Assembly: GCA_019637095.1 (NCBI GenBank)
Contig: JAHBWG010000037.1
Span: forward strand, 1 to 64,000
Source: Sandaracinaceae bacterium
GTDB taxonomy: Bacteria; Myxococcota_A; Polyangia; Polyangiales; Sandaracinaceae
Reading direction: 5' to 3'
Length of the DNA stretch: 64,000 nt
Shown: positions 1 to 64,000 of the stretch, one piece after another
Position numbering within the stretch: the stretch's first letter is position 1
Layout of the letters: each line of letters begins with the position of its first letter
Translations under genes and position numbers: made by a program
The notes under the pieces: generated by a model
Told to the model about the DNA's origin: nothing
Seen by the model: the letters and a program-made list of their open reading frames with translations, nothing else
Database searches by the model: none

Positions 1-423
1 GAGAGCCGGCGCTCGCGCGAGGCCGCGCGACCCGCAGCGGCGGCGGCTGCCCCCGCGCCCGCCAACGCCCTCGAGCGCTTCCATCAGCTCCGCGAGCAGG
101 CGCGCGTCCACTTCCAGGCCGGCCGCTTCGGCCCGGCGGCGGAGGCGTACGAGCAGGCCACGCAGCTCAACCCGCGGCACGCGGGCAGCTTCGCCGGCCT
201 CGGCGCCGCGCGGATGGCGCAGGGCCGCCACGCCGACGCGATCCGCGCCTACCAGGCGGCGATCCGCCTCCAGCCCAGCACGGCGGGCTTCCACGCGGCG
301 CTCGGCCACGCCTACCAGCAGTCGGGTGATCGGAACCGCGCGCGCCAGGCGTTCCAGCGCGCCGTCGAGCTCGACCCGAACAACCAGGCCGCGCAGCGCG
401 GGCTCGCCGCCGTCGGCGGCTGA
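1..423 (+). CDS. TPR-repeat protein, C-terminal part (5' end outside window)
   Basis: The reading frame is open from base 1 to a TGA at 421-423, so only the last 140 residues are visible. An Ala/Pro-rich linker is followed by about three tetratricopeptide repeats. These show the expected spacing of small and aromatic residues (for example AAEAYEQATQLNPRHAGSF and ARQAFQRAVELDPNNQAA). TPRs are protein-binding helical scaffolds. The N-terminal domain, which would define the job of this protein, lies outside the window, so no function is assigned. The Ala/Pro linker suggests that the TPRs are a C-terminal module on a larger protein, as is common in myxobacterial regulators. Confidence 0.8.
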   Translation, partial: ESRRSREAARPAAAAAAPAPANALERFHQLREQARVHFQAGRFGPAAEAYEQATQLNPRHAGSFAGLGAARMAQGRHADAIRAYQAAIRLQPSTAGFHAALGHAYQQSGDRNRARQAFQRAVELDPNNQAAQRGLAAVGG

Positions 424-581
424 CGCCCAAGGGCCGCACGGGAATCACTAATCCGCCTCGGCGCCGGGGCATCCGCGCGGAGGCCGGGGAGGACTCCTCG
501 AAACACCGGCAGTATCCCTCGTCGTCCGCCCGGCCTCGGCGCCGCGACGCCGATCCGATCGAGTGACTCCTACGCGGCCTC

Positions 582-1217
582 TTACTCCGGCTCGTTCTCG
601 ACGATCCGGCGCACGCCGCGGGGCCGGTCCACCACCGTCTCGGGGCGCCCGGTCTCTTCCTTGGCGAGCGGGGCGGCGCGCCGCCCCGCGTTCGCGAGGG
701 CGGCCGGCGCGACGGCCGGGTCGAGCTCGAAGCAGAGCTTGCCGTCGCGCAGCCGCACCGCGCCCGCGCCCGCCTCGACGAGCCCGGCCTCCGCGCGCAT
801 CCAGAGCGCCACGAGCTCGTCATCGAGCGTCTCGACCTCGCCGCGCAGCTGCTCCGCGTCGGCGACGTCGAGCCCGAGCACGGCGTCGACCCACACGTCC
901 CAGCCGACGACCGAGCGACCGCGCCAGACGCGCATCTGCGCGGACTCGGAGAGCTCGCGCGCGAGCTCCTCTCGATCGCCCGCCGCGGCCGCGGCGAGGA
1001 TGCGATCCTGCCGCGCCTCGCAGACCGCGCGCGCGTCGCGGTTCGCGACGCCGGGCACGAGCACGACCGGCCGCGGATCGTCGAGCCGCTTGCGCGTCGT
1101 GCGCCGCCAGAGCGCGTCGTCGTCGCCTCCCGCGAACGCGCGCAGGTGCTCCGGCATCGGCTTTCGATCCGAGGCTCGGCGTCGGACGACTCTCTGTCCC
1201 TTCTTGGGGCCCGCCAT
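582..1217 (-). CDS. conserved-looking hypothetical protein, 211 aa
   Basis: A soluble protein of unknown function starting at ATG 1217. The open frame continues upstream through rplU, but that part is a shadow of the ribosomal genes. The N-terminus is very basic ([14 protein letters not shown]), followed by a mostly helical, acidic body with many E, D and L residues. No signal peptide, membrane segment or known motif was recognised. The 3' end converges on the TPR gene across a 158-bp gap in which I see nothing notable. It diverges from rplU, so the 153 bp between the two starts must hold promoters for both. Codon bias matches its neighbours, so the gene is probably real. Confidence 0.65.
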
Positions 1218-1288
1218 CGCGCCCGGGATAGTCCAGGCGCCGCGCCGGGGCAAAGCGAGCGCGGTCGAAGGGCCCCCGAGAAATCGGC

Positions 1289-1316
1289 TTGCTCCTCCCC
1301 GCCGGCTCTGTAAAGT
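1289..1316 (+). promoter_or_regulatory. sigma-70-type promoter for rplU-rpmA
   Basis: TTGCTC (1289-1294) and TAAAGT (1311-1316) are separated by 16 bp and lie 54 bp upstream of the rplU ATG. The A/T-richness of the -10 stands out in this sequence. The match to the housekeeping consensus is good. The transcription start, probably near 1323, is inferred. Confidence 0.5.
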
Positions 1317-1370
1317 ACCGGCCCCCCACGGCGCCGGGACGTCTCGGGCCGTATGCAAGAGGGCAACGAC

Positions 1371-1679
1371 ATGTACGCAGTGATCAGGACGGGCGGCAAG
1401 CAGTACCGCGTCGCAGCAGGCGACCGGATTCGCGTGGAGAAGCTTCCGGGCGAGGTGGGCTCCGAGCTCACGCTCGACGAGGTGCTGATGCTCGGCGGCG
1501 ACAAGGTCGCGGTCGGCAGCCCGACCGTCGGCGGCGCCTCCGTGAAGGCGAAGATCGTGGCGCAGGATCGCGCCAAGAAGGTGATCGTCTTCAAGTACCG
1601 CCGCCGCACCGGCTGGCGGAAGAAGTACGGCCACCGTCAGCCGTTCACCGAGCTCGAGATCACGGGCGTCTCGGCCTGA
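1371..1679 (+). CDS. rplU: 50S ribosomal protein L21
   Basis: Ribosomal protein L21, a component of the large subunit that binds 23S rRNA. The 102-residue length is normal. The N-terminus [14 protein letters not shown] and the C-terminal basic segment with [14 protein letters not shown] are diagnostic. An in-frame ATG at 1353 exists, but the ATG at 1371 matches the family start and has an AGAGG Shine-Dalgarno sequence about 8 nt upstream. It is followed 10 bp later by rpmA, the near-universal rplU-rpmA order, and both are probably read from the promoter at 1289-1316. Confidence 0.98.
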
Positions 1680-1689
1680 GGAGGAAGCG

Positions 1690-1944
1690 ATGGCGCACAA
1701 GAAGGGACAGGGCTCGTCGCGCAACGGGCGGGACTCGAACGCGCAGTACCGTGGGGTGAAGGTCTCCGGCGGCCAGGCGGTCACCGCGGGCAGCATCCTC
1801 GTGCGCCAGGTGGGCACGACGTTCCACCCCGGCGCCAACGTCGGCGTGGGCAAGGACTACACGCTCTGGTCGCGGATCGACGGCGTCGTGAAGTTCGAGC
1901 GCTGGGGCCGCGACCGCCAGCGCGTCGCGGTCTACGCCGTCTGA
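1690..1944 (+). CDS. rpmA: 50S ribosomal protein L27
   Basis: Ribosomal protein L27, whose N-terminal tail reaches the peptidyl-transferase centre. The 84-residue protein begins [16 protein letters not shown] and contains the family signature [19 protein letters not shown], which pairs with the C-terminal acceptor-stem binding part. There is no N-terminal extension of the Firmicute type that needs cleavage. GAGGAAG lies just before the ATG. The gene ends 7 nt before the first hairpin of a multi-hairpin repeat element (1952-2195) that may form its transcript 3' end. Confidence 0.98.
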
Positions 1945-1951
1945 CTTGCTG

Positions 1952-2195
1952 GAGGGGCTGTTCCAGCCCCTCGCCCCATGCGGCAAAGCCGCATGGGGCC
2001 CCCCTCCCAAGACGAACGCGGCGGAGCCGCGTTCGACCCCATCGCGGGGCGATGGGGCCCCCTCGGCCAACGGCCATCGCGCAGCGATGGCCTGGCCTCG
2101 ATGGCGCGTGGGCGCTTGTGGGGCCCCCTCGGCCAACGGCCATCGCGCAGCGATGGCCTGGGCGCTCGGGGACGATCCTCGTCATCGCGTCATTC
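1952..2195 (+). repeat. multi-hairpin palindromic repeat element, copy 1
   Basis: This gene-free stretch of 330 bp (1945-2274) is filled by successive palindromes. H1 is GAGGGGCTG-TTC-CAGCCCCTC (1952-1972). H2 has an 11-bp stem with loop AAA (1974-1998). H3 is CGAACGCGGC-GGA-GCCGCGTTCG (2013-2035). H4 is CCCCATCG/CGATGGGG (2037-2057). H5 is GGCCATCGC-GCA-GCGATGGCC (2072-2092). H5 recurs inside an exact 43-bp direct repeat (2053-2095 and 2119-2161). The tail carries the small GACGA-TCC-TCGTC hairpin (2171-2183). The same modules in the same order occur at 40.7-40.9 and 51.2-51.4 kb. Short open frames crossing this region are not genes. Confidence 0.9.
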
Positions 2196-2274
2196 CGTGA
2201 GGCGCCTGCCTCGCCTCATGGAGAATCGCGGCGCGTTCGGGATCGTGGGCTCGGGCGTGGTACGCTCACGCTGA

Positions 2275-3762
2275 GTGCAGCTGCCGCTCCCGATCCCGGA
2301 TCTGCCGCCGGATCAGGCCCCCAGCGAGGTCCCGCCGCGCCAGCGGGTCTACGTCAACCGGAACCTCCGGCTCGACTGCATCACCGCGGTCGGCTTCGAC
2401 ATGGACTACACGCTGGCGATCTACGACCAGCGCGCCATGGACCGGCTGAGCATCGACGCGACGGTCCGCAAGCTGGTCGTCGAGCTCGGCTACCCCGAGT
2501 GCCTCCTCGACGCGGCGTTCCGCACCGACTTCCCGATCCGCGGCCTGCTCGTCGATCGCGAGCTCGGGAACGTCCTCAAGATGGACCGCTACCGGTACGT
2601 CAAGAAGGCGTACCACGGGATGCGCGAGCTCTCGCGCGAGGAGCGGCACAAGCTCTACCACTCGCGGCCGATCCGCCCGGGCAGCGCGCGCTACCACTGG
2701 GTCGACACGCTCTACGGGCTGAGCGAGGTGACGCTGTTCGCCGGCGCGATCGAGGCGCTCGAGCGCGTCGGCACCGAGGTGGACCGCGGCAAGCTCTTCG
2801 ACGACATCCGGCGCAGCATCGACCTCGCACACCAGGACGGCTCGATCCTGGACCGCATCACGTCGCACAAGGAATTCTACTTGCGCCGTGATCCGGACCT
2901 CCCGGCCGCGCTGCATCGGCTCAAGAGCGTGGGCAAGCGCCTGTTCCTCGTGACGAACAGCCACGCGGCGTACACCGAGGAGGTCATGGCGTACCTGTTC
3001 CAGGGCTACCTCAACGGGTACTCGTCGTGGCGCGCCTTCTTCGACGTGATCGTGACCGCCGCGAAGAAGCCCGACTTCTTCCGCCGCGACGATCTCTCGT
3101 TCGTCACGGCGACCGGCGCGCGCGCCGAGTCGCTCGAGCGCGGCGTGATCTACGCGGGCGGCTGTCTCAGCGAGCTCGCCCGCCTCGGCGAGCTCGAGGG
3201 CGACTCGGTCCTCTACGTGGGCGATCACATCTATGGCGACGTCCTGCGCGCGAAGAAAGAGAGCGCGTGGCGGACGATGATGATCATCCAGGAGATGGAC
3301 CGCGAGCTCGAGGTGCACGAGGAGGTCACTCCGCTGCTCGACCGCATGGACCAGCTCGAGGCGATCGGCGACGTGCTGCACGAGGAGCTGCGCTTTCGCA
3401 CCGCGAGGCTGAAGCAGCTCGGTCGCGACCTCGAGCGCGCTCGCGAGGAGGGCCTCGCGACGACGGAGATCGGCGCGCGCCGCGTGCACCACCGGCGCCT
3501 CGTCGAGCGCCTCAAGACGCGCCTGCGCGATCTGTCGGCAGAGCTCGAGGAGCTCGAGGTGCGCGTCGACCGCGCCTTCCATCCGTACTGGGGCTCGCTG
3601 TTCAAGGCGGGGCCCGAGGTCAGCCTCTTCGGCGATCAGGTCGAGCAGTACGCGTGCCTCTACACCGATCGCGTGTCGAACATCGCGCGCTACAGCCCGC
3701 TGCACTACTTCCGCAGCCCCCGCGACCGGATGCCCCACGAGCTCGGCGCGAGCGCCGAGTGA
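2275..3762 (+). CDS. HAD-superfamily 5'-nucleotidase (cN-II / PF05761 type)
   Basis: A cytosolic nucleotidase of the HAD-IG family (PF05761), expected to dephosphorylate purine mononucleotides such as IMP and GMP. The 495-residue length fits. Motif I is FDMDYTLAIY at residues 41-50, with D42 as nucleophile and D44 as general acid. Motif II is seen in LFLVTNSH, and motif IV in VLYVGDHIYGDV. The Arg/Glu-rich helical segment near residues 370-440 resembles the helical insertion of cN-II enzymes. The start is GTG 2275; TACGCT lies 8 nt before it and no Shine-Dalgarno sequence is visible, so the mRNA may be leaderless. The stop is immediately followed by repeat element A. Confidence 0.85.
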   Translation: MQLPLPIPDLPPDQAPSEVPPRQRVYVNRNLRLDCITAVGFDMDYTLAIYDQRAMDRLSIDATVRKLVVELGYPECLLDAAFRTDFPIRGLLVDRELGNVLKMDRYRYVKKAYHGMRELSREERHKLYHSRPIRPGSARYHWVDTLYGLSEVTLFAGAIEALERVGTEVDRGKLFDDIRRSIDLAHQDGSILDRITSHKEFYLRRDPDLPAALHRLKSVGKRLFLVTNSHAAYTEEVMAYLFQGYLNGYSSWRAFFDVIVTAAKKPDFFRRDDLSFVTATGARAESLERGVIYAGGCLSELARLGELEGDSVLYVGDHIYGDVLRAKKESAWRTMMIIQEMDRELEVHEEVTPLLDRMDQLEAIGDVLHEELRFRTARLKQLGRDLERAREEGLATTEIGARRVHHRRLVERLKTRLRDLSAELEELEVRVDRAFHPYWGSLFKAGPEVSLFGDQVEQYACLYTDRVSNIARYSPLHYFRSPRDRMPHELGASAE

Positions 3763-3765
3763 AAT

Positions 3766-3856
3766 CGGCGGAGCGCGGCGATCGCCGCGCCGATCGGCGC
3801 CACTTCGCCGCTCCGTCGCCGTAAGTACGCGAGATCACGACCACCGATCTCCGGCA
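3766..3856 (+). repeat. 90-bp palindromic repeat element A
   Basis: The element begins 3 nt after the 5'-nucleotidase stop codon. It contains the perfect 18-bp palindrome GCGCGGCGATCGCCGCGC (3773-3790), then GATCGGCGCCAC, GTAAGTACGCGAGATCA and GATCTCCGGC. A second copy in the opposite orientation lies at 22536-22627 and matches block by block. In both cases the palindrome end is nearest to the stop codon of the upstream gene. Confidence 0.85.
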
Positions 3857-3878
3857 TGGCGTGTGCCGAGGCCGAGGC

Positions 3879-4214
3879 ATGCGCCTCTGGCTCCTCCTCG
3901 TCACCACGGCGGTCGCGGGGTGCTCTCCCGCCGCCGCGGCGGCGTGGGTGCCCGCGGTCCGCGCGCGGGCCGTGCTCGTCGAGGCCGAGCGCGGGAGCGC
4001 GCGCTCGCGCGGCGAGTCGTGGAGCTGGTCGGTGAGCGTCGACGCGTCGTGGCCGCTCGACCGGGTCGGGGCCGAAGGGCTCGCGCAGCGCGAGCCGCCG
4101 CGGGCGGTGGCGTGGCCACGCCAGCGCGGGTGCGCGAGCGAGCCGCTCTGCGCGTGGGAGCGAAGGGCGCGCGTCCGCGCGCTCGAACGGCTGAGAACGA
4201 GGAGGACGAGATGA
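3879..4214 (+). CDS. small predicted lipoprotein, 111 aa
   Basis: The N-terminus MRLWLLLVTTAVAGCS is a classical lipoprotein signal peptide with lipobox VAGC, so the mature protein should be lipid-anchored at Cys15. The mature part is short, with a Trp/Ser stretch (ESWSWSVSVDASWPL), two Cys residues near the end and an Arg-rich tail. The function is unknown. ATG 3879 was chosen over upstream GTG codons because it starts the signal peptide. The stop overlaps the next ATG (ATGA at 4211-4214), indicating translational coupling. Confidence 0.65.
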   Translation: MRLWLLLVTTAVAGCSPAAAAAWVPAVRARAVLVEAERGSARSRGESWSWSVSVDASWPLDRVGAEGLAQREPPRAVAWPRQRGCASEPLCAWERRARVRALERLRTRRTR

Positions 4215-4816
4215 CGAAGCATGCATGGATGGGGCTCTGTCTCGCGCTCGCGGCGTGGGCGGCGCCCGCGGCGGCGCAGCCGGCGGTGTCCGAGGCGCAG
4301 ATCGAGCGCGCGCTCTGGCGCTACCGGCGCGAGCCGTCACCCGAACGCGTCGTGCGCGCGGCGCTCGCGGCGCGCAGCGCGACGCCGGGCCGCATCCGCG
4401 ACGCGATCGACCGCGCGCGCGCCACCGGCTGGCTCCCGACGGCGAGCGGCGCGGTGCGGCGCGGGCAGGCGATCGACCTGCGCGCGCTGGTCGGCGACGA
4501 CACCCGCACCAACGTGGCGACCGACGACAACCTGATGCTCGAGGCGCGGCTCTCGTTCCGCTTCGATCGCATCGCGTTCGCGCCGGAGGAGCCGCGCCTG
4601 ATGCGTGAGCTGCGCGCGGCCGAGGACGCCGAGCGCGGGCTCTCTGCCACCGTCGTCGCGCTCTACTTCGAACGGCGCCGCCTGCAGCTCGAGCGCGATC
4701 TTCTCGGTCTCGCCGACGTCACGCGCTGGGTGCGCGTGCTCGAGATCGAGGCGCTCCTCGACGCGCTGACCGGCGGCGCGTACTCCCGCATGCTCCGGCG
4801 CCCGCCACCGAGCTGA
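4211..4816 (+). CDS. secreted protein of unknown function, 201 aa
   Basis: It starts at ATG 4211 with GGAGG 5 nt upstream and overlaps the stop of the lipoprotein gene by 4 bp. The first 20 residues (LCLALAAWAAPAAAQ) form a Sec signal peptide with a likely cleavage after AAA-Q. The mature part has a helical section (residues 20-80), a short beta-like section ending LEARLSFRFDRIAF near residue 120, and an Arg/Glu/Leu-rich helical tail. This pattern could be a periplasmic or outer-membrane-associated protein. No family was recognised. It probably works with the preceding lipoprotein. Confidence 0.7.
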   Translation: MTKHAWMGLCLALAAWAAPAAAQPAVSEAQIERALWRYRREPSPERVVRAALAARSATPGRIRDAIDRARATGWLPTASGAVRRGQAIDLRALVGDDTRTNVATDDNLMLEARLSFRFDRIAFAPEEPRLMRELRAAEDAERGLSATVVALYFERRRLQLERDLLGLADVTRWVRVLEIEALLDALTGGAYSRMLRRPPPS

Positions 4817-4895
4817 CGCGCGGACCCTCTGACGCGCTGACGCGCGCGCTCTTTACCGCCGGGGCGTTCTCTCGCATCATCGAGCTCGCGTCCCC

Positions 4896-5234
4896 ATGAG
4901 CCTCGAGCACCGAAAGCACACGCGCTACGCGGTCGAGATCGCCGCGGAGGTCACCGTCGGTCCCGAGACCGTCGCGGCCGCGACGCAGAACGTCTCCGAG
5001 GGCGGCGCCGCGCTCACGCTCGACGTCGCGCTCGACGAGGGTATGACGTTCGCCGTGACGCTCTACCTCACGCAGGACGGCATCGAGGATCCCGACCGCG
5101 AGCCGTTCGAGTCCAAGGCCACGGTCGCTTGGGTCCGCGCGAGCGACGGGCGCTACCTCGCCGGGGTCGCCTTCGTCAGCCCGAGCCCTGCGCAGCGCGC
5201 GCGTCTGCGCGAGTTCCTCGCCGCGACCCGGTGA
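4896..5234 (+). CDS. PilZ domain protein (c-di-GMP receptor type)
   Basis: A single-domain PilZ protein of 112 residues. Both c-di-GMP motifs are present: RKHTR at residues 6-10 (RxxxR) and NVSEGG near residue 30 ((D/N)xSxxG). It should therefore be able to bind c-di-GMP and act as an adaptor in motility, secretion or gene control; the partner is unknown. There is no signal peptide. Its 3' end overlaps the convergent M50 protease gene by 59 bp, so the last residues are encoded opposite that gene's C-terminus. Confidence 0.9.
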   Translation: MSLEHRKHTRYAVEIAAEVTVGPETVAAATQNVSEGGAALTLDVALDEGMTFAVTLYLTQDGIEDPDREPFESKATVAWVRASDGRYLAGVAFVSPSPAQRARLREFLAATR

Positions 5235-6060
5235 GCGAGCTCGGTCCGCGGGCGAGGCGTGACAAGACGCGCTCGGGCAACGCCCGCCCCTCGACGTCGG
5301 CGTCGACGCGCTCGAGCGTGGCGATCATCACCGCGCGCAGGTGAGGGTCGTCGCCGAGCGCGGCGTACGCCTCCTCACACGCGGCGAGCGCGCTCGCCTC
5401 GTCGCGCGCGCCGCGCACGCGGGCCTCGTGCGCGGCGCGCAGCTCGGCCGCGAAGCTCGCCGCCGGTCGCACCAGGCTGGCGAGCACGCCCATCCCGTCC
5501 GAGAGGCTGGTCCCGCGCTCCGTCTCGACCCGGCGCGGCACGAGGTTCAGCCCCGCGCCCAGCGTCGCCGCGATCGCCACCGCCTGCAGCGCGATGACGC
5601 CGACCGCGTCGGTGCGCGCGAAGAGCACCTCGGGCCCGAGCGCGAGCGCGATCCCGCCGACGAGGGCGAGCTCCGCGAGCGGCCCCGCCGCATAGACCAG
5701 CGCGCTCCTGAGGCGGATGCCCTCGAGGCGGCGCGGCGCGGGGACGACGTAGCCGCCGAGCGGGTAGGTCTTGAGCACGAACGGGACGCCCCACACCTCG
5801 AACGAGAGCGCCTCGCGGCCGAAGCCCACGACGATCTGCTCCACGCGCCAGCCGACGAGGCGCGCCGCCACGGCGTGCCCGAGCTCGTGCAGCGCGATCA
5901 GCGGGAACCAAGAGAGCAGCATGAAGACCGGCGCGAGCTTGGCGGGCTCGTAGTCGTCGACGACGATCGCGCCGAGCGCGCCGAGCGCGAGCAGGAACGC
6001 GGCCGCGAGGATCCAGCGCTCGTTCCCGCGGGGCTCGCGATCGGGGGCGGGGTCGTGCAC
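5176..6060 (-). CDS. M50-family (site-2-type) membrane metalloprotease
   Basis: A polytopic membrane protein of 294 residues. The zinc-binding HELGH motif is at residues 58-62 inside a hydrophobic segment (WFPLIALHELGHAVAARL). The second metal ligand region appears as LNLVP followed by SLSDG near residues 175-190. There are hydrophobic segments at about 16-36, 42-62, 115-140 and 150-178. There is no PDZ domain, unlike RseP. The C-terminal third is a soluble helical region. Family members cleave membrane-bound substrates; the substrate here is unknown. GTG 6060 is preceded by TAGAGT 9 nt upstream and has no Shine-Dalgarno sequence. It diverges from the LCM-type methyltransferase gene, with 25 bp between the starts. 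Confidence 0.85.
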   Translation of the reverse strand: MHDPAPDREPRGNERWILAAAFLLALGALGAIVVDDYEPAKLAPVFMLLSWFPLIALHELGHAVAARLVGWRVEQIVVGFGREALSFEVWGVPFVLKTYPLGGYVVPAPRRLEGIRLRSALVYAAGPLAELALVGGIALALGPEVLFARTDAVGVIALQAVAIAATLGAGLNLVPRRVETERGTSLSDGMGVLASLVRPAASFAAELRAAHEARVRGARDEASALAACEEAYAALGDDPHLRAVMIATLERVDADVEGRALPERVLSRLARGPSSLTGSRRGTRADARAAQGSG

Positions 6061-6068
6061 GGCTCGTG

Positions 6069-6075
6069 TACTCTA
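6069..6075. promoter_or_regulatory. overlapping divergent -10 elements
   Basis: The 7-bp stretch TACTCTA reads TACTCT on the + strand (11 nt before ATG 6086) and TAGAGT on the - strand (9 nt before GTG 6060). Only 25 bp separate the two start codons, so two back-to-back promoters giving near-leaderless mRNAs would have to share this sequence and could not both be occupied at once. This is inference from spacing. Confidence 0.4.
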
Positions 6076-6085
6076 GCGTCCGCCG

Positions 6086-6919
6086 ATGGCGCGCGGGAGC
6101 GAGCACGACGCGACGGACGACGAGCGGATCGCGCCGACCGGGCACTACACCGCGTACGTGTGGCACCACCTCGGCATGCCGAACGCCGAGCTGTTCGTCA
6201 CGCCGCTCGGCCGCGCCCTGTTCTGGGGCTTCCGCGTGTCGGGCGAGGGGCTCCTCACCTGGGCGCCGTTCGCGCCTTCGATGACGCAGTACCTCGACTA
6301 CCGACACCGCGCGTTCGAGCGCGCGCTCGAGCAGAGCGAGCCCGACCTCGTCGTCGAGCTCGGCGCGGGGCTCTCGCGGCGCGGCGTGACGTGGGCGAGC
6401 CGAGGGACGCGCTACGTAGAGGTCGACCTCGCGCCGATGGTCCGCGCCAAGCAGCGGCTGATCGACGCGCGCTCGAGCGCGGCGCTGCGCGCGGCGATCC
6501 GCGGGCGCCTCGAGCACGTCGCGCGGGACGTCCTGTCCGAGGACTTCGGCGACTGGCTCGCCGAGGCGCTGCGCGGGGCGCGCCGGCCGGCGGTGATCGC
6601 GGAGGGCGTCTTGACGTACTTCACGCCCGCCGATCGACGAAGGCTGGTGGGCACGATCGCGCGGGCGCTCGCGGGCCGCGGCGTCTTCGCGGCGGAGCTG
6701 CGCGTGCGCGGCTCGGGCGCGTCGGCCGGCGCGCTCGGCGCGCTGCGCGGCGCGATCCGGCTCGTGACGCGCGGGCGCGGGGCCGGCGAGGAGGAGCCCT
6801 CGCACGAGGCGTCGCGCGCGCTCTTCGAAGGCGCCGGGCTCGTCGACGTGCGCGCGGTCGAGCCGCCGCCGGGTGCCCCGCTCCCGGCGCGCGTCTGGGT
6901 CGGGCGCGGCGGCGCGTGA
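6086..6919 (+). CDS. class I SAM-dependent methyltransferase, LCM family-like
   Basis: This 277-residue protein resembles the leucine carboxyl methyltransferase superfamily (PF04072), whose bacterial members are mostly O-methyltransferases of unknown or secondary-metabolite substrates. The SAM-binding motif I is VVELGAGLSRRG near residues 88-99. It is followed by YVEVDLAPM (motif post I), an acidic VARDVLSEDF segment, and VIAEGVLTYF (motif IV region). The N-terminal segment GHYTAYVWHHLGM resembles the substrate-lid region of the family. The substrate cannot be told from the sequence. It is followed 46 bp later by the FrnE-like gene on the same strand. Confidence 0.8.
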   Translation: MARGSEHDATDDERIAPTGHYTAYVWHHLGMPNAELFVTPLGRALFWGFRVSGEGLLTWAPFAPSMTQYLDYRHRAFERALEQSEPDLVVELGAGLSRRGVTWASRGTRYVEVDLAPMVRAKQRLIDARSSAALRAAIRGRLEHVARDVLSEDFGDWLAEALRGARRPAVIAEGVLTYFTPADRRRLVGTIARALAGRGVFAAELRVRGSGASAGALGALRGAIRLVTRGRGAGEEEPSHEASRALFEGAGLVDVRAVEPPPGAPLPARVWVGRGGA

Positions 6920-6965
6920 GCGTCACCCTGGCCGCGTCGCGCGGCTTGCCCCACGATCGGCGCAC

Positions 6966-7628
6966 ATGACCGAGCACCTGCGCGTCGACGTCTGGTCCGA
7001 CGTCGTCTGTCCCTTCTGCTTCATCGGCAAGCGCCGGCTCGAGGCCGCGCTCGCGGCGTTCGCGCACGCGGCCCGCGTCGACGTCGTCTGGCGCTCGTTC
7101 GAGCTCGACCCGTCCGCGCCCCGCGAGCCAGAGGAGGGCTCGCTCGCGGAGCGGCTCGCCGCCAAGTACGGTACGAGCGTGCGCGAGGCGGAGGCGCGCA
7201 TGGCCCACGTCACCGACAGCGCGCGGGCCGACGGGATCGAGATGCGCCTCGACCTCGCGCGCCCGACGGGCACGTTCGACGCGCACCGCCTCCTGCACCT
7301 CGCGCGCGCGAGCGGGGTGGGGGACGCGATGAACGAGCGGCTCTTCTGCGCGTACTTCACCGAGGGTGCGCGCCTCGCCGACCACGCGGTGCTCGTCGCG
7401 CTGGCGGCGGACGTCGGGCTCCCGCCGGACGAGGTCACGGCGACGCTCGCGAGCGAGGGCTACGCGCGCGAGGTGCGCGCCGACGAGGCCGAGGCGGCCG
7501 CGCTCGGGATCCGCGGCGTGCCGTGCTTCGTCCTGGGCGGGCGCTTCGCGGTCAGCGGCGCGCAGCCCGTCGAGACGTTCGAGCGCGCGCTCGAGCGCGC
7601 GTGGAGCGAGCTCGTCGAGCCCGCGTGA
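6966..7628 (+). CDS. DsbA-family oxidoreductase, FrnE-like
   Basis: A cytoplasmic thioredoxin-fold protein of 220 residues in the FrnE subgroup of DsbA-like proteins. The N-terminal signature is VWSDVVCPFCFIGKRRLE with a CPFC active site, so the redox pair is intact. The cis-Pro loop is seen in IRGVPCFVLGGRFAVSGAQ near the C-terminus. Family members catalyse thiol-disulphide exchange or isomerisation and one is implicated in polyketide biosynthesis. There is no signal peptide, so it acts in the cytoplasm. ATG 6966 was chosen because the family N-terminus begins there. It may be co-transcribed with the upstream methyltransferase. Confidence 0.9.
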   Translation: MTEHLRVDVWSDVVCPFCFIGKRRLEAALAAFAHAARVDVVWRSFELDPSAPREPEEGSLAERLAAKYGTSVREAEARMAHVTDSARADGIEMRLDLARPTGTFDAHRLLHLARASGVGDAMNERLFCAYFTEGARLADHAVLVALAADVGLPPDEVTATLASEGYAREVRADEAEAAALGIRGVPCFVLGGRFAVSGAQPVETFERALERAWSELVEPA

Positions 7629-7631
7629 GCA

Positions 7632-8042
7632 TCAAGGCGCGGCGCGGGAGGGTAGGCACACGCGCGCCTCGACACCGTCCGCGCGCACGGTCTCGCAGGT
7701 GCTCGACGGGTAGCACGCCTCGCGCTCGCAGCTCTGGTAGCAGTGGCCCGCGCCGCCGTCGTCGAGCGCGAGGCAGCGGCCCTGCCCGAGCCCCGCTTCG
7801 CTCAGGCACTCGGCGTCGTTCACGCAGGGCAGGGTGCAGTGCCGGCCGCTCGTCGTGCGCCCGGGCTCGACCTCGACGACGACCTCGCGACACACGAGGA
7901 ACACTTGCACGTCGCGCTCGCCCATCTCGTAGGTGCGCGCGCCGCACTGCGCGGTCTCGGTGCAGATCGTGTAGAGCGCGTCGCTCGAGCACGCGCCGAG
8001 CGCGAGCGCGAGCGAGAGCGGGATCGCGGCGAGCCTTCGCAC
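7632..8042 (-). CDS. Cys-rich lipoprotein, 136 aa
   Basis: The predicted start GTG 8042 gives a signal peptide VRRLAAIPLSLALALGACSS with lipobox LGAC. The mature protein carries about eleven further Cys residues in patterns such as CTETAQC, CTLPCVNDAEC, CYQSCEREAC and CYPSSTC, resembling the small disulphide-rich modules common in myxobacterial surface lipoproteins. The function is unknown. TATCCT lies 7 nt upstream of the GTG with no Shine-Dalgarno sequence, suggesting a leaderless transcript. It diverges from the outer-membrane protein gene (15 bp between the annotated starts) and converges on the FrnE-like gene, whose stop lies 3 bp away. Confidence 0.75.
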   Translation of the reverse strand: MRRLAAIPLSLALALGACSSDALYTICTETAQCGARTYEMGERDVQVFLVCREVVVEVEPGRTTSGRHCTLPCVNDAECLSEAGLGQGRCLALDDGGAGHCYQSCEREACYPSSTCETVRADGVEARVCLPSRAAP

Positions 8043-8049
8043 GGCGGGG

Positions 8050-8059
8050 AGGATACGAT
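8050..8059. promoter_or_regulatory. overlapping divergent -10 elements
   Basis: AGGATACGAT holds TATCCT on the - strand (8055-8050, 7 nt before GTG 8042) and TACGAT on the + strand (8054-8059, 7 nt before an in-frame GTG at 8067). The arrangement repeats that seen at 6069-6075. The + element also overlaps the annotated ATG 8058, so the true start of that gene may be GTG 8067. Confidence 0.4.
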
Positions 8060-9059
8060 GCCGCGCGTGTCGCGCCCGCCCTTCCTCGCCGTGGTCCCCC
8101 TCCTCGTCGCCGCGCTGCTCCCCGCGCGGGCGGGCGCAGAGGACGACGAGCCCGCGGCGGACGCGCCGGACGCGCCGGACGCCGGCGCGGCGCAGGAGCC
8201 GTTGGACGAGGTGCCCGCGCCGCCCGAGGAGCCGGGCGCGTCGTACGTCGAGCCCTTCGAGCCCGTCGAGCCGGCCGAGCCCGTCGAGGCGCAGCCGCTC
8301 GCGCGTCCGCCCGAGCCGCCCGCGCGCGCGCGCGTTCGCAGAGCCGCGCGCGCGGAGCCGGAGCCCACGCGGCGCGGCTACCGGCGCGAGCGCCACCGTC
8401 GGTCCGCCGCCGAAGCGTCCGCCGAGGGGCTCGCGTGCGTCTACGTCGAGGATGGCCACTGCTACTACGACGAGGTCGTCTACGTCGGGGCGTCCGAGCT
8501 CGCGTTCGGCTTCTCGATCGAGCTCGTGGGAGGGCTCTACGCGACCTCCCTCAACGGCCTGTCGAGCCCGCGCCTCGAGGGCGGCGACCTCGACGCGGGG
8601 ATCGTCCCGATCGCCGGCGCCGCGGTGCGCGGCTGGCTCCTCTACGATCGGCTCCGCCTCGGCGTCGTCTTGCAGCTCGGCGCCGCGATCCGCGCGCGAG
8701 AGACCCCGCTCACCGGCCGCGGCGTGTTCGAGGAGGGGAGCGCGCTCGGCGACGGCCGCTGGAACGGCGTCTGGGGCTTCGCCGCCTACCAGCCGCAGCT
8801 CTCGGAGCTCGTGCAGCTCTGGTTCGGCGGCCGCGTCGGCGTGAGCGAGCTGTGGGCGGCGGTCGAGTGGTCGGGGCGCTCGTACGCCTCGCTCCAGCGC
8901 GTCGGCTTCTCGCTCGGCCCGGAGCTCGGCGTGATGTTCAGCGGCGACGCGCTCGGCGTCGCGATCTGGGCGTTCGTCGACCTCGCGCAGCCGGGCGCGG
9001 GACAGCTCTCGGTCGGGCTCGTCTACGAAGAGCCGCGGCCGCCGGGCGCCGCGTACTGA
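8058..9059 (+). CDS. predicted outer-membrane beta-barrel protein
   Basis: The signal peptide (residues 1-27, ending ARAGA) is followed by a long Pro/Glu/Ala-rich linker up to about residue 120. A C-terminal part of about 200 residues then shows alternating hydrophobic and polar residues with Gly and aromatics, ending in a strand-like LSVGLVYEE segment. This is typical of small outer-membrane barrels with a periplasmic peptidoglycan-spanning linker. The EPVEPAEPVE stretch is low complexity. ATG 8058 has GGGGAGG 5 nt upstream. GTG 8067, three codons later, is an equally possible leaderless start. No specific function is evident. Confidence 0.7.
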   Translation: MPRVSRPPFLAVVPLLVAALLPARAGAEDDEPAADAPDAPDAGAAQEPLDEVPAPPEEPGASYVEPFEPVEPAEPVEAQPLARPPEPPARARVRRAARAEPEPTRRGYRRERHRRSAAEASAEGLACVYVEDGHCYYDEVVYVGASELAFGFSIELVGGLYATSLNGLSSPRLEGGDLDAGIVPIAGAAVRGWLLYDRLRLGVVLQLGAAIRARETPLTGRGVFEEGSALGDGRWNGVWGFAAYQPQLSELVQLWFGGRVGVSELWAAVEWSGRSYASLQRVGFSLGPELGVMFSGDALGVAIWAFVDLAQPGAGQLSVGLVYEEPRPPGAAY

Positions 9060-9072
9060 CGCGCTCTACCGC

Positions 9073-10587
9073 TCAATCCTTCTTGCCGCCGAACAGCTTG
9101 CCGAAGAGGCCGGCGCGCTCGCTCGAGCCGCTCTTCTTGGACTCCGGCGCCTCGCTCTTGCGCATCGACGCGAGCCGCACCTCGCGCACCGCCTCGAGGT
9201 TCTTGGGGTTCGCCTCGGCGGCGAGCTGGAAGTGCGAGAGCGCGAGCTGCGTCTTGTTCTCGCGCTTGAGCACGAGCCCGAGCCAGTAGTGCGCCTTGTC
9301 GTGGCGCGGCGCGATCGCGATCGCGCGCTCGAGGCCCTCGATCACGCGCTGGCGCATCGCCGCGTCGCCGCCGTGCTTCTGGAAGAGCACCCACGCGCGC
9401 GTCGCGTGGTAGTCCGGCTCGTCGTCCGCGTACTCGAGGATCTCTTCGAGGATCGCGAGGGCCTCGTCCCACTCGCTGCGCCGCAGGTGCACCTCGACCT
9501 TGCGGAACTCCATCGCCGCCTGGATGATCAGCGCGAGCTGGCGATCCGCCTCCGGCGTGCCGCCGCCCGCCTGCACGCTCTGGAGGTAGGGCCCGCGCTT
9601 CGTCTCGTCGCCGAGCGTCTCCTGCGCGCGCGTGAGGTAGCCGAAGATGCGCTCGACGGCGGGACGCAACGCGGCGAGGGCCGGCGGGACGCGGTCGGGG
9701 TGCCACTTCTTCACCGCCGCGAAGTACGCCTTCTGGACCGCGGCCGCGGACACGTCACGCGGCACGCCGAGCATCACGAAGTAGTCCTCGTTCTCGATCT
9801 TGCGCGCGCGCTCGGCGACCTCGTGCCAGCGCGCCTGGTGCTCGGGCGACAGATCCGACGGCATCGGTGGCAGCGGATCGACGCCGCGTGGCGCGGGGCC
9901 GCGCGCCGGCTTGGCCGCCTCGCGTGGCTCCTCGCTGGGCGCCGACGGCCGCGCCGGCGCGGCCGCTCGCTTCGGCGCCGCGCGCACCTCGCCGTCCCAC
10001 GGCTCCACGGCGCGCGTGATCGACAGGAGGTACACGATCCGCGCGACCTCTCGCGGCGCGAGCCCGCTGAGCGCGGTGAGGCCCGGCACCGACGTGGGCT
10101 CCGCGCGGAGCAGATCCACGCACGCGCGCTCCTTCGGGAGGAAGCCGTAGGCCGCGAGGTCGGTCGTCGCGACGACCCGCAGCTTCTGCTCGCCGAGCTG
10201 CCCCACCACGTGCTCGACCGCGTCGTCGCGCGACGAGCCGCGCAGCGACGCGGTGATCAGGGGCAACACCTCGACCTCGCCCGCGCGCGCGTGCCCGGAC
10301 TCGCTGACGAGGTCGACGTCCGCGTAGAACGCGTAGGGCCCGCTCGCGCGCGCGAAGAGCGGCAAGAGCCCGCGGTCGAGCTGCGAGGACGGCTGGCGCA
10401 GCACCGCGGCGGCCGGGCGCCCCTCGACGAAGCGCACGCGATCCTGCTTGGGCCCCTCGCCCGCGTCCGGGTCCCAGAGGACCAGCGTGCCGGTGAGCTT
10501 CTGTCGCCACGCGGAGAGGAGCACGTGCGCGAACGGCGTCCGCGCGAGATCGCCTTGTGCGATCGGCTCCGGGAGCGAGGCCGCCAT
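9073..10587 (-). CDS. DUF4388-like, J-domain and TPR fusion protein
   Basis: A cytosolic fusion of 504 residues. The N-terminal 90 residues resemble the DUF4388 (PATAN) domain, with GDLARTPFAHVLLSAWRQ and VRFVEGRPAAAVL. A second regulatory-looking region follows (100-200), then a Pro/Ala linker. A J-domain lies at about 267-330 with the HPD motif at 296-298, so it can probably stimulate a DnaK partner. About three TPR-like helical repeats span 350-470, and the tail is basic (GLFGKLFGGKKD). Such fusions are characteristic of myxobacteria and are thought to be regulatory chaperone adaptors. The start MAASLPEP was chosen where the domain begins; its 5' end is 88 bp from hisD, which diverges. Confidence 0.75.
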   Translation of the reverse strand: MAASLPEPIAQGDLARTPFAHVLLSAWRQKLTGTLVLWDPDAGEGPKQDRVRFVEGRPAAAVLRQPSSQLDRGLLPLFARASGPYAFYADVDLVSESGHARAGEVEVLPLITASLRGSSRDDAVEHVVGQLGEQKLRVVATTDLAAYGFLPKERACVDLLRAEPTSVPGLTALSGLAPREVARIVYLLSITRAVEPWDGEVRAAPKRAAAPARPSAPSEEPREAAKPARGPAPRGVDPLPPMPSDLSPEHQARWHEVAERARKIENEDYFVMLGVPRDVSAAAVQKAYFAAVKKWHPDRVPPALAALRPAVERIFGYLTRAQETLGDETKRGPYLQSVQAGGGTPEADRQLALIIQAAMEFRKVEVHLRRSEWDEALAILEEILEYADDEPDYHATRAWVLFQKHGGDAAMRQRVIEGLERAIAIAPRHDKAHYWLGLVLKRENKTQLALSHFQLAAEANPKNLEAVREVRLASMRKSEAPESKKSGSSERAGLFGKLFGGKKD

Positions 10588-10675
10588 CGGGCGGATGATG
10601 GCACAGCTCGCGGCGTTCCGCGCGGCGCGACGAATCGGGTGGTTCGACCCCGGCGGGCGCTCTAAGAAGATCGCC

Positions 10676-11944
10676 GTGCCGTTTCCCATCCACGAGCGGG
10701 GCGAGCCCGCGTACGAGGCGACGCTCGAGGCGCTCTCGCGCCGCGGCGACGCCGACCTGAGCCGCGTCGAGCCCGAGGTGCGCGCGATCCTCGACGCGGT
10801 CCGCGCGCGCGGCGACGTCGCGATCCGAGAGCTCACCGCCCGCTTCGAGGGCCGGACGCAGGCGCACGTGGTCGTGCCCGAGGCCGAGTGGCGCGCCGAG
10901 GCCGAGCGCGCGCCGGCGGAGGTGCGCGCGATGCTCGCCGCGGCGGGCGCGCGCGTGCGCCGCTACCACGAGCACCAGCGCGACGGCGGCTTCGCCTACG
11001 AGGAGGACGGCGTGCGGCTCGGGCAGCGCGTGCGGCCGGTGCGCGCGGCCGGCGTCTACGCGCCGGGCGGCAAGGCGCGCTACCCGTCGAGCGTCTTGAT
11101 GAGCGCGATCCCCGCGGCGGTCGCCGGCGTCGAGCGCATCGTGCTCGCGACGCCGCGCCCCACGCCCGAGGTGCTCGCGGCGGCGGCGATCGCGGGGGTG
11201 ACCGAGGTCGTCGACGCGGGCGGCGCGCAGGCGATCGGCGCGCTCGCCTACGGCACCGAGACGGTGCGCCGCGTCGACACCATCGTCGGGCCGGGCAACC
11301 TCTACGTCGCCTGCGCGAAGCGCCTTGTGTATGGCCTCGTCGACATCGAGGGGATCGCTGGTCCGTCCGAGATCCTCGTCGTCGCCGACGACGGCGCGGA
11401 CCCGGCGCACGTCGCGGCGGATCTCCTCTCGCAGGCCGAGCACGACGAGGACGCGTACGCGCTGCTCGTCACGCTCTCGCGCGCGCAGGCCGAGCGCGTC
11501 GCTGCCGAGGTGGCGCGCCAGCTCGAGGGGCTGCCGCGCCGCGAGGTCGCCGCGGCGTCCGTCCGCGATCACGCGGTCGCGTTCGTCGCCGGCGATCGAG
11601 CCGAGGCGGCGCGCGTCGCCGACGCGCTCGCGGCCGAGCACCTCTCGCTCCAGGTCGAGGACGCCGAGGGGCTGCTCGAGCACATCGGCGCCGCCGGCGC
11701 CGTGTTCCTCGGCGGGCACACGCCCGAGGCGGCGGGCGACTACGCGGCCGGCCCGAGCCACGTCCTGCCGACGGGCGGCGCGGCGCGCTTCACCTCGCCG
11801 CTCGGCGTCTACGACTTCTACGTGCGCACCTCGCTGATCCGCTACTCGCGCGAGGCGATCCGCGCGCAGGCCGACCTGCTCGAGGGCCTCGCGCGCCTCG
11901 AGGGCCTCGAGGCGCACGCGCGCGCCGTCGCCGCCCGGCGCTGA
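10676..11944 (+). CDS. hisD: histidinol dehydrogenase
   Basis: It catalyses the last two steps of histidine synthesis, oxidising L-histidinol to L-histidine with two NAD+. The 422 residues are the usual length. The signature is visible as VDTIVGPGNLYVACAKR, with IAGPSEILVVAD next to it, and the catalytic Glu-His pair is EH at 321-322 (AAEHLSLQ). The last section FTSPLGVYDFYVRTS is also diagnostic. GTG 10676 gives the family N-terminus; an upstream ATG (10595) would add residues that look like shadow translation. No other his gene is nearby, so hisD stands alone here. Confidence 0.95.
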   Translation: MPFPIHERGEPAYEATLEALSRRGDADLSRVEPEVRAILDAVRARGDVAIRELTARFEGRTQAHVVVPEAEWRAEAERAPAEVRAMLAAAGARVRRYHEHQRDGGFAYEEDGVRLGQRVRPVRAAGVYAPGGKARYPSSVLMSAIPAAVAGVERIVLATPRPTPEVLAAAAIAGVTEVVDAGGAQAIGALAYGTETVRRVDTIVGPGNLYVACAKRLVYGLVDIEGIAGPSEILVVADDGADPAHVAADLLSQAEHDEDAYALLVTLSRAQAERVAAEVARQLEGLPRREVAAASVRDHAVAFVAGDRAEAARVADALAAEHLSLQVEDAEGLLEHIGAAGAVFLGGHTPEAAGDYAAGPSHVLPTGGAARFTSPLGVYDFYVRTSLIRYSREAIRAQADLLEGLARLEGLEAHARAVAARR

Positions 11945-11954
11945 CCGGGGCGGA

Positions 11955-13666
<1,712 letters not shown>

Positions 13667-13670
<4 letters not shown>

Positions 13671-14017
13671 GCGCCCTCCTCTCGGGCGAAGCGCGACACG
13701 CGCAAGAGCTCGTAGAGCGCCGCGGCCTGCGGCGGCGAGAGCGGCTCGAACGCGACGCCGAACGTGCGGCCGCCGACCCAGCGCACGCGCGCGGGCAGAT
13801 CCAGCGGATCCCACGCGGACGGCGCGGTCAGCGTGATGCGCAGCGCGGCGCCCAGCGGCGGCGGGCGCTCGCACTTGATCTGCGCGCCGCCGAGCCCGAG
13901 GTCGACGAGCCGGCCGGCCTGCTCGAGGGGCGCGCCGTCCGCGTCGCGCCGGTAGCGGACGCCGAGCTCGATCGGCTGGCGCGCGGTGCGGCGGAAGTGC
14001 GGGGCGTCCTCGGGCAT
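13667..14017 (-). CDS. PilZ domain protein with altered second motif
   Basis: A stand-alone PilZ-fold protein of 116 residues. The first motif is RRTARQP (RxxxR present), but the second reads DLGLGG instead of (D/N)xSxxG: the serine is replaced by glycine. Binding of c-di-GMP may therefore be weak or lost; this is inference from the known motif. It overlaps the downstream kinase start by 4 bp, suggesting that the kinase and this PilZ protein work together. The diverging gene is ttcA, 63 bp away. Confidence 0.8.
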
Positions 14018-14080
14018 GGGCGGGAGCAGGGAGGGTAGCAACTTGCCGCCGCGCCCGCGCGCCGTTACAGCGACGGTCCG

Positions 14081-14890
14081 ATGAGCGAGCTCGAGCTTCT
14101 GGAACGCGACCTCTCCCGGGCCGTCGGCCGCTGCGTCGGGGACTTCGATCTCCTCGAGGACGGCGATCGGGTCATGGTGTGCCTGAGCGGGGGCAAGGAC
14201 AGCTACACGATGCTCGATCTGCTCGAGCGCCTGCGGCGCCGCGCGCCGATCCGCTTCGAGCTCGTCGCCGTCCACCTCGATCAAGGGCAGCCCGGCTATG
14301 ACGGCCGCCCGCTGCGCGAGTGGCTCGCCGCGTCGGGGCATGCGCACCGGATCCTCGCCGAGGACACGTACTCCATCGTCACCTCGAAGCTCGACGCGGC
14401 CTCGACGTACTGCTCGCTCTGCTCGCGCCTGCGCCGCGGCGTGCTCTACAACGCGGCCGAGGAGCTCGGCTGCACCAAGATCGCGCTCGGTCATCATCGC
14501 GACGACGCCCTCGAGACGCTGCTGCTGAACCTGATGTTCACCGGCTCCATCAAGAGCATGCCCGCGCGCCTCAGGAGTGACGACGGCCGCAACGTGGTCA
14601 TCCGCCCGCTGCTCTACTGCGCCGAGGAGACGATCGCACGGTACGCCGCGCTGCGCGGCTACCCGATCCTGCCGTGCGACCTCTGCGGCTCGCAAGAGGG
14701 CTTGATGCGCCAGCAGGTCAAGGAGCTGCTCGGCGAGCTCGAGGCCCGCGCGCCCAAGGCGCGGCAGAGCATGCTCGCCGCGCTCGCGAACGTCCGCGCG
14801 AGCCACCTCCTCGACCGCACGCTCGTCAACGTCGCTTCCGATCGTCCACCCGCGTCCACCGACGGGGCGCGCCGCCTGCCGCTCCTCTAG
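14081..14890 (+). CDS. ttcA: tRNA 2-thiocytidine(32) synthetase TtcA
   Basis: It thiolates cytidine 32 of certain tRNAs using ATP and an iron-sulphur cluster. The PP-loop is SGGKDS (36-41). The cluster ligands expected in TtcA are present as CSLC (C111, C114) and C202 in CDLCGSQ. TLLLNLMFTGSIKSMPA and RPLLYC are also typical. Its 269 residues are a little short compared with E. coli TtcA, and no extra domain is present. The first codons follow a short upstream region containing TTACAG. A small GGGTT/AACCC hairpin lies just after the stop. Confidence 0.95.
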   Translation: MSELELLERDLSRAVGRCVGDFDLLEDGDRVMVCLSGGKDSYTMLDLLERLRRRAPIRFELVAVHLDQGQPGYDGRPLREWLAASGHAHRILAEDTYSIVTSKLDAASTYCSLCSRLRRGVLYNAAEELGCTKIALGHHRDDALETLLLNLMFTGSIKSMPARLRSDDGRNVVIRPLLYCAEETIARYAALRGYPILPCDLCGSQEGLMRQQVKELLGELEARAPKARQSMLAALANVRASHLLDRTLVNVASDRPPASTDGARRLPLL

Positions 14891-14974
14891 AGACCGCGGG
14901 TTGGAAAACCCCACGGGCTCGGGCGACCCACCCGCGAGGCCCGGCGTTCGGGCCGATTCAGCCGGAGGCGGTGA

Positions 14975-16396
14975 ATGCAGAAGCGCGTTCTCTACGCGGC
15001 GCTCGTGTGCGCGCTCGCGAGCAGCGGGTGCATCGAGCGCAAGGGGGCCGCGGTCGGCCCGAACGTCGGCTACGGGCAGGAGGTGCGCATCGGCGGCGGC
15101 GACGTCAGCCGCGTCGACGTCCTGTTCGTCATCGACGACTCCGGCTCGATGGCGCAGGAGCAGGCGAACCTCGCCGTGCAGATCCCCAGGCTCGTGCGCG
15201 ATCTCGCGAGCCCCCCGGATCGGAACCTCGACGGCGTCCCCGACTGGAACGCCGCGGAGGAGCTGCGCATCGGCATCGTCACCACCGACGTCGGGATGGG
15301 CAGCGTGTCGATCCCGATGAGCGGCTGCGTGCCCGGCGGGGACGACGGAACGCTGCGCGGCGGGGTCTTCGAGTGGCGCGCCGGCGACGACGCCGACGCG
15401 TTCGCGGCCCGCGTGCGCGACACCGTCGCCGAGCTCGGGATCCGCGGCTGCGCGTTCGAGCAGCCGCTCGAGGCGGCGGCCCGCGCGGTCGCGCGCGCTC
15501 CCGAGACCGGCTTCCCGCGCGCCGACGCGCTGTTCGCGCTCATCGTCGTGACGGACGAGGAGGACTGCTCGGTCGACGACGACGACGCCTTCTTCGCGGC
15601 CATGGAGCCCTCCGCGTACAACGTGTACTGCCAGCGCAACGCGGATCGGCTCACCCCGGTGACCGAGCTGCTCGCGCGGATCCGCGGCGCGCGCGAGGAG
15701 CGCGAGTTCGTCTACGCCGCGATCGCGGGCCTGCCCGTCGGCCTCGCGCCCGACACCACGCCGGAGGCGATCCTCGCGCGCGACGACATGCAGCACCGCG
15801 AGGACGGCGCGCGCAACCCGCGCTCGATCCCGGTGTGCGGCTCCGACGACGCGCTCGGCCGCGCGGACCCGGGGCGCCGCCTCGTCGAGCTCGCGCGCCA
15901 CGTCCCCGCGAGCGTGCTGACGACGATCTGCACCGACGACTTCGGCCCGGCGATCTCCGAGATCGGCGCCCGCATCGGCGGCCAGATCCCGGGCGTGTGC
16001 CTCGTGCGCGAGGTGCCGCGCGGGCTCGGCGAGCGCGTGCCGTGCACCGTGACGGTGACCCTGCCGAGCGGAGATCGCTGCGCGGGGCGCGAGGGGTACA
16101 CGCTCTTCGGGCTCTCGGGCGAGCGCGAGATCTGCGAGCTCGCGCAGGTCCCCGGCGGCGCGGGCGAGGGCTTCTACTACGACCCGGCGCACGAGAGCTG
16201 CCCGCAGCTCGTGATCACCGAGGGGGCGCGGCCGCCGGTCGGCGCGACCGTCTCCGCGGAGTGCTTCTTCCCGCTGCACCGCGAGCTCGGCGAGCTCTGC
16301 GCGCGCGGTCCGCAGTGCGGCTCCGGCTACTGCGATCCGGTCACGCGCACCTGCGCGCTCCTGCCGACGGGCGGCAGCGGCGCGACCGGAGGCTGA
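14975..16396 (+). CDS. VWA-like lipoprotein, first of a tandem pair
   Basis: The signal peptide MQKRVLYAALVCALASSGC has its lipobox Cys at residue 19. The mature protein opens with CIERKG and continues into a von Willebrand A-like domain with the MIDAS signature DDSGS at residues 54-58, followed by LRIGIVTTDVGMG and ALIVVTDEEDCS. The C-terminal half is Cys-rich, ending with CARGPQCGSGYCDPVTRTC, which looks like a small disulphide module. This architecture is common among myxobacterial surface lipoproteins and suggests metal-dependent adhesion or protein binding outside the cell. The next gene is a paralogue. Confidence 0.8.
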   Translation: MQKRVLYAALVCALASSGCIERKGAAVGPNVGYGQEVRIGGGDVSRVDVLFVIDDSGSMAQEQANLAVQIPRLVRDLASPPDRNLDGVPDWNAAEELRIGIVTTDVGMGSVSIPMSGCVPGGDDGTLRGGVFEWRAGDDADAFAARVRDTVAELGIRGCAFEQPLEAAARAVARAPETGFPRADALFALIVVTDEEDCSVDDDDAFFAAMEPSAYNVYCQRNADRLTPVTELLARIRGAREEREFVYAAIAGLPVGLAPDTTPEAILARDDMQHREDGARNPRSIPVCGSDDALGRADPGRRLVELARHVPASVLTTICTDDFGPAISEIGARIGGQIPGVCLVREVPRGLGERVPCTVTVTLPSGDRCAGREGYTLFGLSGEREICELAQVPGGAGEGFYYDPAHESCPQLVITEGARPPVGATVSAECFFPLHRELGELCARGPQCGSGYCDPVTRTCALLPTGGSGATGG

Positions 16397-16435
16397 GCCG
16401 TGCCCGTCCTGCCCCTCGAGCCGCCCGCGCCCGCC

Positions 16436-16475
16436 AACGATGTTGTCGATTCGACCAACATCGTTGTCGATTCGG
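16436..16475. promoter_or_regulatory. inverted and 21-bp-spaced direct repeat upstream of the second VWA gene
   Basis: AACGATGTTG (16436-16445) and CAACATCGTT (16456-16465) form a perfect 10-bp inverted repeat. In addition GTTGTCGATTCG occurs at 16442-16453 and again at 16463-16474, exactly 21 bp apart, about two helical turns. The stretch is A/T-richer than its surroundings. It lies about 140 bp before the ATG at 16613 and could be an operator or activator site. No regulator is identified. Confidence 0.45.
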
Positions 16476-16612
16476 TCTCGCTCGAGGCCGCCGGCCGGCG
16501 CACCGCGGCCCGGCTTCGCGCTTGCAATGCACCCGCGGTGGGAAGTGGCATTGATCCTCGGGGCCAACCGCGGGTACAGTCCCACCGCCGAACGATCCCC
16601 TCAGGAGGAGTG

Positions 16613-18472
16613 ATGAGTTTCCAGATCCGGCTCTGGGCGGTCCCGGCGCTCGCCACCGCCGTCGTCAGCTTCGGGTGCATCGAGCGCGAAGGTCGCCCGG
16701 TGAACCCCTGCACCAACGTCACGATCGGCCAGGCGATCCAGGTGACGAACGTGGACAAGGTCGACCTCCTCTTCATGGTCGACAACTCCAACTCGATGGC
16801 GGAGGAGCAGGCCTCGCTCACCGCGGAGTTCCCGCGGCTGATCAACATCCTCGCCACCGGGGACTTCGATCAGGACGGCAACAACGACGGCGAGGACGAC
16901 TTCGAGCCGGTGGTCGATCTCAACGTCGGCGTGATCAACTCCGACATGGGCGTCGGCGGCTTCACCGTGCCGACCTGCGCGCGCGCGGACTTCGGCGACG
17001 ACGGGATCCTCCAGACGCGCGGCCGCACCGACATCATGGGCTGCATGGCGACCTACCCGAACGTGCTGAACTTCCGGCCCGCCTCGGGCGGCGACCCGGC
17101 GGGCTTCGCGCGCGACGTCGCCTGCGTCGCGACGCTCGGCACGGGCGGCTGCGGCTTCGAGCAGCAGCTCGACGCGATCCTCAAGGCGGTCTCGCCCTCC
17201 GCCGCGACGACGTGGACGGCGGCCGGGTTCAACCCGCCCCGCTTCTTCCGCGACACGTTCGGCCACGCCGACGGCGCGAACAACGGCTTCGTGCGCGACG
17301 ACTCGGTGCTCGCGATCATCCCGCTCACCGACGAAGAGGACTGCTCGGCGCTCAACCCGGAGATCTACAACCCGTCGAGCGCGACCTACGGCGGCACGGA
17401 CCTGAACCTGCGCTGCTTCGCGTACCCGGAGACCCTGCACCCGGTCAGCCGCTACGTCGACGGCCTGCTCCAGCTCCGCACGCGGCCCGGCCTCCTGATC
17501 TACGCGCCGATCGTCGGCATCCCGGTCGACCTGACGCCGGCGGCGGGCGCGCGGCCGGACTGGGATCGGCTCGTCTCCGACAACTTCGACCTGCGCGACG
17601 ACCGCATGGAGGAGCGCGTCGACCCGTCGATGCCGAGCCGCCTCGTCCCGAGCTGCAACGTCCCGGGACGCGGCATCGCGTTCCCGCCGGTGCGCATCGT
17701 CCAGGTCGCGCGCGGCCTCGAGGCGCGCGGCGCGGGCGTCACCGTGCAGTCGATCTGCCAGGACTCGTTCCGCGGCGCGCTCGGCGAGGTCATCCGCCAG
17801 ATCAAGAGCGCGCTCGGCGCCGCGTGCCTGCCGCGCCGGCTGAACCTCGAGGCCGACGGCAGCGTCGCCTGCGACGTCGTCGTGGTGATGCCGTCGGGGA
17901 TGGGCTGCGGCGACCTCGCCGGCGGCACGCCGAAGATGGAGGGCGGCCGCGCGGTGTTCGAGGGCGACCGTCCGGTCTGCGTGCTCGCGCAGCAGGTGCC
18001 CGCCAACCGGAGCCCCGGCGCGCCCGCGCCGACCGCGCCCGGCTGGTACTACGACACCTTCACCGACGACGGCCGCATGAACTGCGAGACGAGCCCGGCG
18101 AACCCGTGGCAGCGCATCGCGTTCAGCGCGCAGCCGCCCTCGGGGGCCGAGGTCCGCCTCGAGTGCTTCCAGTCGGTCCAGAGCGGCGGCACCGGCCCCG
18201 TGACGGTCGGCACCTTCTGTGACCCGTCCACCGGCCAGACGATCACCGACAGCCCGATGCCCTGCTCGTCGGGCAACCTCGGCGGCGTCTCGCTCGGCTG
18301 CGACCCGAACACGCGCGCGTGCGGCGTGCCCTGCGCGAGCACGGCGGACTGCCGCGGCTCCGGCCTCGTCGGCTACGTGTGCGACACGCGCCCGCTCCAG
18401 TCGGTCAACCCCGACCAGTTCCCGGGCAACACGAACCCGTACAACTTCTGCGTGAACCCGACCTGCGGGTGA
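16613..18472 (+). CDS. VWA-like lipoprotein, second of a tandem pair
   Basis: A paralogue of the preceding gene. Its signal peptide ends at lipobox SFGC (Cys22) and the mature start CIEREG mirrors CIERKG of the neighbour. The VWA MIDAS motif is MVDNSNSM (D57, S59, S61). LNVGVINSDMGVGG and LAIIPLTDEEDCS align with the same positions in the first protein. It is longer (619 residues) because of insertions and an extra Cys-rich tail (CDPNTRACGVPCASTADC). AGGAGG lies 5 nt before the ATG at 16613. It is probably anchored at the outer membrane; the ligand is unknown. Confidence 0.85.
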   Translation: MSFQIRLWAVPALATAVVSFGCIEREGRPVNPCTNVTIGQAIQVTNVDKVDLLFMVDNSNSMAEEQASLTAEFPRLINILATGDFDQDGNNDGEDDFEPVVDLNVGVINSDMGVGGFTVPTCARADFGDDGILQTRGRTDIMGCMATYPNVLNFRPASGGDPAGFARDVACVATLGTGGCGFEQQLDAILKAVSPSAATTWTAAGFNPPRFFRDTFGHADGANNGFVRDDSVLAIIPLTDEEDCSALNPEIYNPSSATYGGTDLNLRCFAYPETLHPVSRYVDGLLQLRTRPGLLIYAPIVGIPVDLTPAAGARPDWDRLVSDNFDLRDDRMEERVDPSMPSRLVPSCNVPGRGIAFPPVRIVQVARGLEARGAGVTVQSICQDSFRGALGEVIRQIKSALGAACLPRRLNLEADGSVACDVVVVMPSGMGCGDLAGGTPKMEGGRAVFEGDRPVCVLAQQVPANRSPGAPAPTAPGWYYDTFTDDGRMNCETSPANPWQRIAFSAQPPSGAEVRLECFQSVQSGGTGPVTVGTFCDPSTGQTITDSPMPCSSGNLGGVSLGCDPNTRACGVPCASTADCRGSGLVGYVCDTRPLQSVNPDQFPGNTNPYNFCVNPTCG

Positions 18473-18481
18473 TGTCGCCGG

Positions 18482-18570
18482 GGGGTGCCTCGCACCCCTC
18501 TGGGCGGATCCCGCTCGATCGACGGATTCTGGGTTCGAGACGAGGGCCGGTGCGCGAGCGCCGGCCCTCG
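18482..18570 (+). terminator. two hairpins after the VWA gene pair
   Basis: GGGGTGC-CTC-GCACCCC (18482-18498) begins 9 nt after the stop codon, and a perfect 10-bp stem CGAGGGCCGG/CCGGCCCTCG lies at 18541-18570. There is no T-run. The first hairpin is the same sequence as H1' of the repeat element at 40705-40721, so it may be a minimal member of that family. It probably marks the transcript end. Confidence 0.5.
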
Positions 18571-18610
18571 CGCCGTCCGTCGGGACGCCACGTCTTCGCC
18601 GCGAGGGTGC

Positions 18611-18616
18611 TACACT
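18611..18616 (+). promoter_or_regulatory. extended -10 element of the PhoX-like gene
   Basis: TGCTACACT contains TACACT at 18611-18616 with the TGn extension. It sits 9 nt before GTG 18626 with no Shine-Dalgarno sequence. A convincing -35 is not visible. Confidence 0.4.
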
Positions 18617-18625
18617 CGCCGCACC

Positions 18626-19939
18626 GTGACGCGTCGTCCCCGACCGGTGCTCGACAGCGCGGCGCTCCTGCCGCGCCGCAAGATCCTCGAAGGCGGCCTC
18701 GCGGGCTTCGCGGCGGCGATGATGGCGCGGGTGCTCCCGGGCTGCGACGGCGGCGGCGGGACGGACGCCGGCCCGGGCGCGACGGACGCGGGCTTCGACG
18801 CCGGGCTCGACGCCGGGCCGCCCGCGCCGGTGGTGTTCGAGCCGCGCGACGTGCCGGCGCGGCCGAGCCTCGTCTCGCGCATCGCGGAGCTCGGGCCGCT
18901 CGGCGAGCCGGACGCGAACGGCGTGCGCGTGCCCGTGGGCTTCACGTCGCGCGTCGTCGCGCGCAGCGGCGAGCCCGTCGCGGGCACCAGCTACACGTGG
19001 CACCGCGCGCCCGACGGCGGCGCGACGTACGTCACCGAGGACGGCGGCTGGATCTACGTCTCCAACGCCGAGCTCCCGCTGATCGGCGGCGTCGGCGCGC
19101 TGCGCTTCGACGCCTCGGGCGCGATCGTCGCCGCGTACCCGATCCTCGAGCGCACGATGGTGAACTGCGCCGGAGGCGCCACGCCGTGGCACTCGTGGCT
19201 TTCGTGCGAGGAGATCGCGCGCGGCCACGTCTACGAGTGCGACCCGTGGGGCGAGCGCGAGCCCGTCGTGCGCCCGGCGCTCGGTGTGTTCAAGCACGAG
19301 GCCGCCGCGGTCGATCCCGTGAACGCGCACGTCTACTTGACGGAGGACGAGAGCGACGGACGCTTCTACCGCTTCGTCCCTGCCGAGCGCACGCGGCACG
19401 GCCACCCGGATCTGAACGCGGGCACGCTCGAGGTCGCGTCGGTCGACACCGACGGCAACGTCCGCTGGCTGACCGTGCCGGACCCGACGTACGCGGGCAC
19501 CGTGCCCACCGCCGGCCAGGTCGCCGACAGCACGCGCTTCCGCGGCGGCGAGGGCATCTGGTACCACGCCGGCGTCGTCTACTTCGCCACCAAGGGCGAC
19601 AACCGCGTCTGGGCCTACGACATCGCGTCCGCGACGCTCGAGATCATCTACGAGCACGCGACCAGCGACACGCCGATCCTGCGGGGCGTCGACAACGTCA
19701 CCGTCTCTTGCTGTGGCGACGTGCTCGTCGCCGAGGACGGAGGCTCGATGCAGATCGTCGCGATCCTGCCGAGCGGCGAGCCGCGCGCGCTCGTGCAGGT
19801 CGTCGGACACGACGAGTCCGAGATCACCGGCCCCGCGTTCTCGCCCGACGGCACGCGCCTCTACTTCAGCTCGCAGCGCGGCGCGACCGGCGCCGGCGTG
19901 ACCTTCGAGATCACCGGCCCCTTCCACGCGCCGGCGTGA
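18626..19939 (+). CDS. PhoX-like (DUF839) exported protein with Tat-type signal
   Basis: It resembles the PhoX family (PF05787) of metal-dependent phosphatases with a beta-propeller fold. Diagnostic stretches are TPWHSWLSCEE, GVFKHEAAAVDP, YLTEDESDGRFYRFVP and EGIWYH. The N-terminus has twin arginines (LPRRKILEGGLAGF) followed by a hydrophobic part and LPGC, so it may be a Tat-exported lipoprotein. At 437 residues it is shorter than classical PhoX, and the iron/calcium ligands cannot all be checked by eye. The substrate is therefore unproven, although organic phosphate esters are the natural guess. It converges on recA over a strong hairpin. Confidence 0.8.
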   Translation: MTRRPRPVLDSAALLPRRKILEGGLAGFAAAMMARVLPGCDGGGGTDAGPGATDAGFDAGLDAGPPAPVVFEPRDVPARPSLVSRIAELGPLGEPDANGVRVPVGFTSRVVARSGEPVAGTSYTWHRAPDGGATYVTEDGGWIYVSNAELPLIGGVGALRFDASGAIVAAYPILERTMVNCAGGATPWHSWLSCEEIARGHVYECDPWGEREPVVRPALGVFKHEAAAVDPVNAHVYLTEDESDGRFYRFVPAERTRHGHPDLNAGTLEVASVDTDGNVRWLTVPDPTYAGTVPTAGQVADSTRFRGGEGIWYHAGVVYFATKGDNRVWAYDIASATLEIIYEHATSDTPILRGVDNVTVSCCGDVLVAEDGGSMQIVAILPSGEPRALVQVVGHDESEITGPAFSPDGTRLYFSSQRGATGAGVTFEITGPFHAPA

Positions 19940-19943
19940 GCGC

Positions 19944-19978
19944 GCGCGGCGCGGCGCCCGGGACGCGCCGCGCCGCGC
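19944..19978. terminator. perfect 14-bp hairpin between convergent genes
   Basis: GCGCGGCGCGGCGC (19944-19957) and GCGCCGCGCCGCGC (19965-19978) are exact complements with a 7-nt loop. It fills the 45-bp gap between the PhoX-like and recA stops and can end transcription from both sides. There is no U-tract, so termination would need another factor or would act as an RNA 3'-end stabiliser. Confidence 0.6.
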
Positions 19979-19984
19979 TCTGGT

Positions 19985-20974
19985 TCAGGCAGCGGCGGCG
20001 GGCGCGAGGAGCGCGCCGCGGATCCGCTCAGCGAGCGCGGGCTCCTCGAGCAGGCGCGCGCGCGCCTTCTCGCGGCCCTGCCCGATCGAGTCGCCCTCGA
20101 ACGCGTAGTAGGCGCCGTTCTTCGTGACGACCTCGCGCTCGACCGCGAGGTCGAGCAGGTCCGCGACCGCGTCGACGCCCGTGCCGTAGCGCACGTCGAC
20201 CTCGGCCACCGTGAACGGTGGCGCGCACTTGTTCTTGACGACCTTCACCTTGAGCCGGTGCCCGACGACCTGCTCGCCGACCTTGAGCTGGCCGACGCGG
20301 CGCACGTCGAGCCGCATCGACGAGTAGTACTTGAGCGCGTTGCCGCCCGTGGTCGTCTCCGGGTTGCCGAACGTCACGCCGATCTTCATCCGGAGCTGGT
20401 TGATGAACATCAGGCAGGAGTGGCTCTTGTGGACCGCCGCGGTGAGCTTGCGCAGCGCCTGGCTCATGAGCCGCGCCTGCAGGCCGACGTGCGCGTCGCC
20501 CATCTCGCCCTCGATCTCCGCGCGCGGGACGAGCGCGGCGACCGAGTCGACGACGACCAGATCCACCGCGCCCGAGCGCACGAGGTGCTCGACGATCTCG
20601 AGCGCCTGCTCGCCGGTGTCCGGCTGCGAGACGAGCAGCTTCTCGGGCTCGACGCCGAGCTGCTGCGCGTAGCGCACGTCGAGCGCGTGCTCCGCGTCGA
20701 CGAACGCGGCGATGCCGCCGGCGCGCTGGCACTCCGCGATCGCGTGGAGCGCCAGGGTGGTCTTGCCGCTCCCCTCGGGGCCGAAGATCTCGACCACGCG
20801 GCCGCGGGGGTAGCCCCCGCAGCCGAGCGCCACCTCGAGCGACGGAGAGCCCGGCGCGATCACCGCCACCGCCTCCCCGCGATCTTCGCCCAGCGTCATG
20901 ATCGCCCCCTTGCCGAACTGCTTGTGGATTCCCTTGATGGCGTCCTCGAGCGCCTCGAGCTTCCCTCTGGACAT
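19985..20974 (-). CDS. recA: recombinase RecA
   Basis: RecA drives homologous pairing and strand exchange and triggers LexA cleavage. Diagnostic stretches are GPEGSGKTT (Walker A; E. coli has GPESSGKTT), [32 protein letters not shown] (Walker B and L1) and [15 protein letters not shown] (L2). At 329 residues it is slightly short and lacks the usual acidic tail, ending in Ala-rich residues. The ATG at 20974 has AAAGGAGAG 7 nt upstream; a TTG two codons earlier is less likely. It follows comM by 21 bp on the same strand. Myxobacteria often carry two RecA proteins, and which one this is cannot be told here. Confidence 0.95.
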
Positions 20975-20995
20975 GTGCAACTCTCCTTTCGTTCT

Positions 20996-22516
20996 CTATA
21001 GGCTCGACGCGCGCCGGTCCGGGGACCGCCCCGGCTCGTCGCGGTCGAAGATGCGGTAGCTGAGCGCCTCGGCCACGTGGTCCGCGCGCACGCCGGGCGA
21101 GGCCTCGAGCGCGGCGATCGTCCGCGCGACGCGCGCCGCCCGCGCGACCCCGCGCATCGAGAGGCCGAGCGCCTCGGCGGCGGCCACCATCAGCTCGCGC
21201 GCGTCCGCCGGCAGCGCGTCGAGCAGCGCGGCGACCGAGCGCTGGTGGGGGTCCGGCAGTCGCGCGAGCCGCGCGCGGGCCTCCTCGACGCGCGCGCGCA
21301 CCACCGCGCTCGGCTCCGCGCGCGCCTCGTGCCGCAGCTCGCGGAGCGCCACCTTGGGCAGCGCCACGTGCAGATCGAAGCGATCGAGCATCGGCCCGCT
21401 GATGCGCCCGCGGTAGCGCTCGATCGCGCTCGGCGTGCACCGGCAGAGGCGGGTCGCGTCTCCGTCGTAGCCGCAGGGGCACGGGTTCATCGCGGCGACG
21501 ACGAGCGCGCCCGCGGGCATCTGAGCGCGGCCGCCGGCGCGCGCCACGATCACCTCGCCCTCCTCCATGATCGTGCGGAACGCCTCGATCGCGGGCCGCG
21601 CGAACTCGGGCAGCTCGTCGAGGAACAGCACGCCGCCGTGCGCGAGGGTGACCTCGCCGGGCCGGATCGGATCGCCGCCGCCGACCAGCGCGGGCGCCGA
21701 CGCGGTGTGGTGCGGCGCGCGGAACGGGCGGCGGACGCGCCGGCCCACGCCGAGCCCGGCCGCGCTCGCGATCGCGACGAGCTCCATCGCCTCCTCGCGC
21801 GTCGGCCGCGGGAGGATCCCCGGCAGGCGCCGCGCGAGCATCGTCTTGCCGGCCCCCGGCGGGCCCACCATCAGCACGTGGTGCGCGCCCGCCGCGGCGA
21901 TCTCGAGCGCGCGCTTGGCGGCCGGCTGGCCCTGGACCTCGGCGAGATCCGCGCCCGGGTCGGGCGCGAGCTCGGGCCCCGCGCTCAGCCCGCGCGGGAG
22001 CTCGATCTCGCCGGACAGGTGCGCGACCGCGCCCGCGAGGTCGGCGGCGCCGCGCGCGTCGATTCCGTCCACGAGGCTTGCTTCCTCGAGCTGCGCGCGC
22101 GGCACGATCGCCGCCGTCAGCCCGCGCTCGCGCGCCGAGCGCAGCTGCGGGATGAGCCCGCGCGCGGCGCGCAGCTCGCCCGTGAGCGAGAGCTCGCCGA
22201 ACAAGAGCGTCTCCTCGAGCCGGTTCGGCGCGCAGCGCCCGCACGCGCCGAGCAGCGCGATGGCGATCGCCAGATCGAGCGACGCGCCGCGCTTCTTGAG
22301 ATCCGCCGGCGCGAGGTTGAGCACCGCGCGCCGCGGCGGCAGCTCGAACCCGCTGTTGAGGATCGCGGCGCGCACGCGCACGCGGCTCTCGCGCACCGCG
22401 GTCTCGGGCAGCCCGACGATCTCGAACCCCGGGAGCCCGTTCGCGAAGTGGACCTCCACGTCCACCGCGCGCGCCTCGACCCCGACCACACACCCTGCTC
22501 TCGCTCGTGCCAGCAT
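20996..22516 (-). CDS. comM: ComM/YifB family AAA+ ATPase (Mg-chelatase-like)
   Basis: ComM is a hexameric branch-migration helicase that helps integrate incoming DNA during natural transformation. The 506 residues are the family length. The N-terminal part has VEVHFANGLPGFEIVGLPE. The Walker A motif is GPPGAGKTML, the Walker B region is GGVLFLDELPEF, and AAMNPCPCGY carries the typical Cys pair. The C-terminal LSMRGVARAARVARTIA is also diagnostic. ATG 22516 was preferred to an upstream in-frame start. recA follows 21 bp downstream, giving a comM-recA unit in which the two products act on the same D-loop substrate. Confidence 0.93.
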   Translation of the reverse strand: MLARARAGCVVGVEARAVDVEVHFANGLPGFEIVGLPETAVRESRVRVRAAILNSGFELPPRRAVLNLAPADLKKRGASLDLAIAIALLGACGRCAPNRLEETLLFGELSLTGELRAARGLIPQLRSARERGLTAAIVPRAQLEEASLVDGIDARGAADLAGAVAHLSGEIELPRGLSAGPELAPDPGADLAEVQGQPAAKRALEIAAAGAHHVLMVGPPGAGKTMLARRLPGILPRPTREEAMELVAIASAAGLGVGRRVRRPFRAPHHTASAPALVGGGDPIRPGEVTLAHGGVLFLDELPEFARPAIEAFRTIMEEGEVIVARAGGRAQMPAGALVVAAMNPCPCGYDGDATRLCRCTPSAIERYRGRISGPMLDRFDLHVALPKVALRELRHEARAEPSAVVRARVEEARARLARLPDPHQRSVAALLDALPADARELMVAAAEALGLSMRGVARAARVARTIAALEASPGVRADHVAEALSYRIFDRDEPGRSPDRRASSL

Positions 22517-22535
22517 GCGTGGCGTGCATGGCAAG

Positions 22536-22727
22536 CCGCGCGCCGGAGATCGGCGCTAATGATCTCGCGCACTTACGCGCGCGGATCGGCGAACGTGGCG
22601 CCACCGGCGCGGCGATCGCCGCGCTTTCGCCGTTCGAGGGGACGATCCTCGTCATCTGCGCCGGCACCTCGAAGACCGCCGATTCGACGAGGAAGGGTGG
22701 AGCGTTGGAACGTGCTCCTCCGCGAGC
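22536..22727 (-). repeat. composite repeat: element B plus two hairpin modules
   Basis: The region between the membrane-protein gene and comM is built of three repeat modules. GCGTTGGAACGTGCTCCTCC (within 22702-22727) starts directly at the stop codon of the membrane-protein gene and recurs at 51162-51187. The small hairpin GACGATCCTCGTC is at 22641-22653. Element B (22536-22627), with the perfect 18-bp palindrome at 22607-22624, matches element A at 3766-3856 in reverse. On the - strand the order is stop codon, hairpin, small hairpin, element B, comM. Confidence 0.85.
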
Positions 22728-23567
22728 TCAGCTCGCCCAGAGCGGCGGCACCCAGAGGACGGCGGCGGCCCACCCGAGCAGCGTCAGGCCCAACACCAGG
22801 CGGTGGACGGCGGCGCGCCGGTCGGCCTCGAAGAGGTGCGGGGCGAGCGCGCGGACGCGGAGCGGTTCGCCGTCGGGCGGCCGGAGCCTCGCGTAGCGCT
22901 CCACGCCGTGCGCGCGGTAGCCGCGCGCCTCGGTGCGGCGCTCACCGACGTCGGTCACGACGCCGCTGACGACGACGTACTCGTCCGGGGAGATCGCGAG
23001 CTCGTGGTAGTCGACCGTCGCGCCGTCTCCGTCCCAGCGCCCGATCTCCTGCGCGGCGCGGCGCTGCGCGAGCTCGCTCGTGTTCCAGCTGAGCTCGCGG
23101 TGGGGCGTCCCGTAGACCTCCGGGCGCTCCCACGCGATCTCGGCCACCCCGGTCCCGTCCGCGATCGTCAGCACGTCGCCGACGGCCCGGGTCACGAGCC
23201 GGCGCTTCACGAGGCCGACGTTGTCGCGCGGCTGCTCGGTGATGCAGACGAGCGCGGCGAAGCGCTCGCCGCTCACCGGGCTCGCGTGGACGGCGGGGCT
23301 CGTGACCTTGCCCGCGACCGTCGCGGGCAGGCCCACCGTCAGGCCCGCGATCGGCTCGGGCCAGTCGTGCGCCGCGCGCGACGCGGCCTGCGCGCGCAGC
23401 CGCCGGGCGGCCTCGGCGACGAGCGCGGCGCCGACCCCGCCGCAACCGCAGAGGACCAGCCCGCGCACGACGACCCCCTCGATGAGGAGCGGCGAGAGCG
23501 CGAACGCGGCGAGCGCGAGGAGGGTCGCGGCTGCGACGAGCCGACCGGTCCACGTTCCCCAGGTCAC
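22728..23567 (-). CDS. membrane protein with GIDE-like domain (tentative)
   Basis: It has two hydrophobic segments at the N-terminus (about residues 9-28 and 33-52) and one at the C-terminus (about 255-275), with a soluble domain of about 190 residues between. That domain contains SPVSGERFAALVCITEQPR, VGDVLTIADGTGVAEI and VVVSGVVTDVG. These resemble the GIDE domain found between two membrane segments in MULAN-type proteins, but there is no RING finger. The assignment is tentative. GTG 23567 has TATGCT 6 nt upstream and no Shine-Dalgarno sequence. Two of its Cys residues form CGCGG within the second membrane segment. Confidence 0.6.
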   Translation of the reverse strand: MTWGTWTGRLVAAATLLALAAFALSPLLIEGVVVRGLVLCGCGGVGAALVAEAARRLRAQAASRAAHDWPEPIAGLTVGLPATVAGKVTSPAVHASPVSGERFAALVCITEQPRDNVGLVKRRLVTRAVGDVLTIADGTGVAEIAWERPEVYGTPHRELSWNTSELAQRRAAQEIGRWDGDGATVDYHELAISPDEYVVVSGVVTDVGERRTEARGYRAHGVERYARLRPPDGEPLRVRALAPHLFEADRRAAVHRLVLGLTLLGWAAAVLWVPPLWAS

Positions 23568-23616
23568 GCGCGGAGCATACGCCGGCGTGGCGCGGAGACG
23601 CGTCGCCAGACGGCGC

Positions 23617-24063
23617 TCACGGGCGGGGCTCGCACGCCCGGCGCGCGAGCAGGATCTCCGCCTCGCGGGTGAGCCGCGCGATCATCGGCGCGAGCGCGGG
23701 CTCGCGGCGGCGCACGAGCGCCCAGAGGACCGCGGCGATCTCGCGCGCGCAGAGGGCGGTCGCGCCGTCGCGCTCGGTGAGCAGGCGCGCGAGCGCGGCG
23801 CTCGAGCCGCTCGAGGGCAGGGCGCCCCCGAGCGCGTGGTCGAGGGCGGTCGCGCAGCGAGCCCAGACGCGCGGCGAGCGCAGCGCGGTCTCGGCGGCCC
23901 AGGCGTAGAGCGTCGAGGGCCAGACGCCGGCGAGCTCGCCCGGCTCGCCCAGGCACCGCGCGACGGCGGCGCAGTCGAGCCCGACGACGAGCGCGATGCG
24001 CAGCGCGGGCGCGAGCGGCGCGAGCGCGTCGGCCGGGCTGGACGCCGCGTCGAGGGCGCTCAT
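23617..24063 (-). CDS. hypothetical protein, 148 aa
   Basis: An Ala/Leu/Arg-rich, all-helical soluble protein that was not recognised. It contains four Cys residues (DCAAVARC, RCATA, LCARE). ATG 24063 has GGAGGC 6 nt upstream (GGAGGCGGCGATG); the open frame continues further upstream but without a good start. It is the second gene after the Fur-box promoter at 24320-24348 and lies 43 bp downstream of the small ORF. An iron-regulated operon of small ORF, this gene and perhaps the membrane protein at 22728 is possible, although the latter has its own -10-like sequence. Confidence 0.55.
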   Translation of the reverse strand: MSALDAASSPADALAPLAPALRIALVVGLDCAAVARCLGEPGELAGVWPSTLYAWAAETALRSPRVWARCATALDHALGGALPSSGSSAALARLLTERDGATALCAREIAAVLWALVRRREPALAPMIARLTREAEILLARRACEPRP

Positions 24064-24106
24064 CGCCGCCTCCGCGCATCGGCGCGCGCGCCGCCGCGAG
24101 CCGGCC

Positions 24107-24313
24107 TCACTCCGCCGCCTCCGGCAGCGCGACTGGCGCGCGAGGGAGCTCGAGCCGGGTCTCACGGCGCGGCGCGCGGAGCCCGCGCGACGGCGCGGCC
24201 TGGGCGCTCGGGGATCGCCGAGAGCGCGCGCGATGCGTGATCACGTCCGCCGGGGCGAGCGTGCGCGGGGCCGGTGTCCGGGCGCCCGCGTCGGGGTCGG
24301 GGTCTCGTTCCAT
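24107..24313 (-). CDS. candidate Fur-regulated small protein, 68 aa
   Basis: A short frame starting at ATG 24313, exactly where a transcript from the promoter at 24320-24348 should begin. That placement is the main evidence that it is a real gene. The product is Pro/Arg/Ala-rich (for example RRETRLELPRAPVALPEAAE at the end) with no signal peptide and no Cys. It does not match HemP, the small protein often found behind Fur boxes. Alternatively the region could be an untranslated leader for the 148-aa gene. The 352-bp interval 24064-24415 holds only this frame and the promoter. Confidence 0.4.
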   Translation of the reverse strand: MERDPDPDAGARTPAPRTLAPADVITHRARSRRSPSAQAAPSRGLRAPRRETRLELPRAPVALPEAAE

Positions 24314-24319
24314 GGCTTG

Positions 24320-24348
24320 ATGCTACTGAGAATCATTCTCACCTGCAA
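24320..24348 (-). promoter_or_regulatory. sigma-70 promoter with Fur box in the spacer
   Basis: Read on the - strand: TTGCAG (-35, 24348-24343), a 17-bp spacer, TAGCAT (-10, 24325-24320), then 6 nt and ATG 24313. The spacer contains the perfect 15-bp palindrome TGAGAATGATTCTCA (24341-24327), which is the 7-1-7 Fur-box form (consensus TGATAATNATTATCA) with one change per arm. Fur bound here would block RNA polymerase, so the transcript should be repressed by iron. The SDR gene on the other strand starts 75 bp away and might also be affected. Confidence 0.75.
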
Positions 24349-24415
24349 GTGACGGGGCGCACGGGCGTGAAAGAGGGCGCCGACCTCGCTCCGCTTTGGC
24401 ACTCTCGCGGGCGCC

Positions 24416-26110
24416 ATGACGTGGATCCTCATCACGGGAGCGAGCCGGGGGATCGGTCGCGCGAGCGCGCTGCGGCTCGCGGCGGCGGGGGCGCGCGTGA
24501 TCGCGACGGGGCGCGACGTCGAGGCGCTCGGCGCGCTCGAGCGCGAGGCCCGCGCGCGCGGCGGTGCGCTCACGACGCTCCGGCTCGACGTGGACGACGC
24601 GCGCTCCGTCGAGGCCGCCGCCGCCGCGGTGCACGAGCGCACCGCGGGCTATGGGCTCGACGTGCTCGTGAACAACGCGGGCTTCGGCGAGATGACGCCG
24701 ATCGTGCGCTGCGGCGCGGGGCGCGAGCGGCGCATGTTCGAGACGAACCTCGTCGGCGCGGCGCGCTGCGTGCGCGCGTTCCTGCCCGCGATGCGCGCGC
24801 GCGGGCGCGGGCGGATCGTGAACGTCGCGAGCCTGCTCGGGCGCATGGTGATGCCGCTGCAGGGTGTCTACGCGGCCGCGAAGCACGCGCTCGAGGCGAT
24901 GAACGACGCGCTGCGGCTCGAGGTGGAGCGCTTCGGCGTCGAGGTGCTCCTGCTCGAGCCCGGCGCGGTCGACACGCCGTTCAACGACGTCGCGTTCCGG
25001 GCGCTCGACGCGCTCGCGGCCGACCCGGACTACGGCGCCGCCGTGCGGCGCATGCAGCGGATCGAGGCGATGTACCGGCGCTCCGCGGCGCCGCCCGAGG
25101 CGCTCGCCGAGGCGCTCGAGCGGCTCTGCCTCGGCCCGTCGCCGTCCGCGCGCACGACGGCGCCCGGGTTCGCGCACGCGCAGCTCGAGGCGATGCGCGC
25201 CTCGCCGCGCGGGCTGAGGGAAGGCGTCTTGCGCGCTGCGCTCGCGCTCGGCCCCGAAGAGGACCGGCCGCCCGCCGCGCCGAGCCGCCGCGCGCTGGTC
25301 ACGGGCGCGGCCGGCGGGATCGGCAAGGAGGCTTGCTTCGCGCTCGCGCGCGCGGGCTGGCGCGTCGTCGCCACGGACATGAGCCCCGAGGGGCTCGCCG
25401 CGCTCGGAGCGCGCGCGAAGGAGCAGCGCCTCGCGATCGAGACGCGCGTGATGGACGTCACCGACGAGCGCTCGATCGCGTCGGTCGCCGATGGCCTCGC
25501 GCTCGACGTGCTGGTGAACAACGCGGGCTACGCCGAGGTGGCGCCGATCGAGCTCGCGACCGACGCGGCGTGGCACGACCAGCTCGCGGTGAACGTGCAC
25601 GGGATGTCGTCGGTCACGCGCGCGTTCGCGCCGGCGATGATGGCGCGCCGGCGCGGCCACGTGATCAACGTCTCGAGCGTGGTCGGCCGCGTCACGTTCC
25701 CGTTCCTCGGCGTCTACGGGGCGAGCAAGCACGCGGTCGAGGCGCTCACCGACGGGCTGCGCCTCGAGCTCGGCGGCTTCGGCGTGCGCGTGAGCGCGAT
25801 CCAGCCCGCGTTCATCCGCACCGGCTTCGCCGCGCGCGCCAAGGCGAGCCTCGCGCGCTACGACGTCTCGAGCGGCCCGTACGAGCGCGCGTTCACGCAG
25901 ATGGACCGCATCCTCGACCGGCTCGACAAGCTCGGCGGGGAGCCGCCCGACGTCGCGCGCGCGATCGTGCGCGCCGCGCGCAGCGCCTCGCCGCGGGCGC
26001 GCCAGCAGACGCCGTGGTCCGCGTGGCTCGCCGTGCGCACCGTGCCGTGGCTCCCGGTCTCGGTCGTCGACGCCGGCATGGCGCGCTTCATGGGCATGCG
26101 TCGAGAATGA
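24416..26110 (+). CDS. tandem double short-chain dehydrogenase/reductase
   Basis: Two complete classical SDR domains are joined in one 564-residue protein. Domain 1 has TGASRGIG (7-14), NNAG, the catalytic Ser in NVASLLG and YAAAK. Domain 2 has TGAAGGIG starting near residue 297, NNAG, Ser in NVSSVVG and YGASK. Both therefore keep the NAD(P)-binding glycine motif and the Ser-Tyr-Lys triad. The two halves are similar to each other, so an internal duplication is likely. The substrates are unknown; sequences such as MxxRRRGHVINVSS resemble the large group acting on lipids, steroids or polyketides. The stop codon lies within a small palindromic repeat. Confidence 0.88.
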   Translation: MTWILITGASRGIGRASALRLAAAGARVIATGRDVEALGALEREARARGGALTTLRLDVDDARSVEAAAAAVHERTAGYGLDVLVNNAGFGEMTPIVRCGAGRERRMFETNLVGAARCVRAFLPAMRARGRGRIVNVASLLGRMVMPLQGVYAAAKHALEAMNDALRLEVERFGVEVLLLEPGAVDTPFNDVAFRALDALAADPDYGAAVRRMQRIEAMYRRSAAPPEALAEALERLCLGPSPSARTTAPGFAHAQLEAMRASPRGLREGVLRAALALGPEEDRPPAAPSRRALVTGAAGGIGKEACFALARAGWRVVATDMSPEGLAALGARAKEQRLAIETRVMDVTDERSIASVADGLALDVLVNNAGYAEVAPIELATDAAWHDQLAVNVHGMSSVTRAFAPAMMARRRGHVINVSSVVGRVTFPFLGVYGASKHAVEALTDGLRLELGGFGVRVSAIQPAFIRTGFAARAKASLARYDVSSGPYERAFTQMDRILDRLDKLGGEPPDVARAIVRAARSASPRARQQTPWSAWLAVRTVPWLPVSVVDAGMARFMGMRRE

Positions 26111-26138
26111 CGAGGTGACGAGGATCGTCCCCTCACTC
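26104..26138 (-). repeat. small palindromic repeat (GACGA-TCC-TCGTC), copy 3
   Basis: On the - strand this reads GAGTGAGGGGACGATCCTCG and continues to TCGTCATTCTC, with the hairpin at 26117-26129. It begins in the stop codon of the lipoprotein gene (TGA at 26135-26133) and its far end covers the stop of the convergent SDR gene. The copy at 58849-58880 has the same relation to a stop codon. Other copies are at 2168-2195 and 22637-22656. Confidence 0.8.
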
Positions 26139-27362
26139 GCAGACGCGGAGGTGGGCGATCGCGAGGGAGGAGCCCATCGTGGTGACCCACGCGACGGCGC
26201 CGCCGGGGAGCGGGACGAAGTCGCTCGCGCGCGCGAGGCCCGCGGGGAGGTCGACGGGGCCCTCGACGAGCACACCCGCGGCGTCGACGCGCGCGAGACG
26301 ATCGGCGCCGCCCGCCGTCCAGCCGACGAGCGCGCCGCCCGCGAACGCGGCGAGGTGGACGTCCGCGTCGTCGCCGGCGGCGTCGGTCACCCAGACCGGG
26401 GCGCTCACGCTGCGGTCGTCGCCGACGCGCACGAGCGCGACGTCGCGCGAGGCGCGCCCGTGCGGGGTCGAGAACGCGGCGAGGAAGCCGCCGGCCACCG
26501 GCGCGATGCCGCCCAGGCGCGTGTCGACGCGACCGCGGCAGTCGCCGGACGGGTCCTCGAAGAGCTCGGTCCGGTGGCTGAAGTAGACGCCCTTGCCCGG
26601 GAAGCAGTCCGAGACACACAGCGGGCCGATGCCCGACGCGCCCTGGACGATGCGCACCTCCATCGAGTGGCTGCAGCCCCAGCCCCAGCCGCCGCCCGCA
26701 GGCGCGCCGCTCGCGTCGAAGAAGCGCAGCGTGTCGCCGTAGTGCGCGACGCCGTCGTTCCACAGGCGCTGCACGGTGTGGTAGGTCGCCCACTGGCTGC
26801 CGGTCCACGTGACGCGGCCGGCGCGGATGCCGGTGCCGAACCACTCGTTCTCCGTCACGTCGTGCGGGACGCCGCCGAGCAGGCGGTGCGCGAAGCGCTC
26901 GGCGCCGCCGGGCTCGACCACGACGAGCCACAGCTCGTCGCTCCCGCGATCGACGAGCACGCCGGCCGCGCCGCTCCCGTCCGCCGCGACGCCCCACGCG
27001 CGGTTGCCGTCGACGGTCGCGGTGCCCGCGCTCGCGCCGTCGAGCCCCACCCACGTCAGCGTCACGCCGCCGCCCGAGGTGGCGACGACGAGGCCGCTCG
27101 GCGTCGCGGCGGCGTGGACGCCGTCGCTCGCGCCGAGCCCGCGGATGGGGCTCGACGTGAAGCCCGCGGCGAGCCCGCCGGCGCAGGCGCCCGCGTCGAG
27201 CGGCGGCGGGGGCCCGCCGTCGCGCTCGCTGGCGTCGATCGCGCCCGCGTCCGCGCCCGGCGGCGCCGCGGCGTCCATCGAGGCGACGGCGGCGTCGTCG
27301 AAGCGCAGCTCTCCCGTGCATCCGAGGAGCGCGAGCGCTCCGATCGCGAAGGTGCGGCTCAC
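26133..27362 (-). CDS. predicted lipoprotein with propeller-like repeats, 409 aa
   Basis: GTG 27362 starts the signal VSRTFAIGALALLGC (lipobox LLGC). A Gly/Ala/Asp/Pro-rich linker (to about residue 60) leads into a domain with repeated beta-strand units such as SGLVVATSGGGVTLTWVGLD and LVGWTAGGADRLARVD, suggesting a beta-propeller. Six or so Cys occur, among them CSHS, CVSDCF and the last-but-one residue. This layout recurs in myxobacterial surface lipoproteins of unknown role. TATCCT lies 7 nt upstream of GTG with no Shine-Dalgarno sequence. It converges on the double-SDR gene over a palindromic repeat. Confidence 0.7.
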   Translation of the reverse strand: MSRTFAIGALALLGCTGELRFDDAAVASMDAAAPPGADAGAIDASERDGGPPPPLDAGACAGGLAAGFTSSPIRGLGASDGVHAAATPSGLVVATSGGGVTLTWVGLDGASAGTATVDGNRAWGVAADGSGAAGVLVDRGSDELWLVVVEPGGAERFAHRLLGGVPHDVTENEWFGTGIRAGRVTWTGSQWATYHTVQRLWNDGVAHYGDTLRFFDASGAPAGGGWGWGCSHSMEVRIVQGASGIGPLCVSDCFPGKGVYFSHRTELFEDPSGDCRGRVDTRLGGIAPVAGGFLAAFSTPHGRASRDVALVRVGDDRSVSAPVWVTDAAGDDADVHLAAFAGGALVGWTAGGADRLARVDAAGVLVEGPVDLPAGLARASDFVPLPGGAVAWVTTMGSSLAIAHLRVCE

Positions 27363-27422
27363 GATCCCGAGGATACGCCTCCCGCGCCGTCGAACGAAGC
27401 GGCCGCCCGAGCAGGCCCCCGC

Positions 27423-27462
27423 AAAAACGAAAGGGCGGCGACCGGAGCCCCGGCCGCCGCCC
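27423..27462 (-). terminator. rho-independent terminator
   Basis: On the - strand a GC-rich hairpin (GGGCGG at 27462-27457 paired with CCGCCC at 27438-27433, further pairing inside) is followed by TTTCGTTTTT (27432-27423). It lies about 35 bp after the stop of the secreted-protein gene at 27497. This is the only classical U-tract terminator I noticed in the window. Confidence 0.75.
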
Positions 27463-27496
27463 GCCGCGAGCGCGCTGGCTCGAACGCGCGTGCGGA

Positions 27497-28321
27497 CTAC
27501 TCGCCGCCCTCGGTTGGCGCGGCCGTCGCGCCCGGCGGGAGCAGGCGCGTGATGTCGTACGCCCAGAGCGTGCCGGCTTCGTTCACCGCGTAGAGCCGGT
27601 TGCCCATGATGAACACGAAGCGCGTCGCCGGCTGGCCGAGCTCGTAGTTCGGCGCCGAGATGAGCCGCGCCTGCCCGAGGGCCGGGTTGATGTCGTGCGA
27701 GACGACCGAGTTGTCGCTGAAGATCACGTAGACGGTGCGCCCGATGTTGAACGCGTGCCGGACCTGACGCGGCGCCTGGACACCGACGCTGCCGATGCGC
27801 GTCGGCATCTGGACCGTGTTGCTGACGACGTGCGCCCAGATCTCGCCCTGGCGCGTCACGTTGATGAGCCGGTTCTGGAGCCGGAACATGAAGATCGGGT
27901 CCTGCCCCTGGGTGCCGACCGGCGAGCCCGGGATCTGCTCCGGCGGGCCGATGCTCTCGCCGCGGATCTGGTGGCGGTAGAGCAGGCCTGCGCGCGTCAC
28001 GACGAGGATGTGGTTCGGGCCCCACGGGATCACGTACTCGGTCGGATCACCGGGATGTCCGACGGTGTGGCCGCGCATGCGGATGTGCATCTGCACCGCG
28101 TTGCCCTGGACGCGGTGGAAGAAGACCTCGTCGGCCTGGTTCACGTAGAGGATGCGGTTGTTCGTGCCGCCCCAGACGAACCGCGCCCGAACCGCCTGCG
28201 CGGCCACGGGCGCGCCCGTGATCTGACGGGGCGGGCCGATCTGCGCGCTCGCCGGCGACGCCATCAGCGGTACGGCGGCCAACGCGGTCAGGATCGCCAA
28301 CGTTTGCGAAAGTGCTCTCAC
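27497..28321 (-). CDS. secreted protein with repeated propeller-like units, 274 aa
   Basis: The signal peptide (residues 1-26) ends in SPASA-Q. The mature part is composed of about five similar units of 40-45 residues, each with a pattern such as NRILYVNQADEVFFHRV, NHILVVTRAGLLYRHQI, NRLINVTRQGEIWAHVV and NRLYAVNEAGTLWAYDI. These look like tectonin- or Kelch-like propeller blades. It is probably a periplasmic or outer-surface binding protein; no catalytic motif is seen. GTG 28321 has GGAGG 4 nt upstream. A rho-independent terminator follows, so it is probably a single-gene unit. Confidence 0.75.
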   Translation of the reverse strand: MRALSQTLAILTALAAVPLMASPASAQIGPPRQITGAPVAAQAVRARFVWGGTNNRILYVNQADEVFFHRVQGNAVQMHIRMRGHTVGHPGDPTEYVIPWGPNHILVVTRAGLLYRHQIRGESIGPPEQIPGSPVGTQGQDPIFMFRLQNRLINVTRQGEIWAHVVSNTVQMPTRIGSVGVQAPRQVRHAFNIGRTVYVIFSDNSVVSHDINPALGQARLISAPNYELGQPATRFVFIMGNRLYAVNEAGTLWAYDITRLLPPGATAAPTEGGE

Positions 28322-28472
28322 GACGCCTCCAGCTTGTGGGGACGGAAGGGGACGTTCACGCGAAACCCCACCCGCCGCGGGTTGCCCGTGAAAGACGCGG
28401 CGTGTCCGCGCGCATTCAACGGGCCTCGAACGTGGCGCGTAGGAGACCAGCCGCCCCGGCCGGAGTCAAGCG

Positions 28473-29177
28473 TCACGGCCCCGCGGCGCCGCGCCCCGCG
28501 CGCGAGGCGCGGAAGCGCTCCCACGTCGGATACACGCTGCAGAGCACGGCCCCGAGCAGGAGGCCCCCCGCGAAGCCGCCGAGGTGCGCGTCGCGCGCGA
28601 CGCCGTCGCTGCCCTCGCGCAGCGCGATGACGTCGAGCGCCGCGGCGACCAGCGCGACGAGGGCGGCGTGCAGCGGCGGCACCGGGCGCGCGAGCGGCCA
28701 CGCCATCGCCCACGGGATGTCCCAGCGGAACGCGAGCAGCACGTAGAGCCCGGCGACACCGCTGATCGCGCCCGACGCGCCCACGACGTAGGTCGGTGGG
28801 CCCTCCACGCGGTGCACGACGAAGGCGGCCGCGCTCGTGATCGAGCACACGACGAGCGCGACGAGCACCCAGCGGTCCCCCGCGACCTGGGAGAGCAGGG
28901 TCCCGAAGAGCCAGAAGTAGCCGAGGTTGAACGCCAGGTGCATCAGGTCGGCGTGCACGAGCACCGTGGTCAGCGCGGTGCCGAGCGTGAGCCACGCCTC
29001 GAGCGTGCCGGGCGCCCGCGCGAGCGTCTCGATCGCCAGGACGAGCTCCTGCGGGACGAGCGCGAACGAGGGCGCGAGCCCGAACCCCGTCACCCAGTCG
29101 GCGACGAAGACCGCCGCGAGCACGACGCACACCGCGATCACGGCGCGGCTCTTCGTCGGATCGGTCGCGAGCGGCAT
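28473..29177 (-). CDS. rhomboid-family intramembrane serine protease
   Basis: A six-helix-type rhomboid of 234 residues. The catalytic Ser is in GASG (residue 135) and the catalytic His is H198 in HLGGFAGG. The conserved HxxxN pair is in HLAFNLGYFWLFG (H80, N84). All key residues are therefore present and the enzyme should cleave membrane proteins within the bilayer. There is no extra soluble domain. ATG 29177 is preceded by TGCTACAGT, with TACAGT 10 nt upstream and no Shine-Dalgarno sequence. It diverges from the giant TPR gene, 89 bp apart. Confidence 0.9.
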   Translation of the reverse strand: MPLATDPTKSRAVIAVCVVLAAVFVADWVTGFGLAPSFALVPQELVLAIETLARAPGTLEAWLTLGTALTTVLVHADLMHLAFNLGYFWLFGTLLSQVAGDRWVLVALVVCSITSAAAFVVHRVEGPPTYVVGASGAISGVAGLYVLLAFRWDIPWAMAWPLARPVPPLHAALVALVAAALDVIALREGSDGVARDAHLGGFAGGLLLGAVLCSVYPTWERFRASRAGRGAAGP

Positions 29178-29266
29178 CGCCGCGCGGACTGTAGCAGCGG
29201 GCTCGCTCGTGCACCCTTCTCGCGCGCGGTCCCGTTCGGTATCGTCGCCGTCCCACGGGACGAGGG

Positions 29267-32200
29267 ATGAGCGACGAAGACCACGCGAAGCTCCAGGAGA
29301 TGGTGACCCTCTACAAGCAGGGTCTCCTGGTCAACCCCAAGGACGTCCGCAAGCGCTTCCAGCTCGCCGCCGCGTACCACCGGCTCGGCGATCTCGACAA
29401 AGCGATCAAGGAGTACGAGACGGCGCGCAAGACGAGCGCCGATCACTACGCCTGCCGCTTCGGGCTCGGACGCGCGTACCTCGAGCTCGGCGACGTGCCC
29501 GCGGCGACCGCGGTGCTGCGCGAGGCGGCGGAGATCAAGCCCGACAGCACGGAGTGCCAGCACCTGCTCGGTGAGCTGGCCGTGCAGGCCAAGCAGCCCG
29601 ACGTCGCGGCGACCGCGTACCTCGCGGTCACGGTGCTCGAGAAGGACGCGAGCCCGCCCGAGTACCCCGACGCGCCGAAGAAGGGCGGCGACGCGTGCGT
29701 CGAGGTCCAGCGCTGGCAGGACGCGATCACCTGCTTCGAGCGTGGCCTCTCGCTCGCGCCCAACGATCCCGCGCAGCTCTACCCGCTCGGCCGCGCGTAC
29801 AACGCGACCGCGCAGTGGGCCAACGCGCAGCGCACGCTCGAGGCGCTCGTCGATCAGGTCCGCGATCACGTCGCGGGGCTCAAGCTGCTCGGCGAGGCCT
29901 GCAAGAACACCGGCGACGACGAGCGCGCGATCGACGCGTACCGCCGCGCGCTCGATCTCGACCCCGACTACCTCGACGGCTACATCGCGATCGGCGGCGT
30001 GTACGAGCACGTCGGCCAAGATCAGGAGGCACACAACTCCTACAAGATCGCGCTGCGCTTCCTGCCGGACGACGGCTCGATCTACTTCAAGCTCGGCCGC
30101 TGCCTGCGGCGGCTGAACAAGCCCGAGGAGGCGCACGAGCGCTTCCTCAAGGCCAGCACGCTGCTGCGCGACGATCCGGACGTGTTCCTCCAGCTCGGCC
30201 TCGTCGAGATGGAGCTCGCGCGCTGGGAGGACGCGGAGACGTCGCTCGCCGAGGCGGCGAGCCGGCGGCCCGGCCACCAAGCGACGCAAGAGGCGGTCGC
30301 GGCGGTCAAGACGCAGCTCGGAAAGGACGAGGAGGTCGTCGGCGCGTGGGAGAGCGTGGTCGCGCTCGATGCCGAGAACATGGAGGCGTGGGTCGCCCTC
30401 GCGCGGCTCTACTTCAAGTACGGCAAGTGGGAGAAGTGCATCGACGCCGCCGTCCAGAAGCTCCGCAAGGACGACGAGGACGTCGAGATGCTCCGCCTGC
30501 GGGGCACCTCGCTGAACCTGCTCGGGCGCTTCGACGAGGCGGTGCCGATCCTCCAGAAGGCGACGCGCACCGCGCCCGAAGATGCGCAAGCGAGCTTGCA
30601 GCTCGCGATCTCCTACAACGGCGTCGAGCGCTGGCAGCAGGCGCAGCAGGCGGCCGAGAAGGCGATCCGGCTCTGGACGGAAGGTCCGGGCGCCGCCGAC
30701 GCGCCGCGCATGGATCTCGCGCGCGCGCACAAGGAGCTCGCCAAGGGCTGCAAGCAGCTCGGCGACGACCGCGAGGCGATCACCGCGTTCCGCGCGGCGG
30801 CCGAGCTCGATCGCGACTGGGTCGAGGGGCTCGTCGAGGCGGGCGCGCTCTGTGAGAAGCTCGAGCGCTGGGACGACGCGGCGGGCGCCTACGGCGAGGC
30901 GGCGGCCCGCAAGCCCGACGAGGTGAGCCTGCACCGCACGCACGGTGGCCTGCTCGAGCGGCTCGAGCGCTGGGTCGACGCGACCGCCGCGTGGGAGAAG
31001 GCGGTCAAGCTCGAGGAGGAAGACCACAAGAGCCTCACGCGCCTCGGCGTCGTGCTCTGCCGCCAGCGCGAGTGGGCCGAGGCGCGCAAGTACCTCACGC
31101 GCGCGGTGAAGATCCGCCCGGACGTCGGCGAGGCGTTCAAGGAGCTCGGCCAGGCGTGCCTCGAGCTCGGCGATCTCGACGCGGCGCAGGAGTACCTCGG
31201 CTCCGCGCTCGAGATCGACAGCAAGTGGGCCCTCGGCTACGCGCTCGCGGGCCGCCTGCACGAGGCCAAGGGCGAGCTGAAGGCCGCCGAGGAGCGGCTG
31301 ATCAAGGCGGTCGAGCTCGCGCCCGAGGAGGTCTCGCTCTCGGGGCTGCTCGGCCGCGTGCGGGTGAAGCTCGCGAAGTACGCCGAGGCGCTCGATCCGC
31401 TCAAGGCGGCGGTGCGCGCGGCGCCCGAGGACGGCGCGCTGCGCGTCGCCTACGGCACGGCGCTCTTGCGCACCGAGAGCGGTGAGGCGGCCGCGGAGCA
31501 GCTCCGTCAGGCGGTGCGCCTGTTGCCCGCCGACGCGGACGCGCACGCGCTCCTCGGCGAGACCGCGCGCGTGCTCGGCGAGACCGCCGAGGCGATCGCG
31601 AGCTACGCGAAGGCCGTCGAGCTCGCGCCGTCGCGGCACGCGTGGCTGCGCCCGCTCGCGGAGCTGCAAGCCGACGCGCGCGACGACGCGGCCTCGAGCG
31701 CGACGTGGCAGCGCGCCATCGACGCGAGCCCGGACGACTCGGAGCTCTGGGCCGGTCATGGCGCGGTCCTGCAGCGGCTCGGTCAGCACGAGGCGTCGGC
31801 GGCGGCGTACGCGAAGGCGGTCGAGCTCGGCGGCGACGACAGCAAGCGCCTCTTGATCGACCTCGGCCTCGGCTACGTGCGCTCCTCGCAGTGGGAGCGC
31901 GCTCGCGAGGCGCTGACGAAGTGCGTCGAGCTCTCGCCGAACAACGCGGACGTGCACGAGAACCTCGGCGTCGCGCAGCGGCACCTCGGCGAGCTGCCGA
32001 ACGCGGAGCGCTCGTTCGCCAAGGCGATCGAGCTCGATCCGGCGCGCGGCGCGGCCAAGCGCGCGCTCGCCGAGGTGCGCGTGCAGCTCGGCAAGAAGGA
32101 GGCGGCGGTCGAGGCGTACCGCGCCGCGATCGACGCGCTGCCGCCCGAGGCCGCGCTCCACGCGGCGCTCGCCGGCCTGCTCGAGGAGCTCGGCCGCACC

Positions 32201-35200
32201 GAGGCCGCCGCGGACGCGTACGAGAAGGCGGTCGCGCTCGCGCCGACCGACGCGGCGTTGCTCTGCCGGCTCGGGCTCGCGTCGGTCGAGGCCCAGCGCT
32301 GGGAGCGCGCCTACGACGCGCTCGATCAGAGCGTCGGGTTCGACCCGCGCGTGGCCGAGGCGCACCACGGGCTCGGGCTCGCGAGCGAGCACCTCGACAA
32401 GCTCGGCGCCGCGGTGAAGGCGTTCGCGCGCGCGACGGAGCTCTCGCCCGAGCGCGGCGAGAGCTGGGTGGCGCTCGGTCGCGCGAACCGCGCGATGGAG
32501 CAGGACGCCGACGCCGAGGCCGCGCTCGCGCGCGCGGTTCAGCTCCTGCCCCAGGACGACACGGTCCACGCCGCGCACGGCGCGGTGCTCTACGCGCTCG
32601 GCAAGCTGGGCGCGGCCGAGCGGGCCTACGCGCGCGCGCTCGAGCTCGAGCCGGACTCGGCCGATCACTACCTCGGCAAGGCGCGCGCCGAGGAGGAGCA
32701 GGAGAAGTTCGAGGCGGCCCGCACCTCGCTGCGTCAGGCGACGCGCATCCGCCCCGACGACGCCGAGGCGCAGCTCCGCCTCGGGCGCGCGTGCGCGCGC
32801 CTCCACATGAACGACGAGGCGCTCGCCGCGCTGCTCGAGAGCACCCGGCTCGACGCGACCAGCGGCGAGGCGTTCGCCGCCCTCGCGGATCTGCACGCGG
32901 CGATGGGCGACCGCGAGCTCGCCGTGCGCGCCTTCGCGAAGGCGACCGAGCTCGACCCGGGCGAGGAGTCCGTCTTGCGCCGCTACGCCGCGCTGTTGAC
33001 CGAGCTCGGCCGTCACGGCGAGGCGGCCGCGGCGTTCGCGCGGATCGCGAAGCTCAGCGCCGATGACCCCGACGCGCAGCTCGCGCTCGGCCGCGCGCAC
33101 GCCGCCGGCGGTGCATGGGAGGCAGCGCGCGAGGCGTTCCGCGCCGCCGCGCACGCCACGCCGGATCGCGCCGACCCTCACCGCGAGCTCGCCAAGGCGT
33201 GCGTCGCGCTCGGCGCACACGAGGACGCGGCGCTCGCGTTCAAGAAGCTCCTCGGCGTCGCCTCGCACGACCCGGAGGCGCTCGCCGGGCTCGGCGCCGC
33301 GTACCTCGCGCTCGGCCGGGAGGTCGACGCGGTCGATCCGCTCACGAAGGTCGTCGAGCTGCGCCCCGAAGATCCGGCGCTGCGCGCGCAGCTCGGCGGC
33401 GCGCTGTTCGCCCTCGGCCGCGTCGAGAGCGCGATCCCGCACCTCGCCAAGGCCGCGGAGCTCGTCCCGCGCGACGCCGACGCGCTCTTGGTGCTCGGCC
33501 GCGCGCAGGCGGACAAGGGCGATCACGCGCAGGCGGTGAACGCGCTGCGGCGCGCGGCGGACGTCGCGCCCTCGCGCCTCGACGTCGCGCGCGCGCTCGG
33601 CGCGAGCGCCGCCGCGCTCGGGCAGCACGAGCTCGCCGCGATCACCTGGGAGCGCGTGACCAAGGCCGAGGCCGAGGACGCCGACGCGTGGGTCGCGCTC
33701 TCGCGCGCGCGCCTCGCGCTCGCCGATCCGGTGCGCGCCGCGGAGGCCCTGCGCGAGGCGCTCGGGCACCGGCCCGCGGAGCCGGCTCTGCACGCCGAGC
33801 TCGGCGATCTCTGGATGAAGGTCGACCGGCACGCCGACGCGCTCGCGAGCTACGAGAGCGCGATCGGGCTGTTGCCCGACGACGGCACGCTGCACCTCAA
33901 GCGCGGGCTCGCGCTCAAGGCGCTGGGCAAGGCCGCCGAGGCGCGCGCCTCGTTCGAGGAGGCGACGCGCCGCGCGCCGCAGCTCCGGCAGGCGTGGGTG
34001 GAGCGCGCGCGAGCGGAGCAGGCGTTCGGTGCGCGCGAGGTCGCCGTCGACGCGTGGAGCCGCGCGCTCGCGCTCGATCCGAACGACGCCGAAGGGCAGG
34101 GCGCGCTCGGGCACCTGCGGCTCGAGCTCGGCTTCGAGGAGGCGGCGATCGAGCCGCTCCGCAAGGCCGCGGCGCTCTCGCCGGCCGATCCGCTCGTGCA
34201 CGCGCGCCTCGGCGCGGCGCTCCTCGCGACGGGCGAGCACGGGGCCGCGCTCGAGCAGCTCGAGAAGGCGGCGGGGCTCGGCCTCGAGGACGCGGCCGGC
34301 TGGACGGACGTCGGGCGAGCGCGCCTGATCGCCGGGCAGCACGCGAAGGCGGTCGCCGCGTTCGGCGACGCGCTGCGCCTCGACACGCGCCGGCTCGGCG
34401 CGCTCGTCGGCAAGGCCGACGCGCAGGCGGCGCTCGGCCAGCACGCCGACGCGGTGATGGCCTATCGCGCGGCGATCGCGGACGAAGGCGATCTGCCGCC
34501 TGGCGTGCACGCGGCGCTCGGCCGCAGCCTGAGCGCGCTCGGCCGTCACCCGGAGGCGGTCGAGGCGTTCACCGCCGCGCACGGCGCGGCGCCCGGCGAC
34601 GCGGCGGTGCTCGCCGCGCTCGGCGTCGCCGAGGTCGCGTGCAACGCGTTCGAGCCGGCGATCGGGCACCTCGAGCGCGCGCTCGCGCTCTACCCGGACC
34701 AGCCCGAGGCGCGCCTCGCGCTCGGCCGCGCGTACGCGGGCGCTCAGCGCTGGAACGACGCGATCGGCGCGCTCGAGCGCGGGCTCACCGTGGTCTCCGA
34801 CAGCGGGCCCGGCTGGGCGGCGCTCGGCGACGCGCGCCGCGCGAACGACGCGCCCGAGGGCGCGATGGAGGCGTACCAGCGCGCGCTCGCGCTCGGCTAC
34901 GAGGGCGCCCGCCGCGGGCTCGGCATCCTGCTCGCCCAGGACATGCGCGACGACGAGGCCGCCGAGGCGCTCGAGGCGGCGGCGCAGAAGCTGCCGGACG
35001 ATCGCGAGCTCTTCGCGGTGCTCGCCGAGGTGCAGGAGCGCCGCGGCAAGCTCGACGACGCGGTGCGCCGCTACGAGCGCGCGGTGCTGCTCTCGGGCGG
35101 CGTCGACGCCGCGGACGACGGCGAGCTCGTGCTCGGCTACGGTCGCGCGCTCCACGCCAAGCAGCAGCTCGACCTGGCGCTGCGCGCGCTCACGCGCGCG

Positions 35201-38200
35201 GTGGCGCTCTTGCCCGGCTCGGCCGACGCCGCGTATCGCCGCGCGGACGTGCTCGCGGCGCTCGGCCGCGCCGACGACGCGATCGCGTCGTACCGCGCGG
35301 CGGCCGATCTCGCGCCCGGCTGGGCGGAGCCGCACCTCGCGATCGCGCGCCTGTGCGCCTCGCTCGGCCGCGACGAAGCGTCGCTCGTGCCGTTCCGCGC
35401 CGCGTCCGCGCTCGCGCCCGACGACGTCGAGGTCCACCTCGGCCTCGCCAGCGCGCTGGAGCGGCTCGGCCGCCACGAGGAGGCGATCACGAGCCTGCGC
35501 GCCGCGAGCCGCCTCGCCCCGGACGACGCCGCGCTCTACGCGCGGCTCGCCGCGGCGTGCGCCGAGGCGAGCCAGTGGGCCGAGGCGGCCGAGGCCTACC
35601 AGCGGGTCGTGCTGAGCGCGCCGAGCGCGGCGAGCTTCCTCGGCCTCGCGCGCGCCCGGCGCGCCACCGGCGACCTCGCGGCGGCGGAGCAAGCGTTCGC
35701 CGAGGCGGCGGCGGCCGCGGGCACCTTCGAAGCGTGGCTCGGGCTCGGCCAGGTGCGCGCGCGGCTCGGCCAGGATCCCGGCGCCGCCGACGCGCTCGCG
35801 CAGGCGGTCGCGCTGCGCTTGGATCACGCGGAGGCGCAGCGCACGCTCGGCGAGGTGCTCGCGCGGCTCGGCCGCCACGCGGAGGCGGCCCAGGCGCTCG
35901 AGGTCGCTACGCGGCTGCGGGCGGACGACGGCGTCGCGTGGGCGACGCTCGGGCGCGCCTACCAGGCCCTCGGCCGCGACGCCGACGCGGCGCGCGCGCT
36001 GGCGCGGGCATCGGAGATCGGGGAAGGCGGCCCGGACACGCTCCTCGCGCTCGCCGACGCGTACGCGCGCGAGGGCCGGGTCGGCGAGGCGGCGATCGCG
36101 CTCGCGAAGGCGCGCGCCGCCGCGCCGGCCGACGCGGACCTCCAGGCCACGGTCGCGCAGCGCCTCGTCGCGCTCTCGCGCATGGACGACGCGATCGCGG
36201 CGCAGCGCGCGTCGGTCGAGTTCGCGCCGAGCACGCGCCGCAAGCTCGAGCTCGGCGGCATGCTCCTGGCCGCCGGCGACCTGTCGGGCGCCGAGGCGGT
36301 GTACGCCGACGCGGCCGCGGAGGCCCCGCGCGACTTCGACGCGCAGCGCGGGCTCGGCAAGGTGTTCGCCGCCGCGGGCAAGCACGCGGACGCCGCGCGC
36401 GCGTTCGGCGCGGCGCTCCAGCTCCGGCCCGACCACGCGGACACCGCGTTCGAGGTCGGCCGCGCGCTCAACGCGCTCGGTCAGCACTTCGCCGCGCTGC
36501 CGGTCTTCGAGGCCGCGCTCGCGCAGGAGCCGCAGGACGCGGCGGGCCACGCGGCGTACGGTGACGCGCTCGCGGGAGCCGGCCGCCGCGACGACGCGCT
36601 CGTCGAGCTGCGCCGCGCGACCGAGCTCGCGCCCAAGGTGCCGGCGTTCCACCGGCGCCTCGGCGAGGTCTTGCGCACCCTCGGTCGCGCGGGCGAGGCC
36701 GTCGCCGCGTTCGCCGCGGCGGTGGAGCTCGCGCCCGACGACGCGACGAGCCAGCGCGGGCTCGGCCTCTCGCTCGCCGCGGAGGGCGAGCACGAGCGCG
36801 CGCTCGAGGCGATGTCCGCGGCGGTGACGCTCGGCGCGCAGGACGGCGGGCTCTCGGTCGGGATGGGCACGAGCCTCTACCACCTCGACCGCTTCGGCGA
36901 GGCGCGCGACTGGCTCAACGCGGCGCGCCACCAGGCGCCCAACGACGTCGAGGCGCGCTACTACCTCGGGCTGACCTCGCTCGCGCTGAACGATCACGCG
37001 CGCGCGAAGGCCGAGCTCGAGGCGGCGATCGCCGCCAAGCCCGAGGAGCCGCGCTACCTCGTCGGCCGCGGCCGCGTGCTCGAGGCGGAGCGGCAGCCGA
37101 GCCAGGCGGTGCGCGACTACGCGCGCGCCGCCGAGGTCGCGCCCGCGTATGCCCCCGCGCACGCCGAGGCGGCGCGCGTCTACCTCGCGCTCGGAATGCC
37201 GGCGGAGGCGGAGGTGCACTTCGCGAAGCTCGCCGAGCTCGACGACGACGTCGACGTGCTCCTCGGGCTCGCGAGGGCGCGCGAGGATCGCGGCGCGTAC
37301 GCCGAGGCCATCGCGCCGCTCGGCAAGGTGGTCCGCCTGCGGCCCGACGACGTCGAGCTGCGGCAGCGGTACGCGCGGGCTCTCTCGGGGGCGGGGCGGC
37401 TCGACGCGGCGGTCGACGCGCTGAAGGAGGCGATGCAGGTCGCGCCTGCGCCGGCGCGCGTCGCCGCGCAGCTCGCGGAGGCGTGCCGCGCGGCCGATCG
37501 CGCGTTCGATCTCGTGGACGCGCTCGTCGAGGCGCGCGATCGGCACCCCGACGACGCGACGCTGCGCACGCTGCTCGCGGAGGCGTACCGCGACGCGGAG
37601 CGGCTCGACGACGCGCTGCGCGAGGCGCAGACCGCCGTCGAGAAGGACGCGGGCGCGCGCGCCGCGTGGGCGCTGCTCGGGCGGCTGCGCCGCGCCAAGG
37701 GCGATCGCGAGGGCGCGCTCGAGGCGCTCCGCCGCGCGACGGCGGGCGAGGGCGTGTCCTGTGCCGACTGGGTGGAGCTCGCCGAGGCGTTCCGCGACGC
37801 GGACCAGCCCGAGCGCGGGCTCGACGCCGCGCGGCGCGGCCTGCGGCTCGACGAGGGCGACGCGCGCGCGTGGCGCGTCGTCGGCGAGCTCGAGCCCGAC
37901 GCCGACGTCGCGATCGAGCACCTCGAGCGCGCGCTCGCGCTCGCCCCCGACGACGCCCCGGCGATGCTCGCTCTGGGCGAGCGCCGCGTCGCGCAGAAGA
38001 AGCACGCCGAGGCGGTCGCGCTCCTCTCGCGCGCCGCCGAGGTGGGCGGGCGGACGCCGCGCCTCTCGCTCGCGCTCGTCGAGGCCTACGAGGGCGTCGG
38101 CAAGCTCGACGAGGCGTTCCGCGAGGTCAGCGCGCTCGTGAAGGAGGCGCCGAGCGCCGACGGCTACTACCGCATGGGCACGGTGCTCGCGCGGCAGGAG

Positions 38201-38797
38201 CGCTTCGACGAGAGCGCCGCGGCCCTGCAACGCGCCTTGCGATTGAACCCCGCCCACGCGTACGCGCAGTACCAGCTCGGCGCGGCGCTCATGCGCCTGT
38301 CGCGGCCGGAGGAGGCGATCGCCGCGTGGGAGGGCGCGTGCAGGAACGCGCCGGAGGATCCGGGCCTCAAGGCGGCCCTCGGCTTCGGCTACCTCAAGCT
38401 CGGGAAGAACAAGGAAGCGGGCGCCGCGTGCGCCGAGGCGGTGGCGCTCGGCCTGCGCGACGTGGACACGCTGATGAGCTTCGGCAAGCTCTTCGAGCGG
38501 CTCGACCGCCGCGAGGACGCCGTCGCCTCCTACAAGCGCATCGCCGAGGTCGACCCCGACTACGCGCCCGCGATGGGGCGGCTCGGCGAGAACCTCATGG
38601 AGCTGCGGCGCTTCGGCGAGGCGGTCGACCCTTACCAGCAGGCGATGCTGAGCGCGCCCGACGACCCGCAGATCCGCTACGGCCTCGGGATCTGCTACGC
38701 GAACCTCGGCCAGGACGCGGCCGCCGCCAAGCAGCTCGAGGCGCTGCGCAAGCTCGACCCGGATCTCGCGGACGAGCTCGCGTGGGTGATCGAGTGA
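29267..38797 (+). CDS. giant TPR-repeat protein, 3176 aa
   Basis: Almost the entire protein consists of about 90 tandem tetratricopeptide repeats of 34 residues (for example ALDLDPDYLDGYIAIGGVY and AVELAPSRHAWLRPLAELQ), beginning near residue 15 and running to the end. No signal peptide, membrane segment or catalytic domain was found. It should form a very long cytoplasmic superhelix that binds many partners. Repeat units differ in sequence but keep consensus Ala/Gly/Tyr/Pro positions, so the array looks old rather than freshly expanded. The stop overlaps the GTG of the following lipoprotein (GTGA). GACGAGGG lies just before the ATG. Confidence 0.9.
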   Translation: MSDEDHAKLQEMVTLYKQGLLVNPKDVRKRFQLAAAYHRLGDLDKAIKEYETARKTSADHYACRFGLGRAYLELGDVPAATAVLREAAEIKPDSTECQHLLGELAVQAKQPDVAATAYLAVTVLEKDASPPEYPDAPKKGGDACVEVQRWQDAITCFERGLSLAPNDPAQLYPLGRAYNATAQWANAQRTLEALVDQVRDHVAGLKLLGEACKNTGDDERAIDAYRRALDLDPDYLDGYIAIGGVYEHVGQDQEAHNSYKIALRFLPDDGSIYFKLGRCLRRLNKPEEAHERFLKASTLLRDDPDVFLQLGLVEMELARWEDAETSLAEAASRRPGHQATQEAVAAVKTQLGKDEEVVGAWESVVALDAENMEAWVALARLYFKYGKWEKCIDAAVQKLRKDDEDVEMLRLRGTSLNLLGRFDEAVPILQKATRTAPEDAQASLQLAISYNGVERWQQAQQAAEKAIRLWTEGPGAADAPRMDLARAHKELAKGCKQLGDDREAITAFRAAAELDRDWVEGLVEAGALCEKLERWDDAAGAYGEAAARKPDEVSLHRTHGGLLERLERWVDATAAWEKAVKLEEEDHKSLTRLGVVLCRQREWAEARKYLTRAVKIRPDVGEAFKELGQACLELGDLDAAQEYLGSALEIDSKWALGYALAGRLHEAKGELKAAEERLIKAVELAPEEVSLSGLLGRVRVKLAKYAEALDPLKAAVRAAPEDGALRVAYGTALLRTESGEAAAEQLRQAVRLLPADADAHALLGETARVLGETAEAIASYAKAVELAPSRHAWLRPLAELQADARDDAASSATWQRAIDASPDDSELWAGHGAVLQRLGQHEASAAAYAKAVELGGDDSKRLLIDLGLGYVRSSQWERAREALTKCVELSPNNADVHENLGVAQRHLGELPNAERSFAKAIELDPARGAAKRALAEVRVQLGKKEAAVEAYRAAIDALPPEAALHAALAGLLEELGRTEAAADAYEKAVALAPTDAALLCRLGLASVEAQRWERAYDALDQSVGFDPRVAEAHHGLGLASEHLDKLGAAVKAFARATELSPERGESWVALGRANRAMEQDADAEAALARAVQLLPQDDTVHAAHGAVLYALGKLGAAERAYARALELEPDSADHYLGKARAEEEQEKFEAARTSLRQATRIRPDDAEAQLRLGRACARLHMNDEALAALLESTRLDATSGEAFAALADLHAAMGDRELAVRAFAKATELDPGEESVLRRYAALLTELGRHGEAAAAFARIAKLSADDPDAQLALGRAHAAGGAWEAAREAFRAAAHATPDRADPHRELAKACVALGAHEDAALAFKKLLGVASHDPEALAGLGAAYLALGREVDAVDPLTKVVELRPEDPALRAQLGGALFALGRVESAIPHLAKAAELVPRDADALLVLGRAQADKGDHAQAVNALRRAADVAPSRLDVARALGASAAALGQHELAAITWERVTKAEAEDADAWVALSRARLALADPVRAAEALREALGHRPAEPALHAELGDLWMKVDRHADALASYESAIGLLPDDGTLHLKRGLALKALGKAAEARASFEEATRRAPQLRQAWVERARAEQAFGAREVAVDAWSRALALDPNDAEGQGALGHLRLELGFEEAAIEPLRKAAALSPADPLVHARLGAALLATGEHGAALEQLEKAAGLGLEDAAGWTDVGRARLIAGQHAKAVAAFGDALRLDTRRLGALVGKADAQAALGQHADAVMAYRAAIADEGDLPPGVHAALGRSLSALGRHPEAVEAFTAAHGAAPGDAAVLAALGVAEVACNAFEPAIGHLERALALYPDQPEARLALGRAYAGAQRWNDAIGALERGLTVVSDSGPGWAALGDARRANDAPEGAMEAYQRALALGYEGARRGLGILLAQDMRDDEAAEALEAAAQKLPDDRELFAVLAEVQERRGKLDDAVRRYERAVLLSGGVDAADDGELVLGYGRALHAKQQLDLALRALTRAVALLPGSADAAYRRADVLAALGRADDAIASYRAAADLAPGWAEPHLAIARLCASLGRDEASLVPFRAASALAPDDVEVHLGLASALERLGRHEEAITSLRAASRLAPDDAALYARLAAACAEASQWAEAAEAYQRVVLSAPSAASFLGLARARRATGDLAAAEQAFAEAAAAAGTFEAWLGLGQVRARLGQDPGAADALAQAVALRLDHAEAQRTLGEVLARLGRHAEAAQALEVATRLRADDGVAWATLGRAYQALGRDADAARALARASEIGEGGPDTLLALADAYAREGRVGEAAIALAKARAAAPADADLQATVAQRLVALSRMDDAIAAQRASVEFAPSTRRKLELGGMLLAAGDLSGAEAVYADAAAEAPRDFDAQRGLGKVFAAAGKHADAARAFGAALQLRPDHADTAFEVGRALNALGQHFAALPVFEAALAQEPQDAAGHAAYGDALAGAGRRDDALVELRRATELAPKVPAFHRRLGEVLRTLGRAGEAVAAFAAAVELAPDDATSQRGLGLSLAAEGEHERALEAMSAAVTLGAQDGGLSVGMGTSLYHLDRFGEARDWLNAARHQAPNDVEARYYLGLTSLALNDHARAKAELEAAIAAKPEEPRYLVGRGRVLEAERQPSQAVRDYARAAEVAPAYAPAHAEAARVYLALGMPAEAEVHFAKLAELDDDVDVLLGLARAREDRGAYAEAIAPLGKVVRLRPDDVELRQRYARALSGAGRLDAAVDALKEAMQVAPAPARVAAQLAEACRAADRAFDLVDALVEARDRHPDDATLRTLLAEAYRDAERLDDALREAQTAVEKDAGARAAWALLGRLRRAKGDREGALEALRRATAGEGVSCADWVELAEAFRDADQPERGLDAARRGLRLDEGDARAWRVVGELEPDADVAIEHLERALALAPDDAPAMLALGERRVAQKKHAEAVALLSRAAEVGGRTPRLSLALVEAYEGVGKLDEAFREVSALVKEAPSADGYYRMGTVLARQERFDESAAALQRALRLNPAHAYAQYQLGAALMRLSRPEEAIAAWEGACRNAPEDPGLKAALGFGYLKLGKNKEAGAACAEAVALGLRDVDTLMSFGKLFERLDRREDAVASYKRIAEVDPDYAPAMGRLGENLMELRRFGEAVDPYQQAMLSAPDDPQIRYGLGICYANLGQDAAAAKQLEALRKLDPDLADELAWVIE

Positions 38798-39999
38798 GCA
38801 CGCGCGCGGCGTGCCTCGCGGCGCTCTGCGCGTGGCTCGCCGGCTGCGACGAGGGTCGCGACCCGGACCCCGTGCCGACGCCCGCCCCCGTCGAGCCCGA
38901 GGCGGTGCTGCCGCCGGCGCCCTCGTACGCGATCCACGAGTGGGGCCTCATCGACGTGGACCTCGGCGCCCACGAGGCCGAGCTCGCCGCGGGGCCCGGC
39001 CGCGCGCCCCGGCGACCCGCGGTGGCGGAGCCGACGCCGTCGAGCGAGACCGCGACGACCGCGGCGACGGGCCGGCGCTCGGGGGCGAGCACGTCGACGC
39101 CGGCCACGCCCACCGTCCCCAACCTGCCCGGCCTACCGCCCAACCGCCGCGACCTCGTGGAGCGCGGCGTCGAGACGGCGACCGGTGTCTTCGACGCGCT
39201 GACCGGCGGCGACGCCCCGCGCCGCAAGCCGGTGCTCTACTTCCACCTCGACCCGCCCGCGACGTCCTTGCGCGTCGAGCTCACGGTGAGCCTCGGCGCG
39301 ACGGGTCGGGTGATCGAGCACTTCCCGCCGGCGACGCTCGCCGCGCACCAGGTCACGTGGTCCGGCGTCGAGCTCGCGCACGAGACGTGCTCCGGCGGCC
39401 CGTACCCCGCCGCCGACGCGCCCGCCTGCCAGAGCGTCCCCGATGGTTACTGCGAGCTCGCGGAGCTCGCGCGCTACGCGTCGGAGGACGCGAGCTGCCT
39501 CACCTTCGGCGGGACGCAACACAATTTTCTGTTCTACCGCGGCGGGGGCCCCGCCCCCGACCTGCCGCTCACGATCACGCGCGCGCCCGACGGCTCCGTC
39601 ACGGTGGCGAACACCACGATGGGCACGCCGTTCGGCCCGATGCTGCGCCTGCGCCGCGTCCAGGGCGTGGTGCAGGTCAGCACGGTCGCGATCCCGGCGC
39701 CGGGCCTCGCGGTGACGATCCCGCCGCCCGCCAACGCAGCGACGGAAGCGCACCGCGCCGAGGTCCGGCAGCAGCTGCGCGCGATCGGGCTGACCGAAGG
39801 CGAGGCCGAGGCGTTCGAGCGCGCGTGGTTCGCGGAGCTGTTCGACGCCGCGTCGAGCACGCCTCAGGCGTTCCCCGACGCGATCTTCTTCTTCCTGCCG
39901 GCGGAGCAGGTCGACGGCTACGCGCACCTCGAGCCGAGCCCGCCCCCGTCGGCGACCGCGCGGGCGATGGCCGTGCGTGCCGGCTGGACGAGCCTCTGA
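38794..39999 (+). CDS. predicted lipoprotein, 401 aa
   Basis: GTG 38794 overlaps the stop of the giant TPR gene by 4 bp and begins a lipoprotein signal (VSTRAACLAALCAWLAGC, lipobox LAGC). A Pro/Glu linker is followed by YAIHEWGLIDVD, a motif I have seen in other deltaproteobacterial secreted proteins but cannot assign to a function. A Thr/Pro/Ser stretch near residues 75-110 looks like a spacer. The C-terminal domain contains KPVLYFHLDPP, several beta-strand segments and four Cys. The coupling suggests that the two products are made together although they act in different compartments. Confidence 0.75.
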   Translation: MSTRAACLAALCAWLAGCDEGRDPDPVPTPAPVEPEAVLPPAPSYAIHEWGLIDVDLGAHEAELAAGPGRAPRRPAVAEPTPSSETATTAATGRRSGASTSTPATPTVPNLPGLPPNRRDLVERGVETATGVFDALTGGDAPRRKPVLYFHLDPPATSLRVELTVSLGATGRVIEHFPPATLAAHQVTWSGVELAHETCSGGPYPAADAPACQSVPDGYCELAELARYASEDASCLTFGGTQHNFLFYRGGGPAPDLPLTITRAPDGSVTVANTTMGTPFGPMLRLRRVQGVVQVSTVAIPAPGLAVTIPPPANAATEAHRAEVRQQLRAIGLTEGEAEAFERAWFAELFDAASSTPQAFPDAIFFFLPAEQVDGYAHLEPSPPPSATARAMAVRAGWTSL

Positions 40000-40051
40000 C
40001 TCGCCGGCGATGCGCGGCGAGTGACCCGATCGAGACACGAGGAGGAACCCC

Positions 40052-40687
40052 ATGAAGCTCTGGACCGACAGCTTCGCCGACGGCGCCGCCATCCCCGCCG
40101 AGCACGCGTTCGGCAAGCCCGACCCGACGAGCCACGTCACGCTCTCGGACAACCGCAACCCGCACGTCGCCTGGAGTGATCTGCCCGAAGGCACGCGCTC
40201 GCTCGTGCTCGTCTGTCACGACGTCGACGTGCCGAGCCGCGGCGACGACGTGAACCAGGAGGGCAAGCGCGTCCCGGCGGAGCTGCCGCGCGTCGACTTC
40301 TTCCACTGGCTGCTCTTCGACATCCCGCCCTCGCGGAGCGCGATCGCGGCTGGCGAGCTGTGCGACTCGGTGACCGCGCGCGGCAAGCCGGGCCCGGAGG
40401 CGCCCGGCGGCATGCGCCACGGCGTCAACGACTACACCGGCTGGTTCGCCGGCGACCCCGACATGGCCGGCACCTACTTCGGCTACGACGGACCGTGCCC
40501 GCCGTGGAACGACACGATCGTGCATCACTACCACTTCACGCTCTACGCGCTCGACGTCGCGCGCGCGCCGGTCGAGGGCGAGATCGGCGGCGCCCGCCTG
40601 CTCGAGGCGATCGAGCCGCACGTGCTCGACCGCGCCTCGTTCGTCGGGACCTACGCGATCGCCGCCGACGCCGTCGTGCGGCGCTGA
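40052..40687 (+). CDS. YbhB/YbcL family PEBP-like protein
   Basis: It belongs to the phosphatidylethanolamine-binding (RKIP-like) fold family. The conserved ligand-pocket motifs are LVCHDVDVPSRG (DPDAP-type loop) and YFGYDGPCPPWND followed by HHYHFTLYALD. The length of 211 residues is slightly more than bacterial YbhB. There is no signal peptide, so it is cytoplasmic, and its role is unknown in bacteria generally. GGAGGA lies 7 nt before the ATG. Seventeen nucleotides after the stop begins repeat element copy 2. Confidence 0.9.
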   Translation: MKLWTDSFADGAAIPAEHAFGKPDPTSHVTLSDNRNPHVAWSDLPEGTRSLVLVCHDVDVPSRGDDVNQEGKRVPAELPRVDFFHWLLFDIPPSRSAIAAGELCDSVTARGKPGPEAPGGMRHGVNDYTGWFAGDPDMAGTYFGYDGPCPPWNDTIVHHYHFTLYALDVARAPVEGEIGGARLLEAIEPHVLDRASFVGTYAIAADAVVRR

Positions 40688-40704
40688 GTGGCCGAGCTGG
40701 CGCT

Positions 40705-40860
40705 GGGGTGCCTCGCACCCCTCCCCGGTGCGAACGCGGCGGAGCCGCGTTCGACCCCGTCGCGGGGCGATGGGGCGATGGGGCCCCCCGGCCAACGGTC
40801 TTCGCTGCGCGATGGCCTGGCCTCGAACGGCGCCGTCGGTCGCGTGCGCGCTCGATCGAT
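40705..40860 (+). repeat. multi-hairpin palindromic repeat element, copy 2
   Basis: It begins 17 nt after the PEBP stop. H1' is GGGGTGC-CTC-GCACCCC (40705-40721), then H3 (40731-40753) identical to copy 1, H4 CCCCGTCG/CGATGGGG (40755-40775) and H5 GGTCTTCGC-TGC-GCGATGGCC (40797-40817). H2 is absent. The sequence after H5, to about 40860, is shared with copy 3 (both have CGCCGTCGG and CGCGTGCGC). G-T wobble pairs replace Watson-Crick pairs in H4, so the stems are kept while the sequence drifts. Confidence 0.88.
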
Positions 40861-40925
40861 CGACAGTCTTCGAGCGGCTCCCTTCGGCCACGGGCGTCGC
40901 GGGCGCCGGCTGGTATCCTCGGCGC

Positions 40926-42230
40926 GTGACGGAACGGACCCTCACCGCGTCGGTCGCGTTCGCGACGGTCGAGGTGGACGTGGCCACGGTGAGCGTGGTC
41001 GACGGCCCCGACCGCGGCGCGAGCGCGACCGTGGGCGAGGCCGCTCTCGTGCTCGGCACGGCGGAGCAGGCCGACCTCCGCCTCACCGATCGCACCATCT
41101 CGCGCCTGCACTGCGAGCTCTCGCGCGAGGGCAAGGCCATCCGGGTGCGCGACCTCGGCAGCAAGAACGGCGTCTGGCTCGCCGGCTGCCGCATCGAGGC
41201 CGCGCTGCTCTCGCCCGGCGCGCACGTGCACGTCGGCAGCACTGAGCTCGAGGTCGGGCTGACGCGCAAGCGCACGCAGCAGCCGCGCTGGACCGGCCCC
41301 GACGAGCTCGCCGGGCTCTACGGCGCCTCGCGCGCGATGCACGAGCTGTTCGCGACGCTCGAGCGCGTCGCGCCCGCGCGCCTCCACGTGCTGATCCACG
41401 GCGAGAGCGGGACGGGCAAGGAGCTCGTCGCGCGCGCCATCCACGACACGAGCCTGCGCGCCGGCGGGCCCTTCGTCGTCGTCGACGGCGCGGCGCTCAG
41501 CCGCTCGCTCGCGGACTCCGAGCTCTTCGGCCACGTCCGCGGCGCGTTCACCGACGCGCGGCACGACCACGCGGGCGCGTTCGAGCGCGCCGACGGCGGG
41601 ACGGTGTTCCTCGACGAGGTCGGGGAGCTGCCGATCGACGTGCAAGCCAAGTTGCTCCGCGTCGTCCAGGAGGGCCAGGTGCGCCGGCTCGGCGACGAGC
41701 GCGATCGCAGCGTCGACGTGCGGGTCGTGGCCGCGACGCACCGCGACCTGCGCCGCGCCATCAACGAGGGCACGTTCCGCGAGGACCTCTACTATCGGCT
41801 CGCCGGCGTGCTCATCGAGGTCCCGCCGCTGAGGCTGCGCTCCGGCGACGTCGAGCTGCTCGGCCGCGTGTTCGCGAAGAACCTCGCCCCCGACGACCCG
41901 CGCGCGGAGGCGATGGCCGCCGCCGCGCTCGCGAGCGTCTCGGGCTACCGCTGGCCGGGCAACGTGCGCGAGCTGCGCTCGTTCGTGCAGCGCGCGCTGC
42001 TCCTGGGCGACGCGCGCCTCGGCGGCCCCGCGACGATGCTCGACGGGCCGGCGCGCATCCGCACCGACCTCCCGTTCGTCGACGCGCGGCGCGAGTGGGT
42101 CGAGGCGTTCGAGCGCCAGTACCTCTCGCACGTCATCGACCAGGCGGGCGGCAACGTCTCGGAGGCGGCGCGCCGGGCCGGGCTCGCGCGCTCGAGCTTC
42201 TACGAGCTCATGACCAAGCTCGGCCTGTGA
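40926..42230 (+). CDS. FHA-AAA+-Fis regulator (sigma-54 activator family) with GAFTDA loop
   Basis: Domain order: FHA (about 38-115, with RTISRLHCEL and DLGSKNGVWL), AAA+ (125-370) and a Fis-type helix-turn-helix (about 405-434, GNVSEAARRAGLARSSFYEL). Walker A is GESGTGKE (159-166) and Walker B is VFLDEVGE. The loop that contacts sigma-54 is normally GAFTGA but here reads GAFTDA (206-211). Either contact with sigma-54 is altered or the protein no longer activates sigma-54 promoters. The FHA domain should read phosphothreonine, linking it to a Ser/Thr kinase such as the one at 42810. GTG 40926 has TATCCT 6 nt upstream and no Shine-Dalgarno sequence. Confidence 0.9.
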   Translation: MTERTLTASVAFATVEVDVATVSVVDGPDRGASATVGEAALVLGTAEQADLRLTDRTISRLHCELSREGKAIRVRDLGSKNGVWLAGCRIEAALLSPGAHVHVGSTELEVGLTRKRTQQPRWTGPDELAGLYGASRAMHELFATLERVAPARLHVLIHGESGTGKELVARAIHDTSLRAGGPFVVVDGAALSRSLADSELFGHVRGAFTDARHDHAGAFERADGGTVFLDEVGELPIDVQAKLLRVVQEGQVRRLGDERDRSVDVRVVAATHRDLRRAINEGTFREDLYYRLAGVLIEVPPLRLRSGDVELLGRVFAKNLAPDDPRAEAMAAAALASVSGYRWPGNVRELRSFVQRALLLGDARLGGPATMLDGPARIRTDLPFVDARREWVEAFERQYLSHVIDQAGGNVSEAARRAGLARSSFYELMTKLGL

Positions 42231-42239
42231 GCCGCCCGC

Positions 42240-42731
42240 TCAGGGTGCGGTCAGCGTCGCGAGCCCCATGACGAACGCGCGCCAGAGGCGCGCGAGCCAC
42301 GGCGCCGGCGAGCTCGCGCGCACCACGGGCGCGGCGGCCTCGGCGGGAGGCGGAGGCGGATCGCTGATCACGATCGGCGGCCGCGACGGGCGCGCGCTCG
42401 CCTCGATCTCGTAGGGGATCGTCGAGTCGCGCCGCTCGGGCCGCGTGCTCTCGCCCGGCCGGAACGCCGGGGCGGCGGGGGGCTCGGCGACCGCCGCGCC
42501 GCCGTCGTGGTGCAGCTCGAGCAAGAGGCGCGGGACGTCTCCGTCCATCGCGATCGCCACGCGCCGGATCCGCGCGCGGCGCCCGCGCTCCGTGACCGTG
42601 GTGTCGAGCTTGAGGAAGGGGAGCGGCTGGCTCAGCACCAGTCCGTCGGACCGTCGCCGCGCCACCTCGAGCGTGATCGGGGAGCGCACCGAGTCGATGT
42701 GCAGCCGGGTTCGTTCGTTCGCGAGGGCCAT
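42240..42731 (-). CDS. hypothetical protein with C-terminal hydrophobic tail, 163 aa
   Basis: ATG 42731 has CAGGAGG about 9 nt upstream. The N-terminal 80 residues look like a small beta-sheet domain (HIDSVRSPITLEVARRR, RIRRVAIAMDGDVPRLLLEL). A Pro/Ala-rich linker follows, and the C-terminus has a moderately hydrophobic stretch (WLARLWRAFVMGLATL). The first part could resemble a PilZ-like or similar small barrel domain, but the motifs are missing. The function is unknown. Its end converges on the FHA-AAA+ gene with a 9-bp gap; the kinase gene at 42810 lies upstream on the same strand. Confidence 0.55.
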   Translation of the reverse strand: MALANERTRLHIDSVRSPITLEVARRRSDGLVLSQPLPFLKLDTTVTERGRRARIRRVAIAMDGDVPRLLLELHHDGGAAVAEPPAAPAFRPGESTRPERRDSTIPYEIEASARPSRPPIVISDPPPPPAEAAAPVVRASSPAPWLARLWRAFVMGLATLTAP

Positions 42732-42809
42732 GCGCGTCGCCTCCTGCCGCCCATGGGTGCCCGATGCGCCCGCGGGGGTCCACAAATCGGCGCGCGGCAA
42801 AGGGGCGGC

Positions 42810-44705
42810 TCACGCGTCGACGTTCATCCCGAGGAGGTGGCGCACGCGCACGTGATCGCCGCTCGACCAGAAGCGCAGCAGATCGTCGATCGCGTCCTCT
42901 GCCGGCAGCCGCCGCCGCTCGCGCGACCAGCGCAGCATCCACACCGCGCCCTCGAGGTTCGCGCTCAGCGCGAGCCCCGCGCGGTTGGTGCTCAGCTCGA
43001 CCGCGCGGCGCCACGTCCCGAGGTCGATGCGCTCGACGCTCGTGCCGAGCCGCGCGCACGCGGTCCGCAGCGTCGCGACGCGCTGCGGCTTGAGGTGCTC
43101 GCCGAGGAGCTCCATCAGCCGGAGCTGATCGTGTGAGCGCGGCTCGCGATCGAGCGCGAGGGTGACCGCCGCGGCGAACACCGCCTCGATCGCGTCGGGC
43201 TCGTGCAACAGCGTGCCGACGCGGTGCGCGTGCCGGTAGTACGCGACGTGGCGGCCGACCGCGAAGGCGAGCGCGCCCGCGGGGAGCGGCTCCTCGAACC
43301 CGCGGCCGAAGATCGACGCGGGCGGGATCGTCGCCAGGTGCCGCGGCGCCGCGCCCGCCTTGCCCCGGTAGAGCCGCGGGATCACCTCCGGGCGCAGCGC
43401 GCCGACGGCCGCGCGGAAGGTGCGGGCGAGCTCGTCGGCGGCGCGCGCGAGGTCGACGCGCTGGTCCTCCTCGAGGCCGACCGCGCCGTCGTCGCGCCGG
43501 TGGAGCGAGGCGAGCCCGGGCACGACCTCGCGCCAGATCCCGTCGATACGCGGGTCCTGATCCGGGTGCAGGAGCGAGGCCCAGCCGCCCGCGTCGAGCC
43601 CGCGGTCCGGCGGCGCCCAGGTGGGCTTGCGGTGGTGGTGCGCCAGCCGGGCCTCCTCGCGCGAGGCCGCGCCGAGGAAGTCGAGCGCGCTCGCCGCGAG
43701 CCACGCGCCGTCGACCACGCCCTCCGCGCGGTACCACGCGAGCAGCGCGCGGTGGACGGCGGGATCGCGCGGCGCGCGCGAGAGGGCGAGGTCGAGGTCG
43801 TCCGGCGGCGGCGCCGGCGCCGAGCCGGTGTGATCGATGATCGTGTCGACGCCCATGATCCCCGGCATCGAACCGAGCCCCGCGCGCAGCGGCTTGAGCA
43901 GCCGCAACAGCGCGCGCGCGTCGTGCGGCCGGTTGCCCGGGTGCTTGTCGAGGCAGAGGTCGACCAGCCGCGCGAGCTGCGGCTCGACGCTCGGCGCCGC
44001 CTGCTCGAGCGGCCGGTGCGGCGCGTCGGCGATCGCGCGCATCGTCGAGTCGTTCGAGAGCCCGGAGAAGGGCCGCCGCCCGCTGAGCGCCTCGTAGAGC
44101 ACGACGCCGAACGACCACACGTCGGCGGGCGCGCTCGGCCGGCCGCCGGTGAGGCGCTCGGGCGCGAGGAAGCGGGGGGCGTACGGCGCGACGCCGGGCG
44201 CGAGGCACATCCCGCGCGCGAGCGCCTCGCCGAGCCCGAGGTCGAGCAGCGTCGCCTCCCCCTCGCGGCCGACCGAGCGCCGCTCGAGCACGTTCGTCGG
44301 CGTCAAGTCGCCGTGCACGAGCCCGCGCGCGTGCGCCTCGGAGAGCGGCTCGAGGATCCGCTCGAGCAGGTCGAGCCGCGCCTCGACCGGGTGCTCGGCC
44401 GGGCGCGCGAGCATGTCGGCGAGGGTCACGCCGTGGAGCAGCTCGGTCACCACGTAGAGCGTCGCGGTCGCCGCCTCGTAGCCCGCGTCGAGCGCGCGCG
44501 TGATCCCCGGGTGCTCGAACCCCTGCGTGACCGACTCGACGAAGCGCAGCACCTGGTCTGGGCGCAGCCCCGCGCGCCCCGGGATCAGCTTCACCGCCCA
44601 GAGGCGGCCCTCGCGATCCTTGGCCGCGTACACCACCGTGGCCACCCCGCGCCCGATCGGGCGGACCAGCGAGTAGCGCTCGGCGAGGACGCGCGCGGTC
44701 GACAC
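42810..44705 (-). CDS. Ser/Thr kinase-like protein with large C-terminal domain
   Basis: The N-terminal 270 residues are a Hanks-type kinase fold: the ATP lysine is K39 (LWAVKL), the catalytic loop is HGDLTPTN (131-138, with HGD for the usual HRD) and the DFG position is DLG (155-157). The glycine loop GRGVATVVY is degenerate. The retained Lys, Asp and Asn mean activity is possible but may be weak. The C-terminal 330 residues form an unrecognised, mainly helical domain with VAYYRHAHRVGTLLHEP. There is no membrane segment. GTG 44705 has TATTCT 7 nt upstream. It diverges from the Cys-rich lipoprotein gene. Confidence 0.85.
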   Translation of the reverse strand: MSTARVLAERYSLVRPIGRGVATVVYAAKDREGRLWAVKLIPGRAGLRPDQVLRFVESVTQGFEHPGITRALDAGYEAATATLYVVTELLHGVTLADMLARPAEHPVEARLDLLERILEPLSEAHARGLVHGDLTPTNVLERRSVGREGEATLLDLGLGEALARGMCLAPGVAPYAPRFLAPERLTGGRPSAPADVWSFGVVLYEALSGRRPFSGLSNDSTMRAIADAPHRPLEQAAPSVEPQLARLVDLCLDKHPGNRPHDARALLRLLKPLRAGLGSMPGIMGVDTIIDHTGSAPAPPPDDLDLALSRAPRDPAVHRALLAWYRAEGVVDGAWLAASALDFLGAASREEARLAHHHRKPTWAPPDRGLDAGGWASLLHPDQDPRIDGIWREVVPGLASLHRRDDGAVGLEEDQRVDLARAADELARTFRAAVGALRPEVIPRLYRGKAGAAPRHLATIPPASIFGRGFEEPLPAGALAFAVGRHVAYYRHAHRVGTLLHEPDAIEAVFAAAVTLALDREPRSHDQLRLMELLGEHLKPQRVATLRTACARLGTSVERIDLGTWRRAVELSTNRAGLALSANLEGAVWMLRWSRERRRLPAEDAIDDLLRFWSSGDHVRVRHLLGMNVDA

Positions 44706-44768
44706 GGCGTGCAGAATACTCGACGCGTCGGGGCGAGTGCGCTCAACTCGGGCGCGGAGGAAACCGCC

Positions 44769-45224
44769 GTGACCCGACTCGCCCTCGCCCTGGCCGCGTT
44801 CGCGCTCGCCGCCTGCAACAGCCCCCTCGCGATCGGCGACGAGTGCAGCGACAGCGTCGACTGCATGGAGGGCACGAGCTGCTTTCACACCGACTCGACG
44901 ATGACGCGCTCGGTCTGCATGGCGGACTGCGATCAGACGACGACGCACATCTGCGCGACGGGTGAGCTCTGCCTCGCGGCGACCCTCATGGGCGCGCCGC
45001 GCGAGCTCGGCGTCTGCTTCCTCGGTGGCGAGACCCTCGTCGGCGGCGCTTGCACGGACACGTTCGAGTGCGCGCGCGGCTCGCTCTGCGTCGACGTCGG
45101 CGGGACGCGCACCTGCTACCGCGCGTGCCGCACCGACGACACGACCCGCTGCCTCGCGACCGAGCGCTGCGAGGGGCTCGTCGGCATGGGCATGAACGGC
45201 TACTGCGCGCCCGCGGCGCCGTAG
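44769..45224 (+). CDS. Cys-rich lipoprotein, 151 aa
   Basis: The signal VTRLALALAAFALAAC ends in lipobox LAAC. The mature part has about a dozen Cys in a repeating pattern (CSDSVDCMEGTSC, CMADCDQ, CTDTFECARGSLC, CYRAC). This resembles the Cys-rich module of the lipoprotein at 7632-8042 and the tails of the VWA pair. It is probably a surface-exposed disulphide-stabilised protein of unknown role. GTG 44769 has GGAGGAAA 5 nt upstream. Confidence 0.75.
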   Translation: MTRLALALAAFALAACNSPLAIGDECSDSVDCMEGTSCFHTDSTMTRSVCMADCDQTTTHICATGELCLAATLMGAPRELGVCFLGGETLVGGACTDTFECARGSLCVDVGGTRTCYRACRTDDTTRCLATERCEGLVGMGMNGYCAPAAP

Positions 45225-45289
45225 CGCGCGCCGTCGCCCGTCGACCCGAGGATTCGTCGCGCGATCGTCGCCTCGCGTGACGATCGCGC

Positions 45290-45335
45290 TTGCGCGCGCT
45301 CCGCGAGTGTCTACTGTCTGCGTACAGCATACAGT
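45290..45335 (+). promoter_or_regulatory. promoter and GntR-type operator of the GntR-DUF1648 unit
   Basis: TTGCGC (45290-45295) and TACTGT (45312-45317) are 16 bp apart. The 23-bp imperfect palindrome ACTGTnTGCnnnnnGCAnACAGT (45313-45335) covers the -10 and the expected start of transcription. GntR proteins of the YtrA group usually bind such sites and repress their own operon, so autorepression is likely. Confidence 0.6.
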
Positions 45336-45354
45336 TGGAGGCGCGGAGAGACTC

Positions 45355-45786
45355 ATGAGCGCATACCGCGGCGACGGCGCGGTCCGGTCGATCGTCATCG
45401 ACCTCGACGGCCCCGTCCCGCTCTACCGGCAGATCGCGGACGGCGTGCGCGCGCTGATCGCGCGCGGGCACCTCGCCGAGGGCGACACGCTGCCGAGCGT
45501 CCGCAAGCTCGGGGAGCTGCTCGGCGTGAACCTGAACACGGTCGCCAAGGCGTACCGCGTGCTCGCCGACGAGGAGGTCGTGGTGCTGCGGCACGGCGCG
45601 CCGGTGCGCGTCGCCGCCGCACCCGCGCCGAGCGCGGCGGTCACGATCGATGAAGTATCGCAACGAACATTGCACGACTGGGTGGGGCGCGCGCGGCTGA
45701 GCGGAGCCTCCGAAGAGGCCGTGCGCGAGGTGTTCGAGGGGGCGGTCCGCCGCTTCTATCGGGACGACGAAGGAGGGGAACGATGA
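45355..45786 (+). CDS. GntR-family transcriptional regulator, YtrA-like
   Basis: A short GntR protein of 143 residues: the winged helix-turn-helix is at about 20-90 (VPLYRQIADGVRALI, LPSVRKLGELLGVNLNTVAKAYRVL) followed by a tail of only about 50 residues, as in the YtrA subfamily, which lacks a full ligand-binding domain. Such regulators usually control the membrane or ABC-transporter gene next to them. It overlaps the DUF1648 gene by 4 bp (ATGA). A matching operator lies 20 bp upstream of the start codon. Confidence 0.9.
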   Translation: MSAYRGDGAVRSIVIDLDGPVPLYRQIADGVRALIARGHLAEGDTLPSVRKLGELLGVNLNTVAKAYRVLADEEVVVLRHGAPVRVAAAPAPSAAVTIDEVSQRTLHDWVGRARLSGASEEAVREVFEGAVRRFYRDDEGGER

Positions 45787-46871
45787 GCGAGTGGATGGTG
45801 ACCGCGACCCTGGCGCTGACGATCCTGACGACCGCGATCCTCGTGGAGTGGATCGCGCGGGCGCGCCACCCCGGGACGCTCTTCTTCCTGCGGCTCGGCC
45901 GCGAGCGCGTGGCGTCCGACGACGCGCGCGCCACCCGCCTGCGGATCGGCAACGCGGTGATCACCGCCCTCGGGATCGCCGCCGTCGCCCTGCCGCTCGG
46001 CGAGCACGCCGCGCTCGCCGCGGTCCTCGTCTGCCCGCTCCTGCAGACGGGCTGGCTGATCGCGGAGATCGTCGGCGCGGCCAAGAGCGCGGTGCCCGAG
46101 AAGGTCCCCGGCCGCTACGCCGTCCTGCTCGAGGACCCGCCCGGCGTCCGCGATTACGTCTCGGTGCCGCTCCAGCTCGCACACGTGCTGCTCGTGCTCG
46201 TCGCGGCCGCCGTGTTCGCCTGGATCGTCGGCCGCCTGCCGGCCGAGATCCCGGCGCACTACGACCTCCACGGCAACGTGGATCGCTACGCGAGCCCCCA
46301 CGAGCTCTGGTCGCTCGGCGCCATCGCGCTCTTCGACCTCGTGCTCTTGTGGTTCATCGTGTGGGCGATCGCGCGCGAGCGCTGGGCGCTGCCGGAGCAC
46401 GAGCAGGCGCGCTACACGGCGCTCCAGCTCGACCGCCGCCGGATCATGGTCCGCATGCTCGAGTGGATCATGCTCCTCGTGAACGTCGCGATGGTGCTCG
46501 TCTGGCTCGTCATCCCGCTCGAGGTGCTCCTCGGCGTCGAGGGGCTCGTCGGCGGGGCGGTCATCGCGACGGTGATCCTCGCGACGGTCGGCCCGATCGT
46601 CCCGATGATCGTCTTCGTCCCGCGGCTCCTGAAGGTCCGCGACGCCCTCGTCGCGATCGCCGGCACCGAGGTGCTCGGCACGCGCGACGCGGGCTGGCGG
46701 TGGGGCGGGCTCATCTACTACGCGCCCGAAGACCCTGCGCTGTTCGTACCGCGCAAGGTCGGCATCGGGCAGACCCTCAACATGGCGCGACCCTCCGCGT
46801 GGATCTTCCTCGTGGCGGTCGTCGTGCTGCCCATCGCGATCAGCCTCGGCGCGATCGCGCTGGCCCAGTGA
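45783..46871 (+). CDS. DUF1648-domain membrane protein
   Basis: A polytopic membrane protein of 362 residues with about seven hydrophobic segments. The DUF1648 signature is LPAEIPAHYDLHGNVDRYAS between two segments. The C-terminal WRWGGLIYYAPEDPALFVPRK followed by IGQTLN is the second conserved block found in this group, whose members include SdpI-type immunity proteins and other envelope-stress proteins. Its function here is unknown; pairing with a YtrA-like regulator suggests a stress-responsive envelope protein. It is coupled to the GntR gene and ends before a strong bidirectional hairpin. Confidence 0.85.
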   Translation: MSEWMVTATLALTILTTAILVEWIARARHPGTLFFLRLGRERVASDDARATRLRIGNAVITALGIAAVALPLGEHAALAAVLVCPLLQTGWLIAEIVGAAKSAVPEKVPGRYAVLLEDPPGVRDYVSVPLQLAHVLLVLVAAAVFAWIVGRLPAEIPAHYDLHGNVDRYASPHELWSLGAIALFDLVLLWFIVWAIARERWALPEHEQARYTALQLDRRRIMVRMLEWIMLLVNVAMVLVWLVIPLEVLLGVEGLVGGAVIATVILATVGPIVPMIVFVPRLLKVRDALVAIAGTEVLGTRDAGWRWGGLIYYAPEDPALFVPRKVGIGQTLNMARPSAWIFLVAVVVLPIAISLGAIALAQ

Positions 46872-46876
46872 CCGCG

Positions 46877-46921
46877 GCGCGAGGTCTCGGGGAGCCGGCT
46901 GGCGCTCCCGGGGCCTCGCGC
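46877..46921. terminator. hairpin between convergent genes
   Basis: GCGCGAGG (46877-46884) pairs with CCTCGCGC (46914-46921), and the inner GGGAGC pairs with GCTCCC (46903-46909 region). It fills the 56-bp gap between the DUF1648 and sugar-binding-protein stops and may end both transcripts. There is no U-tract. Confidence 0.5.
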
Positions 46922-46927
46922 GCGCGC

Positions 46928-47896
46928 TCAATTCGCGAGGATCGACAGGTCGGGCGCGAGCAGCGCGGCGATCGCCGGCTCGTCCATGTTGTCGCGCGTG
47001 ACCATCGTGGCGCCGGTGTCGATGCGGCGCTCGACCGTGCGGCCGTCGAGCTGATCGACCGCGGCGCGCACGGCGAGGTCGCCCATGCGGACGGGGCTCT
47101 GCAGGACCAGCCCGTGCACCTGGCCCTCGCGCAGGGCGCGCACGAGGCCGTCGTTCGCGTCGAAGCCGACGAAGCGGACCGCGCCGGCGCGGCCCGCGTC
47201 GGTGAGCGCGCGGAGCATGCCGAACGTCGTCGATTCGTTCGGCGTGAACACGCCGTCGACGTCGGGGTGGCGCACGAGCAGGCCCTCCGCGCGCGTGTAC
47301 GCCGTCTCCGTGGTGGCTCCGCCGTACTGGTTGGTGCTGACGAGCTCGACGTCGGGGTAGCGCGCGGCCATCGCCTCGAGGAAGCCCGCCTCGCGCGCCG
47401 CGGTCGACGCGGAGCCCTCCTGGTAGCGCATCATCAAGACGCGCCCACGGCCCTCGAGCAGCGCGCCGAGCCGCTCCGCGGCGAGCGCGCCGCCCGCGTG
47501 GTTGTCCGTCGCCACGAACGACACGCGCCCGTCCCAGTCGAGGTCGCTGTCGAAGATGACCACGGGGATCCCTTCGCGGGCCGCCTCGGACGCGACGGGC
47601 ACGAGCGCGGTGTCGTCGAGCGGCGCGAGCACGATCGCCGCGACGCGGCGCGAGATCATGTCCTCGACCACGCGGATCTGGGCGGCGCGATCGTCCTCGC
47701 GCACGGGGCCCTGCCACAGGATCTCGACGCCGCGATCGCGGCCCGCGGTGAGCGCGCCCGCGTGGACGGAGCGCCAGAAGACGTGCGTGGTGCCCTTCGG
47801 GATCACGGCGATCACGCGCGCCGCCGAGGAGCCGGCGTCGCTGCACTCGCAGCCGAAGAGGAGCAGCGCGGCGAGGGTGAGGGAGGTGGCGCGCAT
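46928..47896 (-). CDS. periplasmic sugar-binding lipoprotein (type 1 PBP)
   Basis: A substrate-binding protein of the ribose/galactose type (PF13407), 322 residues, with lipoprotein signal [16 protein letters not shown]. Family stretches are [63 protein letters not shown] and [13 protein letters not shown]. It should bind a sugar or sugar-like ligand in the periplasm. No ABC permease or ATPase gene is adjacent, so transport partners lie elsewhere or it serves a sensor. It diverges from the isomerase-kinase pair, with 69 bp between the starts, which points to a shared substrate. Confidence 0.88.
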
Positions 47897-47965
47897 CGCG
47901 AGGGCGATTCACCCGGAAGCGGGGGGCGGTGTCAAGCGCGCCGGACTTCGGATACCGTCGCGCGC

Positions 47966-49474
47966 ATGACGAAGAAGGTCGCGATCTTCTGGCCGGGCGA
48001 CGCCCGAAGGGTCCCGAACGAGCTCGCCACCGAGAACGCCGAGGAGGCGACGCGTCAGCTCGAGCGCGCGCTCGCCAAGCTCGGCCGCTCGCCCTACCGC
48101 GTCGAGGGCTTCCTCGAGAAGCCGCACGAGGCGATCGAGAAGCTCGGGCCCATCGACGATCCGATGGTGGGCGTGTGCGTCCACTGGTTCTACGGCCCGC
48201 ACACGACCGACGGCGTGGTCGGCAAGGACAACCCGCTGCTGCTCGCGAGCAACTTCAGCGGCCGCTGGCCGGGGCTCGTGGGCCTGTTGAACACCGGCGC
48301 GTGCCTCGAGTCGCTCGAGCGGCCGCACTCGCGCATCTGGACCGACGCGCCGGACTGGACGAAGGACGACGCGTTCATGGCGCGGCTCGACGAGTGGTGC
48401 TCGACCGGCGCCGTGCGCTGGGGCGAGGAGGCGATCTCCTACCACGCGCCGGTGAGCGCGGAGGCGAGCGCCCGCGCCAGGGCCGTCGCCGCGCAGCTGC
48501 GCGCGCGCCGCGCCCTGATCTTGATGCTCGGCGACACGTCGATGGGGATGATCAACGGCTACTTCGGGCCGCGCCTGCTGAACCGGCACGGCTTCACCGA
48601 GCACAAGATCGATCAGGCCTGGCTCCTCGACCGTGGCCCGCGGATCGAGGGCAAGCGCATCGACGACGCGCTCGCGTTCGTGAAGGACCGCGGCGTCACG
48701 TTCCACTGGAAGGACGACTTCACCGAGGACGCGACGCGCGAGCAGCTGCGCGACTACCTCGCCGTGCTCGATCTGATCGGCGAGTACCGCGCGGACTGCC
48801 TCGGCTGGCAGTACCAGCTCGGGCTCATCCCGCTGCGCCCGCCGAGCGACTTCGCCGAGGGGCTGTTCAACTCCGCGTGCCGCCCCGAGTCGGACGGCGC
48901 GCCGATCGCCACCGCCACCGAGGCCGATCAGGGCAACGTGATCCCGCAGGAGCTGATGAAGCGCTTGCTGGCGCAAAAGGGCTTGCACCCTGCGGTGATG
49001 TTCCACGACGTGCGCTGGGGCGCCGAGCACGACGGGCGGTTCCTGTGGGTGCTCTTGAACAGCGGGAGCTGCGGCGCCTACGCGTTCAACCACGACCCGG
49101 AGACGCTCGCGGGCGCGCACACCTACCGCCAGCCCAAGCTCTACTTCCCGACGCCGGGCGGCACGTTCGCGGGCGAGAGCCTGCCGGGCGAGATGACGTG
49201 GGCGCGCGCGTACCTGCGCGGCGGCAAGCTCTGGATGGACGTCGGCCGCGGCGAGGTGGTGAAGCTGCCTCCCGCGGTGCGCGACGCCTGGTGGGAGGGC
49301 ACGACGCGCGAGTGGCCGTTCATGGCCGCCGACATGCGCATCGGCCGCGACACGCTGATGGCGCACTATCTCTCGAACCACGTCGCGATCGCGTACGGCG
49401 ACGTCTTCGAGGAGATGGTCGCGCTCAGTGCCGAGCTCGGCTTCGCGGTGCGCGTGCTCGAGGACCGGCGATGA
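47966..49474 (+). CDS. L-fucose/D-arabinose isomerase-like protein
   Basis: It resembles the L-fucose isomerase family (502 residues; FucI is about 590). Recognisable stretches are [47 protein letters not shown] and ATEADQGN, the latter carrying the Glu and Asp expected to bind the catalytic metal, with HDVRWG near the C-terminus. Family members interconvert aldoses and ketoses such as fucose/fuculose or D-arabinose/D-ribulose. The downstream FGGY kinase overlaps by 4 bp, so the ketose product is probably phosphorylated at once. ATG 47966 has TACCGT 7 nt upstream and no Shine-Dalgarno sequence. Confidence 0.8.
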
Positions 49475-51111
49475 GCGACGAGGAGGTGAGCTCTACGATC
49501 GGCGAGCTGTACCTCGGCGTGGACGTGGGCACGGGCAGCGCGCGCGCGGCGCTCTTCGACGGGCTCGGGACGCGCCACGGCCTCGGCGTCGCGCCGTTCC
49601 CCACGTGGCGCCCGGAGACGGACTTCGTCGAGCAGTCGTCCGACGCGATCTGGCAGGCCTGCGGCGACGCGATCCGCGCCGCGCTCGCCGACGCTTCCGC
49701 GATGGCCGAGCAGGTGGCCGGAGTCGGCTTCGACGCGACGTGCTCGCTCGTCGCGCTCGACGCCCGGGGTCGCCCCGTCACCGTGAGCCCGACCGGCGAC
49801 GACCGGCAGAACGTCATCGTGTGGATGGACCACCGCGCGACGGAGCAGGCGGCGCGCATCACCGCGACCAAGCACGACGTCTTGCGGTCGGTCGGCGGCA
49901 CGATGTCGCCGGAGATGGAGCCGCCGAAGCTCCTCTGGCTCAAGGAGCGTCTGCCGGCGAGCTGGGCGCGCGCCGCGCGCTTCTACGACCTGCCGGACTT
50001 CCTCGTCCACCGCGCGACGGGCAACGACGTCCGCTCGCTCTGCACGACCGTGTGCAAGTGGACCTACCGCGGCGACGAGGGGCGCTGGGACGACTCGTTC
50101 TTCGAGGCGATCGGGCTCGGCGACCTCGTCGGGTACGACAAGATCGGCGCGCGCGTGCGCCCGATGGGTGAGCACGCGGGCGGGCTCACCGAGGCCGCCG
50201 CGCGCGAGCTCGGGCTCGCGGCGGGGACGCCGGTCGGCGTCGCGATCATCGACGCGCACGCGGGCGGGCTCGGGCTGCTCGGGGCCGCCGACGGCCCGCT
50301 CGACGACGCGGCGTTCGACGCGCGCCTCGCGCTCATCGGCGGCACGTCGAGCTGCCACATGGCGGTGAGCGCCGCGCCGCGCTTCATCGAGGGCGTGTGG
50401 GGCCCGTATCCCTCCGCGATGGTGCCCGGCAAGTGGCTCACCGAAGGCGGGCAGAGCGCGACCGGCGCGCTGATCGACCACGTCATCACCTCGCACGCAC
50501 GCGCCGCGGAGCTCGAGACGGAGGCGCGTCGCGAGGGCGTGAGCGTCCACGCGCTGCTCGAGCGGCGGCTCGACGCCCTCGCGGCGGACCTCGCGTTCCC
50601 GGCCGAGCTCACGCGCGAGCTGCACGTCTACCCCGACTTCCACGGCAACCGCAGCCCGCGGGCGGACGCGAGCCTGCGCGGCATGGTCAGCGGGCTCGCG
50701 CTCGACGCGTCCGTCGACGCGCTCGCGCTCCTCTACCTCGCGACGGTGCAGGCGATCGCGCACGGGACGCGGCACATCGTCGACGCGCTGAACGGGGCGG
50801 GCTACCGCATCGACACGATGATCGCGTGCGGCGGTGACACGAAGAGCCCGCTGTTCGTGCGCGAGCACGCGGACGCGACAGGCTGCCGCGTCGTGCTCCC
50901 CCGCGAGCCCGAGGCGGTCCTGCTCGGCGCGAGCATGCTCGGCGCGGTCGCGAGCGGCGCGGTGCCGAGCCTGCGCGCGGCGATGGCGTCGATGAACGCG
51001 CCGCGCACGATCGTCGCGCCCGGCGGCGACGAGGTGCGCGCCTACCACGCGCGCAAGCAACGGATCTTGCACCGCATGCACGCGGACCAGCTCGCCTATC
51101 GCGCGCTCTGA
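49471..51111 (+). CDS. FGGY-family carbohydrate kinase (ribulokinase-like)
   Basis: A sugar kinase of 546 residues. The N-terminal phosphate motif is [16 protein letters not shown], and other family stretches are [40 protein letters not shown] and [20 protein letters not shown]. These fit the FGGY/YpCarbK subgroup, which includes human FGGY, a D-ribulokinase. D-ribulose phosphorylation is therefore the leading guess, giving the pathway D-arabinose to D-ribulose to ribulose-5-phosphate with the upstream isomerase. L-fuculose or another ketose remains possible. Its ATG overlaps the isomerase stop (ATGA). Confidence 0.88.
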
Positions 51112-51161
51112 GCGCCCGCGTGGGCCGGGCGATCGACGAGCGCTCACGCTGCCGAGCGCGC

Positions 51162-51386
51162 GCGTTGGAACGTGCTCTTCCGCGAGCACGAGGTCTGTCG
51201 ACCAATCGAGAGCGCACGCGGCCGACGGCGTCGTTCGAGGCCAGGCCATCGCGCAGCGATGGCCGTTGGCCGAGGGGGCCCCATCGCCCCGCGATGGGGT
51301 CGAACGCGGCTCCGCCGCGTTCGCCTTGGGTGGGGGGCCCCGTCGCGGCTTTGCCGCGATGGGGGGAGGGGCTGGAACAGCCCCTC
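51162..51386 (-). repeat. multi-hairpin palindromic repeat element, copy 3
   Basis: This gene-free 282-bp stretch lies between convergent genes. In - strand order: H1 GAGGGGCTG-TTC-CAGCCCCTC (51386-51366) 7 nt after the stop of the secreted-protein gene, H2 (51364-51338), H3 (51323-51301), H4 (51299-51279), H5 (51264-51244), a shared tail, and the GCGTTGGAACGTGCTC module (51162-51187). H1 has exactly the same 7-nt spacing to the stop codon as in copy 1. H2 has an extra base pair compared with copy 1, so the helix is preserved. Confidence 0.9.
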
Positions 51387-51393
51387 CGCAAAC

Positions 51394-51945
51394 TCAGCGC
51401 GCGCGGCGGTAGGCGAGGGTGAAGCGGATGTCCTCGGCGAACATCGAGCTCGCGAGCGTGACGTCGAGCTGCATCGCGCCGTCGGCGCCGAGGCGATAGA
51501 CGTTGGTCTGCACGCCCTCGAGGGCCTGGAAGCGCTGCTCGACGGCGCCGTCGGGGCGCACGCTCTGGACGAGCTGCGCGTACTGGCCGCTGCGCAGCGG
51601 GACCTGGAGCACCTGCCCGGGGCGCGTCGCGAAGCGGCGACGCTCACGGCCTTCGAGCGCGACCTCGACGCGGCCGCCCGCGCCGCCGATGCGGATGCGC
51701 GTCGGGAGCCAGGTGCTCTCGCCGATCCGCTCGCGCGCGGCGGCCTGGATGTCCGGGCGCATGCGCAGCACGACCGGCTCGACCGCGGCCCGCACGATCG
51801 CCTCGCCGTCGGCGGGCGCGCCCGCGTAGCCCCAGGCGCCCGACACCGCGGCGCGGGAGGCTTGGCTCTGGCCCGCGGAGGGCGCGGCGGCGAGGGCGGC
51901 GAGGGCGAGCAGGGCGGCGGGGACGGCGAAGAGGGTGCGGCGCAT
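51394..51945 (-). CDS. secreted protein of unknown function, 183 aa
   Basis: The signal peptide MRRTLFAVPAALLALAALAAAPSAG is followed by a mature domain of about 155 residues rich in beta-strands (RIRIGGAGGRVEVALEGRE, LQVPLRSGQYAQLVQSV, MQLDVTLASSM). There is one Met-rich segment (VVLRMRPDIQ) but no Cys. It is probably periplasmic. The family was not recognised. ATG 51945 was chosen over an upstream in-frame ATG because it starts the signal peptide. The stop lies 7 nt from hairpin H1 of repeat copy 3. About 120 bp upstream of the start, to 52067, hold nothing clear. Confidence 0.65.
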   Translation of the reverse strand: MRRTLFAVPAALLALAALAAAPSAGQSQASRAAVSGAWGYAGAPADGEAIVRAAVEPVVLRMRPDIQAAARERIGESTWLPTRIRIGGAGGRVEVALEGRERRRFATRPGQVLQVPLRSGQYAQLVQSVRPDGAVEQRFQALEGVQTNVYRLGADGAMQLDVTLASSMFAEDIRFTLAYRRAR

Positions 51946-52067
51946 GACGAGTCGACTTGGCAAGGCGTAGGCCAACCATCGGGCGCGCGCCGGACGGGCG
52001 CCAGCCGTCCGCCGACCGCGGACGCGTGTTCACGTCCGCGCGTCACGTCCGCGCGTCGTTCGCGCCC

Positions 52068-54434
52068 TCACGGCAGCCACAGCGGGTTGGTGACGCCCAT
52101 CGGCTCGAAGTGTTGGATGGGGCTCGGCGCGCTCGCGCCGTCCGCGCGCACGACGACGAAGCGCGCCCCGAGCAGGGGCACGTCGAGCACCGCGTCGAAG
52201 CGCACGGCGTCCGACGACGCGTCGATGGGCAGGTCCACCGTGGCCTCGCGCCCCGCGTACACGCGCAGCCGCTCGACGCGCGCCCACGGCGGCGCCTGCA
52301 CGCGGACGTGCACGGGGACGTGCGTCGTCGCGGGCCCGGCGAGCTCCGCGGTGACGAACACGCCCGCGGCGACGGTGACGGAGCCGGCGGCGAGCGCGCG
52401 CCGCAGCTCGCTCCAGTCCCAGGTGGCCTCGTCGAGGACGCGCACGAACGAGCGCGGCGAGCCCGGCGGCCGCTCGGGGACGTGCGAGTCGCTGTTGCCC
52501 ACCATGGTGAAGCGGTGTCCCGCCGCGAGGAGCGCGAGCCAGTCGACGAAGGAATCCTCGTTGCCCCCGCGCGTGTAGCCGTTCCACACCTCGACGACCT
52601 CGAAGCCGAGGTCCTCGGGCTCGAGCAGCGCGCCGCGCTCGCGGTCGAGCGCCCGCGCGCCGAAGTACGACGCCGAGCCGAGCCGCGGGTGGTTGATCTG
52701 GACGAGCGCGCCCCCGAGCGCCGGGTCGCCCGCGGCGCGCAGCGCGCCGAACACGTCGGCGGGCTGCATGTCGAACCACGCGGGCGCGCCGGCGGCCGGG
52801 CGATCGGGCCGCGGGATCAGCGGGTAGCCGTTGATGTGGCCGAACGTCGTGGTGGAGACCTCGACGCCGCTCACGAGCGCGAGATCGACGCCGGCGAGCG
52901 CGCCGACCGCGGCGTAGTCGGTCACGTAGTCGTGGTCGGTCGCGGCCGCCGCCTGGACGCCCTCGGCCGCGAGCAGGCGCACGGCGTCTTCGACCGGTTG
53001 CACGCTGTCCGTCGACAAGTCGCTGTGCAGGTGGAGATCGACGGACACCCAGCCGTCCGTGTCGATCGCGCGGGCCAGGTCGGGCTCGAGGCGCGCCGTC
53101 TCGCCGTCGGCGAGCGTCAGCTCGGTCTCGAACGCGTCGTGCTCGAGCCCGCGGCTGATCGTCACGCGGTAGTCGCCCGGCGGCAGGCGCACCGCGCGCT
53201 CGCCGAGCGCCGCGATCCGCGCGACCTCCGCCCCCGCGCGCTCGACCGTCACGCGCACCGGCACGCCGAGCGCGCCCTCGACGCGCGCCGCGATGGCGAG
53301 CGTCCCGGCCGCCGCGGGCGCGAGGCGCGGCCCGAGCGGCGTGGGGGCTCCCTCGAAGAAGGCGCCGACGCCCGCGGTCATCGTCGCGCCCTCGCCCGGC
53401 GGCGCGGGGATCGACGCGCGTCCGTCTCCGTCGAGCCGCGTCCGCAGCCAGCTCGCCCCGTCGCCCGCGCGCACGAGCACGCGATCGCCCGGGCGACCCT
53501 CGAGCTCGACGCGCGCGCCCTCGACCACGGCTGCGAACGCCTCGGCCGCCGTGCGCCCGACGCCGAGGCGCGCCTCGACGATCGTCTCCTCGCCGCGCAC
53601 CAGCGCGCTGCGCGCGCCGCGCACGAGCTGGATCGTCTCGATGTGCGTGACGCCGCTCCCTCCGGCGAGCAGCCGCACCGAGAGCGCGCTCTGGTCGCGC
53701 TCGACGATCACCGTCTCGCTCGGTCCGCCGAGGCGCGTGTCGTCGAGCACGCCGACGCCCGGGCTGAAGTGCTCGCCGCCGCCGAGCAGCGCGAGCACCC
53801 CGAGCGCCGCGCCGCCGCGGCTCGCGCCGGCTTCCGTCGTCACCGCGATCTCGACGCGCAGCGCGGGCTCGTCCGCGCGCAGCACGTAGTCGATGCGCCC
53901 GCGCAGGCGGACGGGGCGGCCGACGTCGGGGAGCACGGTGCGGATCAGCTCGATCGGCGCCGCGTCGAACAGGACGCGCACGCGCGCCTCCTCGTCGCCG
54001 CCCGCGTCGACGATCGCGATCGCGCTCGGCCCCATGCTCGCGAGATCGAACAGCGGGAAGAGCTCCTTGAGGGCGTCGGGCGCGCCGTGGAGCGCGGCGT
54101 CGATCACCGCGCCGGCCGGCGCGCCGATCGTGCTCGCCGATCCCTCGCCGGTGCGCACGACGAAGCGCGCGACCGCGTTCTCGAGGACGAGGTCGCCGAC
54201 GCGGCCCATCGCGAGCGCCCCGCCGACGAGCTCAGCCGCGCACGCGACCGGCTTCGCGCGCGCGATCCCGGCGGGCGGCGGGGCGCTCGTGCACTCCGCG
54301 AGCGCGCCCGGGTCCGGGCGTGCCTCGAACACGAGATCCTCCGCGCCATCCGCGTCGAGCCCCGCATCGATCGGCGCCGCCCCGTCGCACGCGAACAGGA
54401 GGAGCGCGAGACCGAGGCTGCGCGTGCGCGTCAC
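52068..54434 (-). CDS. lipoprotein with PHP-type metallohydrolase domain (CehA/McbA-like)
   Basis: A 788-residue lipoprotein (VTRTRSLGLALLLFAC). The N-terminal 450 residues are beta-rich. The PHP domain starts with DLHLHSDLSTDS near residue 466, then TDHDYVTDY (about 499), QINHPRLG and GNSDSH. All four metal-binding motifs of the PHP superfamily are thus present, so it should be a secreted metal-dependent phosphoesterase or hydrolase. The CehA/McbA group includes carbaryl hydrolase, but the substrate cannot be predicted. GTG 54434 has TACCCT 6 nt upstream. It diverges from the membrane GNAT gene. Confidence 0.85.
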   Translation of the reverse strand: MTRTRSLGLALLLFACDGAAPIDAGLDADGAEDLVFEARPDPGALAECTSAPPPAGIARAKPVACAAELVGGALAMGRVGDLVLENAVARFVVRTGEGSASTIGAPAGAVIDAALHGAPDALKELFPLFDLASMGPSAIAIVDAGGDEEARVRVLFDAAPIELIRTVLPDVGRPVRLRGRIDYVLRADEPALRVEIAVTTEAGASRGGAALGVLALLGGGEHFSPGVGVLDDTRLGGPSETVIVERDQSALSVRLLAGGSGVTHIETIQLVRGARSALVRGEETIVEARLGVGRTAAEAFAAVVEGARVELEGRPGDRVLVRAGDGASWLRTRLDGDGRASIPAPPGEGATMTAGVGAFFEGAPTPLGPRLAPAAAGTLAIAARVEGALGVPVRVTVERAGAEVARIAALGERAVRLPPGDYRVTISRGLEHDAFETELTLADGETARLEPDLARAIDTDGWVSVDLHLHSDLSTDSVQPVEDAVRLLAAEGVQAAAATDHDYVTDYAAVGALAGVDLALVSGVEVSTTTFGHINGYPLIPRPDRPAAGAPAWFDMQPADVFGALRAAGDPALGGALVQINHPRLGSASYFGARALDRERGALLEPEDLGFEVVEVWNGYTRGGNEDSFVDWLALLAAGHRFTMVGNSDSHVPERPPGSPRSFVRVLDEATWDWSELRRALAAGSVTVAAGVFVTAELAGPATTHVPVHVRVQAPPWARVERLRVYAGREATVDLPIDASSDAVRFDAVLDVPLLGARFVVVRADGASAPSPIQHFEPMGVTNPLWLP

Positions 54435-54486
54435 GCCGTCAGGGTATCGCGACTCGGCGCGCGCATCCGGTAGTACGATGCGCGCC

Positions 54487-56250
54487 GTGCGCAGCTGGTC
54501 TCGCTTGGGGCTCGGCCTCCTCCTCACGCTGGCGTCGGCGACCGCGAGCGCGCAGCCCCCACAAGGCGCGTGGCTGAGGTATCGCTACGAGCAGCGCCTG
54601 CGCGACGGCACCGGCGCCTACCTGGGCTACTCGGAGGTCACGCGCGCGCGTGCTCGCTACGAGGTCCTCGGCGTCGACGCCGAGCAGGCCACGATCGAGG
54701 CGCGCTACGCCTGGGTCATCTCGTCGACCGCCGAGCCGACGCGCACCGGCTTCGAGCACCGCACCGTCGCGTTCTCCCTCGCGAACCGCCGGTACGTGTC
54801 GCGGCGCACCGACGTCTCCGACCTCGACGAAGAGGACGGCACGACGCTCGCGACTTGGATCTGGATCCCCCCGGACACGCCCTTGGGCGCCGACGTCGAG
54901 GTGCTCGGCAAGACCTTCGTGCTCGCCGCGCGCGACGAGTCGGTCGTGGTCACGGGTGAGCCGCGGTCGGCGCTGCGGCTGCGCGCGGCGTACCCGAGCC
55001 GGCGCGACGACGCGTACGGCAACCTCGACACGCGGATCGTCGACGAGTACTGGTTCGACGCCGCCACGGGGATGTTCCTGCGCGAGCGCCACGTCGAGAC
55101 GGCGACGGGCTTGCTCGAGGAGGAGCGCGCGGGCTTCACGCTCGAGACGACGATCGAGCTCGTCGACGCGAGCTACGCGCCCGCGGCGGTGACGCCTCCC
55201 GAGGAGGACTACACGACGCCGCCCGAGGAGGAGACCTTCGGTCATTCGCCGGCGAGCTCGGGCTCGCGCACCGCGCCTCCGCCGCCCCGCCGTGCGCCGG
55301 AGGGCGACGGCTCGGGCTGCTGTCTCGCCGTGATCGGCTGCGGGATCTTGCTGAGCCCGCTCCTCGTGATCCTGCTCGTGCGGCGGCTCAGGCCGCCCGC
55401 GGCGGCGCGCGGCCTCACCGCGATGGGCGTGCCGTTCGACGTCCGCGAGCCCGCGAGTAGCCCGGTCGCCGGGCTCGAGCTCCTGAGCCCTTCCTTCGCG
55501 CCGTTCCTCCCCCACATGATCGGCGTCGCGCGGGCGCTCTCCTGGCGCGTCGCGACCGCGGTCGGACCGAACGGCCAGGTGCTCGGCGTCGCCATCGACG
55601 ACCCGCCCGCGAACATCGCGACGATCTTCGCGCCGGACTCCGACGTCTGCGAGCTCTTGCGCCGGCGGCTCGGCCGTGAGGAGCTCTTCAGCGACGTCCG
55701 TCACCCGGCCCTCGCGAGCGTGCACCGCGTCGGCGTGGCGACGCCGCCGGAGGCATACAACGTCTACGAGACGTTCGAGGTGCTCGAGCTCGCCACGCGC
55801 CCGACCGACCTCGGCTACGACGGCGACGTCGTCGATCCGATGCGCCCCGAAGATCTGGGCGAGGTCGCCGCGCTCTTCGAGGCGGTCTACGGCGTCGCGT
55901 GCCGCGAGTGGCTCGGGGCCGCGCTCGCGGCGGGCGACCTCGGGTGGGTCGCGCGCGTCGACGGGCGGGTCGCCGGCGCCGCGCTCGCGACGCTCGTCGG
56001 CACGCGCGCGCGCCTGCACGGGCTGACGGTGGACCCGGAGCATCGCGGGCGCGGCCTCGGCCGCGCGCTCTACCGCGCGCGGCTGCGCGGGCTGTTCGAC
56101 CTCGGCGCGGAGCGCGTCCTCACCGAGTGCGCGACCTGGAACCTCGGCGCGCTCGACCTCGCGCGCGCGCACGGCTTCGAGAAGGTCGGGTTGATGTACG
56201 TGGAGTCCGCGCGCTCGGCCAAGCACGAGCGGAGGGTCGTGCGCCGATGA
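54487..56250 (+). CDS. membrane-anchored GNAT acetyltransferase with extracytoplasmic domain
   Basis: A fusion not often seen. A signal-type segment (RLGLGLLLTLASATASAQ) leads to an extracytoplasmic beta-rich domain of about 210 residues and a Pro-rich linker. One membrane segment follows (about residues 281-303 counted from ATG 54478). A cytoplasmic part ends with a GNAT domain: HGLTVDPEHRGRGLGRAL is the acetyl-CoA motif A. The region 310-450 is unassigned. GTG 54487 has TACGAT 7 nt upstream and fits a leaderless start; ATG 54478 lies three codons earlier and overlaps that -10. The stop overlaps the next ATG. It may sense an external signal and acetylate a cytoplasmic target. Confidence 0.75.
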   Translation: MRSWSRLGLGLLLTLASATASAQPPQGAWLRYRYEQRLRDGTGAYLGYSEVTRARARYEVLGVDAEQATIEARYAWVISSTAEPTRTGFEHRTVAFSLANRRYVSRRTDVSDLDEEDGTTLATWIWIPPDTPLGADVEVLGKTFVLAARDESVVVTGEPRSALRLRAAYPSRRDDAYGNLDTRIVDEYWFDAATGMFLRERHVETATGLLEEERAGFTLETTIELVDASYAPAAVTPPEEDYTTPPEEETFGHSPASSGSRTAPPPPRRAPEGDGSGCCLAVIGCGILLSPLLVILLVRRLRPPAAARGLTAMGVPFDVREPASSPVAGLELLSPSFAPFLPHMIGVARALSWRVATAVGPNGQVLGVAIDDPPANIATIFAPDSDVCELLRRRLGREELFSDVRHPALASVHRVGVATPPEAYNVYETFEVLELATRPTDLGYDGDVVDPMRPEDLGEVAALFEAVYGVACREWLGAALAAGDLGWVARVDGRVAGAALATLVGTRARLHGLTVDPEHRGRGLGRALYRARLRGLFDLGAERVLTECATWNLGALDLARAHGFEKVGLMYVESARSAKHERRVVRR

Positions 56251-57320
56251 GCGTCGCCGGCGCCGCGAGCGAGCGCGCCCGCGCCGTCGACGCGACCGTG
56301 CGCGCGCGCGGCGTCGTCGCGCCGCCGCTCGGCCCGCGCGCCCTCGTCCCCGACGCCGACGGCCCCCTCGCGTGCGTGCCCGACGGCAACCGCAGCGTCA
56401 TCGTCCCGAGCGTCACCGTCGAGCACGCGGGCCGCCGCTTCCTCCTCTCGGTCAAGGGCGCCGGCGCGAGCGCGCCCGCCTACGACGCCTTCCCGCTCGA
56501 CGGCGTCGGCCCGCGCGTCATCGCCGGCGAGTCGTGGATGGGTGACGCGCCCTACGGCGGTCAGGGCGAGCGCGGCGCGCTCGACGCGCTCGCGGTCGCG
56601 GCGCTGGCCGACGACGCGTCGACGATCGCGGGCGCGTGCGTCTGTCCCGTCGCCGCCGTCGTCGAGGTGCCCGAAGCCCACGTGCGCCGCGACTGCTTCT
56701 GGTATCGCCGCTTCCGCGGCCCCGTCGTGCAAGAGCACCGCCTCGTCCCGAGCGACGTGCGCCTCTTCCACGGCACCGAGGGCGCGCTCGGCCGCGACCC
56801 CGCGCGCGCGCTCGCCGCGCTCGGCGTGCGCGACGTCGAGGCGCTCGACGCGTTCATCGAGCGCTTCCTCGCGACCGGCGTCGCGGCGATCACGCTCTGG
56901 GCGCGGACCGCGCGCCCGACCGCCGACGGCGGCTTCGAGGGCCTCGACTACGACGACGTCTGGCTCGACAAGGACGCCCTCGTCGCGCCGGACGGGAGCC
57001 TCTTCCTCGTCGACCTCGAGTCGATCGAGTGGACGCCGACGACCGCGCGCGCCGGCGCGGCCGCGCGGATCGCCAAGCAGCTCGACCGCAACTACTACGA
57101 CGTGATGTACGGGCTCGACGCGCTGCTCGGCGTGCGCGACGCGTGGCTCGACCGCGCGCCGGATCGCGACGCGCGGCGCGCCTCGGCGGCGGCGCGGCTC
57201 GCGCTCGCGCTCGCGCCGGACCCGTTCGTGTGCGCGCTCGAGGTCGACGGCGGCCTCGACCTCGAGGTCCGCGCTCCCGACGGCGCCCCGGTGCGGGCCC
57301 GGGTGATCGATCGGAGGTGA
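56247..57320 (+). CDS. unknown protein, possibly kinase-like fold, 357 aa
   Basis: ATG 56247 overlaps the GNAT stop (ATGA), so it is translationally coupled. Two features suggest an atypical kinase-like fold: RRFLLSVKGAG near residue 60, which could hold an ATP-binding Lys, and LFLVDLESIEW near 255, resembling a metal-binding Asp in the DFG position. An intermediate HGTEG and a cluster of Trp/Arg (CFWYRRFRG) are also present. No standard HRD loop was found, so this is a low-confidence idea. There is no signal peptide. The gene belongs to a three-gene cassette with the membrane GNAT and the following unknown protein. Confidence 0.7.
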   Translation: MSVAGAASERARAVDATVRARGVVAPPLGPRALVPDADGPLACVPDGNRSVIVPSVTVEHAGRRFLLSVKGAGASAPAYDAFPLDGVGPRVIAGESWMGDAPYGGQGERGALDALAVAALADDASTIAGACVCPVAAVVEVPEAHVRRDCFWYRRFRGPVVQEHRLVPSDVRLFHGTEGALGRDPARALAALGVRDVEALDAFIERFLATGVAAITLWARTARPTADGGFEGLDYDDVWLDKDALVAPDGSLFLVDLESIEWTPTTARAGAAARIAKQLDRNYYDVMYGLDALLGVRDAWLDRAPDRDARRASAAARLALALAPDPFVCALEVDGGLDLEVRAPDGAPVRARVIDRR

Positions 57321-57325
57321 TGCGC

Positions 57326-58852
57326 ATGCGGGCAGGCGACGCGGCACGGGTCCTCGGCGCGATCGCGCGCCACCACGAGCTCGAGCTCGTCTCCGGCGAC
57401 GAGGTCGTCCTCGACGCCCTGATCGCGCGCGGGCTCGTGCGGGCGGCGCCGGAGCCGGGCCCGGAGCGCGCGCGGCTCGACGCGCTGCGCGCCGAGCTCG
57501 CCGCCGTCGGGCGCGTCCGCGCCGCGCGCCCCGACGACCCCACGCTCGGCGCCGAGGAGCGGCGCCTGCGCACGGAGATCCTCGAGCGCTCCGAGGAGGT
57601 CGCGCGCAGCGAGGGCGCCACCGTGCTGCGCGCGCGCGGGGGCGGCCCGTACCGCGGCGTCGTCGGCCCCGCCGCCCGCGTGCAGATCACGCAGCGAGGG
57701 CGCGCCCTCATGACCGACCTCGAGCCGCGCACCTGGCGCTCCGCCGAGCTCACGCTCGACGCGTTCGACGCCGAGATGGCCGCGCTGCGCGCGCTCCTCG
57801 ACCGGCGCGCCGCGCGCGCCGCCGCGATCCTCGCGCACGCCCGCGCGCGCGACCGCCTCGGCCCGGCGCCGAGCGCCGCGCTCGTCGGGCTGAGCGTCCT
57901 GCGCGCCGAGCCCCCGGTGATCGCGCGCGTCCTCGACGCCGCGCTCACGCGCCTCGCACCCCTCGACGCCGCGCAACCCGGGGCCGCCGCCGCGGGCGCC
58001 GAGTGCCTCTGCCTCGCCTCGGCGGACCTCACCGTCGTCGAGCGTCCCCACGTCACCGACGGCCTGATGGCGGACGTGCGCGAGCTGACCTCGCGCTTCG
58101 GCGTCGCGTTCGAGGACGCGCTCGACGCCGCCGCGCTCCTGAGCCACCTGCCGCGCGAGGCGCGCGAGGCCCGGCTCGCGCTCGCCTTCGAGCTCGCGTC
58201 GGCGATGCGCGTGCGCGGCCGCGCCGTCTCGCTCGCGTTCGCGCTGCTCGCCGTGTCTGGCGAGTCGAGCGTCCCGGCGCACCTGCCCGCGCAGCTCGCC
58301 GCGCTCGACGACGAGCTCGCCCCCGAGGTCTCCGGCGCCCCCGAGCGCATGGCGACCGCCGTGCTGCTGCTCGCCTCGAAGTACGAGCGCCAGGCGCAGA
58401 TCCGGCGCTGGCGGACCCTGCGCCAGTACCTCGCGCGCGTCAGCCCCGACGGCATGAGCGTCGAGGCCGCGCTCCTCGCGTGGCTCGCGTTGCCCGTCGA
58501 GGAGATCCTCCACGACTTGCGCCTCGCGAGCCAGGCGCTCGGCCGGCACGGCGTCGCCGGCACCGGCGCCGAGACGGTCGCCGTCGCGAGCAAGCTCCTC
58601 TTGTCGATGGCGGCGATGGCCGCCGGCGCGGAGGGTGACCCCGAGGAGCGCCTCGCGCTCGCGCCGCTCGCGTCGCCCGCGCTCGAGCTCGTCGGCCTCG
58701 GCGGCGCGCTCGCCGCGCTCCCGCTCGCCGCGCTCAGCGCGTTCCACCGCACCGTTCTCTGCGCCGCCACCGCGTGGGAGGAGGTGCACCACCCCACGCA
58801 CTCCGGCTACGTCTACGGCGGCTACCGCCCTCGCGGCCACTACCGCGGGTGA
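57326..58852 (+). CDS. unknown helical protein, 508 aa
   Basis: Third gene of the cassette. GGAGGTGA lies 5 nt before ATG 57326; the alternative ATG 57320 touches the previous stop. The protein is almost entirely helical and Ala/Leu/Glu/Arg-rich, with RTEILERSEEVARSEG (a possible coiled coil) near residue 80 and LLLASKYERQAQIRRWRTL near 350. The last residues are Gly/Tyr/His-rich (HSGYVYGGYRPRGHYRG). The function is unknown. The stop codon TGA begins a small palindromic repeat, which suggests that transcription of the cassette ends there. Confidence 0.7.
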   Translation: MRAGDAARVLGAIARHHELELVSGDEVVLDALIARGLVRAAPEPGPERARLDALRAELAAVGRVRAARPDDPTLGAEERRLRTEILERSEEVARSEGATVLRARGGGPYRGVVGPAARVQITQRGRALMTDLEPRTWRSAELTLDAFDAEMAALRALLDRRAARAAAILAHARARDRLGPAPSAALVGLSVLRAEPPVIARVLDAALTRLAPLDAAQPGAAAAGAECLCLASADLTVVERPHVTDGLMADVRELTSRFGVAFEDALDAAALLSHLPREAREARLALAFELASAMRVRGRAVSLAFALLAVSGESSVPAHLPAQLAALDDELAPEVSGAPERMATAVLLLASKYERQAQIRRWRTLRQYLARVSPDGMSVEAALLAWLALPVEEILHDLRLASQALGRHGVAGTGAETVAVASKLLLSMAAMAAGAEGDPEERLALAPLASPALELVGLGGALAALPLAALSAFHRTVLCAATAWEEVHHPTHSGYVYGGYRPRGHYRG

Positions 58853-58885
58853 GGGGACGATCCTCGTCATTTCGTCATTCTCCTC
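58849..58885 (+). repeat. small palindromic repeat (GACGA-TCC-TCGTC), copy 4
   Basis: GTGAGGGGACGATCCTCGTC begins in the stop codon (TGA 58850-58852) and continues to TCGTCATTCTC. The hairpin is at 58856-58868. It matches the copy at 26104-26138 almost base for base, including the position relative to the stop codon. Confidence 0.82.
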
Positions 58886-58935
58886 GAGCGACCCGCGGCG
58901 CCACGCCCGATCGCGCATCCGCTATGATCGACGCC

Positions 58936-59256
58936 ATGCGGCGGCTTCACTGGTCGTGCGCGCTCGCCGCGCTCGCGCTCTGGACCTCGGGGTGCGCCGC
59001 GGACGTCGCCGCGCAGGAGCGCGCGCGCGGTGTGCCGTCGAGCTGGCAGGCGTGTGAGGCGTCGTCGGACTGTGTCCTGATCGAGCACCAGTGCTGCGCG
59101 TACACGCCGGTCCACCGCCGCCACGCGGCCGCGGCGCGCCGCCGGCTGCCCCCTTCGACGTGCGACATGATCTGCGAAGGCGGCCATCGCGCGCAGTGCC
59201 GCGCGAGCCGGTGCGTCCGCGTGCGCGCGCCGGCGGGCTCGTCCCCCGCGCCGTGA
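58936..59256 (+). CDS. small Cys-rich lipoprotein, 106 aa
   Basis: ATG 58936 gives MRRLHWSCALAALALWTSGC with lipobox TSGC, and TATGAT lies 7 nt upstream, supporting this start over the ATG four codons earlier. The mature part has about eight Cys (CEASSDC, HQCCAY, CDMIC, CRASRC) and is basic. It resembles protease-inhibitor or toxin-like disulphide modules only in general layout; the function is unknown. It converges on the helicase-fusion gene with a 36-bp gap. Confidence 0.7.
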   Translation: MRRLHWSCALAALALWTSGCAADVAAQERARGVPSSWQACEASSDCVLIEHQCCAYTPVHRRHAAAARRRLPPSTCDMICEGGHRAQCRASRCVRVRAPAGSSPAP

Positions 59257-59292
59257 GCCTACGCGGCGTCCTCGCGCCCGTTCCGAGCAAGA

Positions 59293-62200
59293 CTACTGCG
59301 AGTGAGGCTCGCCGCCGTGTGACAATGTAGCTTGCAAAGATGCGATCGAGAGCGGTCGCGGGAGCCGCACCTGCAAGTGGATGCGCCGCGTGGAGTTGTT
59401 GCCCTGCGCGCGGTGGATCGCGCGCTGGAGCGCGGGGAGATCCTGGCGGGCGAGCGGGACCGGGAGATCCGCGCCCGCCAGGTCGAGGGCCGCGGACTCC
59501 TTCGCGGTCGCGAGGGCGGCGAGCTCGAGCACCGCGTCGAGAGCGGCGAGCCGCGCGAGGAGCAGCCGCAGGCCCTCGCTGTACTGGGTGTTGCGAGCGG
59601 CCTCGCTGCCCTTCTTGCCGCCCGACTCGAGAAACACCGAGAAGCCTCCCGCCGTCTCCTCGATCGTGAACTGCGCGTCGATGGCGGCTCCGCGGTCGTC
59701 GCGAAATCGGGCGCGATGCTCGCGGCGCCGCGGCTCGAGGTAGGCGGCGAGGCGCCAGTCGGCCAACTCGCGCATCATCTCGCCGAGGGCGGGCAGGAGC
59801 GTCGCGTCGGGTCGCTCGCGGACGCCGAGCATGTCGCCCTCGAACGTGAACGGGGAGCGCGGCTCGGCGGTGAGGTAGTGGAGTGGCATCTCTCGCATGA
59901 GCCGCGCGAGGGCCTGGACGTCCTCGAAGTCGACGCTGAGGTCCAGCGCCAGCGGCGCGGCGCGTCGCGCCCGCCGCTGGACGTGCGGCACGAGCGCGGA
60001 GGTGCCGATGGGGTCGGGGAACGTCCCGGCGTCGAGCCATGCCAAGAGCGCCAGCATCTTGTACGAGCGCGTCATCTTCGTCGCACCGACTTGTTCGAGG
60101 AGCGCGTGCGCGCGCGCGTCGGCGAGTACCGCCGCACGCTCGGGTGACAGCGGCCTGATCGACCCGAGCGCCTCGAACCAGCCGCCGCGCCTCTTGCCGC
60201 GGGGCTGCCTTGGATCGAACCGCGCGTGGAACGCCTCGGTGGCCGTGGGCGCGCGTTCGTGCTCCGCGACGAACTCCTCGACCCACGCCACGAAGCGGTC
60301 GCGTACGTGGCCTGCGAGCCGCTCGAGCAAGTCGATGGCCTCGAGGTCGTAGGTCACCTCGCAGCCTGGAGGCAGTCCTTCGGTCAGCCGGTGGTTCTGG
60401 CGGAGCTGGCGCAGCGCCTCGCCGACGCGGGCTCCATCCGCGTCGAGCCCGAGGACGGCGCGGAACACGCCGAGGAACGCGCGGTGGTTCCCCACGTAGT
60501 CGATGATGCGGAGGTGGTCCTTCCCGTCGTGCTTGCGCAGGCCGCGACCGATCTGTTGGTACCACACGATCTGCGAGTCGGTCGGGCGGAGCAGGAGCAC
60601 GGTGTCGACGGCTGGGATGTCCACGCCCTCGTTGAACATGTCGACCGTGACGAGCACGTCGAGCTCACCCTGGGTCAGCTGCTCGATCGCCTCCTCGCGG
60701 GGGGCGCTCGCTGCGCCCGAATGGACGGCGGCGGCGCGCCGACCGCTCGCGCGCAACCGCTCCGTCATGAAGTCCGCGTGCGCCACCGACGCGCAGAACG
60801 CGAGCACGCGACGCCCTCCGCGCGAGTCGAGCTGCGAGATCGCGTTCTGAGCGCGCGCTTCGGTCGCGACCAGCCGCGTGAGCTCCTCCTCGGTGTATCT
60901 CCGCCACGGGATCTGCGCGTATTCGACGATATCCGGGACGCCGAAGTAGTGGAAGGGCGCCAGCAGCTCGCGCTCGATCCCTTCGAAGAGATCGGCGCGG
61001 TAGACGAGGTTCTCCGCGCACAGGCCCAGCAGGCTCTGCCCGTCGGTGCGATCGGGCGTCGCGGTGAGCCCGAGCAGGAACTCCGGCTCGAAGTGGTCGA
61101 GCAGCGCGCGGTACGTCGGCGCCGCGGCATGGTGGAACTCGTCGACGACTACGTAGTCGAACCGGTCGCGCGCGAACGCGCCGAGGCCAGAGGCACGGCC
61201 GAGCGTCTGGATCGACGCGAACACGATGTCGGCGTCGGGTGACTTCTCGGTCCCGTGGAAGAAGCCCAGCGTCGCTCCCGGACGGACGCGCCGGAACGTC
61301 GCGAGCGCCTGGCGCAAGATCTCGTCGCGGTGCGCGACGAACAGGACCCGCGCGAAGCGCTGCGCGTCGAGCGCGGCGAGCCACGTCTTGCCGAGCCCGG
61401 TCGCCATGACGACGAGTCCAGAGCGGTTGCCTTCCGCGCGCGTGCGCTCCAGCGCCGCGAGGGCCTCGCGCTGCACGGCGTTGGGCTCGACCGGCGGAAG
61501 GGGTGCGTCGGGCGCCGGCGCGGGCGGTGCCTCGGCCTGCGCGTCGGCGGCGCCGGCGAGGAATGACGCCGACGGGGAGTACGCCGTGACGCGGCGCGCG
61601 CGATACGCGGCGAGCCACGCGGGCGTCAGAGGAACGGTTCCGGGCCCGGAGAAGAGCGCATCGAAGCGCGCGCGCACCGAGGCGAAGCCACGCGGTTCGG
61701 TGGAGGACACGACGCGGTAGTTCCACTCGACGCCGTCGCGCAGCGCCGAGCCGCTGAGGTTCGAGCTGCCGACGAAGGCGACGCCGGCGCCGCCGCGCGT
61801 GGTCAGGACGTAGGCCTTGGGATGGAAGACTGGGCCTGCGCGTGTCTCGTACGCGCGGAGCTCCACGGCTGACGGGAACACCGCGGCGAGGTCGACGAGG
61901 CGTGCGAGCGCGTCGGGGTCGGTGGCGTCGAGGTAGTCGCCGGTCACGAGGCGCAGCCGGCCGCCGCGCTCGAGGAGCGCCTCGAGGCGCGCGTGGAGGG
62001 CGTCCACTCCGCTTCGCAGCACGAAAGCAACCGCCGCATCGAGGCCGGTGGCGCGGTCGAGGTGGGCCCCGAGGTGGGCGAGCAGCGGGTCTTCACGCGT
62101 CCCGTACACGAGCGACTCGGCGTGCGGCGCACGCTCGAAGAGCGCTTCGGGCTCGGGTGTGAGGAGGTAGTTCCCCTTCCGAGGGATCACGTGGCGTACG

Positions 62201-62532
62201 CCGCCGCGCGGGTCGTCCATGTCCCCCGCGTAGCGAGGGATGACGTGGACGTGCAGGTGCATCACCGTCTGTCCTGCAGAGAGACCTGCGTTGAAGCCCA
62301 CGTTGTACCCATCGGGCCGGTACGTCGCGTCGAGTGCGGTCTTCACGATGTCGATCAGGTCGAGGACGGCGATGTGCTCGTCGCGCGTCGCCTCGAACCA
62401 CGTCGTGATCATGCGTCGCGTGACGATCAGGGTGTGGCCCTCGCTCACCGGGTAACCGTCGCGTATCGCGAACGCGAGCGCGTTCGAGGCGACGTGCGCC
62501 GAAGGGGGGAGGGCGAGGAACGGGCTCGACAT
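59293..62532 (-). CDS. HIT - PLD-nuclease - SF2 helicase fusion (DUF3427-type)
   Basis: A 1079-residue fusion. A HIT domain (1-130) carries the His triad in HLHVHVIPR (92-100). A PLD-type nuclease domain (about 145-300) has HPKAYV (237-242) and GSSNLS (255-260), a single HxK half-site. The SF2 helicase has ATGLGKT (377-383), DEFHH (464-468), TATPDR (490-495) and QQIGRGLRKH (659-668). The C-terminal 380 residues contain GWFEALGS and resemble the DUF3427 region that follows such helicases. PLD-SF2 proteins of this sort occur in restriction- and defence-related settings; the extra HIT domain is unusual. ATG 62532 has GAGGG 5 nt upstream. A methyltransferase gene lies 74 bp upstream on the same strand. 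Confidence 0.9.
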   Translation of the reverse strand: MSSPFLALPPSAHVASNALAFAIRDGYPVSEGHTLIVTRRMITTWFEATRDEHIAVLDLIDIVKTALDATYRPDGYNVGFNAGLSAGQTVMHLHVHVIPRYAGDMDDPRGGVRHVIPRKGNYLLTPEPEALFERAPHAESLVYGTREDPLLAHLGAHLDRATGLDAAVAFVLRSGVDALHARLEALLERGGRLRLVTGDYLDATDPDALARLVDLAAVFPSAVELRAYETRAGPVFHPKAYVLTTRGGAGVAFVGSSNLSGSALRDGVEWNYRVVSSTEPRGFASVRARFDALFSGPGTVPLTPAWLAAYRARRVTAYSPSASFLAGAADAQAEAPPAPAPDAPLPPVEPNAVQREALAALERTRAEGNRSGLVVMATGLGKTWLAALDAQRFARVLFVAHRDEILRQALATFRRVRPGATLGFFHGTEKSPDADIVFASIQTLGRASGLGAFARDRFDYVVVDEFHHAAAPTYRALLDHFEPEFLLGLTATPDRTDGQSLLGLCAENLVYRADLFEGIERELLAPFHYFGVPDIVEYAQIPWRRYTEEELTRLVATEARAQNAISQLDSRGGRRVLAFCASVAHADFMTERLRASGRRAAAVHSGAASAPREEAIEQLTQGELDVLVTVDMFNEGVDIPAVDTVLLLRPTDSQIVWYQQIGRGLRKHDGKDHLRIIDYVGNHRAFLGVFRAVLGLDADGARVGEALRQLRQNHRLTEGLPPGCEVTYDLEAIDLLERLAGHVRDRFVAWVEEFVAEHERAPTATEAFHARFDPRQPRGKRRGGWFEALGSIRPLSPERAAVLADARAHALLEQVGATKMTRSYKMLALLAWLDAGTFPDPIGTSALVPHVQRRARRAAPLALDLSVDFEDVQALARLMREMPLHYLTAEPRSPFTFEGDMLGVRERPDATLLPALGEMMRELADWRLAAYLEPRRREHRARFRDDRGAAIDAQFTIEETAGGFSVFLESGGKKGSEAARNTQYSEGLRLLLARLAALDAVLELAALATAKESAALDLAGADLPVPLARQDLPALQRAIHRAQGNNSTRRIHLQVRLPRPLSIASLQATLSHGGEPHSQ

Positions 62533-62606
62533 CGCGACCCTCGAGCGTCGCATACTTGGCGTCGCTCGCGTGGATCCTGGTTCGGCCGTAACGGTACCGA
62601 TCCCGG

Positions 62607-63341
62607 TCAGCGGGCGACGAGCAGGCCTCGCCACAGCGGAGCGCGGGGGGCGCGGCGCCGGGCGGTGCGGCGGCCGCGGGCGTCCTCGGCGTAGAGGGTG
62701 ACCTCGTCGAAGCCGGCGCTCGCGAGCATCGCGCGGACCTCGTCGGCGGTGCGCAGCACGAAGCGGTAGGTGAAGGCGTCGTCGAGGTGGGTGCCGTCGT
62801 CGAGCACGAAGTGCAGCGCGGCGTCGAGGCAGCGGCCGTCGAACGCGCGCTGCTCCCAGACGTAGGTGAAGCCGTCGGCGCGGTGCTCGGCGCGGCGCGG
62901 CCGGCGCAGCTCGGGGCCGTCGAAGTGCTCGAGGACGAACAGCCCGTCGCAGCACGCGCGCGCGGTGGCGAAGTACTCGCCGAGCGCCGCGTCGTCGAGG
63001 ACCGCCCACGAGAAGTTCATCGCGATCACGAGGTCGTACGCCCGCTCGCTGCGCGTCCGTACGTCGCCCGCGAGCAAAGTCAGGCGCGCGCGCTCGTCCT
63101 CGTCGAGCCCATGATCCGCCGCGTGCGCGAGCACCGCCGCGTCGAGGTCGACGGCGAGGGCCTCGCGCTCGGCGTCGCTCTCGACGAAGCGCGCGCTGGT
63201 GAGCGCGGTGCCGGCGAAGTCCTCGCGCAGCGTCTCGGGCTCGCCGCCGACGTGGCGCGCGTAGAGGCGCTCGAGCAGCGCGATGTCGATCTCCGGGCTC
63301 TGGACGGCCGCCTCGTAGAGGCGGTGGCGCAGCGCGTTCAC
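62607..63341 (-). CDS. class I SAM-dependent methyltransferase
   Basis: A 244-residue methyltransferase. The SAM-binding region reads LREDFAGTALTSARFVE followed by ALAVDLDAAVL and LTLLAGDVRT; YDLVIAMNFSWAVLDD is motif IV. The N-terminus LYEAAVQSPEIDIALLERLY is typical of a widespread group of uncharacterised bacterial methyltransferases. The substrate is unknown; there is no DNA-methylase NPPY/DPPY motif, so it is unlikely to modify DNA adenine. It lies just upstream of the HIT-PLD-helicase gene, perhaps in one transcript. GTG 63341 was chosen. Confidence 0.82.
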   Translation of the reverse strand: MNALRHRLYEAAVQSPEIDIALLERLYARHVGGEPETLREDFAGTALTSARFVESDAEREALAVDLDAAVLAHAADHGLDEDERARLTLLAGDVRTRSERAYDLVIAMNFSWAVLDDAALGEYFATARACCDGLFVLEHFDGPELRRPRRAEHRADGFTYVWEQRAFDGRCLDAALHFVLDDGTHLDDAFTYRFVLRTADEVRAMLASAGFDEVTLYAEDARGRRTARRRAPRAPLWRGLLVAR

Positions 63342-63430
63342 GGGCCGGAGGATGGCGCGGGCCCAAGGCCAGGGCGAGGGGGCGCGTCCGAGGCCGCGCG
63401 TGCGATACTCTCGCCGCGGGAGGGAGACGA

Positions 63431-64000
63431 TTGCGAGACCTCGCCGGATGGTGCCTCTCGGTCGCGTCGTGGGCCTACCCCGCCGCCGTCCTCGTGGCGT
63501 TCGCCGCGTGGGCGGGCGGTCCCCTCACCAGCTTCGGGTTCCTCGTGGTGCTGCTCGCCGGGCTCGCGTGGCCGAGCGTGTACCTGCTCTCGCGCCGGCT
63601 GCGCGAGGCCTCCGATCTGGATCGCGCCGAGGCGGACGGCCGCCCCCCGGTGCTCGTGGTGCACGCGTTCGAGCGGACGCGTACGCCGTGGTGGGCCCGC
63701 GCGCTGCCGACCCCGGCGTTCTTCCGCGATCTCGACGACGAGCTGCTGGTGCGCGCGCTCCGGCGCGGGCTCGAGCCGGCGGGGCCGGTGGTCTTCGTCG
63801 AGCGGCCCGCCCCGCCGCCCGCCTCCGGGCCGATGGCGCTCGCGACCGGACGCGACGAGGCCCACCTCGAGGCGCTCGCCGCGCGCGCGCCGAGCGCGGC
63901 GCTGGTGGTCGTCGTGCTCGACGGGACCGACACCACGCGGCGCGAGATCGAGCGGCTCGGCGAGGGCGTCGACGTGCGCCGGGTCGCCCTCGTCGTCCCG
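63431..64000 (+). CDS. membrane protein, N-terminal part (runs off the window)
   Basis: The frame is open from TTG 63431 to the end of the window (190 codons) with matching codon bias. AGGGAGA lies 2-3 nt before the TTG and TACTCT is at 63406-63411. Two hydrophobic segments (about residues 11-28 and 36-53) are followed by a soluble domain beginning VLVVHAFERTRTPWW and containing FFRDLDDELLVRALRRG. No family was recognised. Longer frames on the opposite strand here are shadows. The C-terminus is outside the window. Confidence 0.65.
   Translation, partial: MRDLAGWCLSVASWAYPAAVLVAFAAWAGGPLTSFGFLVVLLAGLAWPSVYLLSRRLREASDLDRAEADGRPPVLVVHAFERTRTPWWARALPTPAFFRDLDDELLVRALRRGLEPAGPVVFVERPAPPPASGPMALATGRDEAHLEALAARAPSAALVVVVLDGTDTTRREIERLGEGVDVRRVALVVP

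Follow-up and report, generated by a model that had tools for sequence, protein, structure and literature searches.

The window analysed here is a 64,000-nucleotide stretch of a Sandaracinaceae bacterium draft genome (contig JAHBWG010000037.1, positions 1 to 64,000), in which rpmA, encoding ribosomal protein L27 (1690-1944), is followed by a 256-base region with five consecutive palindromes (H1-H5), a second H5 within an exact 43-bp repeat, and more hairpins. The rpmA stop codon TGA and a 6-nt leader, CTTGCT (1942-1950), fit the NNC-TGA-leader context of occupied sites described below, and precede the two frame hairpins, H1 (GGAGGGG..CCCCTC, 1951-1973) and H2 (CCCC-stem-GGGG, then CCCCCC(T/A)CCC, 1973-1999). 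H3 (2013-2035), H4 (2037-2057) and H5 (2065-2097), the last with a stem in two parts that shows covariation between two subfamilies, lie on the same plus strand, and the module formed by the end of H4 and H5 (2053-2095) recurs at 2119-2161 as the exact direct repeat. The full unit is ordered leader, H1-H5, tail. A second complete copy occupies 51235-51387 on the minus strand, 6 nt behind the stop of the gene at 51394-51951 and with a tail to ~51190, and a third, partial copy with a variant H1 and no H2 lies on the plus strand at 40702-40826, behind the gene at 40052-40687, with a tail to ~40880. The palindromes and the direct repeat described in an earlier note on this DNA are both present, and H1 starts at the seventh base behind the stop (a 6-nt spacer) at rpmA and in the inverted copy, as it had stated. 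Its claim that the same modules recur twice more in the same order holds for the copy at 51.3 kb but only in part for the one at 40.7 kb, and its sixth small hairpin exists (2194-2222) but lies outside the repeat. Folded as RNA, 1942-2222 is predicted to be far more stable than shuffled sequences (z -7.1, 0 of 200 shuffles), and no Rfam family exceeded its gathering score in the window (best E 0.17 at a relaxed threshold). On the minus strand, opposite the sense RNA, H1/H2 (1951-2006) has four G-runs split by the H2 stem, a possible G-quadruplex. Elsewhere in the window, 29267-38797 forms one reading frame, 3177 codons long, in which tandem repeats recur many times at a 102-base spacing, TPR-like on inspection.

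A covariance model built from 29 copies gave at least 122 matches in the 9.25-Mb draft genome (150 of 27,042 candidates scored) and BLAST at least 50 (40 of 337 candidates scored), both being lower bounds because only part of the candidates was scored. The window copies are beyond chance, and arrays and mosaic units are common. On three whole contigs (433,254 bases) we found 13 matches in eight places, all eight in the sense orientation behind a gene end. We extracted 40 weaker covariance-model matches and called genes around them. A called same-strand stop lies no more than 15 nt upstream in 29 of the 40, five more (L371, L386, L391, L392, L397) show a comparable TGA and leader in their sequence, and the last six are later array units, or a unit with array remnants upstream; all 40 sit at gene ends or within arrays there. 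None is antisense by sequence reading, while the gene caller alone placed four behind an antisense gene and one behind none. The element is therefore dispersed, sense-oriented and anchored right behind stops, as the earlier note had proposed, and neither the random orientation and distance nor the lack of copies beyond three that it had named as contrary outcomes was found. With several hairpins in constant order, it is also larger and more ordered than single REPs, as the note had held. Judged by reading their proteins, the host genes appear to have no function in common (they include those for ribosomal protein L27, isocitrate lyase, threonine synthase and PriA), and convergent gene pairs are over-represented at occupied ends (30/54 versus 108/314 in the background).

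The joint has a marked sequence context. In this genome all 55 occupied ends carry TGA, compared with 86.5% of 304 genes; C directly precedes the stop at 52 of the 55 ends and in 120 of the 304 genes (39%), and a base other than C stands two positions before the stop at 54/55 ends versus 200/304 in the background, these counts having been taken without re-checking the reading frame. Across five other genome sets, 34 of 53 occupied ends have C immediately before the stop, against a background of 203/668, and TAG and TAA are also used at occupied stops. Leaders (GTCTTC, GTTTGC, GCTTGC, CTTGCT and similar; AGCTGGCTG in genome G002) are alike within one genome and so belong to the element, and 17 of 43 tails contain a match to a motif resembling the GTCTTC of the left end. 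Several candidate features of the joint were rejected. A GAG target duplication at the ends did not fit one copy with a different left base, and an enrichment of TAG in the set G005/8 (6/10) reached p 0.002 with one background but 0.10 with another. A SECIS-like reading of UGA was discarded since orthologs stop at the same place without a hairpin and other genomes have TAG or TAA.

The frame GGAGGG-N8-14-CCCTCCCCCC-N12-28-GGGGCCCCCC, or, spelled with stems, GGAGGG-stem-CCCTCC-CCCC-stem-GGGGCCCCCC, is present in nine of 377 genomes from the phylum, and a reversed control matched nowhere. The nine carriers comprise five genomes of the same family (four genera) and four genomes from three other families, and their inner stems are entirely different, for example CTGTTCCAG, TCTTGGAAGA and TTTTTCGAAAAAA in H1. 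A scan of an 84,980-species collection returned at least 101 stretches with the frame; among the 80 matches listed, titles are myxobacterial (Myxococcota, Sandaracinaceae, Kofleriaceae, Polyangia, Polyangiaceae, Enhygromyxa) with the single exception of an 'uncultured proteobacterium', in which the H1 part folds differently. We found no report of these repeats in the literature searched, most subscription papers lying outside its reach. Position in relatives was assessed without a gene caller, by asking whether a reading frame of 100 codons or more has its stop no more than 25 nt upstream of the first unit of a cluster. This is the case for 19 of 21 first units in the own genome and, in the five other sets, for 10/18 (G005/8), 24/50 (G035), 4/4 (G112), 5/5 (G002) and 7/9 (G001/6), a pooled 50/86 compared with 6-7% of random positions. 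Several of the remaining first units come after terminator U-tracts or earlier array units. Relatives also have copies beginning 4 nt behind a tRNA-Cys gene, 8 nt behind a tRNA-Gln gene and 13 nt behind a tRNA-Met gene, and one that begins 2 nt behind an SRP RNA match, so that the stop codon is dispensable and what the sites share is the 3' end of a coding or non-coding gene. Gene-end copies here, together with differently spelled repeats of the same layout behind the genes of distant relatives, indicate that something places or keeps these repeats at gene ends. At G035 loci L043, L050, L122 and others, another hairpin repeat (AGGTCACGTGC..GGCGGGGGAG..) occurs just upstream of many copies. Several contigs of G008 end inside copies, and the element thus breaks draft assemblies.

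Comparison of related gene ends bears on how the copies arose. The frame is absent from the 110 nt examined behind each of 26 related ends of six host genes in five genomes; the exception in style is isocitrate lyase in G007, which has similar G/C-run hairpins ~45 nt downstream. Five of the six host genes end at or near the native stop of their relatives. PriA (5/5) and an MmsA-like dehydrogenase (4/4) end exactly like their relatives and isocitrate lyase within one residue (5/5), so the repeat entered behind the native stop. The L27 protein encoded in the window lacks 12-14 C-terminal residues common to five relatives, and its C-terminus was possibly cut by the insertion. In the close pair G005/G008, 11 of 12 comparable sites are occupied in both genomes and one in G005 only, the unoccupied G008 allele continuing into other downstream DNA, and no clean empty site was obtained. 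At two of the 12 site pairs (G005 loci L032 and L255 versus G008 loci L238 and L256) the last 3-4 codons are rewritten synonymously right at the element edge, compared with a difference of 1-2% over the 1.4-1.7 kb upstream. In a search for empty sites between G001 and G006, the two 200-kb starts compared were not collinear and contained no copy. A site shared between related genes (L003 of G000 and L112 of G008) was set aside as one case that, by rough estimate, is not beyond chance.

The stems covary. For H1 across genomes, 83 cells are changed on both sides, compared with 29.9 in shuffles (sd 3.6), and inside the own genome the count is 47 compared with 15.9, figures that count sequences and not events because many cells are inherited. 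Selection on the sense RNA predicts that G-U pairs are kept more often than A-C pairs. Single-sided changes produced 42 G-U and 45 A-C (best 82 of 101 aligned matches, a few copies entering twice), and 13 and 11, respectively, in H1 across genomes. Selection on the sense RNA is unsupported because the two are equally frequent, which favours palindromes that matter as DNA, or freely decaying copies. A terminator search of 1900-2300 found none, and the element has no U-tract. Together with wobble changes free of strand bias and the relatives' copies behind intrinsic terminators, tRNA genes and an SRP RNA gene, this leaves the terminator or RNA stabiliser role suggested in the earlier note unsupported.

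We searched for a mobiliser without finding one linked to the element. Three Y1 genes of the own genome are IS200 transposases, IS200 also being the best match there in the search for an associated REP tyrosine transposase, and the IS200 copies constitute a separate 658-bp repeat. A Y1 transposase was rejected as a demonstrable driver: an initial search had suggested carriers without any Y1 gene, whereas a second model, for REP transposases (NF047646), gave matches below its cut-off in all nine carriers. Presence or absence of Y1 cannot serve as proof either way because 16 of 28 non-carriers also have such relatives (2/28 above cut-off). None of 20 weak REP-transposase-like loci has the H1 frame within ~2 kb. 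No transposase family is common to the neighbours of own-genome loci, and large clusters of neighbouring genes in relatives proved to be reading frames over the repeat itself. A search for reverse transcriptase (RVT_1) found nothing in the own genome or in G035, both among the richest carriers. A second repeat family, GGGGACGATCCTCGTCA..TGACGAGGATCGTCCCC, ~61 bp when complete, is REPIN-like and unrelated to the five-hairpin element. Pieces of it occur in the window at 2168-2195 and 58853-58880 (plus strand) and 26105-26132 (minus strand), half copies lie 0 nt behind TGA stops, and at L406 one copy is directly behind a Y1-like, REP-transposase-like gene.

Among known systems, the element resembles REPs, BIMEs and REPINs, which are described as short extragenic palindromes of high copy number, found in arrays and often close behind stops (PMC8266576, PMC12306157); in Escherichia coli, 446 of 4,072 predicted REPs are given as lying within 15 nt of a stop (PMC12306157). 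A C-T also stands at the stop, its putative joint, in 52/55 and 34/53 cases, CT being the dinucleotide at which REP transposases (TnpA-REP) are described to cut (PMC8266576). Unlike these repeats it is ~150-220 nt long, with five different hairpins in fixed order and one orientation, nearly all at gene ends. It is thus REP-like in several ways, yet lacks two defining REP/RAYT features, having no GTAG-type tetranucleotide 5' of the palindrome and no RAYT (TnpA-REP) found linked to it. Like MITEs and IS200/IS605-derived elements it is non-coding, dispersed and foldable as single-stranded DNA, but no terminal inverted repeats of the MITE type were seen across it. GC-rich hairpins directly behind stops are shared with intrinsic terminators and stabilising 3'-UTR structures, from which it differs in being repeated, modular, lineage-specific, without a U-tract and also located downstream of a terminator. 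G/C-run hairpins in many copies recall the intrastrand triplex motif TM-ECO (BoxC), although the order of runs departs from the published pattern (PMC4666352).

We favour, at a probability of roughly 0.55, a non-autonomous, REP-like mobile palindrome array placed in one orientation at gene ends. This reading builds on the copies, their orientation and position, the sequence context, the covarying stems and the lack of the frame behind related genes. The ordered array would be copied around the genome and land in one orientation exactly at gene 3' ends, mostly joining at an NNC-T(GA/AG/AA) stop codon. It may move as folded single-stranded DNA, with the left joint probably at a CT dinucleotide by analogy with REP transposases, and copies would decay after insertion without selection on the sense RNA. 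Restriction to gene ends is not explained by a CT target alone and would additionally require either a step that seeks out gene ends or the loss of insertions everywhere else. Many copies would be expected elsewhere in the genome if CT were the target, yet these are not seen, which counts against the reading. Against the mobile array as a whole, a linked mobiliser, a target duplication, a clean empty site and a GTAG leader all lack support. A functional 3'-UTR structure under selection, which would block 3' exonucleases, aid termination or stall terminating ribosomes, is possible but doubtful. Sense orientation, tight spacing to the stop, covarying stems and the excess of convergent pairs are all in keeping with it, and E. 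coli REPs are reported to stall ribosomes when they lie no more than 15 nt behind a stop (PMC12306157). The equal G-U and A-C counts and the missing U-tract weigh against such a structure, a Rho-independent terminator lying only a few bp past the end of a gene was nearly silent in E. coli (PMC4824070), and stalling would make no sense behind intrinsic terminators, three tRNA genes or an SRP RNA gene.

Those same non-coding anchors, along with stops, U-tracts and the sense orientation, would be explained if a reverse transcriptase copied the element RNA and jumped to the 3' end of another RNA. We consider such RNA-guided insertion very improbable, given the missing RVT_1 matches and the fact that no element RNA is known. 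Recombination, whether between gene ends or with diverged orthologs, is quite unlikely to have spread the element in place of transposition. It would accommodate the arrays, the mosaic units and the two rewritten G005/G008 pairs, but the other 10 of 12 pairs have no such rewriting and the host genes appear mutually unrelated. Returning to the mobile array, its insertion machinery might recognise the 3' end of any gene as such, whether it is a stop codon or the end of a tRNA, an SRP RNA or a terminator. It could do so by working on RNA 3' ends, for example, or on DNA that becomes accessible where transcription or translation comes to a halt. We regard this as unlikely. The location of most bacterial repeats is given loosely as extragenic, and we know of none for which targeting of gene 3' ends as such has been described; if true, gene-end-finding machinery would to that extent be a new targeting principle. 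The repeats form one superfamily of constant layout, with stems that differ from genus to genus and family to family, and its members occupy gene ends in a single orientation. They provide a natural system for asking how repeats recognise, or are tolerated only at, gene ends, and what effects they have on the RNAs that precede them.

What the first reader, a model, noticed from the sequence alone, without database searches (positions are those of the whole stretch)
59293..62532. HIT domain fused to a PLD-nuclease/SF2-helicase protein
Seen: intact HIT triad (HLHVHVIPR), PLD half-site (HPKAYV), and complete SF2 motifs (ATGLGKT, DEFHH, TATPDR, QQIGRGLRK) in one 1079-residue protein. Known: HIT proteins hydrolyse nucleotide conjugates or remove AMP from DNA/RNA 5' ends (aprataxin), PLD domains cut nucleic acid, and PLD-SF2-DUF3427 proteins occur in defence-type loci. 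Inference: a single polypeptide that unwinds, cuts and processes adenylylated ends or nucleotide signals, possibly an anti-phage effector or a repair enzyme. This is the best candidate for an undescribed system in the window.
Basis: partly seen in the sequence, partly recalled or inferred. Interest (0 to 1): 0.78.

Follow-up and report, generated by a model that had tools for sequence, protein, structure and literature searches.

The report
HIT-armed SauUSI-like modified-DNA restriction enzyme
The window encodes one intact protein that joins a nucleotide-processing HIT domain to a SauUSI-type DNA-shredding restriction engine and a methylcytosine-sensing (EcoKMcrA/NEco-like) tail; the same HIT-armed enzyme occurs in many bacterial phyla, often beside a SprT-type protease gene, and no description of it turned up in the papers searched.

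Summary
In detail: window 59293-62532(-) is one intact 1079-aa ORF with a complete HIT triad, a PLD half-site and all SF2 motifs. Residues 139-757 are a SauUSI-like type IV (modification-dependent) restriction core. The last ~130 residues are not SauUSI's DUF3427/SRA domain but a NEco domain, the 5mC/5hmC reader of EcoKMcrA (profile-PDB E=9e-8; VIA Z=11.5 for a relative's domain; window leave-one-out E=5e-19). The HIT fusion is not a mis-join: HIT-PLD-SF2-coupler recurs in more than 70 loci of several phyla, with HIT, PLD and ATPase residues invariant in 36/36 aligned proteins, while C-terminal modules are swapped (DUF3427, unnamed X, S24, NEco). Two further links: a SprT-like protease gene sits directly upstream in 21/49 HIT-fusion loci (none in 25 HIT-less relatives; absent at the window), and the same HIT subfamily stands beside, once fused to, an HNH nuclease. 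Best reading: a modification-dependent restriction enzyme carrying a catalytic HIT accessory. That the HIT domain acts on adenylylated DNA ends or a nucleotide signal is inference only.

The parts
59293..62532 (-). whole gene: HIT-PLD-SF2-coupler-NEco protein, 1079 aa
62164..62499 (-). HIT domain (residues 12-123)
   Evidence: Pfam PF01230 3.4e-19; session HMM
62245..62259 (-). HIT triad H92-L-H94-V-H96
   Evidence: 36/36 invariant in relatives
61600..62091 (-). PLD nuclease half-site domain (residues 148-311)
   Evidence: session HMM; aligned to the SauUSI nuclease domain in PDB 7clg
61816..61824 (-). PLD HxK motif (H237-P-K239)
   Evidence: 36/36 invariant; corresponds to SauUSI H119/K121
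60472..61485 (-). SF2 ATPase/translocase (residues 350-687)
   Evidence: PF04851 2e-36, PF00271 8e-16; PDB 7clg 2.3e-82 over residues 139-686
59737..60375 (-). helical coupler region (residues 720-932)
   Evidence: conserved in the family; mainly helical, pLDDT mostly 73-95 in the AF2 model
59317..59700 (-). NEco-like modified-cytosine recognition domain (residues 945-1072); pocket equivalents S970, N1046, T1048
   Evidence: leave-one-out HMM 4.5e-19; profile vs PDB 6r64 9.1e-8; model of a relative's domain vs 6r64 Z=11.5

Best explanation
A single-chain, ATP-dependent, modification-dependent (type IV) restriction enzyme of the SauUSI kind. The C-terminal NEco-like domain binds 5-methyl- or 5-hydroxymethylcytosine in invading DNA; this switches on the SF2 ATPase through the helical coupler; the enzyme translocates, and two protomers bring their HxK half-sites together to cut both strands (inferred from SauUSI, PMC7913695). 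The N-terminal HIT domain is a conserved second active site. Most likely it hydrolyses a nucleotidyl conjugate tied to the attack, for instance AMP on ligase-adenylylated 5' ends so that breaks are not resealed, or a nucleotide signal or inhibitor that gates the nuclease. Shown by computation: domain make-up, invariance of the catalytic residues, module swapping, and recurrent linkage of this HIT subfamily to nucleases. Inferred: binding of modified DNA, cleavage, and every step of the HIT domain. The confidence given is for the restriction-enzyme reading; each specific HIT role stands at about 0.3 (see rivals).
For: PADLOC mREase_IV 1.4e-101 over residues 144-757; SauUSI 7clg is the best sequence hit (2.3e-82) and the best structural hit (Foldseek 1e-36; VIA Z 24.7 but rmsd 21). 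NEco tail. The same NEco-like domain lies in front of HNH_2 and NOV_C domains in other genomes of the phylum. The C-terminus is a swappable recognition slot: DUF3427, X-DUF3427, X-S24, X, NEco, X-NEco behind an unchanged HIT-PLD-SF2-coupler; 30 of 42 tails match DUF3427, which in SauUSI is the SRA-fold target reader. HIT, PLD and ATPase residues 36/36 invariant. The HIT subfamily is accessory rather than housekeeping (68 of 379 genomes of the phylum) and pairs with a second nuclease type, HNH: about 15 same-strand neighbours, one HIT-HNH fusion, four plasmid pairs.
Against: No experiment. The window's NEco domain is divergent (one loop missing, W31 equivalent is Gly; low pLDDT in the full-length model), so its target may differ or be lost. 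SauUSI's E126 (HxKx4E) is not conserved. The host carries one C5-cytosine methylase, so any self-methylated motif must lie outside the specificity. No defence genes were recognised beside the window gene. HIT chemistry cannot be told from sequence: no aprataxin zinc finger, and one large branch (mostly Rhodobacteraceae) has lost the triad's third His yet keeps the rest.
Confidence: 0.72

Rival explanations
1. Irreparable-break model for the HIT domain: it is an aprataxin-like DNA deadenylase that strips AMP from 5' ends activated by host or phage ligase at breaks made by the attached PLD (or neighbouring HNH) nuclease, keeping cuts open; in relatives the SprT protease clears proteins from the DNA.
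For: Intact HIT triad; the same HIT subfamily pairs with two unrelated nuclease folds, which suggests it works on something common to DNA cutting; SprT-like (DNA-protein-crosslink-type) protease gene upstream in 21/49 HIT-fusion loci, often with a 4-nt overlap.
Against: No zinc finger; HIT chemistry not predictable; SprT absent at the window and in all NEco-type members seen; removing AMP only resets ligation by one step.
Confidence: 0.3
2. Sensor or gate model for the HIT domain: it binds or hydrolyses a small nucleotide (Ap4A-like alarmone, modified NMP/NTP or signal) and thereby licenses or limits the nuclease.
For: PDB relatives of the HIT part include Ap4A phosphorylases and other HIT nucleotide hydrolases; weak match to ThsC, a HIT protein listed with Thoeris (2e-10); the degenerate-HIT branch keeps the domain, as a binding role would allow.
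Against: Invariant triad in 36/36 suggests catalysis, not binding alone; no nucleotide-signal synthase was noticed next to the fusions, though this was not searched systematically.
Confidence: 0.3
3. A repair enzyme rather than restriction: HIT (aprataxin-like), PLD (TDP1-like), SprT (SPRTN-like) and SF2 ATPase together process blocked DNA ends or DNA-protein crosslinks.
For: The four activities mirror eukaryotic end-processing enzymes (general knowledge); RadD is the second-best structural match of the ATPase.
Against: Patchy distribution; closest relative is SauUSI with a dimeric HxK nuclease; exchangeable modified-base readers (DUF3427, NEco); restriction-type partners.
Confidence: 0.12
4. 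Ordinary SauUSI-type enzyme with a neutral, passenger HIT domain.
For: HIT-less SauUSI-like proteins are common, one in the same genome; the Rhodobacteraceae branch tolerates decay of the HIT site.
Against: Triad and flanking signature invariant across phyla elsewhere; independent association of the same HIT subfamily with HNH nucleases.
Confidence: 0.15

Closest known systems
SauUSI (S. aureus type IV restriction enzyme; PDB 7clg)
   Same: PLD half-site nuclease - SF2 ATPase - helical coupler - C-terminal target-recognition domain in one chain; best sequence and structure match
   Different: SauUSI has no HIT domain and uses an SRA-fold DUF3427 reader; the window protein has HIT and a NEco reader; SauUSI E126 not conserved
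EcoKMcrA N-terminal domain (NEco; PDB 6r64, 6ghc)
   Same: fold (Z 11.5 for a relative's domain), S30/N119/T121 equivalents (S970, N1046, T1048)
   Different: in EcoKMcrA it is N-terminal to an HNH nuclease; here C-terminal to PLD-SF2; W31 equivalent is Gly
HIT nucleotide hydrolases/transferases (HINT, Ap4A phosphorylase, aprataxin)
   Same: HIT domain by profile and complete HxHxH triad
   Different: a separate subfamily (GQTVxHLHxHVIPRYxGDxxDPRGGVR) far from the housekeeping HIT proteins of these genomes; no aprataxin zinc finger
SprT-like/Spartan metalloproteases (PF10263)
   Same: the gene directly upstream in 21 HIT-fusion loci is SprT-like with HExxH and a Cys4 ribbon
   Different: not present at the window; a link to a restriction enzyme was not found in the papers searched

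Membership tests
SauUSI-like type IV restriction enzymes | PLD nuclease domain with one HxK half-site per chain | tested here: met
   H237-P-K239, GSSN 255-258; aligned to 7clg; SauUSI's E126 is not matched
SauUSI-like type IV restriction enzymes | SF2 ATPase with complete motifs, related to SauUSI/HsdR/LlaBIII | tested here: met
SauUSI-like type IV restriction enzymes | SRA-fold DUF3427 target-recognition domain | tested here: not met
   no DUF3427 in the window protein at E<=0.1; NEco instead; present in most other HIT fusions. Hence the window protein is called SauUSI-like in working, not a SauUSI orthologue
SauUSI-like type IV restriction enzymes | cleavage only of modified (5mC/5hmC) DNA, with ATP | not testable with these tools
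   needs biochemistry
SauUSI-like type IV restriction enzymes | dimer through the nuclease domains | not tested
   only a monomer was predicted
NEco modified-cytosine domains | NEco fold and 5mC pocket residues | tested here: met
   profile E 9.1e-8, Z 11.5 on relative L249's domain, window leave-one-out 4.5e-19; S30/N119/T121 equivalents present, W31 replaced; the window's own tail was not modelled well
NEco modified-cytosine domains | binding of 5mC/5hmC CpG DNA | not testable with these tools
   needs binding assay
HIT superfamily | HIT domain with HxHxH triad | tested here: met
   PF01230 3.4e-19, triad 36/36
aprataxin (DNA deadenylase) | C2H2 zinc finger after the HIT domain | tested here: not met
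   no Cys in residues 100-147
aprataxin (DNA deadenylase) | release of AMP from adenylylated DNA ends | not testable with these tools
   needs biochemistry

The most novel reading that the evidence does not exclude
A widespread, undescribed branch of type IV restriction in which the nuclease carries (or, for HNH, is accompanied by) a HIT enzyme that acts on adenylylated DNA ends or a nucleotide switch, often with a SprT-like protease as a translationally coupled partner: restriction that makes its breaks irreparable or is gated by a nucleotide.
Probability: 0.35. Interest if true: 0.85.

Novelty: new variant of a known kind. Interest (0 to 1): 0.62.

Why it matters
It shows that the SauUSI engine is built with interchangeable modified-base readers, including the EcoKMcrA reader, and that a specific HIT subfamily is a recurrent partner of restriction-type nucleases of two folds. 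If the HIT site removes AMP from ligase-activated ends or gates the nuclease, this would be a new biochemical layer in restriction, directly testable with one purified protein and three point mutants. The recurrent SprT-like protease gene suggests that some versions also need to clear proteins from the attacked DNA.

Tried and rejected
Mis-joined gene or frameshift: rejected, as the same join recurs in more than 70 loci. DUF3427 in the window protein: rejected. Standalone HIT beside a SauUSI-like gene in family members G005 and G008: first read as a two-gene version, then recognised as truncated HIT-PLD remnants. Defence-gene neighbours: 110 neighbours of 19 loci gave scattered hits (DpdF-type helicase, DruM/MTase, Fic, McrBC) but without a control no enrichment is claimed. 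PADLOC kinase hit at window 42813-45398 is judged a generic Ser/Thr kinase. A phylum-wide search with the full protein failed twice on the server. Plasmid and phage collections held no full-length HIT fusion, and viral contigs none covering both HIT and PLD-SF2. HIT-domain tree too short to fix the number of fusion events.

Full report
Observation. The ORF is real and uninterrupted: ATG at 62532, stop at 59293, minus strand, 1079 aa. Pfam finds HIT (3.4e-19), PLDc_2 (1.3e-5, just under its gathering score), ResIII (2e-36) and Helicase_C (8e-16), and no DUF3427 at E<=0.1. The ATG fits the start of the HIT domain in relatives, so the longer upstream extension (to 63366) is not needed.

Core. PADLOC's type IV model (mREase_IV) matches residues 144-757 at 1.4e-101. 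The best solved relative is SauUSI, 7clg: 2.3e-82 over residues 139-686, also the best Foldseek hit of the AlphaFold2 model (1e-36; mean pLDDT 80.7). SauUSI is a dimer whose active site is made of one HxK from each protomer, with an ATPase that translocates, a helical coupler and an SRA-fold reader (PMC7913695).

C-terminus. The last ~130 residues match no Pfam family. A profile of nine related tails finds EcoKMcrA's NEco domain (6r64, 6ghc) at 9.1e-8 (0.006 with five sequences). An AF2 model of the tail of a same-order relative (L249, pLDDT 81) matches 6r64 at Z 11.5, the next unrelated chain at 5.9, and Foldseek ranks the three NEco chains first. With the window left out of the profile, the window tail is still recovered at 4.5e-19. 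By the alignment the 5mC-pocket residues S30, N119 and T121 (PMC7145662) are S970, N1046 and T1048; W31 is Gly. The same domain precedes HNH_2 (L247) and NOV_C (L248) domains in other genomes of the phylum, as expected of a recognition module.

Family. One genome-collection scan found 416 related stretches; the best 80 were kept. HMMs built here show HIT-PLD-SF2-coupler followed by DUF3427 (30, including many with a degenerate HIT), X-DUF3427 (25), X-S24 (16), X (8), NEco (5), X-NEco (2) or X-S24-DUF3427 (1); at least two rows are duplicates of one contig, and some rows are cut by contig ends. Of 42 tails, 30 match Pfam DUF3427. All but one of the 23 tested positions of HIT, PLD and ATPase are 36/36 invariant (R109 34/36). 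Exception: alphaproteobacterial, mostly Rhodobacteraceae, proteins (within L085-L106) keep a shortened HIT with the third His replaced, mostly by Arg.

HIT partners. The HIT domain belongs to a subfamily (GQTVxHLHxHVIPRYxGDxxDPRGGVR) well separated from the housekeeping HIT proteins of these genomes and present in 68 of 379 genomes of the phylum. Outside the fusion it sits next to an HNH nuclease family: four plasmids, about 15 same-strand neighbour pairs when searches are compared, and one HIT-HNH fusion (L140). The tree interleaves PLD-SF2- and HNH-linked HIT domains, but is short on columns.

SprT. A 165-180-aa SprT-like protease (PF10263, 2e-12 to 6e-17 in six tested) lies upstream in 21 of 49 HIT-fusion loci with enough upstream sequence (in 20 directly; in L075 a second HIT ORF lies between), 0 of 17 with the degenerate HIT, 0 of 25 HIT-less PLD-SF2 loci (Fisher p=3e-5 against the latter, not corrected for relatedness). 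All 22 SprT ORFs found in 250 loci (2.24 Mb) lie at this place (one is a second copy of the same contig), and in about ten the stop overlaps a fusion start codon by 4 nt. Hosts span Verrucomicrobiota, Acidobacteriota, Pseudomonadota, Myxococcota, Gemmatimonadota, Binatota and others. The window gene has no such neighbour; upstream is a methyltransferase-like ORF 75 nt away. The loci were chosen by similarity to the window protein, so these fractions are not population frequencies.

Mechanism. Modified-base recognition, ATP-driven translocation and dimeric PLD cutting follow from SauUSI and EcoKMcrA by homology and are not shown for this protein. The HIT step is open: an intact triad and pairing with two nuclease folds argue for catalysis on something common to DNA attack (adenylylated ends, or a nucleotide signal), but sequence cannot tell which.

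Literature. Searches for HIT with restriction, HNH, SprT or phage defence found no description; subscription papers and most preprints are not held, so novelty is provisional.

Noticed in passing
L195 7114-8145, L200 7174-8271, L202 2941-4056, L205 5809-6903, L206, L208; plasmid loci L145, L146, L147, L149: A two-gene (once fused, L140) module: HIT of the same subfamily plus a ~340-370 aa HNH nuclease with a conserved TYK-x-A N-terminal motif; PADLOC gives only weak generic HNH matches.
   Followed up: partly
L028, L035 9453-9980, L039 9495-10001, L047 3499-4020 and 17 more: SprT-like metalloprotease gene immediately upstream of the HIT fusion, often with a 4-nt overlap.
   Followed up: partly
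L009/L249, L099, L214-L229: Many relatives from the window's phylum carry an S24 (LexA-like) peptidase domain behind the coupler, suggesting SOS-type control or self-cleavage.
   Followed up: no
L032 CTD, L044 10196-10540, L030 5121-5447: Unnamed ~90-residue domain 'X' (SHxxGRPILFLPDR...WFGxxAGxPGT) between coupler and reader; no Pfam match.
   Followed up: no
L247 1465-2463; L248 919-1878: NEco-like domain fused to HNH_2 and to NOV_C, apparently McrA-like nucleases of other build.
   Followed up: partly
L144 4917-8030 (G000:C190): The window's own genome has a second SauUSI-like protein, with DUF3427 and without HIT.
   Followed up: partly
L085-L106 (mostly Rhodobacteraceae): Degenerate HIT domain (HVHLRL) kept in front of an intact PLD-SF2-DUF3427 core.
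   Followed up: partly
L139 4004-4609, L142 4608-5189, L143 268-843: Truncated HIT-PLD remnants in related genomes, i.e. the gene is decaying there.
   Followed up: partly
L152-L159: Standalone HIT genes of the same subfamily on viral contigs, some from very large phages.
   Followed up: no
L040 9917-13726 and 13686-16826: A HIT fusion and a HIT-less SauUSI-like gene in tandem.
   Followed up: no
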